From: Corynebacterium confusum
GTDB lineage: Bacteria > Actinomycetota > Actinomycetes > Mycobacteriales > Mycobacteriaceae
Length of the DNA: 64,000 nucleotides
Assembly: GCF_030408715.1 (NCBI RefSeq)
Contig: NZ_CP047202.1
Coordinates: 1,965,907 to 2,029,906 of the forward strand
Reading direction: 5' to 3'
The notes beneath the pieces were generated by a model that saw only the letters and a program-made list of their open reading frames with translations, made no database searches and was not told where the DNA came from. Shown in pieces: positions 1 through 64,000 of this stretch; within the stretch, counting starts at the first letter, position 1, and each line of letters opens with the position of its first letter. Both the position numbers and the translations under genes were made by a program.

Positions 1-180
1 AATCCCGGCCACGAAGGCGGCCACGGCGTAGCGCTCCGCCTGGCTAAACTCGCCGGCCTCCGCCGGCTCGAGCAGGGCCTCGAAGCTCAGTTGGGCGTTC
101 TCGCGAGCCGCTGGGCGGGCGTTGCGCAGCTGGCTCACCTGCGTGTTAGTCTGCGCCAGCTCGTCGATGATATCGGTCAT
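1..180 (-). CDS. CMD-domain (alkylhydroperoxidase-like) protein, N-terminal part only
   Basis: Only the first 60 codons lie in the window; the gene runs off the left edge. The ATG at 180 is preceded by an AGGAG ribosome binding site. The start (MTDIIDELAQTN) and the segment FSQAERYAVAAFVAGI look like the N-terminal helices of carboxymuconolactone decarboxylase/AhpD-type proteins that occur in cassettes with peptide-type ABC importers. It is the last visible gene of the operon that starts with the binding protein at 5229. The family call rests on context and a short stretch, so it is tentative. Confidence 0.5.
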   Translation of the reverse strand, partial: MTDIIDELAQTNTQVSQLRNARPAARENAQLSFEALLEPAEAGEFSQAERYAVAAFVAGI

Positions 181-224
181 TATTTCTCCTCTGTTCTTCG
201 CTTCTTCTTGCTGCTTCTTCGCCT

Positions 225-1817
225 TTACAGGCCCAAGTTTAGGTCGCCGCCCCGGTAGCGGGAGCCGGGGATGGCCTCGATGAGCCGACGGGTGAGATTC
301 GCCTGCGGGTTGGTAAAGACCTGGGCGGTCTGGCCGTATTCGACCTGCTGGCCGGAGCTCAGCACGCTGACGGTGTCGCTGACCTGATTGACCACGGCCA
401 GGTCGTGGGAGATGAAGATATAGGTCAGCCCCAGCTCCTGCTGCAAGTCGTCGAGCAGGCGCAGGATCTGCGACTGGACGGTCACGTCCAGGGCGGAGAC
501 CGCCTCGTCCAGGACGACCAGCTCCGGCTCGATGATCATGGCCCGCGCGATCGCCACGCGCTGGCGCTGCCCGCCGGACAGGCGCGCGGGCAGGCGCTGG
601 CCCATGTCTGGGTCCAGGGCGACCAGCTCCATGAACTCGCGCGCGGCCTCCCGTGCCCGCGCCCGCTTCATCCCCCGGAAGTTGACCAAGGGCTCGGCGA
701 TGGTATCCGCGATGGTCCGCCGCGGATCTAGCGAGCTATACGGGTTCTGGTAGACCAGCTGGACCTGGCGGCGGGCTTCCCGCCGGCCGGCCGCATCCAG
801 CTCGGTCAGCTCGGTCCCGCCCAGCCGGATGCTGCCCGCGGTCGGCTGGTTGAACATCGCCACCGACCGGCCGGTGGTGGTCTTGCCGGAGCCGGACTCC
901 CCCACCAGCGCGTGGGTGGTGCCCTTGGCCACCTCGAAGCTGACCCCATCGACGGCGGTGAAGTCGCCGAAGCGCTGCACTAGACCGTCGACCCGCAACA
1001 GCGGCTCCTCCCCGGCGGCGACCGGGGAGGCCTGCTGCCGGGTGAAATCGGCGGCAGTTAGGGAGGGGGCATCGGCGAGCAAGCGCTTGGAATACGGGTG
1101 CTGCGGGTCGGTGAGCACCGTGGCCGCCAGGCCGGATTCGCGGACCTGGCCGGCCTCCATCACCACGATCTTGTCCGCGCGATCGCCGGCCACGGCCAAG
1201 TCGTGCGTGATAAACAGCAGGCCCAGGCCGAGCTCTGCGCGCATGTCGTCCAGCAGGTCCAGGATGGTTTTCTGGACCGTCACGTCGAGGGCGCTAGTAG
1301 GCTCGTCGGCGATGATAAGCTCCGGCTCCAGCGCCACCGCCGCGGCGATGAGCACGCGCTGCTTCATGCCGCCGGACAGCTCGTGCGGGTACTGGTGGTA
1401 GCGGCGCTCCGGGTCATCGATGCCGACCCGCTCCAACAGCTCCAGCGCCCGCGCGCGCCGACCGGCGCGGCCGTGAATCTCCATGCCCTCTTCCACCGCG
1501 GCGCCAATGGTCTTCAGCGGGTTCAGGGAGTTGTTGGGGTCCTGCGGCACCAGCCCGATGTGGGCGCCGCGGATGCCGCGCCATTGCTTGCGGTTAAGCC
1601 CGGTCAGGTCGCGGCCCTGGAAGGTCACGGAGCCGGCATCGACGGCCGCGTTGTCCGGCAGCAGGCCCAGGATGGACAGCGCCGAGGTGGACTTGCCGGA
1701 ACCGGATTCGCCGACGATGGCGGTCATCTGGCCCGGCTCCACCTCAAGGTTCACGCCCTGGACCGCCGGGGAGCCGTCGTAGGAGACGTTCAAGTCAGTA
1801 ACAGTTAATAGTGACAC
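225..1817 (-). CDS. Fused double-ATPase subunit of peptide/nickel-type ABC importer (DppD-DppF-like)
   Basis: A 530-aa protein with two complete ABC domains in tandem. Each has a Walker A motif (GESGSGKST), a signature (LSGGMKQR, then LSGGQRQR) and a Walker B (LIIADEP, LVVLDEA) followed by the H-loop (ITHDLAV, ISHDLAV). It would energise import through the two permeases encoded just upstream. I chose the GTG at 1817 because AAGGAGCAGAACTC precedes it and the protein then begins directly at the first domain (VSLLTVTDLNVSYDG). An earlier in-frame start would overlap the permease gene. Fused DppD-DppF ATPases are common in actinobacterial peptide importers. Confidence 0.9.
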   Translation of the reverse strand: MSLLTVTDLNVSYDGSPAVQGVNLEVEPGQMTAIVGESGSGKSTSALSILGLLPDNAAVDAGSVTFQGRDLTGLNRKQWRGIRGAHIGLVPQDPNNSLNPLKTIGAAVEEGMEIHGRAGRRARALELLERVGIDDPERRYHQYPHELSGGMKQRVLIAAAVALEPELIIADEPTSALDVTVQKTILDLLDDMRAELGLGLLFITHDLAVAGDRADKIVVMEAGQVRESGLAATVLTDPQHPYSKRLLADAPSLTAADFTRQQASPVAAGEEPLLRVDGLVQRFGDFTAVDGVSFEVAKGTTHALVGESGSGKTTTGRSVAMFNQPTAGSIRLGGTELTELDAAGRREARRQVQLVYQNPYSSLDPRRTIADTIAEPLVNFRGMKRARAREAAREFMELVALDPDMGQRLPARLSGGQRQRVAIARAMIIEPELVVLDEAVSALDVTVQSQILRLLDDLQQELGLTYIFISHDLAVVNQVSDTVSVLSSGQQVEYGQTAQVFTNPQANLTRRLIEAIPGSRYRGGDLNLGL

Positions 1818-1836
1818 GAGTTCTGCTCCTTGTGTT

Positions 1837-2643
1837 TTAGGCCTGCGCCCGGATGTTGCGGGAGAGATGGTTGGCGGCCATGACGACGGCGACAATCGTC
1901 AGGCCCGGGATGACAATCAGCCACCAGGCCGTGGCCATGAAGTCGCGGCCCTCGGCGATGATGAGCCCCCACTCCGGCGTGGGCGGCGGGGCGCCGTATC
2001 CCAGAAAGCCCAGGATGGACAGCTGCAGGATGGCGGAGCCGAACTGCAGGGTCGCCAGGGCCACCACCGGGGTCAGCGAGTTGGGCAGGATGTGGCGCAC
2101 CATCACCTGCAGCGGGCGCGCGCCCGAGCCGTAGGCGGCCTCGACGTAGTCCGCCCCGGCCACGCTGATGACCTGGGATCGGGCCAGGCGCGCGAAGGCC
2201 GCGATGCTGGTGACACCGACGGCCACCGCCGCCTGGACGGAGCCGAAGCCCAGCACGATGATGATGGACAGCGACAGCAGGATGCCCGGGATGGACAGCA
2301 GCACGTCGACCACGCGCATCAGGACCGTGTCCACCCAGCCGCGCAGGCTGCCGGCGAGCACGCCGATGATCGTGCCGACCACCAGGCCGACGGCCACGGC
2401 GATGAAGGCGCCGACCAGGGACTGGCGGGCGGCGTAGACGACGCGGGCGTACAGGTCGCGGCCGACGGCGTCGGTGCCGAACCAGTGCTCGCTACTTGGC
2501 GGCAGCAGGGCGACGTCGGTGCCCGCGTACGGGTCCGCGCTTGCCAGCAGGCCGGGCCACAGCGCCGCGAGGGCGGCGATGACCAGCACGAGGATCGCCA
2601 CGAGCGAGGTCGGGCGCGTCCAGAGATTGCGGGGCTTAGACAT
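1837..2643 (-). CDS. ABC importer permease, DppC/OppC-like
   Basis: A 268-aa inner-membrane permease of the binding-protein-dependent transport family. It has the OppC N-terminal segment with one TM helix (TSLVAILVLVIAALAAL), the typical WFGTDAVGRDLYARVV motif, and the EAA loop near EAAYGSGARPLQVMVRHILP. The start at ATG 2643 has a GGAAGG ribosome binding site and overlaps the end of the upstream permease by 8 bases, which points to translational coupling. It would pair with the DppB-like permease encoded upstream. Confidence 0.9.
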   Translation of the reverse strand: MSKPRNLWTRPTSLVAILVLVIAALAALWPGLLASADPYAGTDVALLPPSSEHWFGTDAVGRDLYARVVYAARQSLVGAFIAVAVGLVVGTIIGVLAGSLRGWVDTVLMRVVDVLLSIPGILLSLSIIIVLGFGSVQAAVAVGVTSIAAFARLARSQVISVAGADYVEAAYGSGARPLQVMVRHILPNSLTPVVALATLQFGSAILQLSILGFLGYGAPPPTPEWGLIIAEGRDFMATAWWLIVIPGLTIVAVVMAANHLSRNIRAQA

Positions 2644-3607
2644 GGGTCTTCCTTCCTGCCGCACGGGCCGGGGCCTTCTGGCCCCGCAGGCGGACGTCCA
2701 GGACCGGGTACAAAAGGTCCACGACCAGGTTGATAATCACGTAAGCGGCCGCGGCGATAACCACCACCGCCATCAGCACCGGGGTGTCCCGGTTGGCCAC
2801 GGCCTGGGCGGTCATCTGCCCCAGGCCGGTGCGGCCGAAGACGGTCTCGGTGACCACGGCGCCGCCGACCAGCTCTCCGAAGAGCAGCCCGACCATCGTC
2901 AGCGCCGGGAGCAAGGAGTTGCGCAGGACGTTGCGCCAGAAGATCCGGGCCTCCGAGGCCCCGCGGGCGCGCACCGCGTTGACAAAGGGCTGGCCCTGCG
3001 TCTGCTCGATGGAGCGGATGAGCACCTGCGTCAGCGGCGCGGAGATGGGCACCGCCAGCGTCAGCGTGGGCAGGATGAGCCCCTCGATGCTGCCCGGCTC
3101 AATCACGCGCACCCAGCCCAGCTGGAAGGAAAAGAACTGGATGAGCAGGATGCCCACCCAGAAGCCCGGCAGGGAGACCAGCAGGGAGGGCAGCCCGCGG
3201 AAGAAGGAACCGATCCACCCCAGGCCCGGCAGCGTCGCGGCGAAGGCGACCAGCAGGGCGATGATGACAGAGACCACGATGGCCGAGGTCGCCAGCGCCA
3301 ACGTGTGCGGCAGCGCGTCCGCAATCAGCGTGGCCACCGGCGCGCCGGACTCGGTGGAATTGCCGAACTCGCCGACCAGGAACCCGCCCAGCGAGGTAAA
3401 GAACTGGACCCACAGGGGCTTATCGATGCCCATCGAGTCCCGGATCTCGTCAATCTCGGCCTGTGACAGGCCCAGCGCCGGGTCACCGAAGCGGGACTGC
3501 ACGGCATCGGACGGCAGCGCGGACAGCAAGAAGAACGCGACCGTGTAGGTAATCAGCAGCACCAGCAGTGCCTGCCCGAGACGGGCCAAAATCTGCTTTC
3601 CGGTCAT
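2636..3607 (-). CDS. ABC importer permease, DppB/OppB-like
   Basis: A 323-aa permease with the N-terminal OppB signature (ILARLGQALLVLLITYTVAF), six predicted TM helices and the EAA loop (NAVRARGASEARIFWRNVLR). Its ATG shares one base with the stop codon of the binding-protein gene (TAATG), and it overlaps the next permease by 8 bases. Gene order is binding protein, B permease, C permease, double ATPase, CMD protein, all closely coupled, so one transcript is expected. Confidence 0.9.
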   Translation of the reverse strand: MTGKQILARLGQALLVLLITYTVAFFLLSALPSDAVQSRFGDPALGLSQAEIDEIRDSMGIDKPLWVQFFTSLGGFLVGEFGNSTESGAPVATLIADALPHTLALATSAIVVSVIIALLVAFAATLPGLGWIGSFFRGLPSLLVSLPGFWVGILLIQFFSFQLGWVRVIEPGSIEGLILPTLTLAVPISAPLTQVLIRSIEQTQGQPFVNAVRARGASEARIFWRNVLRNSLLPALTMVGLLFGELVGGAVVTETVFGRTGLGQMTAQAVANRDTPVLMAVVVIAAAAYVIINLVVDLLYPVLDVRLRGQKAPARAAGRKTHV

Positions 3608-5229
3608 TAGTTAATCTCCTCCACCTCGTAGAACCAGGGGCGTGCGACGGCCTCCGGCCGGAAGCCTTCCACGCCCTCGGCGACCGCGTAGACCTGCGGC
3701 TCCTCGAACAGCGGCAGCGCGTAGGCCTTCTCCGTGATGTAATCCTGGGCTTCCTGGACCGCCTGTTCGCGCTCCTGGGTGCCAGTGACGGAGACGACGC
3801 GGTCGAGCAACTGCTCCAGGTGGGCGTCGATGGGCTCGCCGGCGGAATCCTGGTTGAGGAAGGCGTCGCGGTTGTTGATGCTGTAGAAGGACGTAATCGC
3901 GTCGTAGTCGGCGCGCGCGACCATGGAGTGGTACAGCTGCACCTTGTCGATGTCCTTGGCGTCCGCGTTCTGCGTGGCCTGGTCGCCGGCGTTAATCTCC
4001 ACGCCGATGCCGAGCTCACCCAGCTGGTCCTGAACCATCGTCATGACCTCCTTGGATCGCGGCTGCGGCAGCGCCGTGTTCGAGCGCAGCACCAGGCGCT
4101 TGCCGTCCTTGGTGAGGATCCCGTCCGGGCCCGGTTCCCAGCCGGCTTCTGCCAGCAGCTCGCGCGCCGTGTCCGGGTCGTAGGCGTAGGCATCACCCTG
4201 GTCCTGGTAGCCCAGCCCGGTTTCGGCCACGGTGGAGGTGGCCAGCGGGTAGGCGTCGGAGAAGAGCACGCGCAGGATTTCCTGCCTGTCGATGCCGTGG
4301 ATAATCGCCTCGCGCACCCGCTGGTCTTGCAGCAGCGGGTGGTCGAAGCGGAAGGCCAGCTGGTTGTTCATCGAGTTGGTGCCGCGGGTGACGATGTTGA
4401 CCCCGCGGGATTCCAGCAGGCCCTCCTGCGGCGCCGAAATCTGGCGGGCGATATCCGTCTGGCCGGACAACACCGCGCCGGTCCGCACGGATTCCTCGGC
4501 GGCCAGGATGTAGTGCACGCCGTCGATGGCGGCCCGGCCCTGGTGGCGCACTTCGGGCGGCGCCCAGTCGTAGTCCTCGCGGGTCTTTAACACCAGGTCG
4601 GTGCCGATCTCCTCGTGCTCGACCACGAAAGGGCCCGAGCCGATGACGTTGCGCGCGTTGCCGGGACCGAAGCCTTCGTTGTCCAGCTTGAGCGACTCGT
4701 CCGAGAGCAAGCCCGCGTTATAGGAGGCGGTGGCCTGCAAAAAGCCCGGTGAGGGGGCGGAGAAGTGGAAACGCACGGTGTCTTCGTCGATAACCTCGCC
4801 GCGCTCGTAGTTGGAAATCTGCTCGGAGGCGGTCAGCGTGCGGTCGCTGTCGCCCAGCCCGTAGAGATCGAAGTTCGCCACCACGTTCTCCGCCGTCAGC
4901 GGGGATCCGTCGGAGTAGGTCACGTCCGTGCGGATATTGAAGGTGTATTCGGTGGCGTCCTCGTTGACTTCGGGCAGCTCCGTGGCAATCCAGGGAGAAA
5001 GTTCCAGGGTCTCCGGGTCTTGGTAGAGCAGCCGGTCGGTGAGCTGGTTGACCACGCCGCCGTTCGGGTAGAAGCCGGCGGCCGGCGGGTAGAGAGTGCG
5101 GAAGAACTGCGGCTCCAGGTACGTCAGGACGTTGTCGGAGCCGCCGCCTTCCCCTTCCGGCGCGGTGGCGCACCCAGCGGCCAGCGCTGCCACGGCGACT
5201 AGACTGGTGAGGGTTCTGAGTAGTTTCAC
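3607..5229 (-). CDS. Lipoprotein solute-binding protein of peptide-type ABC importer (possibly KPN_01854-like)
   Basis: A 540-aa extracytoplasmic binding protein of family 5 (DppA/OppA fold). It starts with a lipoprotein signal peptide and a clear lipobox (LAAGC, Cys19), so it should be tethered to the outer face of the membrane. The family-typical region YTFNIRTDVTYSDGSPLTAENV is present. It heads the importer operon and starts with GTG at 5229. From memory, binding proteins in cassettes with CMD-domain proteins and flavin-dependent monooxygenases form a distinct subfamily (KPN_01854). The promoter carries a perfect McbR box, which suggests a sulfur-containing substrate rather than ordinary peptides; that is inference. 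Confidence 0.85.
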   Translation of the reverse strand: MKLLRTLTSLVAVAALAAGCATAPEGEGGGSDNVLTYLEPQFFRTLYPPAAGFYPNGGVVNQLTDRLLYQDPETLELSPWIATELPEVNEDATEYTFNIRTDVTYSDGSPLTAENVVANFDLYGLGDSDRTLTASEQISNYERGEVIDEDTVRFHFSAPSPGFLQATASYNAGLLSDESLKLDNEGFGPGNARNVIGSGPFVVEHEEIGTDLVLKTREDYDWAPPEVRHQGRAAIDGVHYILAAEESVRTGAVLSGQTDIARQISAPQEGLLESRGVNIVTRGTNSMNNQLAFRFDHPLLQDQRVREAIIHGIDRQEILRVLFSDAYPLATSTVAETGLGYQDQGDAYAYDPDTARELLAEAGWEPGPDGILTKDGKRLVLRSNTALPQPRSKEVMTMVQDQLGELGIGVEINAGDQATQNADAKDIDKVQLYHSMVARADYDAITSFYSINNRDAFLNQDSAGEPIDAHLEQLLDRVVSVTGTQEREQAVQEAQDYITEKAYALPLFEEPQVYAVAEGVEGFRPEAVARPWFYEVEEIN

Positions 5230-5290
5230 GGTGATGATACTTCTTCGGGGTTAGTTCAACTTTTAACTTGTCTGCGAATTTAACACAGTT

Positions 5291-5306
5291 TAGACCGTTT
5301 AGTATC
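5291..5306. promoter_or_regulatory. Degenerate second McbR-like box
   Basis: TAGAC-CGTTTA-GTATC: the left half matches the McbR consensus (TAGAC-N6-GTCTA) and the right half matches at 3 of 5 positions. It lies 23 bases (start to start) from the perfect box at 5314, in the divergent promoter of the binding-protein and FAD-protein genes. It may be a second, weaker operator. Confidence 0.35.
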
Positions 5307-5313
5307 ATTACTG

Positions 5314-5329
5314 TAGACCAAATAGTCTA
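5314..5329. promoter_or_regulatory. Predicted McbR operator, perfect match
   Basis: TAGAC-CAAATA-GTCTA is an exact match to the published McbR consensus TAGAC-N6-GTCTA (the corynebacterial methionine/cysteine repressor). It lies between the divergent importer operon (start 5229) and the FAD-protein gene (start 5353), just upstream of a possible -10 box TATTCT (5333-5338) for the rightward gene. Binding would be expected to block the rightward promoter and perhaps both. Confidence 0.7.
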
Positions 5330-5352
5330 TTTTATTCTCTCGTCTCAGAAGG

Positions 5353-7176
5353 ATGAAGACATTGTCAGCACCGTTAGCCGTGGCCATCGTGGGGATGGGC
5401 CCGCGGGGAATCTCCGTCATTGAACGCCTCGCCGCCCACCTGCACGAGCACCCCTCCACCCCACCTATCACCCTGCACCTCATCGACGACGCCGAGCACG
5501 GCGCCGGCCGCATCTGGGAGACCGACCAGACCCGCACCCTGTGCATGAACACCCTGGCCGGCGCGGTCACCCTGTTCACCGAGCCGGAGTCCACCCTCAC
5601 CGCCCCGGCGCTGGAAGGCCCCATCCTCTACGAGTGGATCCAGATCCTGCGCGGCGACGACCCGGCCGCGGCCGGCATCAGCGAGTCCAAGGTGGAGCTG
5701 TTCCGCCAGTTCCCGCCCACCGTCGACCGCGCGTTTGCCACCGAGCTCGACGAGTCCCGCCCCGAGTCCCACCCCTCCCGCGCCCTCTACGGCGCCTACC
5801 TGCGTTGGGTGCTGACCGTCGCGCTGGCGCAGCTGCCCGATGAGGTCCAGGTGGTCCACCACTTCAGCCGCGCTACCGGCATCGCCGACGCCGGAGACCA
5901 CGACATACTGACCCTGGCGGACGGTTCCCAGGTCACCGCCAACAAGACGGTGCTGGCCTACGGCTGGCAGGTGCCGGCGGCTAACGACGAAGAGCAGCGC
6001 CTAGCCGCCGCCGACCTCAACTGGGTGCGCCCCGACAACCCCGTTGAGCAGCCCGTCGAGGAAATCCCGGCCGGCCAGAAGGTGCTCGTGCGCGGGCTCG
6101 GTATGGGCTTCTTCGACGTCATGGCACTGGTGACCATCAACCGCGGCGGCGAGTTCGTCGCCGACGACTCCGCCCGCGGCGGCCTGCGCTACCAGCCGTC
6201 CGGCCGCGAGCCCCAGCTGGTTGTTACCTCCGGGCGCGGCTACCCCTACCTGCCGAAGTCCCAGTACCACTCCCTGCCGCCGAAGGCCAACCTGTCCCGC
6301 TTTAAGGCGGCGCTGGCGGACTTGGGCGACGACTTCGACTTCGGCGCCGAGGTCCTGCCCGCCCTAGTCCGCGACGCCTACGCCGCCTACTACCCCGAGC
6401 GCGCCGCCGAGATCGATGCCGCCGAGCTACACGACGACACCCTGCCCTCCCTGGCGGCCGAGCTCACCGCGGCCTTGGACTGCGAGTTCCGCCTCGACTA
6501 CTGGATGAACCCGCTGGCCTCCTACGACGGCGACGACCCGACCGGCTTCATCGCCGCCGGGCTCGAGCGCGACATCGCCGAGTCCCAGGCCGGGCGCGAC
6601 TCCCGTCTCAAGGCCGCCCTGGGGGCGATTTCTGCGGCGCGCAAACCCGCCTCCATCGCTGGCTCGGAAGGCCGCATGAGCTGGCACTCGCGCACGAGTT
6701 CCTACCGCGAATTCATGGCCTTTGGCCAGATGATTGGCTCCGGCCCGCCGCTGTTCCGCACCCAGCAGCTGCTCGCGCTCATCGATGCCGGCCTGGTCAC
6801 CTTCTTAGGCGATCACCCGCACCTGGAAATCGGCGAAGAATTCACCCTACGCACCCGCTTCGGCGCCGCCAGCTCCGACTGGCTCGTCGACGCCTGGATG
6901 CACCAGCCCGACGTGCGCCACGCCGTCGACCCGATGTCGGTGTCGATCCAGGCGCGCACGCGGCCCTTCTACGACCACGGGCACCCGACGGGCTCGCCGG
7001 AGACCACGTGGCAGCGCCGCACCGTCCACCCCGATGACACGGTGGACGAGCGGCTGCACATCATCGGCATCCCCACCTATGCCCAGTGGCCGGACACCAC
7101 CATCTCCCCCATGCCAGGCACCGATCCCCTGATGCTGCAGGAGACCGACCGCACGGCCGGCGACCTGCTAGCTTAG
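5353..7176 (+). CDS. FAD/NAD(P)-binding protein (NAD_binding_9 type), 607 aa
   Basis: The N-terminus has a Rossmann dinucleotide-binding motif (AVAIVGMGPRGISVIERL, about residues 9-26) typical of the FAD-NAD(P)-binding family found near siderophore, peptide and sulfur genes. A second nucleotide-binding-like stretch (KVLVRGLGMGFFDVMALV) lies near residues 240-257. The substrate is unknown. The gene is divergent from the ABC importer and shares its promoter region with the McbR box, so it probably acts on the imported compound. The ATG at 5353 directly follows AGAAGG, too close for a normal ribosome binding site; a short leader from the TATTCT box is likely. Its last 9 bases overlap the end of metB on the other strand. 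Confidence 0.75.
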   Translation: MKTLSAPLAVAIVGMGPRGISVIERLAAHLHEHPSTPPITLHLIDDAEHGAGRIWETDQTRTLCMNTLAGAVTLFTEPESTLTAPALEGPILYEWIQILRGDDPAAAGISESKVELFRQFPPTVDRAFATELDESRPESHPSRALYGAYLRWVLTVALAQLPDEVQVVHHFSRATGIADAGDHDILTLADGSQVTANKTVLAYGWQVPAANDEEQRLAAADLNWVRPDNPVEQPVEEIPAGQKVLVRGLGMGFFDVMALVTINRGGEFVADDSARGGLRYQPSGREPQLVVTSGRGYPYLPKSQYHSLPPKANLSRFKAALADLGDDFDFGAEVLPALVRDAYAAYYPERAAEIDAAELHDDTLPSLAAELTAALDCEFRLDYWMNPLASYDGDDPTGFIAAGLERDIAESQAGRDSRLKAALGAISAARKPASIAGSEGRMSWHSRTSSYREFMAFGQMIGSGPPLFRTQQLLALIDAGLVTFLGDHPHLEIGEEFTLRTRFGAASSDWLVDAWMHQPDVRHAVDPMSVSIQARTRPFYDHGHPTGSPETTWQRRTVHPDDTVDERLHIIGIPTYAQWPDTTISPMPGTDPLMLQETDRTAGDLLA

Positions 7177-8331
7177 GGCGTCCAGCGCCTGGGCGAGGTC
7201 GGCCAGCAGGTCGGCCTCGTCCTCAATGCCAATCGACAGGCGCACCATGTCCGCCGGCGGCACCAGCTCGGAGCCTTCCGCCGAGGCGTGCGTCATCTTC
7301 TGCGGGTGCTCGACCAGGGACTCGACCCCGCCCAGCGACTCCGCCAGACAAATCAGGCGCGTGTTCAGGCAGAACTGCTCCGCGTGCTCAGGGTTGTGGA
7401 AGCGCACCGAAAGCATGCCGCCGAAGCCGCGCATCTGGCCCGCGGCCGTCGCGTGACCCGGGTGGTCGTCCAGCCCCGGGTAGTAGACCTGGCCGACCTC
7501 GGGGCGGGCGGCCAGGTATTCGGCGACCGCCTGCGCGTTGGAGCAGTGGCGCTCCATGCGCACGCCCAGGGTTTTGATGCCGCGGGCGGTGAGGTAGGCA
7601 TCGAAAGGCGAAGACACCGCGCCGACGCAGCCCTGGAAGTACAGGAGGCGCTCGTCCACTTCGGCATCGTTAGTGATGACGGCACCGCCGAGGACGTCGG
7701 AGTGGCCGCCCAGGTACTTGGTGGTCGAGTGCACCACATGGTCCGCGCCCAGGGCCAGCGGGTTTTGCAAATAGGGCGTGGCGAAGGTGTTGTCCACCAC
7801 CAGCGCGGCGTGCTTTTTCACTTCCGCGACGGCGGCGATATCCGTGACCGACAGCGCCGGGTTGCTGGGCGTTTCCAGCCAGATGATCCGGGTGTTGTCA
7901 CGCACGGCGGCCGCGACCTCGTCCGGGTTGGTCGTGTCCACGACGCTCAACTGAATGCCCCACTCCCCAAAGTCGTGGTGCAGCAGGCGGTAGGTGCCGC
8001 CGTAGGCGTCGTTGCCCAGGATGACGTGATCGCCGGGGCGGGCCAGGATGCGGATGAGCGTGTCGATGGCCGCCATGCCCGACGAGAACACGCGGGCAAA
8101 GCTGGCGTCCTCCAGGGCTGCCAGGGTCTGCTCCAGGGAGCGGACCGTCGGGTTGGCCACGCGGCCGTATTCGAAGCCGCCGCGCAGCTGCGCGAGGCCG
8201 TCCTGCGCAAACGTCGTGGAGGCGTAGATGGGCACGTTGATGGACCCCATGTGTCCGTCCGGGTGGTAGCCGGCGTGGATGGCGCGGGAAGTAAATCCCT
8301 GGGCGAGGTCTTGCTTCGTCTGCTGCGTCAT
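7168..8331 (-). CDS. metB: Cystathionine gamma-synthase
   Basis: Forms cystathionine from an acylated homoserine and cysteine in the transsulfuration route to methionine; PLP-dependent, cytoplasmic. The 387-aa sequence has the Cys/Met-metabolism PLP fold: [20 protein letters not shown] near the N-terminus, the PLP lysine in [13 protein letters not shown], and [17 protein letters not shown] near the C-terminus. It closely resembles corynebacterial MetB. I use ATG 8331; a TTG at 8340 is possible. A near-consensus McbR box lies 12 bases upstream. Cystathionine beta-lyase and O-acetylhomoserine sulfhydrylase belong to the same fold, but the motifs favour MetB. Confidence 0.9.
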
Positions 8332-8343
8332 GCCACCCAACCC

Positions 8344-8359
8344 TAGACCAAGCTGTCCA
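8344..8359. promoter_or_regulatory. Predicted McbR operator of metB
   Basis: TAGAC-CAAGCT-GTCCA matches the McbR consensus at 9 of 10 fixed positions and lies immediately upstream of the metB start (8331). metB is a known McbR target in C. glutamicum, so this site supports the reading of the similar box at 5314. Confidence 0.6.
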
Positions 8360-8481
8360 CTTTTGGCCCGCCGCTGCCGCCCTTTTATTCACCACCTGCC
8401 CTGTGCCGCCGGACCCATCGCTGCGCCCCGCCCGGCCGCGGTTACTACAATCGAAGCCGAGTCAACAAGGAAAGAGAGTGC

Positions 8482-9483
8482 ATGAGTCTCACAGTGTTAG
8501 CTAGTTCCGCCAGCACCACTGCCGTCGACACGGTCAGCAATTGGTGGGAGGACGAACAGGTCCGCTCGTGGGTCATCGAACGCCCCGTCAAGATCGTGGT
8601 CATCCTGCTGATCGCCATCGTCTCGCAGTGGGTGCTGCGGCGCGTCATCAACAAGCTGGCCAGCAAGGCCGCGCAGACCCCCAGCGGCACCGCCATCCCG
8701 CGGCTGCCCCTGACCGTTAAGCCCACCAAGGCGCAGCGCGAAGAGGAAAGCCGCCAGCAGGCCGCTATGAACCGCAGCCAGGAGAACCGGCGCAAGTCCC
8801 GCATCAAGACGCTGGCCGGGGTCAGCAAATCGGCCGTGGGCATCGTCATCTGGAGCTTGGCCGCCCTGCTCATCCTGGACCAGCTCGGCGTTAATATCGC
8901 GCCGCTTATCGCTTCGGCCGGTGTGGTTGGTGTCGCCCTTGGTTTCGGCGCGCAGTCGCTGGTCAAGGACTTCCTGTCCGGTGTCTTCATGCTGCTGGAG
9001 GACCAGTACGGCATCGGCGACACCATCAACGTGGGCGAGGACATCATCGGTGACGTCGAGGACATCACCCTGCGCGTGACCAAGGTACGCGACATCGACG
9101 GGACCCTGTGGACGGTCCGCAACGGTGAGATCCTGCGCATCGGCAACTTCTCCGATCACTACGCCATCTGCCGCCTGCAGATCCCCGTTGGCCTGTCGAA
9201 CAACGCGAAGGAGGCCTGGCACGTCATCGAGGCGGCCGTCGCCGAGGCGGTCAAGGACCCAGCCATCAAGAACGAGGTCATCGACGACCCCGTCCTCAAT
9301 GGCATCTCCGCCTGGGAGCCGGACTACATCTCCTACCGCATTTCCATCAAGACGATGCCCGGCCAGCAGTGGCACGTCCAGCGTCACGCCCAAGCGCACA
9401 TCCTGGACGCCATGCAGGCAGCCGGCATCTCCACCCCGTACCCCTACGGCGTGGGCATCATGCGGAAGGCGGACGAGAGCTAA
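8482..9483 (+). CDS. MscS-family small-conductance mechanosensitive channel
   Basis: A 333-aa membrane channel protein. It has TM helices around residues 32-52 and 112-135, a charged linker between them, and the pore helix TM3 with MscS features (GVVGVALGFGAQSLVKDFLS), followed by the beta domain (LEDQYGIGDTINVGE). It would release solutes during osmotic downshock. It lacks the long C-terminal extension of the corynebacterial glutamate exporter MscCG, so it is probably a paralogue. A possible -10 box (TACAAT, 8446-8451) lies upstream and AAGGAAAGAGAG precedes the ATG. The next gene starts directly after its stop. Confidence 0.9.
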   Translation: MSLTVLASSASTTAVDTVSNWWEDEQVRSWVIERPVKIVVILLIAIVSQWVLRRVINKLASKAAQTPSGTAIPRLPLTVKPTKAQREEESRQQAAMNRSQENRRKSRIKTLAGVSKSAVGIVIWSLAALLILDQLGVNIAPLIASAGVVGVALGFGAQSLVKDFLSGVFMLLEDQYGIGDTINVGEDIIGDVEDITLRVTKVRDIDGTLWTVRNGEILRIGNFSDHYAICRLQIPVGLSNNAKEAWHVIEAAVAEAVKDPAIKNEVIDDPVLNGISAWEPDYISYRISIKTMPGQQWHVQRHAQAHILDAMQAAGISTPYPYGVGIMRKADES

Positions 9484-9873
9484 ATGCAGCCCAGCAGCGT
9501 TTACGATGCCATCGGGGGCGAGGAAACCTTCCGCCGCCTGGTCGCAGGTTTCTACGCCCGCGTGCGCGACGACGACATCCTAGCGCCCATGTACCCGGCC
9601 GATGACTTCGACGGCGCCGCGCAGCGATTGCAGTGGTTCCTCGCGCAGTATTGGGGCGGGCCCGCCGAGTTCAACGCCAACCGCGGCGCCCCGCGTCTCC
9701 GGATGCGGCATGTGCACTTCCCCATCGATTCCGCCGCCGCCCAGCGTTGGCTGGACCTGATGGGTGCCTCCCTGGACGACATCGATGAGGAGACCATCCC
9801 GCCGGCGTACCGCGCGATGATCTGGGATCACATGCAGCGCGTCGCCGCGATGCTCATCAACCGACCGGATTAG
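9484..9873 (+). CDS. glbO: Group II truncated haemoglobin (GlbO)
   Basis: A 129-aa globin with the 2-on-2 fold pattern: YDAIGGEETFRRLVAGFYARV at the start, a proximal-His region (RMRHVHFPI) and a C-terminal Trp/Met helix (YRAMIWDHMQRVAAML). GlbO proteins bind oxygen and are linked to respiration or peroxide handling in mycobacteria. The ATG follows the mscS stop codon with no gap (TAAATG), so the two genes are surely cotranscribed. Confidence 0.9.
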   Translation: MQPSSVYDAIGGEETFRRLVAGFYARVRDDDILAPMYPADDFDGAAQRLQWFLAQYWGGPAEFNANRGAPRLRMRHVHFPIDSAAAQRWLDLMGASLDDIDEETIPPAYRAMIWDHMQRVAAMLINRPD

Positions 9874-9893
9874 CTTTTCGGCACGCCGAGTAG

Positions 9894-9925
9894 GCGCTAC
9901 GGAGTGATTTCCGTGGCGCTTTTTC
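9894..9925 (+). terminator. Rho-independent terminator after glbO
   Basis: A 10-bp stem (GCGCTACGGA / TCCGTGGCGC, one G-T pair) with a 6-base loop and a following TTTTTC run, 20 bases after the glbO stop. Confidence 0.85.
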
Positions 9926-10016
9926 TTGTGCCTTTGCTTGTTATCCGGCAGTCGCGGGGTTTGGTTGACTTTGTTGTTTCTTTCCCTCGGCTGACCCCCG
10001 TGTCAGCCGTTGGCCG

Positions 10017-10911
10017 TTAGGGCCCGCTGCTCCAGGGTGGGTCCCAGGTGACCCTGCCGTGTCTTCGGTTGATCCTGCCGTGTCTGGGGTAGGTCGGGTC
10101 GTCGTCGTTCCAGGAATTGTGGAACTCACACAACAAGGTGAGGTTTTCTTGGTTGGTTTCTCCGCCGTCTGCCCAGGAGTGGATGTGGTGGACTTGGCAC
10201 TCGTCGGCGGGTTTGCGGCAGTTTGGCCAGGCGCACCGGGTGGTTTCGGCTTTGGCCATGTCCTTCTGTTTCGGCGAGGCGTGCCGTTGGTAGCGGTATT
10301 GGTTGACCGGCCCGCGCCTAGGATCCACCAAGGTGGCCAGGCCCGCATCCAGTGGGCTTTGGCGGATGTAGTCGGCACCGGTCATGGTGGTGCCGTTGCT
10401 GAGCTGCACGGTGATCTCGTCGCCGTCACCTGACAGGATGCGCACCCAGTCGGGCAGGGAGATCACCACGTGGGTGGTCTTGGGTTGCTTTTCGAGGCCG
10501 CCGCTGAACAAGGCTTCGACGTCGGGGATGGTCTTGATTGATGCCCAGAGGTTTTCTACCAGCTGCGGGTCCCCGGTAATAGAGAAAGTACTGGGGCCGT
10601 TTTTGCGGCGGGTCACGCGTATTCCTTCGGCGGGTGGGGTCGGGCGGTTGAGCTGGAGTACTTTTTGGTTGGCCAGGCGGCGCAGTTGTGTGGTGGTGCC
10701 GGGTGTGTTGCACAGTTGGATGAGCATGGCCCAGGCGTCGTTCTGGTTGCGTACTCGGCGGAAGGCGTTGTCCAACACCACGAGGGTGTCTAGGTGGTGG
10801 CCGGATTCGGCGGCGGCTTGGCGGGCGGCGGCTTGCTTTTTCGTAGAGGACGTTTTCCCGAAGAAGGTCTGGCAGGCACGAAAGTGCGCGGCGGCGGCAA
10901 CATCGGACAGA
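10017..10911 (-). pseudogene. DUF222/HNH endonuclease (13E12 family), 5'-truncated
   Basis: The reading frame enters from the IS256 end at 10912 and runs to the stop at 10017, giving about 298 residues. It has the DUF222 region (from SDVAAAAHF through KKQAAARQAAAESGHHLDTL) and a full HNH motif near the end (CAWPNCRKPADECQVHHIH, then LTLLCEFHN). The true N-terminus is missing; it was replaced by the insertion sequence. A fragment holding the corresponding N-terminus sits at 15289-15561, beyond the inserted genes, but 137 bases are present in both copies, so the two are not simple halves of one gene. An intact relative is at 35185-36180. Confidence 0.8.
10773..10909 (-). repeat. 137-bp DUF222 segment, copy 1
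   Basis: These 137 bases match 15310-15446 in the same orientation with about six differences (roughly 96 percent). They encode the DVAAAAHF-to-LDTL part of the 13E12 protein. The two copies flank the IS256/ABC-exporter block and are available for homologous recombination. Confidence 0.8.
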
Positions 10912-12350
10912 GAGTGTCCGATTGTTTGTGTGCGGGGGCTTGGTTTACAAGTAGTCCGCGAATCGGTTGGGGTAAGCCACGGCTAGTTGGTTGATGGCTT
11001 GTTTCCACCCGGTGGCTTTCGCTCCTTCAATATAGCCGTTGCACTCAATGTTGCGCTTGGCTTTCTTCGCCCGCTGGGCAGCACGCTTGTCTTCGATGTT
11101 GCAGATCATCAGCCACAGCGTCTTCAGTGCTGCGGTATCGTTCGGGAATTGGCCCCTGTTACGGGTAGCTTTACGCAGTTGCGCGTTGAGTGACTCGATC
11201 GAATTGGTGGTGTAGAGCACTCGCCTGGCCGCAGGCGGGAACTGTAGAAACGGCACGAACCGCTCCCAGGCGTCGCGCCAGACTTTGACCGACTGGGGGT
11301 ATTTTAGGCCCAGTTCACTGGCCTCGAAAGCATCCAGGTTGGCGCGTGCGGTGTCCTCATTGGTGGCGGTGTAGACCTCACGCAGCGCGCGGGAGACAGA
11401 TTTGCGGTCCTGATAAGACACCCACCGGTTCGCAGCTCGAATCAGGTGCACAATGCAGGTCTGCACCATGGAATTCGGCCAGGTTGCCTCCACGGCTTCT
11501 GGCAGGCCTTTGAGCCCGTCGCAGCAGACGATGAACACGTCCTGGACCCCGCGGTTGGCCAGATCTGCGCACACCGATGCCCAGAATGCGGCGCCTTCAT
11601 TTTCAGCGATCCACAATCCCAGGATGTGCTTGATGCCGTCCATGTCGACACCAACCGCCATGTAGCAAGCCTTGTTGACCACGCGGTGGCCGTCACGGAT
11701 CTTCACGCGTAGGGCGTCGAGGAAGATCACTGGGTAAAACTCGTCGAGCTGGCGGTTTTGCCAGATCATGACCTCTTCCAAGACCGCATCGGTAATGGTG
11801 CTGATCGTATCGGGGCTCATATCCACCCCAAGGGTGGTCGCGAGATGATGGCAAATATCGCGCACTGTCATCCCGCCGGCATACAGCGAGACGATCATGT
11901 CGTCGAGCTCTGTGAGCCTGCGTGCGCCCTTGGGCACCATGCGGGGAATAAACGTGCCGGCACGATCCCTGGGCACAGTTACTTCCACCGCGCCGTATCC
12001 AGAATTGACGGTCTTGATGTACGACCCATTGCGGTGGTTATTCTCCTGTGAGGTTTCGACCTGGGCTTTGGCGTTGCGGTCGGAATGGCCGTAGCCCAAG
12101 TGCGCATCCATCTCCGCCTTAAGACCAGCGTTGATCGATGCCTGCAACAGGCCTTTGACCAGCTCGCTTGCATCATCAGCGGAAGCCGACAGCTCGCTGA
12201 TCAAGCTGGCGACCTCAGGGTTTTCCATCAGCTTCTCGCTGATCTCGTTGACCCTCGCCGGGTCATGGCTTTTCTTCGGTGACACCGTAGTCATTATCGG
12301 TGAAACTCCTTCTAGATCAGAGCCTCACACACAAACTTCCTGACACCCTC
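10912..12350 (-). mobile_element. IS256-family insertion sequence, apparently complete
   Basis: One intact transposase gene between imperfect terminal inverted repeats of about 26 bp. The left end begins GAGTGTCCGATTGTTTGTGT; the right end, read inward, begins GGGTGTCAGGAAGTTTGTGT. The 8 bases outside each end (CGGACAGA and GACCTGAC) do not match, so there is no visible target duplication. Confidence 0.85.
10945..12294 (-). CDS. IS256-family transposase (copy 1)
   Basis: A 449-aa mutator-type DDE transposase. Family landmarks include DAHLGYGHSDR near the N-terminus, VPRDRAGTFIPRMVPKG, the first catalytic Asp region (VIFLDALRVKIRDG), the second (FIVCCDGLKGLPEAVEATWP), and the Glu region (YTTNSIESLNAQLRKATRNRG). 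Start at ATG 12294. It is about 70 percent similar by eye to the second copy at 30983-32326 but clearly a different element. Confidence 0.95.
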   Translation of the reverse strand: MTTVSPKKSHDPARVNEISEKLMENPEVASLISELSASADDASELVKGLLQASINAGLKAEMDAHLGYGHSDRNAKAQVETSQENNHRNGSYIKTVNSGYGAVEVTVPRDRAGTFIPRMVPKGARRLTELDDMIVSLYAGGMTVRDICHHLATTLGVDMSPDTISTITDAVLEEVMIWQNRQLDEFYPVIFLDALRVKIRDGHRVVNKACYMAVGVDMDGIKHILGLWIAENEGAAFWASVCADLANRGVQDVFIVCCDGLKGLPEAVEATWPNSMVQTCIVHLIRAANRWVSYQDRKSVSRALREVYTATNEDTARANLDAFEASELGLKYPQSVKVWRDAWERFVPFLQFPPAARRVLYTTNSIESLNAQLRKATRNRGQFPNDTAALKTLWLMICNIEDKRAAQRAKKAKRNIECNGYIEGAKATGWKQAINQLAVAYPNRFADYL

Positions 12351-13014
12351 GACCTGACCAAATTGGGCGAGGATTCATACGCACACATCTTCAACCTCGG
12401 CAAACTTCCCAACCTCACTGATCTTCCAGTATGAAAAGTTTGCGATCACCACACTCAAACGACCGATACCCCACATCGCCCAGCAAAAATCCATTATCCA
12501 AGCAGTTAAAAAGACCCTCTACTTTACCAGATAACCCCTACACCACACAGGCCACCCACTACAATGCTGCTCAAGCTTGGCAGCTAATGGATAGCTACCG
12601 CGGCCTGGCATTCAAACTGACTTTTCCAAGAGAGGCATATGTCACGATGTTGGCAAGATGCACCATTTCTGATGGAGTGAATCCGGCCATTCGGACGTTG
12701 GGTAGGATTTCGGTTGAAATCCTACCCAACGCTGAAACTTTCATAGGCACATCGAACTAAACATTCATGAATCATGACCAAAACACAACCAATTACTCCG
12801 TCTACGGCGGTTTTCCATTCACGGCAGAACCTAACTGGTGCGCCCCAAGAACAACTCTTAACGCCGTTTGTCCGTCGCCAATTGGGTAGCGCTAACACAT
12901 ATTAGCCCGTTAAAAATCGCATTCTAACCGGTAGCTCATTTATATATACTGATCCACCGAATACCAAGAAAAATTCCCTCATATTGACTGTTCTCACAAA
13001 TCAATGACTGAACA
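12351..13014. other. AT-rich gap without a recognisable gene
   Basis: A 664-base stretch between the IS256 right end and the ABC ATPase gene, clearly lower in GC than the core genome. Short frames just after the IS look like decayed coding DNA, but I recognise no family. A 109-codon frame at 12431-12760 lacks a ribosome binding site and contains a 16-bp perfect hairpin, so I do not call it a gene. I see no terminator with a T-run for the leftward ABC operon. Confidence 0.5.
12696..12731. repeat. Perfect 16-bp hairpin, loop GGTT
   Basis: CGTTGGGTAGGATTTC, loop GGTT, then its exact reverse complement. There is no T-run on either side, so it is not a classical terminator. It lies about 280 bases past the stop of the leftward ABC operon and could be an mRNA 3'-end hairpin or a remnant of a mobile element. 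Confidence 0.7.
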
Positions 13015-13743
13015 TTACCTTCTTCTTTGGTTTCCTAAAGCCTCAAATAGATCCTCTGCCGTTGGATCATTAATCTTTCTTACCAGCGCTCCGTCGGACA
13101 AGACAATGACGCGTTGAGCCTGAGCTGCTACTTCCAAGTCATGGGTCACCATTACAACTGCGGTACCTTGGCGGCTGAGATCCGAAAGTTCTTTCATCAC
13201 TAGAGCGCTCGACTTCGAATCCAGAGCACCCGTCGGTTCATCCGCAAATAGCACGCGTGGCCTGACTGCTAAGGCCCTAATAATCGCTACACGCTGACGC
13301 TGCCCTCCCGAAAGCTGAGCTGGATAGTAATTCTTCCGGTCAGCCAACCCGAACTTCTCAAAAAGACTGGTCAGCTCACTCTTTCTCATCTTCTTAGAAA
13401 CGAATCGCAAACCTAACTGGACGTTTTCCCACGCTGTCATCGAGTCCACCAAGTTGTAATCTTGGAAGATGAAACTAGCATTTTTTCGGCGGACCTCACT
13501 TCGCTTATTCCTGGAGGCAGCCACCAAATCAAAACCACACAGAAAGCTTTGCCCAGAGTCAGCTTGCTCAAGTCCGGAAATGCAATAAAGAAACGTCGAC
13601 TTGCCAGATCCCGACGGACCGACAATCGACACGAATTCGCTCTCAGCAACGGAAAAATCAATACCCTTGATTACTAGTTCGCGCTCTTTCCTATTGATTG
13701 AGAACGACTTCTGCAGATCCCGGGTTTCAATAATAGTATTCAT
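13015..13743 (-). CDS. ABC exporter ATPase, MacB/LolD/BceA type
   Basis: A 242-aa ATPase with Walker A (GPSGSGKST), Q-loop (FIFQDYNLVDSMTAWENV), signature (LSGGQRQR), Walker B (VLFADEP) and the TGALDSKSS D-loop typical of the MacB/LolD/BceA group, ending with VMVTHDLEVA. Start at ATG 13743 with an AGGAG site; permease gene 11 bases upstream. Together they form an efflux or immunity transporter for a peptide or lipid-like substrate. Lower GC and codon use unlike the neighbours, plus flanking IS256 and broken HNH genes, suggest transfer. Confidence 0.9.
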   Translation of the reverse strand: MNTIIETRDLQKSFSINRKERELVIKGIDFSVAESEFVSIVGPSGSGKSTFLYCISGLEQADSGQSFLCGFDLVAASRNKRSEVRRKNASFIFQDYNLVDSMTAWENVQLGLRFVSKKMRKSELTSLFEKFGLADRKNYYPAQLSGGQRQRVAIIRALAVRPRVLFADEPTGALDSKSSALVMKELSDLSRQGTAVVMVTHDLEVAAQAQRVIVLSDGALVRKINDPTAEDLFEALGNQRRR

Positions 13744-13754
13744 TTCTTCTCCTT

Positions 13755-15125
13755 TTAGCGTGCGATAGCAGTCATATTGAGCGTCTTTGTTTCCTGAAGA
13801 GTCGGAAGGACGATGGATATTGCCAATAGTGAAAATCCGCCTATAAGCAAAAAGTATGTTTCGTTGCCCACCCATGCTGGGCCTGCGCCAGGGACGGGAC
13901 CATTACCCAACGCTGCTCCCATAGCTAGAGCATTGGTACCTAAGATCATCGTGGAGATCACGACCGCTGACAGAAAATAGATCAAGCATTCAAAGACAGC
14001 CGACCACCGAATAGAAGAAGTGGTAGCACCCAAAGTTTGCAGCAAAGCAACATCATGCCTTCTCCACTCGTTGGTGAGATAGACAGCTATCACTCCCGCA
14101 AATGCGGCGACAATGACGGGAGCACCGAAAATCAAGACAATCTGGCTGGTAGGGCTAACTTGAAGGTCAGACTCACTTGCCCCCGAGGCCATCATAATAT
14201 TCTTAGTTTGATTAACCATACCGAAGATACAACCCACCGAAGCCGCAGCAACTACAAGGGGCGTGATCACTGATGTAGACAACGTAGCGCGTCGACGAGC
14301 AGTAGTTCGGGCAAGTACCCAACTATCTAAAAAGTTCAACGGCAGTAACCACCCAATTAGGCTGACAACTGGGCGGATAACAACCCGATCAGATATGCCG
14401 TAAGCCAACAATAGCCCAAGCCCAATACCCCAATATGACGAGAGTAGGCCACCGAGGCGCTCCATATCATCAATTGGCGACGTAGAGGCAATACTAATGT
14501 ATCCAACAAGTAATCCACTCAAAATAAACATGGAGGCTAGAAGGCGGACAATTCCGCGAGAAGAAGCTTGCTCAGGGATATCCATGACCGCTTCCACCGG
14601 CTCAACCTTTCTCAGCTTTCCCGTCCCCAAGAACAACGCTAGAACCAACACCACAAAAGATGCCCCAGGTCCAAAACTCCAGGCCCAACCAGACAACGGT
14701 TCAGATAAACTAGGTAACATTAGGAACCCGGTATGAGCGATAATATCGCCGAAAGTTGGCCATGACAGAAAAGCTAAAATACCTCCGACGAAAGCACCCA
14801 CCAGAGCACTCATAGTAGCTATCCCGATATATCGAAACCTCGCGCTTCGGGGAGAAGCTCCGATCACCTGCCAAAGGGCAATACGACGCGAATCACGACG
14901 GATAGCAACTTTCACAACAGAAGGAAGACACATCAGCACTGCCAGGCATGTCAACGCAATCTGAAGCCCACCCATCGCGGAGAACTGCTCACCAGCATCT
15001 GTCTCAGAGGCTTGCGCACCGACAATTGTCATCCCTAGGGAAAGAGAAAGCATCCACGAAGCCACCGAAGTCAGTATTAGCATCGATACAGACACTGGCT
15101 TAAGATCTCGAATTTCCTTAAACAA
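13755..15125 (-). CDS. FtsX-like ABC permease (MacB/BceB-type)
   Basis: A 456-aa permease with about eight TM helices in two FtsX-like halves. Each half shows the family pattern of a motif like RRIALWQVIGASPRSARF or RRHDVALLQTLGATTSSIRW followed by TM helices. The start is a TTG at 15125, because a TGA lies only three codons upstream in the same frame. That TGA is the stop codon of the 36-aa peptide gene, so translation is probably coupled. Partner of the ATPase at 13015-13743. Confidence 0.85.
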   Translation of the reverse strand: MFKEIRDLKPVSVSMLILTSVASWMLSLSLGMTIVGAQASETDAGEQFSAMGGLQIALTCLAVLMCLPSVVKVAIRRDSRRIALWQVIGASPRSARFRYIGIATMSALVGAFVGGILAFLSWPTFGDIIAHTGFLMLPSLSEPLSGWAWSFGPGASFVVLVLALFLGTGKLRKVEPVEAVMDIPEQASSRGIVRLLASMFILSGLLVGYISIASTSPIDDMERLGGLLSSYWGIGLGLLLAYGISDRVVIRPVVSLIGWLLPLNFLDSWVLARTTARRRATLSTSVITPLVVAAASVGCIFGMVNQTKNIMMASGASESDLQVSPTSQIVLIFGAPVIVAAFAGVIAVYLTNEWRRHDVALLQTLGATTSSIRWSAVFECLIYFLSAVVISTMILGTNALAMGAALGNGPVPGAGPAWVGNETYFLLIGGFSLLAISIVLPTLQETKTLNMTAIAR

Positions 15126-15134
15126 GAATTTTAC

Positions 15135-15245
15135 TCACTCTCTCACGAACCTGGCAATCGCATAAAAAGTATATAAAAAGTACGCTGCGGCGAACAAAAA
15201 ACTTAGCCATCGAACAACTTTCAAAGAAATACTTTCTTCGTTCAT
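15135..15245 (-). CDS. 36-aa single-span membrane peptide upstream of ABC permease
   Basis: MNEESISLKVVRWLSFLFAA is followed by a Tyr/Phe-rich hydrophobic segment and ends ARFVRE. It has one predicted TM helix (about residues 11-31) with charged ends, and one of the strongest ribosome binding sites in the window (AAGGAGGTG, adjacent to the ATG at 15245). Its stop lies in the same frame as the permease, three codons before the permease TTG start. It could be a small transporter subunit, a leader for coupling, or the N-terminus of a permease cut by a nonsense mutation. I recognise no family. Confidence 0.55.
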   Translation of the reverse strand: MNEESISLKVVRWLSFLFAAAYFLYTFYAIARFVRE

Positions 15246-15288
15246 CACCTCCTTAATTCCAAGCAGCATAGCTAACCCCCCGACGTGT

Positions 15289-15561
15289 CTACTTTCCGGG
15301 GGTCAGGCCCAACACCGCGAGGGTGTCTAGGTGGTGGCCGGATTCGGCGGCGGCTCGGCGGGCGGCGGCTTGCTTTTTCGTAAAGGCCGTCTTCCCGAAG
15401 AAGGTCTGGCAGGCACGAAAGTGCGCGGCCGCGGCAACATCGGACATGACAGCCTTGAGGGCAGGCAGGCTGAGTTGGCGGCATAGGTCCAAATACTGGA
15501 TCCCGTCCGCGAAGATGGCGTGCGCTGCTTTCACAGTGTCCAAGGCTGTCGTTGCTGTCAT
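15289..15561 (-). pseudogene. DUF222/HNH (13E12 family), N-terminal fragment
   Basis: A 90-aa fragment starting at ATG 15561 (MTATTALDTVKAAHAIFADG). It carries the DUF222 N-terminus and ends at a TAG just after LDTLAVLGLTPGK. The homology to the copy at 10017-10911 ends near 15310, at the junction with the low-GC exporter block. No HNH domain remains. A DnaA-box-like CTGTGGATAAC lies upstream at 15614-15624. Confidence 0.8.
15310..15446 (-). repeat. 137-bp DUF222 segment, copy 2
   Basis: Counterpart of 10773-10909, about 96 percent identical, same orientation. The pair brackets the IS256 element, the ABC exporter and the small membrane peptide. Confidence 0.8.
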
Positions 15562-15697
15562 GGCTCACACGCTAGAAGCACGCGTCAACCCCCACAAGGG
15601 CACAAATTCGCGCCTGTGGATAACTCCGCCGCCCGAATGCAATAGTGAACACTCGGGAACCGCAGCCTGTGGAAAACTAGAACTTCCTAGAACAAGG

Positions 15698-16336
15698 CTA
15701 GAACAAGGATAGCCGGTTGGAGTGGTAGACAGTACCGAAGGGCGCATCGAGGCGTACCCAGCGGCCCTTCGCCGCGACGCGTAGGTGCCGCGGGACGTCG
15801 GTGGGCGCGGAGAAGCCGGGGATGAGCCCCAGACTGGTGCAGGCGAAAATCACGCGCATGGGCACCTCGACCTGCTTGCCATGGCCCTCGACGGTGACCA
15901 CGGTCTGGTTCATCAGGCTCGACGGCGGGCCCAACGGTCCGGAGAACTGGCGGGCTAGGGCCTGGCCGGCATCGGCAAGCTCGCGCACGACTTCTACCGG
16001 CAGGTGGTCCAGCAGCCGGAAGCCGTCCATCGGCGGTAGCGCGCCCGGCCAGACGGGATCGCGGGCCGGGCCCAGCTCCAGCTTGCCGGCGGCGTTGTGT
16101 TTCAGCAGCTCCTGCTGCAGCAGATAGGCGGAAACCACGGCCCCGTCGCGGGAGACTTTCCCCTCCACGCGGCGCGAGACGACGACCTCGAAAGGCGTGG
16201 TGATGAAGACATCGACCTCGTGCTCCGTCAGCTGGCGCAGCCGCGCCGAGCACCCGCCATCAACGCCGATCGCCCGACTCACCAGCACCTGCAGCCCCTT
16301 GCCCCCGTTGCGCAGATCCAGCGACTCGTTCGGCAC
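15698..16336 (-). CDS. Conserved hypothetical protein, 212 aa
   Basis: Starts with GTG at 16336, directly after the stop of the thioesterase gene (TAGGTG), so the two are cotranscribed. The sequence (MPNESLDLRNGGKGLQVLVS at the start; VEVPMRVIFACTSLGLIPGF near residue 160) shows no signal peptide or TM helix and no motif I recognise. The gene order ettA, thioesterase, hypothetical is, as I recall, conserved in corynebacteria. Confidence 0.75.
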   Translation of the reverse strand: MPNESLDLRNGGKGLQVLVSRAIGVDGGCSARLRQLTEHEVDVFITTPFEVVVSRRVEGKVSRDGAVVSAYLLQQELLKHNAAGKLELGPARDPVWPGALPPMDGFRLLDHLPVEVVRELADAGQALARQFSGPLGPPSSLMNQTVVTVEGHGKQVEVPMRVIFACTSLGLIPGFSAPTDVPRHLRVAAKGRWVRLDAPFGTVYHSNRLSLF

Positions 16337-16741
16337 CTACTCTTCCCCTACCTGGGTGAGGATGTCGCGCTCGGCATCGCTAAGCGGGCGGGGGCGCTGG
16401 GTCTCTAGATCCACGGCGACCTGTACGCATTCCACCACGCAGGCGACCCGGCCGTTCTTGTCCTTGATCTCCTGGCGTGTGGTCAGGGAGCTGTTGCCCA
16501 GTTCGACGACCTGCGTCTCGACCACCACGGAGGTGGTGCCGCGCGGCTCGATGGGCAGGCGGAAGTCCAAGTCCAAGTGTCGCACGAAAGCTGCGAATTC
16601 GTGCCCCTGCGAGTAGAACTTGTCTTCCGCGAACGCCAGCCGCGCTTCCTGTGCGAGCTCGACGTAGTTCGCGTTCATCAAGTGGCCATAGCGATCGAAA
16701 TCCGACCAGCGGACCGGTACCTCGTGGGTGTGGATGGACAT
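16337..16741 (-). CDS. Hotdog-fold acyl-CoA thioesterase (4HBT type)
   Basis: A 134-aa single hotdog domain. The catalytic-Asp motif of the 4-hydroxybenzoyl-CoA thioesterase group is present (VRWSDFDRYGHLMNANYVEL, residues 10-29). It would hydrolyse acyl-CoA or related thioesters in the cytoplasm; the substrate is not predictable. It lies 22 bases downstream of ettA on the same strand. Confidence 0.85.
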   Translation of the reverse strand: MSIHTHEVPVRWSDFDRYGHLMNANYVELAQEARLAFAEDKFYSQGHEFAAFVRHLDLDFRLPIEPRGTTSVVVETQVVELGNSSLTTRQEIKDKNGRVACVVECVQVAVDLETQRPRPLSDAERDILTQVGEE

Positions 16742-16763
16742 CCTGCTCCTTTAACTGCGTTGT

Positions 16764-18437
<1,674 letters not shown>

Positions 18438-18519
18438 TCCCCTTTTCGTCCATTGGGTTAGGTTTTTATCACCACAAACACTACCGCAAGTTGCCCGGTG
18501 GCTACCCCTTAAGGCAAGG

Positions 18520-18551
18520 AACCCGCCGGCACCGCAGGGCGCCGACGGGTC
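18520..18551 (-). terminator. Possible terminator after ssb
   Basis: A 10-bp stem with one mismatch (ACCCGCCGGC / GCCGACGGGT) lies 20 bases past the stop of the leftward ssb gene. There is only a weak T-rich tail (TTCCTT), so function is uncertain. Confidence 0.4.
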
Positions 18552-18568
18552 GTGAAGTAGCTGGCGGA

Positions 18569-19153
18569 TTAGCTCAGGACGCTGCGCGCGCTGGCGGCGG
18601 CGCGATCACCCGCGGTATCGGTGGCGGTATCCCCCTCTCCGTTGCTATCGTCCCCGGATTCCGCAGACTCCGCGGCTTGTGCCGGCTCCGGCTGCTTGGG
18701 CGCGGATTTCGACAGGTCCTTGTCCACCGGGTAGTCCAGGACGCTCTCGCCCGGGATCTCCACCCCGGCGGCGTTGGTGACGGTTTCGATCTTGCGGGCG
18801 CCGATAACCCAGCGGTTCATGTCCAGGCCCAGCCATGAGGCCTTCAGGTAGATGCGGCTGCGGGCCTCGCCAGACTCAGTAGTCCACTGGCTGGTCACCA
18901 GCGAGCCAACGGCGATAATCGGCATCCCCTTTTGCAGGGTGATGCGGCAGGACTGGGCCAGCTGGCCCCAGACCTCGACGTCCATGAACAACAGGTCGGA
19001 GTCTTTCCAGGTGTCGGTGGACTGGGTGGAGTTATCGCGCACGCGCCGCGAGGAGGCGACGCGCAGGTTGGTTTTCATGGTGTCGTCGTTGAACTTAACG
19101 AGCTGTGGGTTATGGGTCAGGTGGCCAAAAACGGTGATGGACAGTTGTGACAT
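18569..19153 (-). CDS. ssb: Single-stranded DNA-binding protein
   Basis: A 194-aa protein with an N-terminal OB fold (MSQLSITVFGHLTHNPQLVK; later VEVWGQLAQSC, QKGMPIIAVGSLVTSQW) and a disordered Asp/Glu/Ala-rich tail. The tail ends in ARSVLS and lacks the acidic DDxIPF tip of housekeeping SSB, so this is probably a second SSB paralogue used in recombination or uptake rather than the replication SSB. A DnaA-box-like CTGTGGATAA lies upstream at 19265-19274. Confidence 0.85.
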   Translation of the reverse strand: MSQLSITVFGHLTHNPQLVKFNDDTMKTNLRVASSRRVRDNSTQSTDTWKDSDLLFMDVEVWGQLAQSCRITLQKGMPIIAVGSLVTSQWTTESGEARSRIYLKASWLGLDMNRWVIGARKIETVTNAAGVEIPGESVLDYPVDKDLSKSAPKQPEPAQAAESAESGDDSNGEGDTATDTAGDRAAASARSVLS

Positions 19154-19354
19154 CTCGGATTAATTCCCCTCGAGCAAATAGTGTTTTTCGCGCCCCGCGG
19201 TCGCGGGCCGCTGGTGGCCATGCTCGCCGAGGCGGCCGTGGCTGTAAACCGGCGCCGGCCGTACCTGTGGATAAACCCCGCCCCCACGGCGAGAAATATA
19301 CCTATGGTGGGGACTGAGTGACATCGTTAAGCGCTATGAGCTCTGGTGAGGTGC

Positions 19355-21439
19355 CTACAACTGCCGGAACCGACTAATGTCACCATCCTCGCTCAGCCCG
19401 GCCAACATGCGGTTGTACTCCTCCAAGTCGGCGTCGTGGTCCACATCCGCCTTCGCGTCGTGGCGCGCGGCGGTGTTGCGATCCTCGCGCAGCCAATCGA
19501 CAAAGAGCTTGCCGAAGACGATAACCAGCGGGAACTGCCCAAAGCCCCAGGCGATGCCGCCGCCCTCGCGCTGGTCCGCCAGCAGGTCGATATCCCACGG
19601 CAGGTTCAGGGAGTTGTAGAACTCCTCACCCAAGATGGCGTTGAGCTGCATGAGGTAGACACCCATGTAGAGGTGGACCGGCATGGACAAAAACAGCACG
19701 AACAGGCGGATGTGCACCGGCGCGCGGTTCGGCAGCGGGTCCGGGCCGATGACCTCCCAGAAGTAGAGGTAACCGGACAGCAGGAACATCCAGTTCATCA
19801 GGACGTGGCCGGCGTGCTCCGAGATGGCGATCTCGTAGAAGTCGAAGGACAGGTAGATGGCATAGAAGACCACCAGGAACTGCAGGAGGTTCACGGCCGG
19901 GTGGGTGATGGCGCGCAGGATGCGCGACTTCGTCACCGCGACGGCGTAGTCGTGCAGGCTGGGCCGGCCCGGCCGCCCCACGGGGAAGGCCTCCATGAGG
20001 AGGGTGAGCGGCGCGCCGAGTACCAGGAACAGCGGGATGACCATGGACAGGACCATGTGCCCCAGCATGTGCGTGGAGTACATGGCCGGGAAGTACAGGC
20101 CGATGCCCGTCGACATCACGACGGTCATGCCCAGCGCGCCGAGCATCCACCAGGTGGTGCGCATGGGCGACCAGCTCAGCCCGATCTTGCGTAGCCGGTA
20201 GAGGGCGTAGATATACAGCCCCGCCAGCACCAGGCCGATGACCCCGAACATGATGTCAAAGCGGAAAAAGGTCCACACGTTCCAGAAGGTGGGGCGCTCG
20301 AAGAGCTCGTAGCCCAGCTGGATCTGCATGGCGTTCAGGTTGGGATCCCGCGGCGGCGGGGGCGGCGTGCGGCCCATGGTGATGGCCACGCCGACCGTGG
20401 CGGCCATGACGGCCACCTCCACCACCGCCACCCGCAGGAACAGCCGCGGGCGCTTGTCCAGCTGCGGGATGGTCAACTGGCGGTGGACAAAGCCCAGAAA
20501 GGCCAGCACGACCAGCAGCACGGTCTTGGTGGTGATGATCAGCCCGTAGCGGGTGGTCAGCCAGTCCGACCACTCCACGCGGATGGCGGCGTTGACCACG
20601 CCGGAGGCGGACATCGCCAGCGCGGCGACGAGCGCGAGCGTGGAATAGCGGCGCACCGCCTGCCCCATCTCCGGACCCAGGCGCCGGCCGTGGGCGATGA
20701 GCGCCATGAGGCCGCCGACCCAGAGCACCACGAATAACAGGTGCCAGAGGTAGGAGTTGGTGCCGTAGTCGTGGTCTCCACCGGAGGCCGAGTGCCCGTC
20801 GAAGCCCAGGGGAACCACCATGGTGATCGACAAAAAGAGCAGCACCGGTTGCAGGGACCACTGCTGGCTGAACAGGGTCAGCACGCCGACCAGCGCCGCG
20901 ATCACCGCGGTCGCCAGCCACGCCTGGGCGGTGGCCACCTGGGACAGCGCCAGGCCCAGCATGTCGGGGCTTAAGACCTGGACGAAGGGCGTGCCGGAGA
21001 CATCCGACATGACCAGCGGGATTTCCAGCAGCGAGACGATGGCCACGACGAAGGAGGCAAACATGCCGGTGCGGGCGGCGAGGTGACCGTCGACGGTCAA
21101 GGGGGCATCGATAAGCCGTTCGTTGTCCCCCTCCGGCACGGCCGGGGAGATTAGGAGCGCCGAGGTCAGGTAGGAGCCCACGGCCAGGGCCATGAGCATC
21201 CAGGCCGCACCCCGGAACGCCGGCAGGCCGATGGTGGTCAGACGGCCCGGATCGGGAATGCCTAGGGCCTGCAGCGAGTCGGCCAGGAAAAACATCGAGA
21301 TGAACCCTCCGACCACGCCGGCGAAGACCGTGGCTGCCGCGTAAATACCCCAACTGGATCGCACCTGCTGGATGCGGTTACTGGGGCTAGGCTTCTTCGT
21401 CGCATCCGCATCCGCGTCGGTGGCGTGGCTGAAAGACAT
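19355..21439 (-). CDS. ctaG: Cytochrome c oxidase assembly factor CtaG fused to CopD domain
   Basis: A 694-aa polytopic membrane protein. The N-terminal half has the CopD-like copper-resistance core (HSASGGDHDYGTNSYLWHLL; FLGFVHRQL). The C-terminal half is CtaG (caa3_CtaG), with MYSTHMLGHMVLSMVIPLFL, LRAITHPAVNLLQF and SEHAGHVLMNWMFLLSGYLY; the conserved His residues are likely copper ligands. It is predicted to deliver copper to the Cu-B centre of cytochrome oxidase. CopD-CtaG fusions of this length are typical in corynebacteria and mycobacteria. Its start lies 73 bases from the divergent lysR gene. Confidence 0.9.
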   Translation of the reverse strand: MSFSHATDADADATKKPSPSNRIQQVRSSWGIYAAATVFAGVVGGFISMFFLADSLQALGIPDPGRLTTIGLPAFRGAAWMLMALAVGSYLTSALLISPAVPEGDNERLIDAPLTVDGHLAARTGMFASFVVAIVSLLEIPLVMSDVSGTPFVQVLSPDMLGLALSQVATAQAWLATAVIAALVGVLTLFSQQWSLQPVLLFLSITMVVPLGFDGHSASGGDHDYGTNSYLWHLLFVVLWVGGLMALIAHGRRLGPEMGQAVRRYSTLALVAALAMSASGVVNAAIRVEWSDWLTTRYGLIITTKTVLLVVLAFLGFVHRQLTIPQLDKRPRLFLRVAVVEVAVMAATVGVAITMGRTPPPPPRDPNLNAMQIQLGYELFERPTFWNVWTFFRFDIMFGVIGLVLAGLYIYALYRLRKIGLSWSPMRTTWWMLGALGMTVVMSTGIGLYFPAMYSTHMLGHMVLSMVIPLFLVLGAPLTLLMEAFPVGRPGRPSLHDYAVAVTKSRILRAITHPAVNLLQFLVVFYAIYLSFDFYEIAISEHAGHVLMNWMFLLSGYLYFWEVIGPDPLPNRAPVHIRLFVLFLSMPVHLYMGVYLMQLNAILGEEFYNSLNLPWDIDLLADQREGGGIAWGFGQFPLVIVFGKLFVDWLREDRNTAARHDAKADVDHDADLEEYNRMLAGLSEDGDISRFRQL

Positions 21440-21512
21440 GCCGCTATTCTACTTCGGCGACGTTTCCATAACGAAAATGATTAATGGTCTATTTTCTGGC
21501 ACGATGGGATTT

Positions 21513-22451
21513 ATGGATTCTCGTCAGCTGCACTACTTCCGCAGCGTGGTTGACCACGGCGGATTCACGCACGCCGCGGCGGCGATGGAGATGACCCAGC
21601 CCTCGCTGAGCCTATCCATCCGCAAGCTCGAAGACGAGCTCGACATCCAGCTGCTCAACCGCAGCCGCGCCGGGGTCACCCCGACGGACGCCGGAAACTA
21701 CGTCTACAAAACCGCGGTCAAGCTCGACGCCCTGCTCAGCCAGACCATCCAGCGCATTAGGGAAATGGCCGGCGGGCTGGCCGGGGCCGTCTCGGTGTGC
21801 TCGGCACCCGAGTTCAACTGGACCGTCATGCCCGCCGTCCTGCACCAGATGCTGCAGGAGGCCCCCGACGTGGAGGTCTACGTCGAAGACCCCTCCCCCA
21901 GCATCACGCTGGAGCGGGTCCTGGACGGCACCGTCGACGTCGGCCTGCTGCCAGTCACCGACCCGACCGCGGTCGCGCGGCGCTTCTCCCGCCAGCTCGA
22001 CGTCGTCGAGTTCGCCCGCTTCCCCTGGGTGGTCGGCCTGCCCGAGCGCCTGACCGACCTGCCGGATCCGGTCTCGCTCTACGACATCCGCGACGAGACT
22101 TGGGTGGTCGTGCCCCGCAACCCGGAGTTTATCGGGCTCACGGAGCTGCTGGACGAGCTCTGGGCCGACCACCCCGATGCCGTGCCCGCCCGCCGGCAGG
22201 AAATATCTACGCTCCAGACCGCCATCCCGCTGGTCGCCGGTGGGCTGGGGGTTGCGCTTTTCCCGGAGACCGCCCGCACGTTCAAGTCCGAAGGCATCCA
22301 CTACCGCCAGCTCAAGGAGGAGCTGCCGATGATGAGCGGCATCCTGCTCACCCGGCGCGACGCCGACCTTTCGCCGGCCACCCAGCGGCTTATCGAGCTG
22401 GTCAAGAAGGTCGGCAAGCAGCGCGCGGACAACGGTGCGGCGACCAGCTAG
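21513..22451 (+). CDS. LysR-family transcriptional regulator
   Basis: A 312-aa regulator with an N-terminal winged helix-turn-helix (MDSRQLHYFRSVVDHGGFTH; AAAMEMTQPSLSLSIRKLED) and a LysR substrate-binding domain (residues about 90-300) with the typical EISTLQTAIPLVAGGLGVAL near the end. I chose ATG 21513 because the protein then begins at the family's usual position; ATG 21504 is possible. The effector is unknown. The divergent ctaG is the only obvious neighbour target. Confidence 0.9.
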   Translation: MDSRQLHYFRSVVDHGGFTHAAAAMEMTQPSLSLSIRKLEDELDIQLLNRSRAGVTPTDAGNYVYKTAVKLDALLSQTIQRIREMAGGLAGAVSVCSAPEFNWTVMPAVLHQMLQEAPDVEVYVEDPSPSITLERVLDGTVDVGLLPVTDPTAVARRFSRQLDVVEFARFPWVVGLPERLTDLPDPVSLYDIRDETWVVVPRNPEFIGLTELLDELWADHPDAVPARRQEISTLQTAIPLVAGGLGVALFPETARTFKSEGIHYRQLKEELPMMSGILLTRRDADLSPATQRLIELVKKVGKQRADNGAATS

Positions 22452-22533
22452 CGGGCCGTGTGTCTCCGGCGCCGGGCCGGTCGAGTAAAATCTGTCCTGC
22501 ACTGCGCGGCAGCGCGGCGCCTACCCCTTGTTA

Positions 22534-22606
22534 GCCCCTATAGCTCAGTGGATAGAGCAGCGGGTTTCTACCCCGCGTGTCCCGGGTTCGAATCCTGGTG
22601 GGGGCA
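22534..22606 (+). tRNA. tRNA-Arg (anticodon TCT)
   Basis: A 73-nt cloverleaf: acceptor GCCCCTA / TGGGGGC, D arm with AGCTCAGTGGATAGAGC, anticodon stem GCGGG / CCCGC with loop TTTCTAC (anticodon TCT), and T arm CCGGGTTCGAATCCTGG. The 3' CC is followed by GC, so CCA is not encoded. A small hairpin (TCCCGC-CTGA-GCGGGA, 22615-22630) follows. Confidence 0.95.
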
Positions 22607-22635
22607 CCGCTTTCTCCCGCCTGAGCGGGACTAAA

Positions 22636-23277
22636 ATGGCAGCCATGGACATCACCCTGGCTACTTTCTCCCACTGGCCCACCGAACTGGCCCCGCCGGG
22701 CCTGCGCTTCGATAACTGCTACCCGCCCGCCGCGGACTACCCCTCGGCCCGCAACGCGGTGCTGACCGGGCAGTACCCGCAGCGCCGCGCGCGCTACCGC
22801 ATCTCCGACGTCTTCGCCGACGCCGGCTGGCGCGTCACCGAGGGGGCAGAGCCCGCCCAGCCGGGCGAGAACGTCTTCCGCCTGTGGGAGGAGCCGGGCT
22901 CGCTGCCGGATACCGGCGTCGTGGCCGTGGCCACGCTCAGCGATTCCCCGGGGCCCATGAGCATCTTCTGGCCCGGCGTGGCCGAAGGCGGCACCTCCCA
23001 GGAGCTGGTCTCCCCCATGGATCTCGCGCCCACCTTGGCGGCCATCGCGGGCTTGGACGTGCGCCCGAACGCGCGCCTGTCCTTCGACGGGCTCAACCTC
23101 ATCCCGGTCATCCGCTACGGGGCCTCCGGGCACGCCGCTCTCTTTTTCGACAACGGCATCCGGATGCAGGACGCCAGCCTCATCGACGGGCACGCCAGCA
23201 AAGAATCCCGCCGGGCGGCCCTGCAGGAAGAATGGGATACCTGGCGGGAATTCATGGACTTCGGCCCGCTGCAATAG
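22636..23277 (+). CDS. Short sulfatase-like protein lacking the catalytic Cys/Ser
   Basis: About 213 aa, less than half the usual sulfatase length. It aligns with the metal-binding/active-site end of sulfatases (RFDNCYPPAADYPSARNAVL, then TGQYPQRRARYRISDVFADA) and with the later region SPMDLAPTLAAIAGLDV. In active sulfatases the formylglycine residue sits in C/S-x-P-S/A-R; here the matching position is in ADYPSAR with no Cys or Ser in place. It is probably not a functional sulfatase and may be a degenerate or repurposed protein. ATG 22636 (or 22645) follows 29 bases after tRNA-Arg. Confidence 0.6.
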   Translation: MAAMDITLATFSHWPTELAPPGLRFDNCYPPAADYPSARNAVLTGQYPQRRARYRISDVFADAGWRVTEGAEPAQPGENVFRLWEEPGSLPDTGVVAVATLSDSPGPMSIFWPGVAEGGTSQELVSPMDLAPTLAAIAGLDVRPNARLSFDGLNLIPVIRYGASGHAALFFDNGIRMQDASLIDGHASKESRRAALQEEWDTWREFMDFGPLQ

Positions 23278-23290
23278 CGCGGGGCCGGGC

Positions 23291-23482
23291 CTAGGCCTGC
23301 GGGCCTTCCGGCATGCAGATCCACAGCACGATGTAGATGGCCAGGCCCGAGGCGCCGGCCAGCGTGGCGATGGCGAACAGGGCGCGTACCAGGGTGGCGT
23401 CCACGTTGTAGGTCTCGGCGATGCCGCCGCACACGCCGGCGAGGTAGCTGTCGGTGGTGGAGCGGTGGAGTTTGTCGTTCAT
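23291..23482 (-). CDS. PspC-domain membrane protein, 63 aa
   Basis: A small protein made almost only of a PspC domain: LHRSTTDSYLAGVCGGIAET, then a TM helix with ASGLAIYIVLWICMPE. PspC proteins sense or counter envelope stress; standalone short forms are common in actinobacteria. Start at ATG 23482, with AGGAG upstream; longer in-frame starts lack a ribosome binding site. Confidence 0.85.
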   Translation of the reverse strand: MNDKLHRSTTDSYLAGVCGGIAETYNVDATLVRALFAIATLAGASGLAIYIVLWICMPEGPQA

Positions 23483-23655
23483 GGGGGATCTTCTCCTTTT
23501 TGGGGGTCGGGGCTTTCCTTTCACCTTCCTATTCAACCGTGGATTGTCCCGCAGCGCATCAGGGTTTTTCCCTGAACTAACCCGGATCTTTTCGCTAGGC
23601 TGAGTGGCACCGCCTAAGGTCGAATGCACCATCCGCGAAAGGACTTGAATCCGCT

Positions 23656-24468
23656 ATGCCGAAAAAATCCGGACTGCCTGCCCCCACCCGCCATTCTTTT
23701 GCTCTGATCACCGGCGCCAGCCAGGGCATCGGCGAGGCCATGGCCCGTGACCTAGCCGCTTTGGGCCACAACGTGGTCTTGGTCGCCCGGCGCAAGGAGG
23801 TGCTGGAGAAGATCGCGGCCGAGCTGCGCGCGGCCCACGACGTCGAGGCCGTGGCTTTCGACGCCGACCTCTCCCGCGCCGAGGACGTCGACCGGCTCAT
23901 CGAATTTATCCGCGGCCGGGAGGTGAGCATCCTGGTCAATTCGGCCGGCATCGCTAGCTTTGGCCCATTTATGGAGCAGGACTTCGGCTACGAGACCGAC
24001 CAGTTCCAGCTCAACGCCACGGCCGTGCACCGGATTACCCGCGCGGTGCTGGAGCAGATGCTGCCGCGGCGGCGCGGCGCCATCTGCAACGTGGGCTCGG
24101 CGGCCGGCAACATCCCCATCCCCAACAACGCCACCTACGTCTTCACCAAGGCCGGCGTCAACGCCTTTACGGAGGCGCTGCACTACGAGCTGGCCGGCAG
24201 CGGGGTCAGCTGCACGCTGCTCGCGCCCGGCCCGGTCCGGGACGCCGTCGTCCCCGCGGAGGAACAGTCCATCGTCGACAAGGTCGTGCCGGACTTCCTG
24301 TGGACGACCTACGAGTCCTGCTCGCAGGAAACTCTGGCGGCCATGGCCCGCAACCAGCGCCGCGTGGTGCCGGGCCCGTTGTCCAAGGCGATGAATACGA
24401 TTAGCCAGGTGCTGCCGACGCCGCTTATCGCGCCGCTGGTGGGCAAGTTCTACTCGCAGATGGGGTAG
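23656..24468 (+). CDS. Short-chain dehydrogenase/reductase
   Basis: A 270-aa SDR with the NAD(P) glycine motif ([11 protein letters not shown], about residues 20-30), the NSAG motif ([13 protein letters not shown]) and the catalytic Ser plus YxxxK ([15 protein letters not shown]). The C-terminal region ([20 protein letters not shown]) resembles SDRs of the mycolate-reductase/CmrA-like branch, but the substrate is not clear from sequence. The next gene (orn) starts 14 bases after its stop. Confidence 0.85.
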
Positions 24469-24482
24469 CTAGACTGGTGGTT

Positions 24483-25121
24483 ATGCACAAGCAAGAGATA
24501 GCCCCCAAACATGACCGCCTGGTGTGGATCGATCTGGAAATGACCGGTCTGGAACCGGACCGCCACGTCATCGTGGAGATCGCGGCCGTTATCACCGACG
24601 GCAACCTGAACATCCTGGGCGAGGGCATCGACCTCGTCGTCCACGCCACCGAGGACGAGCTGGCGCAGATGGACGACGTGGTCACCGAGATGCACGCCAA
24701 CTCCGGGCTGGACACCGAAATCCGCGCCTCCCACACCACCGTCGAGCAGGCCGAGCAGGCCGTCCTCGAGCTGGTCGCAGCCCACTGCGACCCAGAGCAC
24801 CCCGCCCCGCTGGCCGGCAATTCCATCGCCACGGACCGCACCTTCATCCGGCGCTACATGCCCCGACTGGACCAAGCGCTACATTACCGCATGATCGATG
24901 TCTCCACCATCAAGGAGCTGGCGCGACGCTGGCACCCGAAAGCGTATTTCCACCAGCCGGACAAGGGGCTGGCCCACCGCGCGTTGCAGGACATCGTGGA
25001 GTCCATCCGCGAGCTGGACTACTACCGCCGCAGCGTCTTCCGCACCGACGGCGGCCCGGACAGCGGCCAGGCCCTCGAGGCGAAGGCCGAAAGCACCCAC
25101 GCTTACCAGGCGTTTTTGTAA
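24483..25121 (+). CDS. orn: Oligoribonuclease
   Basis: A 212-aa 3'-5' exoribonuclease of the DEDDh family that degrades 2-5 nt RNA and linear dinucleotides such as pGpG. Visible motifs: [20 protein letters not shown] (Asp/Glu of exo I), [11 protein letters not shown] (exo II), and [11 protein letters not shown] (exo III His/Asp). ATG 24483 is preferred; GTG 24477 is also in frame. A TAGACT-like -10 just upstream suggests a very short leader. Confidence 0.95.
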
Positions 25122-25167
25122 TTCGCCGTTCATGGGTTAACCTAAATAGCGCTGCTAAGGCAGCGAT

Positions 25168-25241
25168 GGTGGCTGTAGTTCAGCTGGTAGAGCACCAGGT
25201 TGTGATCCTGGGTGTCGCGGGTTCGAGCCCCGTCAGCCACC
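25168..25241 (+). tRNA. tRNA-His (anticodon GTG)
   Basis: The cloverleaf includes the extra 5' G pairing with the discriminator C, as in all tRNA-His. Acceptor GTGGCTG / CAGCCAC, anticodon stem CCAGG / CCTGG around TTGTGAT, T arm GCGGGTTCGAGCCCCGT. Confidence 0.95.
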
Positions 25242-25249
25242 CCAAAGTT

Positions 25250-25282
25250 AAAGCAGGTCAAGGATTCCTTGGCCTGCTTTTT
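25250..25282 (+). terminator. Terminator after tRNA-His
   Basis: A 13-bp stem (AAGCAGGTCAAGG / CCTTGGCCTGCTT, one G-T pair) with an ATT loop and a TTTTT tail, starting 9 bases after the tRNA. It also lies at the end of the leftward LLM gene, so it may serve both strands. Confidence 0.85.
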
Positions 25283-25289
25283 GCTATCC

Positions 25290-26255
25290 CTAGTGAGCTA
25301 GTTGGTGCACCAGGAGCCTTTCGCTCTCGGCTCGGCCAGCGCGGTCCGGGATATCGCCCGTCACCAAGAACTCCTCCACGCCCAGCTGGCTAGCAATTGC
25401 CGCTAGCTCCCGCCCCACTGTTCGCGGCGTACCCACCACGTGGTGGGCCTGGATGTCGCGCATGCGGGCGCGCTGCTGGCTGGTCATCGCGGCGAGATCC
25501 AGGTCCACGGCCGGCACCAGCGGGCTGAAGCGGCCGGTGGACTGGGCCATTGCCTGCGCGTAGGCCTCCGGGGCCAGCAGGTCCGCTGCCTTGCGCTCCG
25601 TTTCCGCCACGGCGATATTCAGCGAAGAAATCACGTGCGGGGCAGGGCAAAATTCGCTGGGCTGGAAGTTCGCGCGGTAGGCCTGGGCCGCCTTTAACTG
25701 GGTGCCCACCGGCCCGCCCAGCATGACGCCAAGGCCTAAGCGCCCGGCGGTGCGCGCGGAGGCGTAGCCGGCCAGCAGAAACAGGCCCACCTCTCCCTCG
25801 AGGCGCGGGCGGGCGGTGACTGCGGCATCGCCGCGCAGGTAGCCCAGCAGCTCGCCCAGGTCCTCGCCGTAGCGCTCCCGGGCCTTGCTGTCCTGGCGCA
25901 GCGCGGTGCGCACCGGGGCGGTAAACCCGACGGAATTTCCCAGGCCGATGTCCACCCTGCCCGGGTACAGTGCCGCCAGCGTCGCCACTTGCTCCGCGAT
26001 GAGAAAGGGCGGGTGCCCGGGCACCATGATGCCCGCCGTGCCTACGCGCAGACGCTGCGTGGCCGCCGCCGCGTACGCCGCCAAAAGAGCCGGCTGCCCG
26101 CTGGGGATGCCGTCGACGCCGTGGTGCTCGGCGACGGTGAAGCGCTCGAAGCCCAAGGACTCGACGTGCCGGGCGTGCTCGGCCACCCCGCGCAGGGTCT
26201 CGGCCTCCGTTTCGGCCGGGGTCGCCGCGGCCCTATCTAAGACAGAAAAACGCAT
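25290..26255 (-). CDS. LLM-class flavin-dependent oxidoreductase (MsnO8-like)
   Basis: A 321-aa luciferase-like monooxygenase. Features: MRFSVLDRAAATPAETEAET, then FERFTVAEHHGVDGIPSGQP (with the AEHH motif) and RVGTAGIMVPGHPPFLIAEQ, then VDIGLGNSVGF. Members use reduced flavin to oxidise small organic or sulfur compounds; the substrate here is unknown. ATG 26255 starts the family core; a longer reading frame upstream is out of context and spurious. Confidence 0.85.
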   Translation of the reverse strand: MRFSVLDRAAATPAETEAETLRGVAEHARHVESLGFERFTVAEHHGVDGIPSGQPALLAAYAAAATQRLRVGTAGIMVPGHPPFLIAEQVATLAALYPGRVDIGLGNSVGFTAPVRTALRQDSKARERYGEDLGELLGYLRGDAAVTARPRLEGEVGLFLLAGYASARTAGRLGLGVMLGGPVGTQLKAAQAYRANFQPSEFCPAPHVISSLNIAVAETERKAADLLAPEAYAQAMAQSTGRFSPLVPAVDLDLAAMTSQQRARMRDIQAHHVVGTPRTVGRELAAIASQLGVEEFLVTGDIPDRAGRAESERLLVHQLAH

Positions 26256-26322
26256 GCTCCCCACGGTAGTCACTGACCGCGGGGAGCACGCGCTCCGCAA
26301 AGGTTGAGTTGGCTTAGGCGGG

Positions 26323-27531
26323 CTAGGCGTTGCCGACCTTCCAGTCCTCCCAGGACATGTTCCAATCGCCGAGCCCGTCGTAGGGCGAGAGCACCCCACC
26401 GGAGGTGTTCTTGACCAGGACGATGTCGCCGCGGCCGACCACCTGCTGGAACCACTGGGCGGCCTCCGGGGTGACGTTGATGCACCCGTGCGAGGTGTTC
26501 GTGTTGCCCTGCGCCCAGACCGACCACGGGGCGGAGTGGACGTAGATGCCCGAATAGGACATCTGCGTCGCATAGTCGACGACGGTCTGGTAGCCGCCGG
26601 CATCGAGAGCCAGCCCGAAGGTCGTGGAGTCCATCATGAGCTGCTCGTGCTCGTCGCCGATGATGTAGCGCCCGTTCGGGGTCGCGTACTGGCCGTCGCG
26701 CCCCAGCGAGACCGGGATCTCGCGCAGCAGCTCTTGGTTCTTGTAGACCCGCATGGTCTTGGTCGCGTCGTCCACGATGGAGATGACCCGGTCGCCGATG
26801 GTGAAGCTGGCCTCGTTGTTGGAGCCGCCGTACACCTTGTTGCCCAAGTCGACGCCTTCGATCTCCGCCTTCGCGGTCACCTTCGTGCCCGGCTCCCAGT
26901 ACTCCTGCGGACGCCAGCGGACCTCGTAGTCGTTAACCCAGTGGAACGCGCCCTCGACCGCCGGGGAGGCCTCCACCGTCAGGGCCTCCTCGGCCTTCTT
27001 GCGGTCCGGCACGGGCACGCCGAAACGGAAGTTCACGGTCTGCCCGACGCCGACCTCGGCGCCGTCCAGCGGGGCCATGGCCACCTCCGCGGTGCCGTTA
27101 GCTTCCGGGGTGGTGAACTGGACGGTCTTTTCCTTCCCATTCTCGTCCTTGGCGTAGATGCTGTAGGTCCGGTTGTAGCCCAGCGTCTCGTCGCTCGACC
27201 AGGTCTTTCCATCGTCCGAGAGCTTTTCGGCCACGACGTAGCCCTGCTCGTTAGTCATGGTAACCGTCTCTAGCCCCTTGCCCAGGGACTTCACAGTTAC
27301 GGGCGTGAAAGGATCGACGTCTTCGGCACCGTCCTTGACGGAAAACTCCGGAGCCTTCTTCTCCTTCTTAGCCACGCTGGTGGCACCGACCTCCGATGCC
27401 TCACTCACCTCCGGCGCCGCCGCGTCCTTGCCCTCCGGATCGCCAATCGTGCACGCCGCCAGTGACACCGCCGTAACGGATGCAACTACCGTCACTGCAC
27501 CGCGGCGCAGCAGCGAAATCGTCCTAGTCAA
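26323..27531 (-). CDS. L,D-transpeptidase lipoprotein (LdtMt2-like)
   Basis: A 402-aa secreted lipoprotein that forms 3-3 cross-links in peptidoglycan. It has a signal peptide with lipobox (SLAAC, Cys27), two Ig-like domains (about residues 60-250) and a C-terminal YkuD domain with the catalytic motif [20 protein letters not shown] (active Cys in SHGC). The layout matches mycobacterial LdtMt2. It probably works at the outer face of the membrane on the cell wall. Confidence 0.93.
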
Positions 27532-27842
27532 AATCCAAAACCCTTATCTAGCCTGGTTCTCTTAACCTGCGAGTCAGCCGCCGAGCCGCCTTCGCTGCGA
27601 GCTCGTCACCCAATCTCACTAACCATATCGACAAAACGTCCTCAAGTTGTACACAAAATTGGCGCTGCAGCGACTTTGATATCTAATCGTTGCATTCAGC
27701 ATGAAGCACGCGATAACGGTGCGTTAATACCCCGAAAAACCTGGTATGACCAGCCGATTTTACTATTTTCTTTGAAGGGGTTAAAGTTATTTTCCGTTGC
27801 AAGGACAGCGGCCGAGAGATTGGCTCAAGTTTTTGAAACAAT
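27532..27842. other. Gap between L,D-transpeptidase and tRNA-Lys
   Basis: 311 bases with no plausible gene. It should hold the leftward promoter of the L,D-transpeptidase gene and the rightward promoter of tRNA-Lys. The last 200 bases are AT-rich. Confidence 0.6.
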
Positions 27843-27915
<73 letters not shown>

Positions 27916-27925
27916 CAATAAGGCT

Positions 27926-27964
27926 AGGCCAGGCGGAATCTTACCGTTCTGGACCTGGTCTTTT
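27926..27964 (+). terminator. Terminator after tRNA-Lys
   Basis: AGGCCAGG pairs with CCTGGTCT (one G-T pair) across about 20 bases that can extend the stem, followed by TTTT. Confidence 0.6.
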
Positions 27965-28049
27965 CATGGTTTACCCTGATTAGGACAGGAAATATCCCAA
28001 CACTGTTTTTGGCGCGATATCTCTGTCTGCACCGCGCCAATGAGGTAGT

Positions 28050-28300
28050 TTGTGGGTACGAGTGGGCACAAATTGGGCACGAGGATTCGGGTCTATCCGT
28101 CAGCTGAAGTCTGGGAGATTCCAGGCCCGCTACGCGGGGCCGGACGGCAACCGCCACAAAGCACGTAAAACTTTCCCAGATAGATTGTTAGCTCTAGGAT
28201 GGTCTTCAGAAATCCGTAAAGAGATTGACCTAGGGACTTGGACGCCGCCGCAGGACGCACCGGCACCCCCAAAGATCGCTACTGTTGGGGAATTTGTTCA
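28050..28300 (+). pseudogene. Tyrosine-type integrase, N-terminal fragment
   Basis: About 83 codons resembling the N-terminal AP2-like DNA-binding region of actinophage/ICE integrases (RGFGSIRQLKSGRFQARYAG, then PDGNRHKARKTFPDRLLALG and LGTWTPP). Homology stops at 28300, where the inverted repeat of an IS3 derivative begins. The C-terminal end of such an integrase is found at 33022-33129 in the same direction. The start is uncertain (TTG 28050 or a later codon). Confidence 0.7.
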
Positions 28301-28595
28301 CCTGAAGTGCCCCGGGTTTTGTTCCCAGGCGGTTGCCATAGTTTCTATTTCAGGCACGGGTTCTGAGATGTTTCCGGCACGGCGGGCATACCGAGTCCAG
28401 GGACGTGCCGTGTGCCATGAAACCCCCAGCTTTGGGGCTACTGCCTGGCACGCGGCTTACATCGACATATTCTCCGCCAAGACGCGGTCTTCCACAAGGC
28501 AGACCACACAGTCCTTTGCATCCTGGTCAAAGGTTCTTGGCATATTCCAGATTTTCCCATCTACTCAAACGGAACAAAACCTGGGGCACTTCAGG
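28301..28595 (-). mobile_element. IS3-family internal-deletion derivative (MITE-like, 295 bp)
   Basis: Bounded by 25-bp terminal inverted repeats matching at 24 of 25 positions (CCTGAAGTGCCCCGGGTTTT, 28301 onward; its complement 28571-28595). On the minus strand, from ATG 28543, the inside encodes the start of an IS3 orfA (MPRTFDQDAKDCVVCLVEDR, then VLAENMSM), an in-frame TAA where Gln (CAA) is expected, then AACQAVAPKLGVSWHTAR. After that orfA stops matching and the right repeat follows. The transposase is gone, so it can only move in trans. Confidence 0.75.
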
Positions 28596-28619
28596 CTAGT
28601 AAGAAGTCACATATCCCTC

Positions 28620-29642
28620 CTAGCGATAACGACCACGCAAGCCAGGAATACGCGCTATGAACGCAGCAGCAATAAGCCCTATCGTCGCGATACCGACATA
28701 CAACCACACGTGATCACCGCTGGTCTGCGGAACTTTCGGCGGCTCAGGTGAGTTCTCCGCGTTAAGAATGGAATCTGTATCACGCCCGCTGACTATCCCG
28801 TCAATCCACTCTTTAGCACCCGACAACGTGGTAATCGCTGCACTAGGTGAAGGCAAATCCGGATCCCCGTTAGAGGTACCCGCAGTCATAAGTCCAGCAA
28901 GTTTGCCGTCCACAAAGAAGGGTCCGCCGGAGTCACCACCCTGCACACCAGCACGGCCCGTCGAATGTACATCGAGGAGGGCGCTTCCAATCAGCGGCAT
29001 CGAATCATCCGGCAAACTAGCACCCTCTGGCGGCATCGCCCCCTCACCAAGGTCACCAGACTCGGGCGCAGGAGCACCAGGCATCGCCTCGGCAGCCGGA
29101 ACGCTTTCCACTCCTTCCGGAACATCTGGCTGCTTCCCCTCTTCGACAACATGGCTGGACGGACTACCACCAAGAATCTCAGAAACTTCCATTTCCGCTT
29201 TGGGTAGGTGGCCTTTTCGAGCCATGGAGGAACTACTGCTCCATCCGTAGATGACACCTCGCTGGCCGGGCTGCGGTATATCGGTGGCGATAGGTGCAGG
29301 ATTAACACCGGAAACAGAGGTAGTGAGATGGAGAAGGGCAGCATCAGAAACCGGAGAAAGTGCCCATGAATCCGCATCATAAATAGTCCCGTTAATACGG
29401 GCCTGCGTGCCCTCATTGTTGACGGAAGACAGGCAATGACGTGCAGTAAGAACCCACTGCTCAGCAACGAGGGTACCGGTGCAATCGCCAAAATTTCCTA
29501 CGCGACCTATCTTCAACTCAGCAACTGTCCGAGCCTCGGCAGAATCGCCGGCTGGCTCACCATATTCAAGGGCTCCAGCCGGGGGCGCAATCAGCGTGAT
29601 GACACCGACGGTAAGCAGAGCAGGAATAAGTTTATGCTGCAT
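28620..29642 (-). CDS. Membrane-anchored trypsin-like serine protease (S1)
   Basis: A 340-aa exported protease: signal peptide (ALLTVGVITLIAPPAGALEY), then an S1 domain with the catalytic His (WVLTARHCLSS), a likely Asp (SPVSDAALLHL) and Ser (GVQGGDSGGPFFVDG). Between Asp and Ser is a long Pro/Glu/Ala-rich insert. A C-terminal TM helix (HVWLYVGIATIGLIAAAFIA) with a basic tail (RGRYR) fits sorting to or anchoring in the membrane. ATG 29642 has an AAGGA site and overlaps the acyltransferase gene by 11 bases, so the two are an operon. GC is lower than in core genes. It lies inside the tRNA-Lys island. Confidence 0.85.
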   Translation of the reverse strand: MQHKLIPALLTVGVITLIAPPAGALEYGEPAGDSAEARTVAELKIGRVGNFGDCTGTLVAEQWVLTARHCLSSVNNEGTQARINGTIYDADSWALSPVSDAALLHLTTSVSGVNPAPIATDIPQPGQRGVIYGWSSSSSMARKGHLPKAEMEVSEILGGSPSSHVVEEGKQPDVPEGVESVPAAEAMPGAPAPESGDLGEGAMPPEGASLPDDSMPLIGSALLDVHSTGRAGVQGGDSGGPFFVDGKLAGLMTAGTSNGDPDLPSPSAAITTLSGAKEWIDGIVSGRDTDSILNAENSPEPPKVPQTSGDHVWLYVGIATIGLIAAAFIARIPGLRGRYR

Positions 29643-30567
29643 GGTGGTCCTTCTTTCCAGCAGGAACGGCAATGTTGATGGCCTTGGAAACAAACCACTC
29701 GGCGGGCCCCTTCCCTATTGTGCGGTGCCACAGGGTGGCAAACGCGAGGAAGAATACGATGAAAGCACAGGCCCAGCCGGTGCTATGTAAAGCGATGTGA
29801 CTCTGCCAGTAGTAGGCCGTGAGCACATGCAGAATGTAGATGCTCAAAGACATTGCACCGAGGGCAACGAAGGGATAGGCCAGTCTAGGTACGGTGCGGC
29901 CAACAATAAGGCACAGATGCAGTACGACCGCAGCGACCATAACCGACAATACGATCTCCCCCAGCACGCCCGTATGGCCGGTAAAACGCAGCCAACCAGG
30001 TACATCCGGAGTAAAGCGGAAGTAGAAACCCACAGCAGCGAGGACTACACCAGCTGCAGTAACTCCCCACTGAACAGCAGCACGATGATGTCGCACATAC
30101 ACCTCAAAGAGCAACATTCCGGCGAGAATATAGGCGACATAAGCCAGAAATGGGTAAATCTGAGGCAAGGTCATAGGAGCATACTTCACTGTCGCAGCGA
30201 CCGTTGCCGCGATAAAGAGGAAGAGTTTCCACCACCAACGCAATGGTGGAACCCAAGAAACGAGGATCATGGTAATACCGATAACCACAAGAACGACTTG
30301 AATTTCTCCACCAACGGGTAACAGTGCTACCCCGATCAGGGCAATTATGCAGCCACGCGCAAGAATCCGCAGAAACGAAACCACAGTGAAATCGCGGCCT
30401 ATGATCATCAGCGTAATACCTGCAAATATCGCAAATAGTGCTGCGGAAAGACCGTTGAGGATGACCTTGTTGTACCACACGAGCGAGGCCATATGTATGA
30501 CAATCATGCCTATAATGGCAAATGATCGGGCTATATCTAACCCTAAGATGCGCGAAAATGCAGGCAC
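29632..30567 (-). CDS. Membrane acyltransferase, HGSNAT/DUF1624-DUF418-like
   Basis: A 311-aa protein with about ten TM helices. The start (SRILGLDIARSFAIIGMIVI, followed by HMASLVW) is typical of the heparan-alpha-glucosaminide acetyltransferase-like family, which carries an acyl group across the membrane using an intramembrane His. The C-terminal part (YPFVALGAMSLSIYILHVLT) resembles DUF418. The GTG at 30567 has a strong AAGGAG site. First gene of the two-gene operon with the serine protease. Physiological substrate unknown; a cell-envelope sugar or protein is plausible. Confidence 0.8.
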   Translation of the reverse strand: MPAFSRILGLDIARSFAIIGMIVIHMASLVWYNKVILNGLSAALFAIFAGITLMIIGRDFTVVSFLRILARGCIIALIGVALLPVGGEIQVVLVVIGITMILVSWVPPLRWWWKLFLFIAATVAATVKYAPMTLPQIYPFLAYVAYILAGMLLFEVYVRHHRAAVQWGVTAAGVVLAAVGFYFRFTPDVPGWLRFTGHTGVLGEIVLSVMVAAVVLHLCLIVGRTVPRLAYPFVALGAMSLSIYILHVLTAYYWQSHIALHSTGWACAFIVFFLAFATLWHRTIGKGPAEWFVSKAINIAVPAGKKDHHAA

Positions 30568-30756
30568 CTGTACTCTCCTTCATATTGTAATGGGACCACA
30601 CTTCTGTGAACCCATGTGCATTACGATCTTTACCAAGCCACGCTGAATAATTACTGCAAGACCTTTATGAATGGTTTACCAATCATAAAGAAAGGGAAAC
30701 CGCTGAGTCGAATCTTCTCCTTGAGATAGAAGAGGAGAGAAAAGGGGCGTACCAGG

Positions 30757-30919
30757 TTATTTGTGTGCGGGGGTAGGTTAATTGGCTTTTATCGAAGCGG
30801 TTGGGGTAGGCCACGGCCATTTAGTTGATGGCTTGTTTCTAGCCGGAAACTCCGGCTTCTTCCATGAGTCTGCCGGCTGTCACTGAGACTCCTTTGCACT
30901 GCTTCGCCCTCTTTGCGCC
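30757..30919 (-). mobile_element. Inverted IS256-family 3' fragment
   Basis: Read on the minus strand this matches, at close to 90 percent, the last 160 bases of the IS256 element at 30928-32358 (for example GAAACAAGCCATCAA and GGCCGTGGCCTACCCC). Scattered changes and stop codons show decay. It stands head to head with the left end of the complete element, only 8 bases apart. Confidence 0.75.
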
Positions 30920-30927
30920 TTGGGGGA

Positions 30928-32358
30928 GAGTGTCTGATGGTTTGTGTGTGGGAACCTAACCCGCATGAGGAGATGGACCAGAATGACTACTGTGACGAGA
31001 CGAGATCCGGCTGATAAGGCCAAGATTGATGCGATTGAAAAGAAGCTGCTTGCTAACCCTGAAATCGCGAAACTCATTGATGACCTAGGCACATCGACAA
31101 CGGATGCCAATGACCTAGTTCGGGGCATGCTACAAGCCTCGATTACTAGGGGATTAAACGCTGAGATGGATGCTCACCTTGGCTACGAGTCCGGCGATAG
31201 AGCAGCTAAAGCTGCAGCTGAGACAGACAATCACCGCAACGGAACCTACCCAAAAACCGTGGATTCTAACTACGGGCCAGTTACCGTTGATATCCCTAGG
31301 GATCGGGCTGGAACATTCTTGCCGACTATGGTCCCTAAAGGCTCGAGGCGTTTGACCGATGTCGATGACATGATCATCAGCTTGTATGCCGGCGGGATGA
31401 CCATTAGGGATATCCAGCACCACATGGCAACTGCGATGCGGGTTGATATTTCCCATGAGACGATTTCTGCAGTTACTGACGCCGTCTTGGATGAAGTCAT
31501 GGTGTGGCAAAACCGCCAGCTAGACGAGTTCTACCCCGTGGTGTTCCTGGACGCGCTGCGTATTAAAGTCCGCGACGGCGGCCGGGTTGTCAACAAGTCC
31601 GCGTACATGGCAATCGGCGTGGACCTCGACGGCATCAAGCACATTTTAGGATTGTGGATCGCCAAGGAAGAAGGCGCTTCCTTCTGGGCGCAGGTGTGCT
31701 CTAACCTGGCTAATCGTGGGGTCAAAGACGTCTTTATTGTCTGCTGTGACGGGCTGAAAGGCCTGCCTGAAGCAGTCGAGGCAACGTGGCCGAACTCGAT
31801 GGTGCAAACCTGTATCGTGCACCTGATTCGTGCCGCGAACCGGTGGGTAGCCTACGGGGATCGTCGGGGTGTATCGGCGGCGTTAAAAAAGATTTACACC
31901 GCTGCGGATGAACCCACAGCCCGTGCTGCTTTGGACGAATTTGAAGCCTCTGAATTGGGAGAAAAGTATCCCCGCTCAGTCAAGGTCTGGCAGGACGCGT
32001 GGGGCCGGTTTGTCCCGTTTCTGCAGTTCCCGCCAGCGGCCAGAAAGGTTATCTATACGACGAATTCCATTGAGTCGTTTAACAACGAGCTGCGTAAAGC
32101 TACTCGCAACAGGGTGCAGTTCACCAACGATGAATCAGCGCTTAAAACACTGTGGTTGATGATCTGCAATATTGAAGACAAACGAGCTGCAAAGAGGGCG
32201 AAGCAGGGCAAACGAGTCTCAAGAACAGCCGGCAGGCTTATGGAAGGAGCCCGGGTTTCCGGCTGGAAACAAGCCATCAATCAAATGGCCGTGGCCTACC
32301 CCGACCGCTTCGACAAATACCTATAAACCCAGCCCCACACACAAACAACTTGACACGC
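30928..32358 (+). mobile_element. IS256-family insertion sequence, second copy
   Basis: Intact transposase gene between imperfect inverted repeats (left GAGTGTCTGATGGTTTGTGT; right, read inward, GCGTGTCAAGTTGTTTGTGT). The flanking 8-mers (TTGGGGGA, TCCCTTGG) differ, so no target duplication is visible. Its right end cuts an IS3-family element. Confidence 0.85.
30983..32326 (+). CDS. IS256-family transposase (copy 2)
   Basis: A 447-aa mutator-type transposase with the same landmarks as copy 1: DIPRDRAGTFLPTMVPKGSR, VVFLDALRIKVRDGG, FIVCCDGLKGLPEAVEATWP and IYTTNSIESFNNELRKATRN. I use ATG 30983 (MTTVTRRDPADK), with GGAG nearby; an upstream ATG at 30944 lies close to the IS end. It looks functional. 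Confidence 0.95.
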   Translation: MTTVTRRDPADKAKIDAIEKKLLANPEIAKLIDDLGTSTTDANDLVRGMLQASITRGLNAEMDAHLGYESGDRAAKAAAETDNHRNGTYPKTVDSNYGPVTVDIPRDRAGTFLPTMVPKGSRRLTDVDDMIISLYAGGMTIRDIQHHMATAMRVDISHETISAVTDAVLDEVMVWQNRQLDEFYPVVFLDALRIKVRDGGRVVNKSAYMAIGVDLDGIKHILGLWIAKEEGASFWAQVCSNLANRGVKDVFIVCCDGLKGLPEAVEATWPNSMVQTCIVHLIRAANRWVAYGDRRGVSAALKKIYTAADEPTARAALDEFEASELGEKYPRSVKVWQDAWGRFVPFLQFPPAARKVIYTTNSIESFNNELRKATRNRVQFTNDESALKTLWLMICNIEDKRAAKRAKQGKRVSRTAGRLMEGARVSGWKQAINQMAVAYPDRFDKYL

Positions 32359-32990
32359 TCCCTTGGGGCTGCCCGCACAGTCTTACGGTCAAGCGCAATA
32401 TGGTAGCGCTCGGCAAGTTCTGCGTTGATCCGCGGAGCACCATCAACCTCATCGGAGTCTTTCCAAATCTGATGAATCTTGCGGTCGACATCATCGTAAA
32501 ATGCTGCACGTTCATCTTTGCCGGATAGTCGCTTCTACTGCATATGGGCCCATTTTGTAGTATCCAGACCGAGACACTTTTAATAGCCGTGCCATGCGTT
32601 TGATGCTGTAGTTCGCCTTCTCCTGCTGCATTAGTTCGAACTTTTCTGTTCGCGTTGCTTTGCGGCGAAGAACTGTCGCTCGCTTTTGGTAAAAACTCGT
32701 TATCCATCTCGGCTTCCGCCAACTCACGGCGCAGACGAACATTCTCAGCACGAAGATCAGCCTCACTCATCCCCTCTGATGCTTGTCGGCGCTCACGCTC
32801 GAGTTTGACTCACCGGCCTAAAAGCCCGTCGGAAACACCGATTTCCTTAGCCACATGAGCAATCGGGCGCTGACTCGATTACCGGGTTCGCGGCTTCACG
32901 CTGGCAGTCCGGCGCGTACTTCTTGCGCTATTGCCCCACAATGAACACCCTCTCCCACGGACACGAGATCCGTACTAATAGGGTGTCCCC
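32359..32990 (-). pseudogene. IS3-family element remnant (orfA plus start of orfB)
   Basis: On the minus strand an orfA is readable in pieces: RKKYAPDCQREAANPVIES, a frame change, RPIAHVAKEIGVSDGLLGR, a TGA where Trp is usual, then LRAENVRLRRELAEAEMDNE. Another frame follows with KANYSIKRMARLLKVSRSGY, the start of orfB. The rest of orfB is cut off by the right end of the IS256 element at 32358. Bases 32940-33000 may hold its original left end. Confidence 0.8.
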
Positions 32991-33021
32991 TACTCGAGGG
33001 TAACCTCACCTATTCAACGGC

Positions 33022-33129
33022 AGTTGACGCATGCGTCGGCGGCCATGACGTTGGATGTGTCCACGGAGCTTTTTGATGAGGTTTTGCAGGGGTTGGGGCG
33101 GCCGTTAGATGAGACTTTTCGGATGTAGT
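33022..33129 (+). pseudogene. Tyrosine-type integrase, C-terminal fragment
   Basis: The frame reads THASAAMTLDVSTELFDEVL and then QGLGRPLDETFRM before a TAG. This matches the end of actinobacterial integrases, where the catalytic Tyr normally occurs in the position after MTLD-V (usual form HASAAMTLDVYADLFD). Here Ser replaces that Tyr, so even an assembled protein would be dead. Same orientation as the N-terminal piece at 28050. Confidence 0.6.
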
Positions 33130-33213
33130 GGGATTGTAATGGGATAGCGAAAATCTCTCCCGCGGGCCGTGATTTCACTGGCCAGCGAGGTTTTTCAGTT
33201 TATGCCCCGGTGC

Positions 33214-34491
33214 CTAGATCTCCTCGCCGGCGATCTCGTAATCCTCCATGTCGTGGACAGGGACCTCGGTACCGTCGGACATCTTCAGGTCGGTCATCCG
33301 GTTGTCCGGATCCACCACGCCGATGTCGTGACCGGACTCGCGCAGGCGGCGCAAGCCCTCCTTCAGCATGCGCCGCCCCATGCGGTTCGACCCAGTCACG
33401 CCGGACATATCCAGCACCACGGCCTCGTTGTCGAAGTCCTGGTCGGCCAGCTCGTAGAGGATGGTCTCCGCCGCGTTGAAGTTGATCTGCCCCTGCAGGC
33501 GGAAGACGTAGGTGTCCTCTTCCTCGTGGATATCACGAATGGGAGCGATACCGTAGCGCTCCTCCGTCGACATCAGGTGCAGGCCCATGTCACGGGAGAC
33601 CAGCTTGAAGGCCTCCACGCCGCGCACGCTGTTGCCTTCCTTGTTCAGCCGCGGCGAGAACGTCGCGATACCCAACTGGCCCGGCAGCGTACCGAGAAGC
33701 CCGCCGGCCACGCCCGACTTGGCGGGGATGCCGACCTCGGCCATCCAGCGGCCGGCGCCGTCGTACATGCCTGCCGAACTCATCACCGACAGCGTCAGGC
33801 GGCACACGTCCGTGTCCAGGATCTTCTCGCCGGTGACCGGCTGGTGGCCGCCGTTGGCCAGCGTAGCCGACATCACGGCCAGGTCCCGCACGTCGACCAG
33901 GAGGGAGCACTGGCGGATGTAGGTGGTCACGGCATCGGGCGCTTCGTCCTTGATGATGCCGTAGTTGCGCAGCATGTGTGCCAGGGACAGGTTGCGATCG
34001 GAGTGCTCCAGCTCGGAGCCGCACACGCGCTCGTCCATGCCCAGCTCCCGACCGGCCAGGCGCGACATATAGGACCGGATGCGCTCGACGCGCTCGTCGA
34101 CAGTCGAATCCACGCCGTTAATCAGCTGTGTGACGGCGATGGCGCCCGCGTTGATCATCGGGTTGACCGGCCGGTGATCCTCGGCGTTCAGGGACAGCTC
34201 GTTGAAGGCCTCTCCGGAGGGCTCCATGCCGACGATTTCGCGCACCGCGTCTAGGCCCAGCTCCTGCAGCGCGAGCGCGTAGACGAAAGGCTTGGAGATG
34301 GACTGGATGGTAAAGCGCTCCTCTTTGTCCCCGGCGCTGTAGACGTTGCCCGTGGTCGTGCACATGGCCGCGGCCAGGTAGGACGGGTTGGCGTCGGCCA
34401 GCTCGGGGATATAGTCCGCGACGGCGCCGCCGTCGGAGTAGCGCACTTTGTCGAGGATTTCTTCGAGGTAAAAAGGGATCGGAGTTTTCAC
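33214..34491 (-). CDS. glsA: Glutaminase with C-terminal STAS domain
   Basis: A 425-aa protein. Residues 1-310 form a serine-dependent glutaminase of the GlsA type (beta-lactamase-like fold): the nucleophile motif is FTIQSISKPF (SxxK), followed by NPMINAGAI and GIPAKSGVAGG. Residues 320-425 are a STAS domain (YVFRLQGQINFNAAETILYE, VVLDMSGVTGSNRMGRRML). It converts glutamine to glutamate and ammonia. The GTG at 34491 is the preferred start because longer frames run into pncA. The glutaminase-STAS arrangement is known in actinobacteria. Confidence 0.9.
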   Translation of the reverse strand: MKTPIPFYLEEILDKVRYSDGGAVADYIPELADANPSYLAAAMCTTTGNVYSAGDKEERFTIQSISKPFVYALALQELGLDAVREIVGMEPSGEAFNELSLNAEDHRPVNPMINAGAIAVTQLINGVDSTVDERVERIRSYMSRLAGRELGMDERVCGSELEHSDRNLSLAHMLRNYGIIKDEAPDAVTTYIRQCSLLVDVRDLAVMSATLANGGHQPVTGEKILDTDVCRLTLSVMSSAGMYDGAGRWMAEVGIPAKSGVAGGLLGTLPGQLGIATFSPRLNKEGNSVRGVEAFKLVSRDMGLHLMSTEERYGIAPIRDIHEEEDTYVFRLQGQINFNAAETILYELADQDFDNEAVVLDMSGVTGSNRMGRRMLKEGLRRLRESGHDIGVVDPDNRMTDLKMSDGTEVPVHDMEDYEIAGEEI

Positions 34492-34525
34492 CCTGACCAG
34501 CCTACCGGCAGTTAAAATAGTCCTC

Positions 34526-35080
34526 ATGACTACGCACGCCGATGCCCTCCTCGTCGTCGACGTCCAGCACGACTTCTGCCCCGGCGGCGCGCTCGGCACT
34601 GAGCGCGGCAACCTGGTGGCAGAGGGCATCGCTGGCGTTATTGCCAATTATCCCGCGGTGGTGGCCACCCTGGACTGGCACATCGACCCGGCCGGGCACT
34701 TTTCTGACAACCCCGACTTCGTCGACACGTGGCCGGTGCACTGCCTGGCCGACAGCGAGGGCGCCCGGCTGCACCCGGCGCTGCCGCAGGAGGACATCGA
34801 CGAGTTTTTCTACAAGGGCGCCTACACCGCCGCCTATTCCGGTTTCGAGGGCGCCAGCCAAGCGGGCACGTCTCTGGCAGACTACCTGCGCGGCCGTGGG
34901 ATTGAGCGCGTGGACATCGTGGGCATCGCCACCGATCACTGCGTGCGCGCCACGGCCCTCGATGCCCTCCGCGAAGGCTTTGACGTCACCGTGCGCCAGG
35001 ACCTGTGCTCGCCGGTGAGCGAGGACGCCGCGCAGGCGACCTTCGCCGAGCTGCGCGCCGCCGGGGCCGAGCTGGCCTAA
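34526..35080 (+). CDS. pncA: Nicotinamidase
   Basis: A 184-aa isochorismatase-fold amidase that converts nicotinamide to nicotinate in NAD salvage. Active-site residues visible: Asp in LLVVDVQHDFCPGGAL, Lys in EFFYKGAYTAAYSGFEG, and the nucleophile Cys in GIATDHCVRATALDAL; metal-binding DWHIDPAGHF. Together with pncB at 62197 the window holds both steps of the salvage of nicotinamide to nicotinate mononucleotide. Confidence 0.95.
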   Translation: MTTHADALLVVDVQHDFCPGGALGTERGNLVAEGIAGVIANYPAVVATLDWHIDPAGHFSDNPDFVDTWPVHCLADSEGARLHPALPQEDIDEFFYKGAYTAAYSGFEGASQAGTSLADYLRGRGIERVDIVGIATDHCVRATALDALREGFDVTVRQDLCSPVSEDAAQATFAELRAAGAELA

Positions 35081-35083
35081 AAC

Positions 35084-35140
35084 CTGTGGATAACCGCGCG
35101 TTGTATTACGTGTAATACAAGTTCGGCGAGTTATCCACAG
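35084..35140. repeat. Nested palindrome framed by two inverted DnaA-box-like sequences
   Basis: Outer arms CTGTGGATAAC (35084-35094) and GTTATCCACAG (35130-35140) are perfect reverse complements and each contains the DnaA-box consensus TTATCCACA. The inner palindrome TTGTATTAC-GT-GTAATACAA (35101-35120) has perfect 9-bp arms. It sits upstream of the intact DUF222/HNH gene. It could be an operator, a DnaA-binding or titration site, or a cruciform. Confidence 0.75.
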
Positions 35141-35184
35141 CTTCGGCCGGCTTAACGTTGAGCCGGGGCGCCCGCCTTCCTAGC

Positions 35185-36180
35185 GTGAGGGTCACGCACG
35201 CACTCGAAGCCTCCATCAGAAGCCGCGCCGACGGCATCACGTATCTGTCTCTTGCCCACGACCTCGACTACGACACCCTTGTAAGCTGGGGCGAAGACCC
35301 CCAGTCCGCCCGCACGCTGCTGGGCCTGCGCGATCTGTTCTTTAGCACCGCGTCCTTTTCCGCCCAGCGCGCCGCGACCCGCGATGCCGCCTCCGACACC
35401 GGCCACAGCTACGCCGCGCTGCTGGCCATCTACAGCCAGGTCAAGCGCCTCAAGCGGCAGTCCGATGCCGTCAGCCTCCTCTTGGAGCTCGCCCGCACCC
35501 CGGGCGACGCGAAGAAGCTGCGCTCACTGGGGCGCAAGCGCGTGAATGACATCCAGCCGCGGCCGCCGGCGCGCCCCGGCGTAAAAGTCACCCGCCGCAG
35601 CGACGGGACGGCGACGCTGTCGATAACGGCCTCCTCGCTGGACATCGCGGACCTGCACGCGCACATCAAGACCGTCGAGGATGCCCGCGCCGTCTTCGAG
35701 GGCGGGGCCGAGCGCCCGCAGATCACCACCAACGTCGTCATCCAGCTGGACGAGTTCGTGCAACTGCTCAACGGCGAAGGCCAGGATGTCGAGCTGCAGC
35801 TGACCAACGGCGGGCGGCTAACCGGGGCGGAGCTGGTCGGGCGCATCTTGAGCGACTACGGCTACGTCGGGCTCTTCCACCCAGTGCACGGTCCGCTGAA
35901 CCTGTACCGCAGCAAGAGGCTGGCCACGTGGAAGCAGCGCCACCTGGCGATGCTGGAAAACCCCACCTGCGCATGGCCCGACTGCCGAGCGCCGGCCGAG
36001 GACTGCCAGGTCCACCACCTGCGCGCCTGGTCCGCGGGCGGGCACACCGACGCCGACAACCTCGCCACGTTGTGCCGCTACCACAACTCCGTCAACGACG
36101 ACTCCCCCGCCCGCTCCCGCCGCGGCCGGCTGGTCCGGCGCCACGGGCGCGTGGTCTGGACCCCGCCCCGCCGGGAATGA
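35185..36180 (+). CDS. DUF222/HNH endonuclease (13E12 repeat family), intact
   Basis: About 331 aa with a DUF222 N-terminal domain and a C-terminal HNH motif: CAWPDCRAPAEDCQVHHLRA, then DNLATLCRYHNS, followed by a basic tail. These multicopy actinobacterial proteins are presumed mobile or defence-related nucleases; the role is not established. I prefer GTG 35185 (VRVTHALEASIRSRADG), but a TTG at 35158 is in frame. The nested palindrome with DnaA-box-like arms lies just upstream. Confidence 0.8.
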   Translation: MRVTHALEASIRSRADGITYLSLAHDLDYDTLVSWGEDPQSARTLLGLRDLFFSTASFSAQRAATRDAASDTGHSYAALLAIYSQVKRLKRQSDAVSLLLELARTPGDAKKLRSLGRKRVNDIQPRPPARPGVKVTRRSDGTATLSITASSLDIADLHAHIKTVEDARAVFEGGAERPQITTNVVIQLDEFVQLLNGEGQDVELQLTNGGRLTGAELVGRILSDYGYVGLFHPVHGPLNLYRSKRLATWKQRHLAMLENPTCAWPDCRAPAEDCQVHHLRAWSAGGHTDADNLATLCRYHNSVNDDSPARSRRGRLVRRHGRVVWTPPRRE

Positions 36181-36280
36181 ACCACCGCGGAAAAACACCG
36201 GGTATGAAAAAGACCCCCGCCGTTTTATGAGGCGAAGGCCAGTTTCGGAATGTTTCGAATGATTCGGTATAAGGAGGAAA

Positions 36281-36559
36281 TTACTTGCGCTGCGCGAGCA
36301 GGCGCTGCAGTTCCTTGATGTCGCTGGAACGGCGACGGGAACGGAAGACCGCGAAGGCGATCCCGCCGACGACGACGGCGGCCACGCCGGCCAGAGCGAT
36401 CTGAACGTTCTTGTCCTGGAGCTTGTCCTGGGCGGCAGACTTGGCATCGTTAGCCAGGTTCTGCGGGCGGCTGCGGTCGGCCAGCTCGTCCAAGGTGCCG
36501 GCCAGTTGGCGACGGGTGCGCTCGATGTCGCGCTGGATGTCCTCAATACTGCGTGCCAC
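36281..36559 (-). CDS. DUF3618 membrane protein, 92 aa
   Basis: An N-terminal amphipathic segment (SIEDIQRDIERTRRQLAGTL, then DELADR) is the DUF3618 hallmark, followed by one TM helix (IALAGVAAVVVGGIAFAVF) and a basic tail. Starts with GTG at 36559 after CAGGAG. Found across mycolic-acid bacteria; function unknown, possibly envelope-associated. Confidence 0.85.
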   Translation of the reverse strand: MARSIEDIQRDIERTRRQLAGTLDELADRSRPQNLANDAKSAAQDKLQDKNVQIALAGVAAVVVGGIAFAVFRSRRRSSDIKELQRLLAQRK

Positions 36560-36680
36560 GTTCTACTCCTGGTATTTCGCATAAAGATTATCGGGTACGC
36601 GGACATTCTATCGCGTTTGCCGCCAGCGTGACGTATTGACCCAAACTCAGCCACCTGCCGGGCCGGGTATGGTGGATAGC

Positions 36681-37154
36681 ATGACTGACCAACAGCGTTT
36701 AGAAGTAGGCGACACCGCCCCCGCGTTCTCCTTACGCGACGACCAAGGCAACACCGTCAGCCTGAGTGATTTCGCCGGCCAGCAGGTCCTGGTTTATTTC
36801 TACCCGCGGGCCAACACCCCGGGCTGCACCAAGGAGGCCTGCGATTTCCGCGACTCTTTGGAGGAACTGAACGACCGACGCATCGCCGTCGTGGGCATTT
36901 CCCCGGATACCCCGGAGAAGCTGGCGAAGTTCCGCGCCGATCACGACCTGAATTTCCCGCTGCTGTCCGACCCGGACAAGGAGATCATGACGGCCTACGG
37001 CGCGTTCGGCGAGAAGAAGAACTACGGCAAGGTCGTCCAGGGCGTTATCCGCTCCACGTTCTTGGTGAACGCCGAGGGCAAGATCGCCCTGGCTAAGTAC
37101 AACGTCAAGGCCACCGGCCACGTGGCCCGTATCAGCAAAGAACTAGACGCCTAA
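36681..37154 (+). CDS. bcp: Thioredoxin-dependent thiol peroxidase (BCP/PrxQ)
   Basis: A 157-aa peroxiredoxin. The peroxidatic Cys lies in FYPRANTPGCTKEACDFRDS with the resolving Cys five residues on (C-x4-C). It reduces hydroperoxides in the cytoplasm. ATG 36681 is used: TATGGT, a possible -10, ends 7-8 bases before it, so the mRNA may be leaderless. An ATG at 36669 is also in frame. Followed by fasR. Confidence 0.92.
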   Translation: MTDQQRLEVGDTAPAFSLRDDQGNTVSLSDFAGQQVLVYFYPRANTPGCTKEACDFRDSLEELNDRRIAVVGISPDTPEKLAKFRADHDLNFPLLSDPDKEIMTAYGAFGEKKNYGKVVQGVIRSTFLVNAEGKIALAKYNVKATGHVARISKELDA

Positions 37155-37165
37155 ATTATCCCTCG

Positions 37166-37840
37166 ATGAGCACACCCTCCACCAACAATCCCAAGACCGA
37201 AGCGAACGAGCAGGCGGGCACGGCCGAGCTCCTGGTCCCGCGCCGGCGGCCGGCGCAGGCCCGCAGCCGCGAGCGGTTCAACCGGATTCTGCAGGCCGCA
37301 CGCAGCGTGCTCGTGGACCAAGGCTTTGAGTCTTTCACCTTCGACGAGGTCGCGCGCCGCGCCGAGGTGCCGATTGGCACCTTGTACCAGTTCTTCGCCA
37401 ACAAATACGTCCTCGTCTGCGAGCTGGACCGCCAGGACACCGCCGAGAACCTGGCGCAGATCCAGCGCTTTTCCGAGCACGTCCCGGCGCTGCAGTGGCC
37501 GGACTTCCTCGACGAGTTCATCGACCATTTGGCCTCGATGTGGCGCAAGGACCCGTCCCGGCGGGCCGTCTGGCACGCCGTCCAGTCCACGCCGGCCACC
37601 CGCGCGACCGTTGCGGCCACCGAGCGCGAAATCCTAGAGCCGCTCGCGGATATCCTCGCCCCGCTGGCTACCGGCATGGACTACGAGGAGCGCATCGAAC
37701 TGGCCGGCTTCCTAGTCCACACGGTGGTCTCCCTGCTCAACTACGCCATCCGCACCGAGGACGCCGACAGCTTCGCCTCCGTCGTCGGCGAGGTCAAGCG
37801 CATGCTCGTGGCCTACCTCTTCTCCGTGGCCACGACCTAG
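37166..37840 (+). CDS. fasR: TetR-family regulator, FasR orthologue candidate
   Basis: A 224-aa regulator with an N-terminal TetR helix-turn-helix (RFNRILQAARSVLVDQGFES; FTFDEVARRAEVPIGTLYQF) and a ligand-binding helical domain. In C. glutamicum the regulator of fatty acid synthesis, FasR (cg2737), lies beside bcp and near fas-IB, the same arrangement as here, with acpS and fas just downstream on the opposite strand. FasR represses fas and acc genes. The assignment is by position and type. Confidence 0.75.
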   Translation: MSTPSTNNPKTEANEQAGTAELLVPRRRPAQARSRERFNRILQAARSVLVDQGFESFTFDEVARRAEVPIGTLYQFFANKYVLVCELDRQDTAENLAQIQRFSEHVPALQWPDFLDEFIDHLASMWRKDPSRRAVWHAVQSTPATRATVAATEREILEPLADILAPLATGMDYEERIELAGFLVHTVVSLLNYAIRTEDADSFASVVGEVKRMLVAYLFSVATT

Positions 37841-37865
37841 GCGCCGCGCCTCGCCCCTGCACGCG

Positions 37866-38264
37866 CTAGCAGGAAAGAATCACCGTCGCGACCGCGTAGT
37901 CGCCGTCGTGGGAGATGCTGAGGTTGGCCTGCCAGCCGGGGAGAGAGGCATCGATAGCCGTGCGGACCTGGCCGGTCACGTGCAGGCAGACCCTGCCCCA
38001 CGCGTCCGGCTGGACGCTGACCTCGGCCCAGTCGACCTCGTGTTCCGCCAGCCGCGGCGGGCGCCCGTAGAGCGCCTGCGACCACGCCTTGATGAAGGCC
38101 TCCTTGGCCGCCCAGCGCCCCGCCAGGTGCTCGACCCGGCGCGGCCTGGTTGTGGCCACGCGCTGCTCGAGGGCGGAAAAGACCCGCTCGAAGGTGGTGC
38201 CTTCCCGCCCCAGCTGCTCGGCAAAGCCGGGGATGTGGACGATGTCGGTGCCGACCGCGAACAT
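37866..38264 (-). CDS. acpS: Holo-[acyl-carrier-protein] synthase
   Basis: A 132-aa 4'-phosphopantetheinyl transferase: VGTDIVHIPGFAEQLGR (metal-binding Asp) and RWAAKEAFIKAWSQALYG (conserved WAAKEA). It attaches the pantetheine arm to the ACP domain of the FAS encoded immediately upstream; its ATG follows the fas stop directly (TAGATG), so the pair is one operon. Confidence 0.93.
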   Translation of the reverse strand: MFAVGTDIVHIPGFAEQLGREGTTFERVFSALEQRVATTRPRRVEHLAGRWAAKEAFIKAWSQALYGRPPRLAEHEVDWAEVSVQPDAWGRVCLHVTGQVRTAIDASLPGWQANLSISHDGDYAVATVILSC

Positions 38265-41200
38265 CTAGCTAAGCTCCCCTCCCCGCAGGCGCGCCTGCGG
38301 ATCCAGCAAGACCTGCGCCTCGTGGTCGGCGCCGCGCCCGCCCAGGTTGCGCCCCGTAGGCCGGGCATAGAGCGCGCCCTGGCCGTGCATGGCGGCATCG
38401 CGGCGCTCCCGCCCAGCGCGCTCGCGGCGGGCGGCCTGCGTGCGCCACTCGTTGAGCGCAAACTCACCCTTGGCCTGGCGCAGCGCCTGGGCAAACGCGC
38501 CCGGGTGCACCACGGCGATAAGTGCCGAAACGTGCCCAAAGCCCAGGGAGGTCACCAGCCCGGCCTTGATTTCCGCCGGCAGCGGGGTGCGCGGCCAGAC
38601 CAAGTCGGAAAAGCGGCGCAGCTGCGGGTCGACGCAGTCCAGAGCCCAGTTCGGCGGGATGATAGCGCGCCGCATGACCTGCATGAGTCCGATTAGCTGG
38701 AAGGCTGCCGCCCCACCCTTGGCGTGCCCGGTCAGGTGCTTTTGCGAAATCACATACAGCGGGTTGCCGGGGGTGCGCCCGCTAGCCCGCGCCAGGCGCT
38801 GGTGCAGGTCGGATTCGTTCGGGTCGTTGGCCTCCGTGGAGGTGTCGTGCTTGCTGATAACGCGCACGTCGTCGGCGTCCAGCCCGTACGGGGCGAGCGC
38901 GGCCGCCAGCCGGTTGTCCCGGGCGGCCGAAAGCGCGCCCAGCCCGGGCGCGGGGATGGAGGTGTGCGCCCCGTCGGCAAAGGACTCCGCAAACGCCACC
39001 ACGCCGAGCACCGGCAGGCCCAGCTCGGCCGCCACGTCGCCGCGGGTTAGCAACAGCGCGCCCCCGCCGGCGGATTCCACGAAGCCGGCGCGCCGCCGGT
39101 CGTTGGGGCGGCTGAAATAGCGCTCCGCGATGCCCGCCGCCGCCAGCGCAGCAGAATCCGCCGTGGCGGCCATCGCGCCGAAGCCGGCCACGGATTCCAC
39201 GCTCATATCGTCGATGCCGCCGGCCACCACGAAGTCGGCCTTGCCCAGCCGCAGCTTGTCGGCGGCTTCCTCGACGGAGACCGCCGCGGTCGCGCACGCG
39301 GCCACCGGGTGGACCATCTGCCCATAGCCGCCCACATAGTCCTGCATGACGTGCGCGGCGATGACATTGGGCAGCGCCTCCTGCAGCACGTCGTTGTTGC
39401 GCGGCTGGCCCAGCAGGCGGTCGACGTAGAGGCCGCGCAGGGAGGCCACCCCGCCCATCCCGGTGCCCTGGGTGTTGCTGACCCGCGCCGGGTGGACGTG
39501 GGCAAGCAGCTCGGCGGGGCTGAACCCGGCGGAGGTAAACGCCTCGACGGTGCAGATGAGGTTCCACACGGCCAGGCGGTCCAGGTTCTCCAGCATGTCG
39601 GCGGGGATGCCGTAGGCGGCCGGGTCGAAGCCGTCGGGCAGCTGGCCGCCCACGAACCGGGTCATCACGGTGCGCCGCGGCACGCGGATTTCGCTGCCCT
39701 TCGGGCGGGTAACCTCCCAGGCATCCCCGGCGGGGCGCACCCGGGCGCCGGCGACGGCGAAGGCGCGGGCGCTGTCGGAGTCCGCGGTGGTGAAGGTCAG
39801 GTCGCGGTCCAGGTAGACCGTGGTCAGCTCGCCGGCAAGATTGTCGCTCATGCCGGCATCGTCGCGCAGGCGGCGCACGCCGACGCTGGCCATGACCTCA
39901 TCGTGGAAGCGGGCGTAGATATCGGCCTCGGCCACCGGCTCCCCGGCGGCGTCGACCCAGCCGTCCTCCCAGCGGATAAGCCCCATCGACCAGGCCAGCT
40001 CCACCACGCCGGCGGCGCTAAGATCGCCGCCGAGCTCCGCCTCGAAGCGGGTGCGCGCGCTGCCCCAGGGGCCGAGCTCGCCCGCGCCGACGACGACCAC
40101 CATCTCCTCCAGGCTGGCCGTGACCTCGCCGAAGTCCGGTTCCTCTGCCGCCGCCTCGGCCAGGTTGGGCAGCGCCGGCACGACGCGCGCGTCCGGCTCC
40201 GCCTCGGTTTCTGCCGCGGCTAACGATGCCTCCTGCCGCAACGCCGCCAAATCCAGTTCGGCAGCAGCCAGTCCCCCGGTCAGGTCCACCGCGACCGGCT
40301 CCTCGCGCGCGGCCCGGCGCGCGGCCGGGTTGGCGCCTTCGGCCAGCAGCTCGGCTGCGAGTTCGCGGGTATCCCAGGTGCGCACGCCGCGGGCCTCGGC
40401 GGCGGCGACCAGCGGATCGTTGCCGCCCATCAGGCCGGTGCCGCGCACCCAGCCGATCTGGGCGTGGACCAGGCCCACGCGGTCGGCCCAGGCGGGTTCG
40501 CGGCGCCAGCGGTTTTCGACGGCATCGAGGGCCGCTTTGGCCTCGCCGTAGGCGCCGTCGCCGCCGAAGCGACCGCGGTTGGGGCTGCCCGGCAGGACGA
40601 GGTGGACGTGCTCTGAGATTTCGGCGGTGGCGGCGATGAGCCGCTCCACCGACCACAGCAGCAGGCGCATCTGGCGCTCGCTGCCCGCGCCCGCCTCGGC
40701 CAGGGTGCCGGCCACGCGCGGCGCGGCGAACGGGAAGAGCAGGGTCGGCGTCAGAGCCGGCTTCACCACGCGCACCTCGACGCCGACGGTGCGGGTGCGC
40801 TCGGTGCCAACCCAGTCGACCAGGGCGTCGACGTCGGCAAACGATGCCACGTTGCACGGCACGACCCACAGCGCCGCCTGGCCCCGGGCGTGGTCGCGGT
40901 AAAGGCGGGTGAAAAAGTCCAGGCGCGACTGGTCCAGCCGGGAGCTGGTCGCCACGACGGTGGCCCCGCCCCGCAGCAGCTCGGCGGTGATAGCCGCGGC
41001 GATGGAGCCCGGCGCGGCGCCGGTGACCAACGCACAGTCGGCGGCGTAGTCGAGGCCGGCCGGGTCCTTCCGGGCCGCGGCGGCGAGATCCGGGTGACCA
41101 GAATACTCGGCGATGCGGGCGACCTCCTCGCCCGTTGCGGTCACGTCGCCGCGTCCCCGGGCGGCGTCCTCGCGCGCCGAGGCCCAGCGGTCGTCGAGCA

Positions 41201-44200
41201 GAACCGCCCGCGCCGGTTCGAAGGCCGGCCGCACGAAATCGGCCCAACCGGCGCCCAGCTCGCGGTCGACGGCGGAGGCGAGTTCGCGCGCACTCTCGCC
41301 GTCCTCGCCGGCACCATCATCCTGGCCATCCGTGCTGGCTGCCTCCGGCTCTAGCCGCTCGACGAGGTCGCGGGCGTTGGCGGTTAAGGCATCGGTGAGC
41401 TCGCGCAGGGCGGCCGGGTCAGCCGTGGCGGTCGCGGCTGCGGCCGGTTCCGGCAGCGGGGTGGTGATTCCGGCGGCGGCGACGGCGGCATCGATGGCCG
41501 CGTCGAGACCTTCGGGCAGGCTGGCTAGCTCGCCTCCGCGCAGGGAGGCCCCGGTGCGGGTCCCATCAACCAGGTGGGCGAGCACGCGGTTCAACCAGCC
41601 GGGGCCAAGTCCCCAGCAGCCGCGCACGCGTTCGGAAACGTAGGAGGTCGGCTGCGCGGCCGGGCCGGTCAGATCACGCAGGCAGGCCTCCACCTGCGGC
41701 TGGAGCACCGGCCCGAAGGCCTGGTAGCCGCGGGTCTGCCGGTCGACTAGCTCGCCCAGGCTGGCCAGGTCGAGGTCGGCGGCGCCATCGATGGCGGCAA
41801 TCCCCAGCTCGGTCGAAATATCCAGCAGCAGCTGGTTGCGCCTGGACGACTGGCCCTCCACCAGGGACTCGATGGTGTCTGCCGGCCGCAGCTGGTCGAG
41901 GCGCACCTTGGTCCAGGCGGCCACCAGCAGGCGGAGGGCGTCGCTGGCCAGCAGCGGCCGGTCCGCCGGAGTGTCTGTGGCGGCCGGCTGCTCTGATGCG
42001 GGCGCGGGCGCGGCTACCGGCTCCGGCTCCGTCTCGGGCTCCGGTTCTAGTTCCGGCCCCGGTTCCGGTGGGAGCTCGGGGTCGGCATCGGTGGCGAAGA
42101 CGACAGACTGGTCGCGCTCGGCGTTGAGAACCTCCACGCGCGCCGCGCCCGGGTGCTGGCGCAGCATGTTCGCCAGGGTGGGCGCGCTGGCCACGCCGAT
42201 TTCGACGAAGCGCTGCACGCCCAGCTGCCCCAGGGCGAGATCCTGGGTCTCGATCCAGCGCACCGGGGAGGCGAACTGCCAGGCCAAAAGCTCCACCAGC
42301 AGGGTGCGGCCGCGCTGCTGGGCCGGCTGCGTGCGCGCGGCGTCCAGCCACGGCGAGTCCACGACCTCCTCCATGGCTTGGATGAACTCCTCGCCCAGGT
42401 CGAAGGGGCGGGCCACCAGGTTGGGGATGTAGCGGCCAATCAGCCGGTCCAGGTCGATGTCTGCCGGGATGAGCTGGTCCAGGTGCCGGCGGAAATCGTC
42501 CACCCCGTCGCGCAGGCGGGAGGAGTGGAAGGGCACGTCCACGCCGGGGATGAGGACGAAGGCGCGCTCGCCGCGGGAGGCGGCATCGGCTTCCAGGGCG
42601 CGCAGCCCGGCGCGCGTGCCCGCCACGGCGTACTGCTTGGCCTTGACGTTGTAGTTGACGATCTCCAGGAACTCGCCCGTAATCGTCGACAGCTGGCCGA
42701 CGTAGTCGAAGACGTCCGCGTCCGACATGCCCATTTTGTGCGGGCGCAGCGCCGCCAGCCCGTAGTTGGAGTTGCCGTCGCCATCCCGCGGGACCAGACG
42801 GTGCATGGTCAGCCCGCGCTGGTAGACGATCTCGATGACCGCCTCCACCGAGAGCACGTCCGCGAAGGCGGCCAACGCGTTGTACTCGCCCACCGAGTGC
42901 CCCGCGAAGAAGGCGTGCTCGGCCAGCACCTCGGCCTCGCGCAGCTGGGCGACCTGCGCGCAGCCCAGCGTGGCCATGGCCACCTGGGTGAACTGGGTCA
43001 GGTACAGCACCCCGTCGGGGTGGGAGAAGCTTTCGCCGGCCACCTGCACCTCGTGCGGGTTGCGGCGCACGATGTCCAGGATGGAAAAGCCCAGTGCCTG
43101 CCGGGTATGGGCGTCGGCACGGTCCCAGACGGCGCGCGCGGCCGGGGACGCGGCATAGGCTGCCATGCCCATGCCGGGCGACTGGATCCCCTGCCCGGGG
43201 AAGGCGTACCACGTCACCGGTGCGGCCAGCTGGGCGGTCGCCTCCAGCACGGGAACGCCGCCCGCGGTGGCGGTGACGGTGCGCACTTCCCCGCCGGCGG
43301 CCTGCCCGGTCCGCGCGGTGGAAAACTCCACGGTCTGCCCCGGCAGGACCGGGGCCAGCAGGCGCGCGTGCCAGCCCACGATGTTCTCCCCGGCGGCCAG
43401 CTGCGCCAGCGCCGAGGTCCACATGCCGTGGACGATCGGGCCCTGCGACAGGCCTGCCGCCCGCGCCAGGCTCTCGTCGGTGTGGATGGGGTTGAAGTCG
43501 CCGGTGACTTGGGCGAAGGGGCGCATGCTTTCCGGCGCGATAACCGCCACCTGGCCGCGGCTTAGAAGCGGGGTCGGGCGAGCGGCCGGGTCCGTGACGT
43601 CCACTGCCGGCAGCTCGTCGGCCCCGGCCGTACCGGGGATGAGGAAGCGCTCGGTCAGTGTTGCCAGGTGCTGGTGCCCGCTCACGATGCCGACGTGCAC
43701 CTCCAGCACCCGCCCCCGCGCGGTGGCCAGGTCGCGGGTCAGGCGGGCCTTGGCGCTGACCTGCGCGCCGTGCTGCGGAAGCTCGGAGTGCAGGCGCACC
43801 GCGTGCTCCAGGTGCACCAGCCGCAGCAGCCCCTCGACGGCGCCGGTGTCCGCGATGACCGCGAAGATGGCCGGCCAGGCCGGACCCACCAGCGCGTCGG
43901 AGACCGGGCCCGACGCGCTAGCCGGGCCGCTGCCGCCCGGCAGGTAGCCCGCGGTCACGGTCTGGTAGTCCACGGTGTTCAGCGTCGTCGACCACGCCGC
44001 CGCCCCGTCGACGACCTCGGGCAGCTGCCCGCCGGCGGCCCGGCGCGCCAGATCCCGCATGGCCTCACCAGCCGAATCAGCGCCCACGACGGGCACGGTC
44101 GCCGCCTCCGGCAGCGCCACCGTAACTCCCAGGCCGGGCACACGGAATCCCCCGCCGGGACCTGCTTCCAGGCCCAGCCGGCGCGCCGGGTTGGCTACGG

Positions 44201-46763
44201 GGTGCCCGGCCCAGTCCCAGGCCGGCGCGGACAGGATGCGCTCGCGCTCGCTCGCCGCGGGGCCGGTGAGCTCCGCGCGGGCGGCCGCGGCGGCCACGAA
44301 CCGTCCCAGCAGCTCGGCGACGGGCTCGTCCACGCGATCAATCCCGGCCACGGAGCGCGGCGACGGGATGATGGAGACGGCATCGGCCGGGTAGCGGGCA
44401 TCGTGGGCCTGCCAGAGCGAATCCGTGCGCCACCACCAGCGCACGTCCTCGTCGATGACCGGCACGAAGTTGGCGGGCTTGCCGGGGCCTTTGAGCAGAT
44501 CGATGAACCAGGCGGCATCGGTGGCGCACAAGTGCTGGGTGCCTGCCTGCGGGTAGGTGGCCAGCAGGTCGGCCAGGTTCGCGGCGTCCAGCTCGCCGGC
44601 GGGCAGCTGGGAGGCGAACTCGCCGTGATCGGCGGGGTGCAGTCGGGCCTCGGTGCGCAGGAGCATCTGCTCGAAGCGGGCGCGCCAGGAGTCATCTGCC
44701 CACCCGCCGCGGTGGGACAGCTCGAGGTAGCGCTCCAGCCAGCGCCGGTAGGTCAGGCTGGTCAGGTCCCCGAAATAGGGCTTGCAGGTGGCATCTAGGG
44801 CGGTGATGATTTCTTGGCGGCGGGAGCGGACAGCATCGACGTCGCCGGCCACGGCGTCCAGCAGCCGGCCGGCCTGGGCGAAGGAATTGTCCACCTCGTG
44901 GATGTCGGCGCCCAGCTGCGAACGGCCCGAGGACATGCCGGCGCGGGCGGTGCCGGCCGCGATGAAGCCCTCAGTGCCGGCTGCTGCGACGAGGGCGCGC
45001 TTGACGGCCGGGGACGTGGTCGCCTCCCGCGTGGCCATGGCGGCGGTGCCGACCAGGATGGCATCGACGGGCATGTCCGGGCGGTCGTAGGCGCGCGCCC
45101 AAGCGCCGGTCAAGTAGTCTGCGCCGCGCTCCGGCGTGCCGATGCCGCCGCCGACGGCCAGGTAGACGTTCTCCGCGGCGCGGATACGCGCGTAGGTGGC
45201 CAGCAGCAGCTCGTCCAGGTCCTCCCAGGAGTGGTGCCCGCCGGCCAGCCCGCCCTCCAGCTGCATGATGACGGGGGCAGGGGCCACCGCGCGCGCGATC
45301 TCCAGCACCTTATCGACGTGGTGCACCGCGCCGGGTTTGAAGGCCACCCAGGGGATGGTGCCCTCCCGCAGGCTCCGGTAGAGCTCCACCGCCTCGTCCA
45401 GCGGTGGGATGCCCGCCGAGCACACGATGCCGTTGACCGGCGCCCCGTTCGCCCGCGCGGTGGGCACCTGGCGCTTGCCCGCCACCTGGCGGCGCCACTG
45501 GCGGGGGTTGAGGTAGAGCGCGTTGAACTGCGCGTTCACGCCCGGGGCGAGGTGCTCGCACAGGTAGTCGAGGTTGTCCGCGAGCAGCTGGTCCGTGACC
45601 TGCCCGCCGCCGGCGAGCTCGGCCCAGTACCCGGCGTTGGCCGCGGCCGCCACGATGGCTGGGTCTACCGTGGTGGGCGTCATGCCGGCCAGGAGCACGG
45701 CTTGGTAGCCGGTCAGGCGGGTAAAGCGGGTCACCAGCTCGCCCTCGGCCGTGGTGCGTGGGGCGAAATCGTTGTACGGGCGGGGCGGGGCCAGCTGGTG
45801 GCCGGGGTCGAAAAGGCGGGCCTGTCCGGTCGCGGTGCCGACCGCGAGCACCCCGATGCCGCGACCCTCCACGATCTTCTCGGTCAGGGCGCGCACGCCT
45901 TCTTCCGGGCCGACCTCGAGGATCCACTGCGCGCCGGCGTCGACGAGGCGTTCTACCTGCGCCGGCCAGTCGATGACGTCGGTAAGCACCGCGCGGGCGG
46001 CCCGGCCCGCGACGGCCGCGTCCAAGCCGACCTGCTGGGCCCAGTCCACGACCTGCTCGACGGCCTCGCCCATGCGCGGGTGGTGGAAGGCCGCGGCGAC
46101 CTGGATGGGGCGCGCCTGAACCCCCAGGGCGCGGGCGACGGCGAGGTTGTCGGCGGGCGGGCCGGACAGGACGGCATCGCGGGCGCTGTTGTGCAGGCCG
46201 ATGACCGTGTCCGCGCCGGTCTCCCGGAGGGCGGCGGCGATGTCTTGCGGGTCGGCGTTGATAGCGACCATGGGGGCCGCCTCGTGGTCGCGGACCAGTC
46301 CGTAGCGTCGCGCCGTGTGCGTCATCGCCGCGCCGATGAGCTGGGCAATCGCCAGCATCTCCGCGCGGCCGGACTCCTCGTCGAGCACGAATTCGGCCAG
46401 CCGGCCTTGGGAGTGGCCGGCGGCGGCGACGGCATCGCTAGCCACCAGGCCCTGGGCGGCTAAGGCGTCGAGCAGGTTCAGCTGGGCCAGGAAGATGCCG
46501 GGCACGGATACCTCGGGGGCGCTGAGATCCCAGGCCGGCGGCTGTTGCGCCCAGTCGAAGGGGCAGAAGCCGCGGGGGCGCCGGCTGGCCAGCTCGGCGG
46601 CAAGCGGCTGCAACAGCTGCGCGGCCTCGTCCACCGTGGCGCGCAGTTCACGGTCGGCGCCGCGCAGCGAGTCGGTCCAAGAAAAACCCTGTCCCGAAAA
46701 GGACAGGGCGAAAGGTTCACGAGGATTCACGGTGAGCTGCTCCTTGTTCAGGTTGGTGCTCAC
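38265..46763 (-). CDS. fas: Type I fatty acid synthase (FAS-IB-like multienzyme)
   Basis: A 2832-aa cytosolic multienzyme making C16-C18 acyl-CoA. Domains in order: acetyl transferase (GHSQG, Ser118), enoyl reductase (about 330-750), dehydratase with hotdog repeats (about 1000-1200), malonyl/palmitoyl transferase (GHSVGEY, about residue 1290), ACP (GQSSRRNQLL, Ser about 1638), ketoreductase (about 1900-2100), ketosynthase (active Cys in HPVAACATAAVS, about residue 2490, and His in VISKHDTSTEANDP). Starts with GTG at 46763; a 16-bp palindrome lies 16 bases upstream. Slightly shorter than the usual roughly 3000 aa, with a Pro/Glu-rich linker before the ACP. Confidence 0.95.
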   Translation of the reverse strand: MSTNLNKEQLTVNPREPFALSFSGQGFSWTDSLRGADRELRATVDEAAQLLQPLAAELASRRPRGFCPFDWAQQPPAWDLSAPEVSVPGIFLAQLNLLDALAAQGLVASDAVAAAGHSQGRLAEFVLDEESGRAEMLAIAQLIGAAMTHTARRYGLVRDHEAAPMVAINADPQDIAAALRETGADTVIGLHNSARDAVLSGPPADNLAVARALGVQARPIQVAAAFHHPRMGEAVEQVVDWAQQVGLDAAVAGRAARAVLTDVIDWPAQVERLVDAGAQWILEVGPEEGVRALTEKIVEGRGIGVLAVGTATGQARLFDPGHQLAPPRPYNDFAPRTTAEGELVTRFTRLTGYQAVLLAGMTPTTVDPAIVAAAANAGYWAELAGGGQVTDQLLADNLDYLCEHLAPGVNAQFNALYLNPRQWRRQVAGKRQVPTARANGAPVNGIVCSAGIPPLDEAVELYRSLREGTIPWVAFKPGAVHHVDKVLEIARAVAPAPVIMQLEGGLAGGHHSWEDLDELLLATYARIRAAENVYLAVGGGIGTPERGADYLTGAWARAYDRPDMPVDAILVGTAAMATREATTSPAVKRALVAAAGTEGFIAAGTARAGMSSGRSQLGADIHEVDNSFAQAGRLLDAVAGDVDAVRSRRQEIITALDATCKPYFGDLTSLTYRRWLERYLELSHRGGWADDSWRARFEQMLLRTEARLHPADHGEFASQLPAGELDAANLADLLATYPQAGTQHLCATDAAWFIDLLKGPGKPANFVPVIDEDVRWWWRTDSLWQAHDARYPADAVSIIPSPRSVAGIDRVDEPVAELLGRFVAAAAARAELTGPAASERERILSAPAWDWAGHPVANPARRLGLEAGPGGGFRVPGLGVTVALPEAATVPVVGADSAGEAMRDLARRAAGGQLPEVVDGAAAWSTTLNTVDYQTVTAGYLPGGSGPASASGPVSDALVGPAWPAIFAVIADTGAVEGLLRLVHLEHAVRLHSELPQHGAQVSAKARLTRDLATARGRVLEVHVGIVSGHQHLATLTERFLIPGTAGADELPAVDVTDPAARPTPLLSRGQVAVIAPESMRPFAQVTGDFNPIHTDESLARAAGLSQGPIVHGMWTSALAQLAAGENIVGWHARLLAPVLPGQTVEFSTARTGQAAGGEVRTVTATAGGVPVLEATAQLAAPVTWYAFPGQGIQSPGMGMAAYAASPAARAVWDRADAHTRQALGFSILDIVRRNPHEVQVAGESFSHPDGVLYLTQFTQVAMATLGCAQVAQLREAEVLAEHAFFAGHSVGEYNALAAFADVLSVEAVIEIVYQRGLTMHRLVPRDGDGNSNYGLAALRPHKMGMSDADVFDYVGQLSTITGEFLEIVNYNVKAKQYAVAGTRAGLRALEADAASRGERAFVLIPGVDVPFHSSRLRDGVDDFRRHLDQLIPADIDLDRLIGRYIPNLVARPFDLGEEFIQAMEEVVDSPWLDAARTQPAQQRGRTLLVELLAWQFASPVRWIETQDLALGQLGVQRFVEIGVASAPTLANMLRQHPGAARVEVLNAERDQSVVFATDADPELPPEPGPELEPEPETEPEPVAAPAPASEQPAATDTPADRPLLASDALRLLVAAWTKVRLDQLRPADTIESLVEGQSSRRNQLLLDISTELGIAAIDGAADLDLASLGELVDRQTRGYQAFGPVLQPQVEACLRDLTGPAAQPTSYVSERVRGCWGLGPGWLNRVLAHLVDGTRTGASLRGGELASLPEGLDAAIDAAVAAAGITTPLPEPAAAATATADPAALRELTDALTANARDLVERLEPEAASTDGQDDGAGEDGESARELASAVDRELGAGWADFVRPAFEPARAVLLDDRWASAREDAARGRGDVTATGEEVARIAEYSGHPDLAAAARKDPAGLDYAADCALVTGAAPGSIAAAITAELLRGGATVVATSSRLDQSRLDFFTRLYRDHARGQAALWVVPCNVASFADVDALVDWVGTERTRTVGVEVRVVKPALTPTLLFPFAAPRVAGTLAEAGAGSERQMRLLLWSVERLIAATAEISEHVHLVLPGSPNRGRFGGDGAYGEAKAALDAVENRWRREPAWADRVGLVHAQIGWVRGTGLMGGNDPLVAAAEARGVRTWDTRELAAELLAEGANPAARRAAREEPVAVDLTGGLAAAELDLAALRQEASLAAAETEAEPDARVVPALPNLAEAAAEEPDFGEVTASLEEMVVVVGAGELGPWGSARTRFEAELGGDLSAAGVVELAWSMGLIRWEDGWVDAAGEPVAEADIYARFHDEVMASVGVRRLRDDAGMSDNLAGELTTVYLDRDLTFTTADSDSARAFAVAGARVRPAGDAWEVTRPKGSEIRVPRRTVMTRFVGGQLPDGFDPAAYGIPADMLENLDRLAVWNLICTVEAFTSAGFSPAELLAHVHPARVSNTQGTGMGGVASLRGLYVDRLLGQPRNNDVLQEALPNVIAAHVMQDYVGGYGQMVHPVAACATAAVSVEEAADKLRLGKADFVVAGGIDDMSVESVAGFGAMAATADSAALAAAGIAERYFSRPNDRRRAGFVESAGGGALLLTRGDVAAELGLPVLGVVAFAESFADGAHTSIPAPGLGALSAARDNRLAAALAPYGLDADDVRVISKHDTSTEANDPNESDLHQRLARASGRTPGNPLYVISQKHLTGHAKGGAAAFQLIGLMQVMRRAIIPPNWALDCVDPQLRRFSDLVWPRTPLPAEIKAGLVTSLGFGHVSALIAVVHPGAFAQALRQAKGEFALNEWRTQAARRERAGRERRDAAMHGQGALYARPTGRNLGGRGADHEAQVLLDPQARLRGGELS

Positions 46764-46779
46764 CTAAGGTTAGTGGAGA

Positions 46780-46795
46780 TTCCGGCGAGCCGGAA
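46780..46795. promoter_or_regulatory. Candidate fas operator (16-bp palindrome)
   Basis: TTCCGGC-GA-GCCGGAA has perfect 7-bp arms and lies 17-32 bases upstream of the fas start, over the likely core promoter (possible -10 TAACCT next to the start). It may bind FasR or another regulator. It could also be a weak terminator for the SPFH gene, but no T-run follows on the minus strand. Confidence 0.45.
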
Positions 46796-46806
46796 AAACA
46801 AACTCA

Positions 46807-47943
46807 CTAGTCGTTATTGCGCCACTCCCCGTGCTTGTCGCGCAGGGCCTGGAAGGCGTCGCGGGCGGAGTGGATGCCGTTCTCGTCGGCCCAGTCGGCG
46901 GCCTGGCCGCGCACGTCGCTAGCGCTCGGCAGGCTGGGGTTCGCGGCCGGGCTGGCGGAGCTGGAGCTGGAGCTGCTGGAGCTGGTCTCCCGCTCGGGGT
47001 TGCTGCGGGTGCGCGGGCGCTGGCTGGAAGAAGACTTGCTCGGCTTGTCCAGGCTGTCCAGGGCGTGGTTGCTCATCAGCACGTCGCGCATACCCTCGAA
47101 GAGATCCCCCATGCCGGACGGGTTGGACGGCATGTAGAGCACGGAGGCGTTGCCGTTGGAGGAAACGTCCACCATGGCGTCCAGGTACTGGGAGACCAAC
47201 ATGAGGGCCTCAGGGGACTCCTCGACGCCGGCGTTGCGCAGCATCTCGTACTGGGCGGCGATACCCTCGACGATCTCCTTGCGCTGGTCGGCGACGCCGC
47301 GGCCCTGCAGCTTGCGGGCCTCGGCCGCGCCCTCGGCTTCCTTGACCACGCGGATCTTTTCGGCCTCGGCCTGGGCCACGGCGGCCTCCCGCTCGCGCTG
47401 GGCGGCGTTGATGGAGTTCATGGATTCGCGCACGCGCTCGTCCGGGCGGATGTCGGTGACCAGGGTATTGACGAAGTGCCAGCCGTAGGCGGCCATGTTG
47501 TCGCGCAGGGACTCGGCCACGTTCTGGGCGATGGTGTCCTTGGAGGAAAAGGAGTCATCCAGGTTCATATTCGCCACGGAGGAACGCACGTTGTCCTGGA
47601 CGTAGGCCACGATCTGTTGGTCGGGGCTGGACAGGGTGTAGTAGGCCTCGCGCTCGCGGCCCTCGACGACCTGGTACTGGACCGCCACGGGGATCTGGAC
47701 GAAGACGTTGTCCTTGGTCTTGGTCTCCACCATCACGTCGAGCTGGCGGACCTGCAGGTTAATCTTTTCGCGTACCCGGTCGACGAAGGGGACCTTGAAA
47801 TGCAGGCCCGCGTGGGCCACCCCCTGGTACTTTCCCAGCCGCTCCAGGATGGCGGCCTCCTTGGTGCGGACGATGAAGTATCCGTCGAACAACGTCAAAA
47901 TGACGATGAGGACGATGATGCCAATGACGAGAAGCGTACTCAC
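46807..47943 (-). CDS. SPFH/band 7 (stomatin-like) membrane protein
   Basis: A 378-aa protein with an N-terminal TM helix (LLVIGIIVLIVILTLFDGYF), a band 7 domain (KEAAILERLGKYQGVAHAGL; RSSVANMNLDDSFSSKDTIA), a long Glu/Ala/Arg coiled coil (AAQREREAAVAQAEAEKIRV) and a Ser-rich tail. Such proteins organise membrane microdomains and often pair with NfeD or proteases; no partner is next to it here. Starts with GTG at 47943. Confidence 0.9.
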   Translation of the reverse strand: MSTLLVIGIIVLIVILTLFDGYFIVRTKEAAILERLGKYQGVAHAGLHFKVPFVDRVREKINLQVRQLDVMVETKTKDNVFVQIPVAVQYQVVEGREREAYYTLSSPDQQIVAYVQDNVRSSVANMNLDDSFSSKDTIAQNVAESLRDNMAAYGWHFVNTLVTDIRPDERVRESMNSINAAQREREAAVAQAEAEKIRVVKEAEGAAEARKLQGRGVADQRKEIVEGIAAQYEMLRNAGVEESPEALMLVSQYLDAMVDVSSNGNASVLYMPSNPSGMGDLFEGMRDVLMSNHALDSLDKPSKSSSSQRPRTRSNPERETSSSSSSSSSASPAANPSLPSASDVRGQAADWADENGIHSARDAFQALRDKHGEWRNND

Positions 47944-48176
47944 GCGCGGCCTTTCTGTTTTCGGGGAATTCTATTGCACCGGTCAGCTTTCAGTCTGACA
48001 CATTCGCCGCCGATGCGCGAGGGGTCCCCAGCGCGAACAGCGCGCACGACACGCAGCCGTGGATGTGGGATCGTGACCGGCCTGCGACCTTCCCCTCCCC
48101 GGATGGGGGGGGTAAGCCCGAACACCTTTCCGGAGGGTTTTTCTCATTTTTGCCCCGCCGGTTAACCGCGCCCGCG
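47944..48176. other. Gap between SPFH gene and opp remnant
   Basis: 233 bases with no plausible gene. It should hold the leftward promoter of the SPFH gene. CCTTTCCGGAGGGTTTTT (near 48124-48142) is hairpin-like and may be an old terminator. Confidence 0.4.
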
Positions 48177-49039
48177 ATGGTCAAATACATCATCAAAAAG
48201 ACCGCCAGTTGGTTAATCGTGATCTTCCTGGCCACCAACATCGCCTACCTGTTGGCGTCAGTCTTTTTGGATCCGCGCTCCAACTACGCCGGGCGGCGCC
48301 CGCCGCTCAGCCAGGAACAAATCAGCCACATCCTGCAGCCGCTCAACCTAGACCCGGAGACCCCTCTACTGGAGCGCTGGTGGACGTGGCTCACCGGCGT
48401 GGTGCTGCGCTGGGACTAGGGCGCTTCCCTGCTCGGGGCGGAAGGGTTTTCCCCAAACTCATCGACACCGCCCAACACTTGGTTCTGCCTACCATTTCGT
48501 TGGTCATTATCAGTTACACCGGCTACCACATGATGCAGCGTACACTGCTGCTGGATAACCTGTCCGCAGACTACGTGCTCACCGGCGACGACCCGGGGAT
48601 TAAGGCGGAGGCTTCCGCCACCCAGAAGATGCTGGCGGACGTCGGCATCAAGCTGGACGTCGAGGAGCGCCCGTCGGCGGACTTCTCCAAGATTGTCACC
48701 AAGCGCGACTTCGACATCTTCCCGATGGCCTTCGCGTCCTCCTCCCCGCTGGGCGTGGCCAGCTTCAACCAGATCTACGCCTCGGACTCGGAGCTGAACA
48801 AGTCCGGCACCGGTACCCCGGAGATGGACAAGAAGATCGAGGAGCTGGGCCAGATCGCGGACGCGGACGAACAGACGCAGAAGGCCAATGAGCTGGAGAA
48901 GGAGGCGCTGTCCACCTTCGGCATCATGCCGCTGATGAACGGCCCGCAGATGGTGGCCACCAACCCGAAGCTGGCCAACTTCGGCGCCAAGTCCCTGGGC
49001 AGCGTCGAGGTCGAAAACGTCGGCTACGTCAAGGAATAG
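48177..49039 (+). pseudogene. Remnant of an oppBCDA peptide importer operon
   Basis: Three pieces in a row. First, from ATG 48177 to a TAG at 48418, the N-terminus of an OppB permease (MVKYIIKKTASWLIVIFLAT). Second, in another frame from about 48454, an OppB middle piece (DTAQHLVLPTISLVIISYTG, then YHMMQRTLLLDNLSADYVL). Third, with no stop, the C-terminal 150 residues of an OppA binding protein (GDDPGIKAEASATQKMLADV through ENVGYVKE). The order fits two deletions in a B-C-D-A operon like the mycobacterial one. OppC and OppD are gone. Confidence 0.8.
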
Positions 49040-49063
49040 CCGCCTAAAGCCTGCCAAACGCCG

Positions 49064-49110
49064 AACACCCGCCCCTGCCTCCTAGTCTCTAGGAGGCAGG
49101 GGCGGGTGTT
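49064..49110. terminator. Strong bidirectional terminator
   Basis: A 20-bp perfect stem (AACACCCGCCCCTGCCTCCT and its complement) with a 7-base loop AGTCTCT, in the tail-to-tail gap of the opp remnant and pflA. Short TGTTTG and TGTTCG tails stand on either side. Confidence 0.8.
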
Positions 49111-49127
49111 TGCGGGTTATAAGGGAA

Positions 49128-49997
49128 TTAGTAGACCGTGAAGCCTTTGGCTCGGAAGACGTCGCGGATAGCTTCGACATCCTCTGCAGCCGGGGGCTTA
49201 GTGTCTTCCAGTGTGTAGGGATAACCCAGCTCACGCCACTTGTCGGCGCCCATGTTATGGAACGGAAGGACCTCAACGCGTTCCACGTTGTTGGGCCACC
49301 GTGCCACGATATTGGCGACGTTCTGGACGTTTTCCGGGCTATCCGTCAGGTCAGGGACGACCACAAAGCGGATCCACACCGGCTTGTTTGCCGCCGCGAG
49401 CCGGTCACCGAAATCGATGGTCGGCTGCAGCTCACGCCGCGTGACTTCTTTGTAAGTCTTCTCATCGCCTGCTTTGACATCCAGCAGAACCAGGTCAATG
49501 TTGTCCAGGTCCTCGTCGCGCACGCGCGCCCCGAGGAAACCGGAGGTATCGATGGTGGTGTGGATGCCGGCATCGTGCACTTCCTTGAGCACCCGGCGGG
49601 TGAACGCCGTCTGGAACAGCGCCTCCCCGCCCGAGATGGTCAGCCCGCCATTGGAGGCGTCGAAGATGGGCTTGTAGCGCTTGACGCGCTTGACCACGTC
49701 TTCGACCTTCTCCAGGGAGCCGGTCTTCATCTCGAAGGTGTCAGGATTGTGGCAGTACTGGCAGCGGAGCGGGCAACCGGACATGAACATCGTCATGCGG
49801 GTACCCGGCCCGTCGACCGAGGTCACCAGTTCCCACGAGTGCACCAAGCCGACGTCGCCAGTGCGGCGGGCTTCCATGAGCTCGGGGCGGGTGATTTGGT
49901 CGAGTTCGTTGTCCCCACCCAGGCCCGCGGCGACGCCGCGAACCTTTTCGCCTTCTTCTGGTTGGAGGGTAACAACACCAGTAACGCCATCAGCCAT
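49128..49997 (-). CDS. pflA: Pyruvate formate-lyase activating enzyme (radical SAM)
   Basis: A 289-aa radical SAM enzyme. The 4Fe-4S motif C-x3-C-x2-C is MSGCPLRCQYCHNPDTF (about residue 80), preceded by VTSVDGPGTRMTMF and followed by GGLTISGGEALFQ. It abstracts H from the active Gly of pyruvate formate-lyase. Its ATG lies 6 bases after the stop of the glycyl-radical gene. An N-terminal extension of about 50 residues (MADGVTGVVTLQPEEGEKVR) precedes the core. Confidence 0.93.
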   Translation of the reverse strand: MADGVTGVVTLQPEEGEKVRGVAAGLGGDNELDQITRPELMEARRTGDVGLVHSWELVTSVDGPGTRMTMFMSGCPLRCQYCHNPDTFEMKTGSLEKVEDVVKRVKRYKPIFDASNGGLTISGGEALFQTAFTRRVLKEVHDAGIHTTIDTSGFLGARVRDEDLDNIDLVLLDVKAGDEKTYKEVTRRELQPTIDFGDRLAAANKPVWIRFVVVPDLTDSPENVQNVANIVARWPNNVERVEVLPFHNMGADKWRELGYPYTLEDTKPPAAEDVEAIRDVFRAKGFTVY

Positions 49998-50003
49998 GGT
50001 TGA

Positions 50004-50255
50004 TTACGAACCCTGGTGGAAGGTACGGGAGATGACGTCCAGCTGCTGTTCCTTGGTCAGCTTGACGAAGTTGACGGCGTAGCCGGAGACGCGAACGGTC
50101 AGGTTCGGGTACTTCTCCGGGTGCTCAACTGCGTCCTCCAGAGTGGACTTGTCCAGGACGTTGATGTTGGCGTGGTACAGGCCGGAGTCCATGTTGTGCT
50201 CTGCACGACGGGACTTCATTGCCTCGAGACGCTGATCGAAAGTCGGGGTTGCCAT
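50004..50255 (-). CDS. grcA: Stand-alone glycyl-radical domain (GrcA/YfiD-like), radical subunit of split PFL
   Basis: An 83-aa protein. Residues 25-83 match the last 60 residues of pyruvate formate-lyase, including [20 protein letters not shown] with the radical Gly at position 58 and the end [10 protein letters not shown]. Residues 1-24 ([20 protein letters not shown]) are not PFL. It has its own AGAAGGAG site and lies between the truncated pfl and pflA genes, 39 bases after pfl. E. coli YfiD/GrcA, a similar small protein, repairs oxygen-cleaved PFL. Here the large subunit has no radical domain of its own, so this protein should be an obligate subunit. Confidence 0.9.
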
Positions 50256-50294
50256 GATGATTTCTCCTTCTACGAGATTGGGTTTTGGGTGGTC

Positions 50295-52382
50295 TTACTT
50301 GTCCATGATGAAGCCGGCGTCCAGGACGCCCACCAGGTTGGTGATGCGCTCATCCGGGGTACGGCCCAGACCAGACGGCGTGATGGTGTTGGTCAGCGAG
50401 ATGCCGTCCAACGCATCCTTGTAGTCCAGCTTACCGACGGACAGCATGGATGCGACCATGCCGTGGCTGTCGGCGCCGTTCTCCGGGTTTGCGCCCGGCG
50501 CGAACGGGGTGCCGGCCTCGTGGCCTGACGGGAAGGCGCCAGTGGCCTTGCCGTAGACCACGTTCGAGGTGATGGTCAGCACCGACTGGGTCGGGATGGC
50601 GTTGCGGTACATCGGGATGGCCTTAATCTTTTCCATCACGGTGTGGACGATGGTTGCGGCGATGTCGTCGGCGCGGTCGTCGTCGTTGCCGTAGACCGGG
50701 AAATCGCCCTCGGTCTTGTAGTCCACAATCAGGCCGGTCTCATCCCGGACCGGGGTGACCTTGGCGTACTTGATGGCGGACAGGGAGTCGGCCACGATCG
50801 ACAGGCCGGCGATACCGCAGCCCATCGAGCGCACGATGTCGGAGTCGTGCAGAGCCATCTCAATGGACTCGTAGGCGTACTTGTCGTGGCTGTAGTGGAT
50901 GATGTTCAGGGCCTCGACGTAGGTGCCGACGACCCAGTCGAGCATCTCCTCGTACTTCTGCCAGACCTCATCGAAGTCCAGCGGCTCGTCGCCCTGGATG
51001 GCGTCGTAGCCTTCCACGACCTGCTTGCCGCTGACCTCGTCGCGGCCGCCGTTGATGGCATACAGCAGGGCCTTGGCGGCGTTGACGCGGGCGCCGAAGA
51101 ACTGCATCTGCTTGCCGACGCGCATCGGGGACACGCAGCACGCGATGGCGGCGTCGTCGCCCCACTGCTCACGAATCTGGCGGTCGGACTCGTACTGGAT
51201 GGACGAGGTCTCAATCGAGATGTGGGCGCAGAATTCCTTGTAGCCTTCCGGCAGCTTCGGGTCCCAGAAGATGGTGATGTTCGGTTCCGGGGACGGCCCC
51301 AGGTTAATCAGGGTCTGGAGCAGGCGGAAGGAGGTCTTGGTGACCAGCGGGCGACCGTCGTCGCCGAAGCCGGCGTCGGACCAGGTGGCCCAGTACGGGT
51401 CGCCGGAGAAGATCTGGTCGTAGTCCTCGGTGCGCAGGAAGCGGACGATGCGCAGCTTCATAACCAGCGCGTCGATGATTTCCTGGGCGTCTTCCTCGGT
51501 GATGGTGCCGTTGGCCAGGTCGCGCTCGAAGTAGCAGTCGAAGAACGCGGACAGGCGGCCGATGGACATGGCGGCGCCGTCCTGGGACTTGATGGAGCCC
51601 AGGTAGCCGAAGTAGGTCCACTGGACAGCTTCCTGCGCGGTGGTAGCCGGACCGGAGATGTCGAAGCCGTACTGCTCGGCCATGACCTTCAGCTTCTTCA
51701 GAGCCTTGATCTGCTCGGAGTGCTCCTCACGGAAGCGAGCCCAGTGCTCGGAGAAGCCGGCATCAGCGACGGAGTCGCGAGAAGCCTGCTTTTCCTCGAT
51801 GAGGTAGTCGACACCGTAGAGGGCCACGCGGCGGTAGTCGCCGATGATGCGGCCACGGCCGTAGGCGTCCGGCAGGCCCGTGATGATGTGGGAGGAACGG
51901 GCAGCGCGGATGCGCGGGGTATAGATGTCGAAGACGCCGTCGTTGTGGGTCTTGCGGTAGCGGGTGAAGATCTTCTCGACCTCCGGGTCCACTTCCTTGC
52001 CCGCTTCCTTGATGGCCTGCTTGACCATGCGCCAGCCGCCGAACGGCATCATGGCGCGCTTCAGCGGGGTATCGGTCTGCAGACCGACGATGACGTTGTC
52101 ATCCTCGGAGATGTAGCCGGCCGGGAAGGCGTCGATGTCGGACGGGGTGTGGGTGTCGACGTCGAAGACGCGCTGCTTGCGCTCGACGGACAGGTACTTG
52201 TCTTCCAGGTGCTCGAAGGTGCGCTTGGTCTTTTCGGTCGGGCCGGCCAGGAAGGACGAATCCCCTTCGTAGGGGGTGTAGTTGCGCTGGATGAAGTCGC
52301 GCACGTCGATGCCCTCAGCCCATGGGCCGGTCTCAAAACCCTTCCAGGCATCAAACTTGAGGTCTTGGGTTGCGGTGGTCAC
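50295..52382 (-). CDS. pflB: Pyruvate formate-lyase core lacking the glycyl-radical domain
   Basis: A 695-aa protein that would convert pyruvate and CoA to acetyl-CoA and formate. The catalytic cysteines are Cys415-Cys416 (AIACCVSPMRVGKQMQFFGA), close to E. coli 418/419. The protein ends TNLVGVLDAGFIMDK, where E. coli PFL continues for about 60 residues with the linker and radical loop. The stop codon is clean. The missing part is encoded in the next gene. GTG 52382 is the start (VTTATQDLKFDAWKGF), with AGAAGGGAG upstream. Confidence 0.92.
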   Translation of the reverse strand: MTTATQDLKFDAWKGFETGPWAEGIDVRDFIQRNYTPYEGDSSFLAGPTEKTKRTFEHLEDKYLSVERKQRVFDVDTHTPSDIDAFPAGYISEDDNVIVGLQTDTPLKRAMMPFGGWRMVKQAIKEAGKEVDPEVEKIFTRYRKTHNDGVFDIYTPRIRAARSSHIITGLPDAYGRGRIIGDYRRVALYGVDYLIEEKQASRDSVADAGFSEHWARFREEHSEQIKALKKLKVMAEQYGFDISGPATTAQEAVQWTYFGYLGSIKSQDGAAMSIGRLSAFFDCYFERDLANGTITEEDAQEIIDALVMKLRIVRFLRTEDYDQIFSGDPYWATWSDAGFGDDGRPLVTKTSFRLLQTLINLGPSPEPNITIFWDPKLPEGYKEFCAHISIETSSIQYESDRQIREQWGDDAAIACCVSPMRVGKQMQFFGARVNAAKALLYAINGGRDEVSGKQVVEGYDAIQGDEPLDFDEVWQKYEEMLDWVVGTYVEALNIIHYSHDKYAYESIEMALHDSDIVRSMGCGIAGLSIVADSLSAIKYAKVTPVRDETGLIVDYKTEGDFPVYGNDDDRADDIAATIVHTVMEKIKAIPMYRNAIPTQSVLTITSNVVYGKATGAFPSGHEAGTPFAPGANPENGADSHGMVASMLSVGKLDYKDALDGISLTNTITPSGLGRTPDERITNLVGVLDAGFIMDK

Positions 52383-52783
52383 TATCGGTGACTCCCTTCT
52401 GTATCTATAAGTTCCCTTATACCGTGGGGCGCGCTCGCCATTCCCAATTCCCAATCCATCTTGTAACCTGTATTTTTCTCGGGTTTCAATGGTCTTGAGC
52501 TTCTCTAGCGGCAAGCCCCGCTGAGTCCCAGTGTAGGGGCTTGTTAGGTGGTTACTCCAACCCAGAAAGTGTGCAATAGCCCACACGTCTGATGTCTGAC
52601 TCTAGTGCGCTGCTCAGGCATTTTAAGTAAAACGTCCGTCCGGTTTAAGCTTCGGGTGGGCGCCAGCTTTCTGGTCATAACCGGAACGTTTTGCTGCGGT
52701 TTTCCCGAATTCTGCGCCACCCTTCTACGCTTAGAGAGTACGAATTCAACCGTTTTTTGCTTCGCCCCACCCTGGAGGACTTC
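52383..52783. other. Divergent promoter region between pflB and NCS2 permease
   Basis: 401 bases without a plausible gene. On the minus strand it holds a TATAAG -10-like box inside a palindrome (52406-52421) and a tandem ATTGGGAATTGGGAAT direct repeat (about 52442-52458). On the plus strand CTGGAGG precedes the GTG of the permease gene. Confidence 0.55.
52406..52421. promoter_or_regulatory. Palindrome over the pfl promoter
   Basis: TATAAG-TTCC-CTTATA has perfect 6-bp arms, 24-39 bases upstream of the pflB GTG, and one arm is a good -10 hexamer for that gene. A repressor or redox regulator could bind here. The direct repeat at about 52442 is a second possible site. Confidence 0.45.
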
Positions 52784-54712
52784 GTGGCTGCCCAAACTAG
52801 CACCCAGCCCAAGCGCACACACCCCGTCGACCAAGTTCCGGCCCCCGGCAAACTCGCCGCTTTAGGCCTGCAGCACGTGCTCGCCTTCTACGCCGGGGCG
52901 GTCATCGTCCCGCTGCTGATCGCGGGTTCCCTGAACCTGGATACCGCCACCACCATCCACCTCATCAACGCGGATCTGCTCACCTGCGGTATCGCGACCA
53001 TCATCCAGTCGGTGGGCATCGGCAAGCATGTGGGCGTGCGGCTGCCCATCGTGCAGGGCGTGACCACCACGGCCGTCGCGCCGATCATCGCCATCGGCCT
53101 AGGCGCGACCGACGGGCAGGGCGGGGTGGCCTCCCTGCCGGTCATCTACGGCTCCATCATCGTCGCGGGCCTGTTCACCTTCTTCATGGCGCCGCTGTTC
53201 GGCCGCTTCCTCCGCTACTTCCCGCCGGTGGTCACCGGCACCGTCCTGCTCGTAATGGGCACCTCCCTGCTGGCCGTGTCCGCCAACGACTTCACCAACT
53301 ACGCGGAGGGCCAGCCCGCGGCCCGCGACCTCTGGTACGGCTTCGGCACCCTGGCCGTCATCGTCCTAGTCCAGCGCTTCTTCCGCGGCTTCCTGGGCAC
53401 CCTGTCGGTGCTCCTGGGCCTGGTGCTGGGCACGGGCGTGGCCCTACTGGCCGGCGACGCGAGCTTCGCCGAGGTCGGCGAGGCCGACGCCTTCGGCATT
53501 ACGACGCCGTTTTATTTCGGCCTGCCGCAGTTCGACCTGGTCGCCATCTTCTCCCTGCTGATCGTCATGGTCATCACCATGGTGGAGACCACCGGCGACG
53601 TCTTCGCCACCGGCGAGATCGTCAAAAAGCGCATCCGCCGCGCCGACGTCCAGGCCGCGCTGCGCGCCGACGGCGTGTCCACCTTCATCGGCGGCGTGAT
53701 GAACTCCTTCCCCTACACCTGCTTCGCCCAGAACGTCGGCCTGGTCCGCCTGACCGGCGTGAAATCCCGCTGGGTGGCCGTGTCCGCCGCGGGCTTCATG
53801 ATCGTGCTGGGCCTGCTGCCCAAGGCCGGGGCCGTGGTCGCGGCGATCCCGGCGCCGGTGCTGGGCGGGGCATCGTTAGCGCTGTTCGCCAACGTCGCCT
53901 GGGTGGGCCTGCAGACCATCGCCAAGGCCGACATCAACGACGGGCGCAACGCCGTCATCGTGACCACCGCGCTGGGGCTGGCCATGCTCGTGACCTTCAA
54001 GCCGGAGATCGCGGCGGTCTTCCCGGAGTGGTCGCAGACCTTCGTCTCCTCGGGCATGTCCATCGGCGCCATCACCGCCATCGGGCTGAACCTGTTGTTC
54101 TTCCACACGGGCCACTCCCGCGGCGGGGACGTCGCCCGCACCGGCGGCACGGGCGTTTCACTGGACGAGCTCAACGCCATGGACCGCGACGACTTCGTGG
54201 CGACCCTGCGCCCGTTGTTTAACAACGAGACCTGGCCGCTGGAAACCACCTGGGAGTCCCGCCCCTTCGACAACGTCGGGCAGCTGCGCGAGGCCATCCA
54301 GGTCGCTGTCCTCACTGCCGACGTCGAGCGCCGCGAACAGCTCATCCACGACTACCCCGCCATGGACGAGCTCCTGCTGGCCGACGACGAGGGCGCCGCG
54401 GCGATCTCCGCCGACCGCGGCTCGCTCGGCCTCGGTGAGCTCGACGACGTCCAGACCGAGCAGATCACCCAGCTGTCCGCCGCCTACCGCGAGCGCTTCG
54501 GCATGCCGTTTGTGGCCTACCTGGACACCAACGACACCTTCGAGCGCGTGCTGGACGCCGGCGTGCGCCGCCTGGCCAACTCCGAACCCCAGGAGCACCG
54601 CGTGGCGCTGAGCGAAATCGTCGAAATCGCCGGCGATCGCTTCGATATCCTGCTGGCCGACGCCAACCCCATTCGCTCGGCGTGGGACCGGAAATTCACC
54701 GAAGTCGAGTAG
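52784..54712 (+). CDS. NCS2 purine permease fused to a UraD-like (OHCU decarboxylase) domain
   Basis: A 642-aa protein. Residues 20-440 form a uracil-xanthine permease with about 12-14 TM helices (LGLQHVLAFYAGAVIVPLLI; the NCS2 motif around NSFPYTCFAQNVGLVRLTGV). From about residue 460 a soluble domain resembles 2-oxo-4-hydroxy-4-carboxy-5-ureidoimidazoline decarboxylase (LNAMDRDDFVATLRPLF; SAAYRERFGMPFV; AVRRLANSEPQE-like end). The usual LIRAHPDL motif with the catalytic His reads LIHDYPAM, so Tyr replaces it. Likely substrate: urate or xanthine. GTG 52784 with CTGGAGG site. Confidence 0.85.
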   Translation: MAAQTSTQPKRTHPVDQVPAPGKLAALGLQHVLAFYAGAVIVPLLIAGSLNLDTATTIHLINADLLTCGIATIIQSVGIGKHVGVRLPIVQGVTTTAVAPIIAIGLGATDGQGGVASLPVIYGSIIVAGLFTFFMAPLFGRFLRYFPPVVTGTVLLVMGTSLLAVSANDFTNYAEGQPAARDLWYGFGTLAVIVLVQRFFRGFLGTLSVLLGLVLGTGVALLAGDASFAEVGEADAFGITTPFYFGLPQFDLVAIFSLLIVMVITMVETTGDVFATGEIVKKRIRRADVQAALRADGVSTFIGGVMNSFPYTCFAQNVGLVRLTGVKSRWVAVSAAGFMIVLGLLPKAGAVVAAIPAPVLGGASLALFANVAWVGLQTIAKADINDGRNAVIVTTALGLAMLVTFKPEIAAVFPEWSQTFVSSGMSIGAITAIGLNLLFFHTGHSRGGDVARTGGTGVSLDELNAMDRDDFVATLRPLFNNETWPLETTWESRPFDNVGQLREAIQVAVLTADVERREQLIHDYPAMDELLLADDEGAAAISADRGSLGLGELDDVQTEQITQLSAAYRERFGMPFVAYLDTNDTFERVLDAGVRRLANSEPQEHRVALSEIVEIAGDRFDILLADANPIRSAWDRKFTEVE

Positions 54713-54722
54713 GAAGGCACAA

Positions 54723-54762
54723 AAATACCGAGGCCATCTGGTGCGATGACCTCGGCATTTTT
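54723..54762. terminator. Bidirectional terminator
   Basis: ACCGAGGCCATC pairs with GATGACCTCGGC-type arm (one mismatch), with A-run on the left and TTTTT on the right. It serves the permease gene and the leftward tRNA-Leu. Confidence 0.8.
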
Positions 54763-54770
54763 CTGTGCGC

Positions 54771-54856
54771 TGGTGCGCCCGGTGAGACTTGAACTCACAC
54801 GTCCTTCGGACACTAGAACCTAAATCTAGCGCGTCTGCCAATTCCGCCACGGGCGC
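54771..54856 (-). tRNA. tRNA-Leu (anticodon TAG), CCA encoded
   Basis: An 86-nt class II tRNA on the minus strand: acceptor GCGCCCG / CGGGCGC, anticodon stem CTAGA / TCTAG with loop TTTAGGT, variable arm GTGTCCGAAGGACGT, T loop TTCAAGT. The 3' end ACCA is present in the DNA. Confidence 0.95.
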
Positions 54857-54968
54857 GCAATGCGAATGATACTACCGGATTGATTCCGGCGAGTTCTAAT
54901 CGGGTCGGCGGGCGCTTTCGCTCACTAATGACTTTGGCGCGCCGCGGCCAGTGGGTAGGCTAGGACTC

Positions 54969-55391
54969 GTGAGCACGCAAGAGTCCGGCAAGCGCCAGAG
55001 GATCCGAGTGCGGTGGTGGCATATTGTCCTCATCGCCGTGCTCGTGGTCGCCTTTTTCGCGCTCGCCTACTGGCAGTGGACCCGCTTCCAGTCCGGTTCC
55101 GGCACCTTCCAGAACCTGGGTTACGCCCTCCAGTGGCCGCTGTTCGCGGCGTTCGTCATCTACGCCTACCGGACCGCGCTGCGCAGCGAGAACGAGCGGA
55201 TCGCCGCCGAAAACGAGGCGGAGGACCTCGACGGGTTCGCCTACGAGGCCCCAGAGGTCACCAAGACCAAGCCGACCACCATCGACGAGGATTTCCTCCC
55301 CCGCCGGCCCCAGCTCGACGTCGAGGAGTTCAACGCGCTCAACCGCCCGCGCCGCGGACACCACGAGGTCAACCCCGACCTCGACCGCTAA
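54969..55391 (+). CDS. Actinobacterial two-span membrane protein, 140 aa
   Basis: Two TM helices (WWHIVLIAVLVVAFFALAYW; LGYALQWPLFAAFVIYAYRT) joined by a short loop with FQSGSGTFQNLG, then a long acidic cytoplasmic tail. The layout is of a conserved hypothetical family found upstream of DUF3817 genes in corynebacteria and mycobacteria; function unknown. Starts with GTG 54969. The next gene follows 44 bases after its stop. Confidence 0.8.
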   Translation: MSTQESGKRQRIRVRWWHIVLIAVLVVAFFALAYWQWTRFQSGSGTFQNLGYALQWPLFAAFVIYAYRTALRSENERIAAENEAEDLDGFAYEAPEVTKTKPTTIDEDFLPRRPQLDVEEFNALNRPRRGHHEVNPDLDR

Positions 55392-55435
55392 GCCCTGTCC
55401 GGCACGACAATTGAAAGCTAAGCTAGATTACCGCT

Positions 55436-55810
55436 ATGACTTCTGAGAATACTTCTGCTTCCACCGCGCCGAAGCGCATCCACCCGGCCCGCCAGGCCCG
55501 CGTGCGCACCGCGCTGACCCTGTTCACCGTCGCCGCGACGGTGACCGGTATCTTCCTGCTGGTGCTGACCACGCGCATGGTGCTGGAATACATCGTCGGC
55601 ATGGACATGCCCGAGTGGGCCACCCACATCGCCCAGATCCACGGCGCCTTCTACGTTTTGTACCTGCTGTCCATCCTGAACCTGGCGCCGAAGGCCCTGT
55701 GGCCGCCGATGAAGTGGTTCACCACGGCCCTGGCCGGCACCATCCCGTTCTTCTCTTTCTACATGGAGGTCAAGCGCCGCCGCGAGGTGCAGCGCGACTT
55801 CCAGCTCTAG
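55436..55810 (+). CDS. DUF3817 membrane protein
   Basis: A 124-aa protein with three TM helices, the DUF3817 pattern (ALTLFTVAATVTGIFLLVLT; AQIHGAFYVLYLLSILNLAP; TTALAGTIPFFSFYMEVKRR). Cytoplasmic membrane; function unknown. Confidence 0.88.
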   Translation: MTSENTSASTAPKRIHPARQARVRTALTLFTVAATVTGIFLLVLTTRMVLEYIVGMDMPEWATHIAQIHGAFYVLYLLSILNLAPKALWPPMKWFTTALAGTIPFFSFYMEVKRRREVQRDFQL

Positions 55811-55819
55811 CTCTTCGCG

Positions 55820-56425
55820 CTAGTTTTTCTGCAACGCCGCCACTACCGGAACCAGCTGCCGCAGCGCCTGGCCCCGGTGGGAGACGGCGTTTTTCTCTTC
55901 CGGGGACATCTCCGCCGCGGAGCGCTCCTCGCCGTCCGGCTGGAAGAGCGGGTCGTAGCCGAAGCCGCCCTCCCCGCGCGGGGCAGTCAGCACGCGCCCG
56001 GACCAACGGCCTTCCACCACGTGTTCCTGGCCGGCCGGGGTGACCAGCGCGCACACGGAGACGAACGCCGCGGTACGGCGCTCTTCCGGCAGGTGGGCCA
56101 GCTGCCCGAGCAAGAGCTCGTTGTTGGCAGCGTCGTCGCCGTGGCGGCCGGACCAGCGCGCCGAGAGCACGCCGGGCATGCCGTTGAGCTCGTCGACGGC
56201 CAAGCCGGAGTCGTCTGCCACGCACGGCAGCCCGGTGGCCTGCGCGCCCGCGCGGGCCTTGATCAGCGCGTTGTCGGCGCAGGTGCGCCCGTCCTCGACC
56301 GGCTCCGGGTAGGACTGTGCCTCACTGAGCGGGACCAGCTCCACGCCCGCGATGCCGGCCTCGGCCAGGATGGTGTGCAGTTCCTTCAGCTTCTTGGGGT
56401 TATTCGAGGCGACCAGCAGCTGCAT
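55820..56425 (-). CDS. rdgB: RdgB/HAM1 XTP/dITP diphosphatase
   Basis: A 201-aa non-canonical purine NTP pyrophosphatase. Motifs: LLVASNNPKKLKELHTIL at the N-terminus, CVADDSGLAVDELNGMPGVL and GGFGYDPLFQPDGEERSAAE, MSPEEKNAVSHRGQAL. It removes inosine and xanthosine triphosphates. Its ATG shares one base with the rph stop codon (TAATG). Confidence 0.95.
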   Translation of the reverse strand: MQLLVASNNPKKLKELHTILAEAGIAGVELVPLSEAQSYPEPVEDGRTCADNALIKARAGAQATGLPCVADDSGLAVDELNGMPGVLSARWSGRHGDDAANNELLLGQLAHLPEERRTAAFVSVCALVTPAGQEHVVEGRWSGRVLTAPRGEGGFGYDPLFQPDGEERSAAEMSPEEKNAVSHRGQALRQLVPVVAALQKN

Positions 56426-57156
56426 TAGTCCCACCCCAGGGCGGCGCGCTGCGCGGCGATGAGCTCGGCGCAGCCCTTCTGGGCCACGTCGAGCATCTGG
56501 TTCAGCTCGTCGCGGCCGAACAGCCCGTGCTCACCGGTGCCCTGAATTTCCACGAAGTCGCCGCTTTCCTGCATGACCACGTTGAGGTCGACCTCGGCGC
56601 GGGAGTCTTCCTCGTACGGCAGGTCGAGGCACACCTGGCCGTCAATGATGCCGACGGAGACCGCCGCGATGGGGTCCAGCAGCGGCTCGCCCGGCACGGC
56701 GCCGCGCTCCTTGAGGGCAGCCACGGCATCGGCCAGCGCGACGTAGGCGCCGGTGATCGAGGCGGTGCGGGTGCCGCCGTCGGCCTGCAGGACGTCGCAG
56801 TCGAGCTGGATGGTGTTCTCCCCCAGCTCGCTCAAATCCACCGCGGCGCGCAGCGAGCGCCCTACCAGGCGGGAGATCTCGTGCGTGCGGCCCTTGACCT
56901 TGCCCTTCATGGACTCGCGCGGCATGCGCTCGTGGGTGGCGGACGGCAGCATGGCGTACTCGGCCGTCAGCCAGCCCTCGCCGGAATCCCGCTTGAAGCG
57001 GGGCACGCCCGTTTCCACCGAGGCGGTACACATCACGCGGGTATTGCCGAATTCGACCAACACCGAGCCCGCCGGGTTGGTGGTGAAGTTGCGGGTAATT
57101 CGCACGGTGCGCAGCTCGTCGAGGCCGCGGCCGTCTGCTCGTTGAAAATCAGTCAT
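56425..57156 (-). CDS. rph: Ribonuclease PH
   Basis: A 243-aa phosphorolytic tRNA 3'-processing exonuclease with [20 protein letters not shown], the phosphate-binding [20 protein letters not shown] and [19 protein letters not shown]. Coupled to rdgB. Confidence 0.95.
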
Positions 57157-57184
57157 GCTCCCCAGGCTACCCGCCGGGCCCGGG

Positions 57185-57955
57185 CTAGAGTTCGAATACC
57201 ATCCCGGGCTCGCCGAGGACCAGTTCGCCGTCGAATTCGGCGCGGGCGGCCGCCACGGTCGCGGCGGCGTCGCCCCAGGGCTGCAGGTGCACCAGCACGA
57301 GGGTGCGCACGCCCGCCAGCTGCGCCAGGCGGCCGGCCTCCGCGCCGGACATGTGCATATTTTCCGCCTTGCCCTCGGAGCTAGCTCCCCAGGCGGCCTC
57401 TGCTAACAAGACGTCCGCGTCCTGCGCCAGCGGCACCAGCTTGGCATCAAAGGCGGTGTCCGCGGTATACGCGATGATTTTGCCGGTCTCGGTGTGCCGC
57501 AAGCGCAGGCCGTAGGTCTCGACCGGGTGGATGGTGCGGTACGGGGTGATGGCGACGTCGTCGACGCGCTGCTCCACCCCGTCCTCCCAGGGGCTGAACG
57601 CGAAGGTATCCGACATATCGTCCACGCCGTCCGGCTGGCCGTCGGAGGACAGGCGCCCCAGGTGCAACGGCGCGTAGCTGGGGCCGAAGCAGAAGTTGCG
57701 GCCCTTGGCCGGCGCATAAGGGTGGAAGCGGCGCCAAACCATCAGGGAGGGAAAGTCCATGCAGTGGTCGGCGTGGAGGTGGGTGAGCGCCACGTGGGCG
57801 TCACAGGGATCCTGGACGTCCTGCAAAGCGGCCAGCGTACCGGGGCCCAAGTCCATGACGATGGACGGCGCATCCGGGAAAGACACGAGGTAGCCGGAGG
57901 CCGGATTCCCGGAAGTGGGCACGCTTCCGGAGCATCCCAAGATGGTCAACTTCAT
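57185..57955 (-). CDS. cpdA: Metallo-beta-lactamase-fold hydrolase, likely cAMP phosphodiesterase CpdA
   Basis: A 256-aa MBL-fold enzyme with [20 protein letters not shown], the metal-binding [11 protein letters not shown] (H-x-H-x-D-H), YTADTAF and LVLVHLQPW. In C. glutamicum the cAMP phosphodiesterase CpdA (cg2761) lies next to murI (cg2762); this gene has the same neighbours (rph on one side, murI on the other). RNase Z-like roles cannot be excluded by sequence alone. Confidence 0.7.
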
Positions 57956-58017
57956 GCATTCATGGTGTCACGAATGGGCCCACAGTGGGGCGATTTGTGG
58001 CCATTTCGGGGAGAAAA

Positions 58018-58848
58018 TCAACCCGAGTGGGAAATGTGGTTGAATTCACCGACCCCCGGCCCCAGGAAGCGGGAGGCGAGGTTTTCAAAGATCTCCATGT
58101 CGCCGGTGGACTCGAACACGCGCGTGGCCGGGTTGTCCACGGGCGCGAGCAGGTCGCGCTCGGTAAGCACCTTGAGAACGTCCTTGGCGGTCTCCTCCGC
58201 GGAGCTAACCAGCGTGACCTCGTCTCCCACGGCCAGTTGGATAACCCCCGAAAGGTGCGGGTAGTGCGTGCAGCCGAGTACCAAGGTGTCGACGCCGGCG
58301 GCCTGCATGGGTTCCAGGTAACCCTCGGCAATGCCCAGGATCTGGCGGCCCGAGGTAATCCCGCGCTCCACAAACGGCACGAAGTCGGGGCAGGCCACGG
58401 CGGTGGCCTGCACGTCCGGGTGCACGGCGAAAAGGTCCTGGTAGACGCCGGATTTGATGGTCCCCTCGGTGCCGATGACGCCGATCTTGTGGTTGCGGGT
58501 GGTGGCGATGGCACGGCGCACGGCCGGGCGGATGACCTCCACGACCGGCACGTCGTAGCGCTCGCGGGCGTCGTGTAGGAAGGCGGCCGTGGCGGTATTG
58601 CAGGCCACCACGATCATCTTGCAGCCGCGGGCGACCAGCTCGTCGGCGATGTTGATGGACAGCGCGCGGACCTCCGCGATGGGGCGCGGGCCGTAGGGGC
58701 CGTGCAGCGTGTCGCCGATGTAGAGCAGCGACTCGTGCGGCAGCTGATCGATGATGGTGCGCGCGACCGTCAGGCCGCCCACCCCGGAATCAAAAATCCC
58801 GATGGGGGCGGTCGGTCCGGGCTGCGGTTTATCAGCTAGTTCAGTCAC
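58018..58848 (-). CDS. murI: Glutamate racemase
   Basis: A 276-aa cofactor-independent racemase supplying D-Glu for peptidoglycan. Catalytic cysteines lie in [14 protein letters not shown] and [14 protein letters not shown]; start motif [14 protein letters not shown]. Head of the cpdA/rph/rdgB direction, and 6 bases after the rhomboid gene stop. Confidence 0.95.
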
Positions 58849-58854
58849 GCCGAA

Positions 58855-59601
58855 CTATTTTACGCTGCGGCGCATAATCTGCTTCGACGTGTCGTCGGAG
58901 GTGATAGTCATACCGGCCACGATGCCGCCGATGGCCCCGAACAGGTGGCCTTGCCAGGACACGCCCTCGTAGATGGGCAACACGCCCCAGACCAGGCCGG
59001 AGTAGGCAACGCCCAGGACCACGCCGAGGACGATCTGGATGAGCGAGCGGTTGAAGATACCGCGGACCAGCAGGTAGGCCAGCCAGCCGTAGACCAGGCT
59101 GGAGGCGCCGATGTGGTTGGTGCCGGGCCCGCCCAGCAGCCACGTGCCGAGTCCGCCGATGAGCACCACCAGTAGGGTGACCTCCCACCAGGCTTTCCGC
59201 CCGGAAAGGCCGATGAGGAAGCAGAACACGGCCCCGGGCAGCGAGTTGCCCATGAGGTGCTCCCAGTCGTCGTGCAGCAGCGGGGCGGTGACGATGCCCC
59301 AGATGCCGTTGAAGTCCAGCGGGTGGATGCCGTAGTAGCTCAATTGCCCGCCGAAGATGACGTAGTTGATGATGTGGATGCCCCAGAGCACCACCAAGTA
59401 GCCAATGGCGAAGACCAGGCCGGTGCGCAAGCGCCCGGCGCGCGTGTAATTCACCGAGTCGCCCCGGTTGGTCTGGGGCTTGCGCATGCCAGCGCCGCCG
59501 GCCGGCTGGAGGGGTCCGCCCGTGGGTCCGAAATTCGCCGGGCCGGTCTGCCCCCGGCTACGGTCCGGCCGGGACGAATACGGTCCAGTGGAATATGTCA
59601 T
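58855..59601 (-). CDS. Rhomboid-family intramembrane serine protease
   Basis: A 248-aa protein with six TM helices. Catalytic Ser in GASSLVYGWLAYLL and His in QGHLFGAIGGIVAG; loop HIINYVIFGGQ and the AxxHD-like HDDWEHLMGNSLPGAVF with the conserved WExLxGN. The cytoplasmic N-tail is Gly/Pro-rich. Conserved neighbour of murI in actinobacteria. Confidence 0.92.
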   Translation of the reverse strand: MTYSTGPYSSRPDRSRGQTGPANFGPTGGPLQPAGGAGMRKPQTNRGDSVNYTRAGRLRTGLVFAIGYLVVLWGIHIINYVIFGGQLSYYGIHPLDFNGIWGIVTAPLLHDDWEHLMGNSLPGAVFCFLIGLSGRKAWWEVTLLVVLIGGLGTWLLGGPGTNHIGASSLVYGWLAYLLVRGIFNRSLIQIVLGVVLGVAYSGLVWGVLPIYEGVSWQGHLFGAIGGIVAGMTITSDDTSKQIMRRSVK

Positions 59602-59614
59602 AGTGCACTTCAGC

Positions 59615-60553
59615 TTAGCGCAGCAGGGAAGAATACGCGGGGTAGCCGAAGCCGTCGCTGGCCGCGCAGACGGCAGAGACGATGGCGGCTTCGACGGCGG
59701 CGGCAGCCAGCGCCGTCAGCCGGGCCAGGACCCCGTCCCCCACCAGCACGGATGCGGCCGGGGCCTGCCCCGACCCCGCGGTGGAGACGCCGAACAAGGT
59801 GTCCCCGTCCAGCGGCGAGTGGGCCGGGCGCACCGCGCGGGCGATGCCGTCGTGGCCGGCCAGGGCCAGCCGCTTGGCCTGTGCCTTGAAAAGCGGCGCG
59901 TTGGTGTAGACCACCCCGATGGTGGTGTTCAGGCCGGCGGCTGGGTCGGGCAGTTTGGCGAAGGCCGCGCTGTCGATGCCGGGGCTGCCCGGCGCGCCGA
60001 ACAGGAGCCCGGTGTCCGCGTCGACTACCTGGCCGACCGGGTTGGCCGCCACGATGGCGCCGACGTGATAGCCGGTATCTGCCGACTCCAGCTGCGCCCG
60101 GCCCAACCCGCCGCGCAGCTTACCGGCGGTGGCGCCGCAGCCGGCTCCGACGCTGCCCTGGGCCGGATCGTCTCCGGCCAGGGCGGCGCGGATGGCCGCG
60201 GCCCCGTCGTCGGCAGTGGGCAGCGTCGGGCCCACTGCCAGATCGAAGATGACGGCCGCCGGCACGATGGGCACGCGCGGGCCGGGCTTGTCCTCGCCGA
60301 AGACGGCGAATCCCAGCCCCTCCTGCGCCAGCTGCCGCATGGCCCCGTCCGCGGCCGCCAGGCCGAAGGCGGAACCACCCGCCAGCACGATGGCGTGGAC
60401 CCGCTGGACGGTGTTGTGCGGGGCCAAAAGGTCGGTCTCCCGCGTGCCCGGGCCGCCGCCGCGCACGTCGACGCCGGCCACTGCCCCGGCGGGCCCGAAA
60501 TAGACCGCGGTGACCCCGGTATCCCCGCGACTGACGTGGCCGACGCTGAGCAT
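59615..60553 (-). CDS. P1-family (DmpA-like) peptidase
   Basis: A 312-aa Ntn-type hydrolase: VLAGGSAFGLAAADGAM, RVPIVPAAVIFDLAVG and GSVGAGCGATAGKLRGGLG, the region where these enzymes self-cleave to free a nucleophile Ser or Thr. The ATG shares one base with the stop codon of the DUF2017 gene (TAATG). Substrate unknown; family members cleave beta-peptides or D-amino acid peptides. Confidence 0.88.
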   Translation of the reverse strand: MLSVGHVSRGDTGVTAVYFGPAGAVAGVDVRGGGPGTRETDLLAPHNTVQRVHAIVLAGGSAFGLAAADGAMRQLAQEGLGFAVFGEDKPGPRVPIVPAAVIFDLAVGPTLPTADDGAAAIRAALAGDDPAQGSVGAGCGATAGKLRGGLGRAQLESADTGYHVGAIVAANPVGQVVDADTGLLFGAPGSPGIDSAAFAKLPDPAAGLNTTIGVVYTNAPLFKAQAKRLALAGHDGIARAVRPAHSPLDGDTLFGVSTAGSGQAPAASVLVGDGVLARLTALAAAAVEAAIVSAVCAASDGFGYPAYSSLLR

Positions 60554-61092
60554 TAGGACATCAGCGCCCGCAGCAGTGAGTCCTGGTTGAATGCCAGCCA
60601 CTCGACGAGCGCGTCGCGGTCCGTGACCGCGGCATCCGGGCCGCTGAAATCCCCCGCGGCCACGAACAGGCGCAAATCGTTGAGCCCGGCGACGAACTGG
60701 TGGGCCTCTTCCTCCGTAATGCTCAGCTCCACGGAGCCAGTCGGCCCCAGCGCGGAGTTGATGGCCTGCAGGTTAGCCAGCTTGGCGCGGGCGATGTCGT
60801 TTTCGTGCAGGCTGCGCATCAGGGAGGCGTCGCCGTCGAATTCCTCGTCGCCGTCGGCCATGAAATCCGGGAACAGGCGCGCCAGGGACGGATCCTCCGG
60901 GGCGTCTTTGTGGCCGGAGGGCATGTCCATCATCTCCGCCAGCTCGTCCTTCGGCGCGGACTGCGCGCGCTGGATGATGGCCTCGGCCACCGTCGAGGTC
61001 AGGTTGCCTAAGACCTCGCGCTCCATGGGGTCCAGGACGGCGTGAAAGCGCACCGGGCGCATTAGCGATTTCTTCTTCTTCCACTCTTGCAT
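60553..61092 (-). CDS. DUF2017 protein (next to clpS)
   Basis: A 179-aa cytoplasmic protein of unknown function, with VLDPMEREVLGNLTSTVAEA, LARLFPDFMADGDEEFDGDA and ITEEEAHQFVAGLNDLRLFV. Gene order clpS-DUF2017 is conserved in actinobacteria, which suggests a link to ClpAP/ClpCP adaptor function. ATG 61092 gives the family-typical start. Confidence 0.88.
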   Translation of the reverse strand: MQEWKKKKSLMRPVRFHAVLDPMEREVLGNLTSTVAEAIIQRAQSAPKDELAEMMDMPSGHKDAPEDPSLARLFPDFMADGDEEFDGDASLMRSLHENDIARAKLANLQAINSALGPTGSVELSITEEEAHQFVAGLNDLRLFVAAGDFSGPDAAVTDRDALVEWLAFNQDSLLRALMS

Positions 61093-61112
61093 GGGGTTTT
61101 CTTCTCCGCCTC

Positions 61113-61439
61113 CTAGCCGGCCTGCTGCATGGTGGCCCACAGGCCCGCGATCTGCAGCTTCTTGACGTCGGCTTCGATCTTGTCGCGCTCACCGGAGGAC
61201 ACGGCCGCCTTGCCCTCGGTGTGTACCTGCATCATCAACTCGTTAGCCCGCTTCTTGTCGTAGCCCAGCACGGTCTGGAAGACGTAGGAGACGTAGCTCA
61301 TCAGGTTGACTGGGTCGTCCCAGACGATGCACATCCAGGGCAGGTTTTCGCTGGTGGCCACGTCCACCTTGAGGTCCTCGTCCAGTTCCGGGGTAGCCAT
61401 GGGCGACCCCATGTAAATGGGGGAAATTCTGGCAGTCAT
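61113..61439 (-). CDS. clpS: ATP-dependent Clp protease adaptor ClpS
   Basis: A 108-aa adaptor that hands N-degron substrates to ClpC. The conserved core reads [20 protein letters not shown] and [23 protein letters not shown] 61439 is used; shorter starts at 61412 and 61401 are possible. Confidence 0.92.
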
Positions 61440-61591
61440 ACCTAATAGCCTAACCAATTTCACTAGTGCACAAGGTGCCTGGCAGGTAACCTGTGCCTCA
61501 ACGAGTCTTGTAACGTACTTCATCCCCACTGAAATCACTGTGCTTGCGGCCGATCGCGCCTGCGCGGACCGAGCCGGATAGAAAGGACAGC

Positions 61592-62158
61592 ATGTCACAG
61601 CCTCCTCTGCTCACGCGGTTGATTAACGAAGTTCGCGCCGGCCGCTTCCCAGCCGATCTGCCCGGCGTGGCCCGCGCGGTGATCACCCTCGCCGCGACCG
61701 TCGGCGTGGCCATCGCCTCCTTGGTCTCCAGCCCCGACGGGGCGGGCTCCTCCGAATTTCCCGGCAACAGATCCTCCACCTCCCAGCCCGAGCCGGCGTC
61801 CCCGGAGGAACAAATCCGGCTGACCGAGTTGGAGCAGGAGGTGGGCACCACCCTGAACCAGTGGCGCCTCGACAACGGGCTGCCGCCGGGGCTGCCATGG
61901 CCGGATCGCCAGGGCTCGGCCCAGGAGCAGGCCCGCCAGAACGCGGCCGCCGGGAAGGAATCCCGCTCGCCCGAGAACATCTCGCAGCTGCAGGTCAACC
62001 TGCCGGTCGAGGGGGCCACCGGCTACGCGGTCGTGGAGAAGCTGCGCGCCTCCCGCCCGCACCTCGAGGTGATCTTGAACCCGGCCAATACCTTCCAGGC
62101 GGTCGCCGCGGAGATCGGCCACGGACGCGTCTGGGTCGTCATCCAATTTGAACAATAA
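61592..62158 (+). CDS. Secreted or membrane-anchored protein with divergent CAP-like domain
   Basis: A 188-aa protein. A hydrophobic helix ([19 protein letters not shown], about residues 27-45) is a signal anchor. After a Ser/Pro-rich linker comes a domain that resembles CAP/SCP proteins: [45 protein letters not shown] and [11 protein letters not shown]. The catalytic His pair of CAP proteins is not obvious, so the likeness is weak. ATG 61592 follows GAAAGGA. Confidence 0.6.
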
Positions 62159-62166
62159 ACACCCCC

Positions 62167-62182
62167 GTCACACGCCTGTGAC
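62167..62182. promoter_or_regulatory. Candidate operator of pncB
   Basis: GTCACA-CGCC-TGTGAC has perfect 6-bp arms. It ends 2-3 bases before TACACT (62185-62190), a good -10 box whose position 7 bases before the GTG predicts a leaderless mRNA. A regulator bound here would cover the promoter. It may bind an NAD-metabolism repressor such as NdnR; the orientation of the arms does not fit the GlxR consensus. Confidence 0.45.
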
Positions 62183-62196
62183 GTACACTTCAGGCT

Positions 62197-63537
62197 GTGA
62201 ACGATAGCTCGAATACCACCGCCTCCACTGCCTTACTCACCGACATGTACGAGCTGACCATGCTCGAGGCAGCCCTGCGAGACGGCAGCGCCCACCGCCA
62301 AGTCACCTGCGAAGTTTTCTCCCGACGGCTGCCGAACGAACGCCGCTACGGCGTCGTCGCCGGCACGCCGCGGGTCATCGCGGCCATCCAGAACTTCCGC
62401 TTCACCGAACAGCAGCTGGCCCACCTCGACTTCCTCGACGAGGACACCAAGGACTACCTGCGCAACTACCGCTTCAGCGGCCAGGTGGACGGCTACCGCG
62501 AGGGCGAGCTCTACTTCCCCAACTCGCCGCTGCTGACCGTGCGCGGCACCTTCGCCGAGTGCATCGTGCTGGAGACCGTCATCCTGTCCATTATGAACGC
62601 CGACTCCGCGGTCGCCTCCGCGGCCGCCCGCATGGTCACCGCCGCGGACGGACGCCCCATCCTGGAGATGGGCGCGCGCCGCACGCACGAATACGCCGCG
62701 GTCACCGCCGCCCGCGCGGCCTACTTGGCCGGCTTCGTCGCCACCTCCAACCTAGAGGCCGGCTTCCGCTACGACATCCCGGTCTCCGGCACGGCCGCGC
62801 ACGCGTGGACGCTGGCACACGTCAACGAGGACGGCAGCGCCAACGAGAAGGCCGCCTTCGCCACCCAGATCGACGTCCTGGGCGCGGGCACGACCCTGCT
62901 GATCGACACCTACGACATCACGCAGGGGGTTATCAACGCCGTGGAGGTCGCGGGTAAGGAACTCGGCGGCGTGCGCATCGACTCCGGTGACTTGGGCGCG
63001 GTCACCCGCCGGGTCCGCAGGCAGCTCGACGATCTGGGCAATGCCGAGACCAAGATCGTGGTCTCGTCCGACCTGGACGAGTTCGCCATCGCCGGCCTGC
63101 GCGGCGATCCGGTGGACGTCTACGGCGTGGGCACCTCCGTGGTCACCGGCTCGGGCGCCCCGACGGCTGGCCTGGTCTACAAGGTCGTGGAGGTCGACGG
63201 GCACCCGGTGGCCAAGCGTTCGTCCTCCAAGGAATCCATTGGCGGTGCCAAGCAGGCGCTGCGCACCTACCGCTCCACCGGCGTGGCGGTCGAGGAGGTC
63301 GTCTTCCCCTATACGGACACCACCGCCCCGGACGTCGGCGGGCTGGAGACCCAGCAGCTGACCATCCCGCTGATGCGCGACGGCCAGGCCGTCGACGATA
63401 TCCCGGACTTGGACACCTCCCGCGCCCACCTGGCCGCGGCCATCGGCACGCTGCCCTGGGAGGGCCTGGCCCTGTCCCGCGGCGAGCCGGCCGTACCTAC
63501 CCGGGCGGTCGGGTTGCTGCCGCCGCACCAGTCCTAG
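62197..63537 (+). CDS. pncB: Nicotinate phosphoribosyltransferase
   Basis: A 446-aa enzyme that makes nicotinate mononucleotide from nicotinate and PRPP in NAD salvage. Landmarks: LLTDMYELTMLEAALRDG, GARRTHEYAAVTAARAAYLA, AHAWTLAH, LIDTYDI and GGVRIDSGDLGAV. GTG 62197; leader apparently absent. Works with pncA at 34526. Confidence 0.95.
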   Translation: MNDSSNTTASTALLTDMYELTMLEAALRDGSAHRQVTCEVFSRRLPNERRYGVVAGTPRVIAAIQNFRFTEQQLAHLDFLDEDTKDYLRNYRFSGQVDGYREGELYFPNSPLLTVRGTFAECIVLETVILSIMNADSAVASAAARMVTAADGRPILEMGARRTHEYAAVTAARAAYLAGFVATSNLEAGFRYDIPVSGTAAHAWTLAHVNEDGSANEKAAFATQIDVLGAGTTLLIDTYDITQGVINAVEVAGKELGGVRIDSGDLGAVTRRVRRQLDDLGNAETKIVVSSDLDEFAIAGLRGDPVDVYGVGTSVVTGSGAPTAGLVYKVVEVDGHPVAKRSSSKESIGGAKQALRTYRSTGVAVEEVVFPYTDTTAPDVGGLETQQLTIPLMRDGQAVDDIPDLDTSRAHLAAAIGTLPWEGLALSRGEPAVPTRAVGLLPPHQS

Positions 63538-63555
63538 CCCGGTAGACTAATCGGG

Positions 63556-64000
63556 GTGACAAACGCCCCGCACGACCCAGCAGACCCCGCCGACCCCGAC
63601 AGCGAGGCTTATCGCGAGCCGCTCAACCACTCCACGGAGGAGCTGCTGTCCTCGGCTGTCGAAGCCCTGGGCGGCGCGCGGCGCGACGGGCAGATCCGTA
63701 TGGCCGACGCGGTGACTAAGGCCCTGGATAGCCAGCGCCACCTCGCCGTGCAGGCCGGCACCGGCACGGGCAAGTCCCTGGCCTACCTGGTGCCCGCCAT
63801 TCGGCACGCGCACAACACCGGCTCCACCGTGGTGGTCTCCACCGCGACGCTGGCCCTGCAGCGTCAGCTGGTCCAGCGCGACCTGCCGCGCCTAGTCGAG
63901 GCGCTCGAGCCCATCATGGAGCGCAAGCCCACCTTCGCCATCATGAAGGGCCGCTCGAACTACCTGTGCCTCAACAAGGTAGCACGGGCCGAATCCCTGG
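63556..64000 (+). CDS. DinG-like ATP-dependent DNA helicase, partial
   Basis: 148 codons before the right edge. Asp/Pro-rich N-terminus, then RRDGQIRMADAVTKALDSQR and Walker A in VQAGTGTGKSLAYLVPAI, motif Ia-like VVSTATLALQRQL, and the first Cys of an Fe-S region (GRSNYLCL). GTG 63556 lies 8 bases after a TAGACT -10 box, so the transcript may be leaderless. Confidence 0.85.
   Translation, partial: MTNAPHDPADPADPDSEAYREPLNHSTEELLSSAVEALGGARRDGQIRMADAVTKALDSQRHLAVQAGTGTGKSLAYLVPAIRHAHNTGSTVVVSTATLALQRQLVQRDLPRLVEALEPIMERKPTFAIMKGRSNYLCLNKVARAESL

Follow-up and report, generated by a model that had tools for sequence, protein, structure and literature searches.

A putative two-subunit pyruvate formate-lyase with a separate glycyl-radical chain in Corynebacterium confusum and related bacteria

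Three genes on the minus strand within 49128-52382 of the window, by which we mean the whole 64,000-nt stretch of Corynebacterium confusum DNA that was analysed, very probably encode a natural two-subunit pyruvate formate-lyase (PFL), made of a catalytic body and an obligate radical subunit that docks in its barrel and receives its radical on Gly58 from PflA. The large protein would act as the catalytic body, with the Cys-Cys pair and the barrel for substrate and CoA and without a radical glycine, and the 83-residue protein would be the radical subunit, supplying the last barrel strand, the Gly58 loop and a C-terminal helix. This strand, loop and helix would dock into the barrel together with a conserved N-terminal helix, which would replace the lost covalent link between the chains, and PflA would make the radical on Gly58. 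We infer from the sequences that the two proteins form a complex and, since the large one has no radical site unless the small one is present, that the small protein is needed as an obligate subunit and not as a spare. The gene structure, its conservation and the near-strict co-occurrence of the large and small genes are established in the genomes of the genus.

The pflB-like gene for the large subunit of 695 aa (50295..52382, minus strand) starts at the GTG at 52382, which has AGAAGGGAG directly ahead, and ends at the TAA at 50297-50295. It is followed by a spacer of 39 nt (50256..50294, minus strand) with the ribosome-binding site AAGGAG at 50264-50269, and by the gene of the small glycyl-radical subunit of 83 aa (50004..50255, minus strand; ATG at 50255, stop at 50006-50004), which carries the NCBI name GrcA2. 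Residues 1-24 of the small protein (50184..50255, minus strand) form a new N-terminal extension, a predicted helix with the pattern T-F/Y-x-x-R-x-x-x-M-K-x-x-R. The next gene, 6 nt past the small one, is pflA (49128..49997, minus strand), for a dedicated radical-SAM activating enzyme, which scores 306.5 bits against TIGR02493 (cut-off 231.75). The preliminary description of this DNA had named the ribosome-binding site, the 39-nt spacer, the new N-terminus and the pflA gene, and all of them were recovered. A scan of 48900-52900 with a sigma-70 consensus, which may not suit Corynebacterium, revealed no promoter-like site for separate expression of the small gene.

Two other features flank these genes on the plus strand. 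At 52691-54709, a frame of 673 aa combines a xanthine/uracil permease (PF00860, 54-439) with an OHCU decarboxylase (PF09349, 495-651) and is, judging from these domains, a urate-type transporter joined to a late enzyme of the uric-acid pathway. At 48063-49036, two pieces of a peptide ABC transporter remain, one from the N-terminal part of a permease and one from a solute-binding protein; both are below the Pfam cut-offs and lie in different frames, and the region looks like a decayed or deleted operon.

The large chain scores 1002.4 bits against TIGR01255 (formate C-acetyltransferase; cut-off 994.2), with only positions 1-678 of the 744 in the profile matched. It also scores 670.6 bits against PF02901, and covers PF01228 at positions 1-65 only. 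Its residues 11-691 align to residues 9-693 of Escherichia coli PFL (1h16), and the adjacent catalytic cysteines Cys415-Cys416 (codons at 51135..51140, minus strand) are found in IACCVSPM, as seen in the sequence and its alignment to the same motif of E. coli. It had been proposed that the gene keeps this pair and stops at residue 695, before the radical domain, and both the profile and the structural alignment agree with this. The radical glycine is not in the same polypeptide; it lies on the separate 83-aa protein. The PFL of C. confusum is thus a two-chain variant and not an ordinary member of TIGR01255.

The small protein matches NF008341 (GrcA2) with 162.2 bits over residues 5-82 (cut-off 145) and PF01228 at positions 66-106. 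Residues 24-81 align to residues 700-757 of E. coli PFL, which places Gly58 in RVSGYAV (codon at 50082..50084, minus strand) at the site of the E. coli radical glycine. The two chains add up to one PFL, as had been stated, since they jointly cover residues 9-693 and 700-757 of the E. coli enzyme as well as positions 1-65 and 66-106 of PF01228. The earlier view that the small gene encodes just the radical loop was right about the Gly58 loop itself and too narrow otherwise; the protein also contains the last barrel strand, the C-terminal helix and the conserved helical extension. When 31 of 33 small subunits were aligned (L049 and L051 were left out), the radical core was nearly invariant and Gly58 was present in 31 of 31. 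Within the extension, R9 and R17 were invariant and T5, M13 and K14 were conserved in at least 90% of the sequences. Both the large and the small part show purifying selection (pN/pS), with looser constraint on the extension (pN/pS 0.49; 0.38 for the helix) than on the core. In the predicted structure of a natural fusion (L042), the extension helix lies at 727-740, and we propose that the extension may be a docking element. Its conserved pattern across the small subunits also speaks for a single origin of what we call the Corynebacterium-Actinomyces split.

We surveyed 242 Corynebacterium genomes for the same arrangement. The small protein was found in 118 of them, always as a single copy, and a PFL gene recognised by PF02901 in 117, all within these 118. 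Each PFL-bearing genome has one PF02901 match, which in G047 consists of two pieces on two contigs. Automatic classification of the 117 loci besides the window gave 114 split, one fused and two without a recognised large gene; upon inspection, the latter two (L154 and L207, the second on a contig that starts inside the large gene) were likewise seen to have a separate small gene after the end and stop of a large frame. The split seen in C. confusum therefore recurs in its relatives: 116 of the 117 other loci have a separate small gene, as do 117 of 118 when the window is counted. The 114 split loci include near relatives and are not 114 independent cases; an activase motif lies downstream in every one (114/114). 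In the genome with locus L154 (G127), the small gene is kept and most of the large gene is missing, with residues 596-695 and a weak remnant still found; the loss is either a deletion or an assembly fault.

A full-length PFL at the locus, which would have spoken against a split, occurs in only one of the 118 genomes, that of Corynebacterium sp. Marseille-P4321 (G152; loci L155 and L042 are identical in sequence). Here, the PFL frame reads straight through, with a tyrosine codon where the relatives L035, L047 and L054 end in ...PA-stop. The old spacer is translated, and the former ribosome site and the Met of the small gene are still there. In this gene, the Cys pair and the radical motif are 361 residues apart, versus 309-337 in the other fused genes compared, and because of this distance we read the gene, from sequence comparison, as a stop-loss re-fusion and not as the ancestral state.

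To look beyond the genus, we scanned species genomes and obtained at least 581 relatives, of which the best 80, leaning to near kin, were kept. After L066 (no long frame) and L068 (contig ends inside the gene) had been dropped, the remaining 78 comprised 32 split and 46 fused PFL loci. Split loci were found in Corynebacterium, Actinomyces, Varibaculum, Arcanobacterium, Actinobaculum, Neoactinobaculum, Propionibacterium, Rothia, Brachybacterium, Helcobacillus and Pseudactinotalea, and fused ones in Bifidobacteriaceae, Cellulomonas and its kin, Microbacterium, Kocuria, Sanguibacter and the re-fused Corynebacterium. An unrooted tree was built from 50 large chains with the radical domain left out, and a quick tree of 76 rows agrees with it. 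In the 50-chain tree, the fused Bifidobacteriaceae fall inside the split group, beside Neoactinobaculum (100/99). To explain the split label on this tree, four changes are required, of which starred branches force three, and a single clade of split rows was rejected (p-AU 5e-10; this group was already visible in the quick tree). When the Cellulomonas-type fused genes are taken as outside, the simplest reading of the tree would be one split followed by fusions in the Bifidobacteriaceae and in one Corynebacterium. A third re-fusion probably took place in Sanguibacter, the placement of which is weakly supported (83/44). Several independent splits would be a less simple reading of this tree. Varibaculum cambriense DSM 15806 (L036) also carries a split PFL. 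The available part of the report on a V. cambriense genome from the infant gut states that there was no evidence for pyruvate formate-lyase (PMC4177395), and this may be a case in which surveys that look for a full-length PFL miss the split form.

The GrcA2 model was also run on 396 genomes of the phylum, 66 of which gave a match and two a score over the cut-off, C. confusum being one of the two. Among the 30 loci listed, 21 (L122-L142) have a free small gene adjoining a large gene without a radical domain. Their cut lies earlier: the large chain, which often bears a Cys-rich tail, ends some way past ...ALGK, and the small chain starts shortly before ...DNLV-M-D-Y...GGHHLNVNV. All 17 of the loci that were re-examined (L266-L277, L283-L287) are split, and the rows with this cut form one clade in both trees (17 rows in the quick tree, three in the 50-chain tree). 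For the small protein of L130, the score against the GrcA3 model NF038360 is over the cut-off (167.4 versus 158 bits), and named proteins of Collinsella tanakaei and Enorma phocaeensis share 95-96% identity with it. Judging from these sequences, the radical domain was separated a second time, in Collinsella-type bacteria. Collinsella is a member of the Coriobacteria, and Collinsella-type bacteria are strict anaerobes. Free glycyl-radical domains resembling GrcA3 were also seen on three viral contigs (L144, L145 and L146), with a score of 159 versus 158 for L144; by eye, the neighbours of the L146 domain resemble an anaerobic ribonucleotide reductase with its activase.

These distributions bear on the benefit of the split, which we infer to be renewal after exposure to oxygen, in that oxygen would cleave only the cheap and replaceable part of the enzyme. 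In its full form, this proposal holds that the radical end was split off at least twice as a disposable subunit, that the body is re-armed after oxygen damage or wear, that the separation is reversible and that GrcA and the radical subunits belong to one continuum; we would put its chances just short of even. A functional split that is neutral, or that serves the dosage or regulation of radical sites instead of oxygen renewal, is a serious competitor to which we give somewhat less than an even chance. The second split in Collinsella-type bacteria favours it, weakening the oxygen-renewal reading, and oxygen may not be the sole cause of the split. Moreover, re-fusion has reversed the split on at least two and probably three occasions, one of them in the Bifidobacteriaceae. 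However, most organisms with the Corynebacterium-Actinomyces-type split are facultative or aerotolerant, which fits oxygen renewal. If the proposal of a disposable subunit is true, GrcA-type 'repair' proteins and radical subunits would be the two ends of the continuum. A conserved PFL with a radical always supplied in trans would alter the reading of many genes named GrcA2 or GrcA3. It would also make an old question testable, namely whether parting the oxygen-labile piece lets facultative bacteria keep PFL through air.

The name GrcA2 itself implies a different role for the small protein, that of a GrcA-type repair part that only rescues oxygen-damaged PFL. The match to NF008341 over the cut-off is in line with this, as are the database names of the relatives of the small protein ('autonomous glycyl radical cofactor') and the alignment of 59 of its residues (23-81) to residues 68-125 of E. 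coli GrcA (6owr). However, the small protein falls below the equivalog model of E. coli GrcA, TIGR04365 (86.2 versus 170 bits, profile positions 67-124 only), and below that of GrcA3, NF038360 (101.7 versus 158 bits). Moreover, there is nothing to rescue: in the C. confusum genome, PF02901 matches once and the sole PF01228 domain is shared between the large and small genes, so that the one PFL present is truncated. A second, full-length PFL, which would have made this one dispensable, was absent from the genome in the PF02901 and PF01228 profile searches. The same searches of the 242 genomes of the genus found a radical-bearing PFL only in the re-fused G152. A further 15 PF01228 matches in the genus cover positions 5-105 or 6-105; 11 of them are presumably class III ribonucleotide reductases, given their RRLCGYLG tail, and the genomes of the other four (L010, L012, L015 and L018) have no extra PF02901 match. 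Because 116 of the 117 genomes of the genus that have a PFL gene encode a partner PFL devoid of the radical domain, the repair reading fails and we regard it as very unlikely; the obligate subunit is the best reading. The split enzyme may also be the one that produces formate in Actinomyces naeslundii, whose strains DSM 43013 and NCTC 10301 we take to be identical and whose genome contains the split PFL alone. Secretion of formate, at levels called low by the authors, has been described for this species and would be indirect support, by analogy, for the conversion of pyruvate and CoA to acetyl-CoA and formate by split PFLs.

Joining of the two parts during translation, through read-through of the stop or a frameshift, would yield one normal PFL. 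In C. confusum, the large and small genes share one frame and are parted by a single TAA and the spacer, so that a split gene and a gene interrupted by a stop look alike from the window alone. The other loci tell them apart: in the 114 split loci of the genus, relative to the large gene, the small one is in frame 0, 1 or 2 in 47, 29 and 38 cases, respectively, and the spacers range from 3 to 287 nt. All three stop codons are used (TAA, TAG and TGA in 79, 26 and 9 loci), and a Shine-Dalgarno-like core precedes the small gene in 107 of the 114. For four loci, the extension helix was missed automatically and is present, in three of them behind a GTG, so that their spacer and ribosome-site figures lie too far downstream. 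In addition, the fold of the 86-nt junction in C. confusum contains no stable hairpin (z +1.59). Joining during translation is extremely improbable on these grounds, and the frames, spacers and separate small genes across the genus exclude sequencing error along with read-through and frameshifting; an error that hides a joined frame, raised as a concern at the outset, finds no support. Tight translational coupling is suggested for three loci (L249, L251 and L258), in which GAG comes directly after the stop codon of the large gene; the resulting TAGGAG can be read as both stop and ribosome site, and the small gene begins at a GTG 9 nt past the stop. A sequencing error or a decaying pseudogene is hardly credible at all: a PFL without its glycine would be inert and the large gene of G127 is mostly missing, but the small gene is separate in 117 of 118 genomes of the genus, the same split occurs in several families and both parts are under purifying selection.

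The usual view is that a glycyl-radical enzyme carries its radical on a single chain and that GrcA is an emergency patch. It is already known that the small protein belongs to a database family, GrcA2, with a repair name, and the arrangement is widespread and not peculiar to C. confusum. What we add, as our best reading of the sequences, is that the small protein would be an obligate subunit, that the split state is widespread and reversible, and that it had a second origin. Within the open-access PMC literature, a scope that leaves aside subscription papers and preprints, we found no description of a natural split PFL, and the term 'GrcA2' is absent from the open-access PMC literature. Two recent PDB entries named 'Formate acetyltransferase' suggest that such enzymes are under study by others. 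The last residue of 38la (687 aa) lies in ..NSLGKED, the cut point of the Collinsella type, and 38lb (739 aa) continues with a tail whose aligned part does not resemble the radical domain. Both are apparently PFLs without a radical domain, either natural chains or constructs, and fit the Collinsella-type split and not the cut of C. confusum; neither is among the structure matches of the C. confusum small protein.

E. coli PflB shares with the C. confusum pair the fold, the catalytic Cys pair, the glycyl-radical sequence and the activase. It is one chain, whereas C. confusum swaps residues 694-699 for a short tail, a stop, the spacer and the new N-terminal extension. E. coli GrcA (YfiD), like the C. 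confusum small protein, is small and autonomous, consists of a radical strand, loop and helix, and acts in trans on PFL without its own radical. Its N-terminus is a disordered stretch of 60 residues, according to the available part of the published study (PMC8683613), and it serves a full-length PFL, whereas the C. confusum protein has a short conserved helix, is a product of the pfl operon and lacks a full-length partner. By score, NCBIfam GrcA2 (NF008341) takes in the C. confusum small protein and GrcA3 (NF038360) that of L130; these names imply a repair cofactor, but the genomic partners lack the radical domain, which makes the proteins subunit-like. In vivo, E. coli GrcA drives a PFL whose own glycine has been replaced, in the full-length G734A chain and not in a truncated one, and by analogy a radical protein in trans could drive a glycine-less PFL. 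Another close known system is the engineered E. coli pair of tPFL(1-695) and YfiD, with a cut point that nearly equals that of C. confusum. In the accessible portion of that study, this pair was active once radicalised, its binding was too weak to measure, and it formed 32-fold less radical than cPFL with YfiD (PMC8683613), which suggests by analogy that such a cut alone would be poor unless the pair is adapted. The tPFL/YfiD pair is a laboratory construct with poor binding and activation, whereas the C. confusum arrangement is natural, conserved and equipped with an added helix; the split PFL would thus be the natural, evolutionarily tuned counterpart of the engineered pair.
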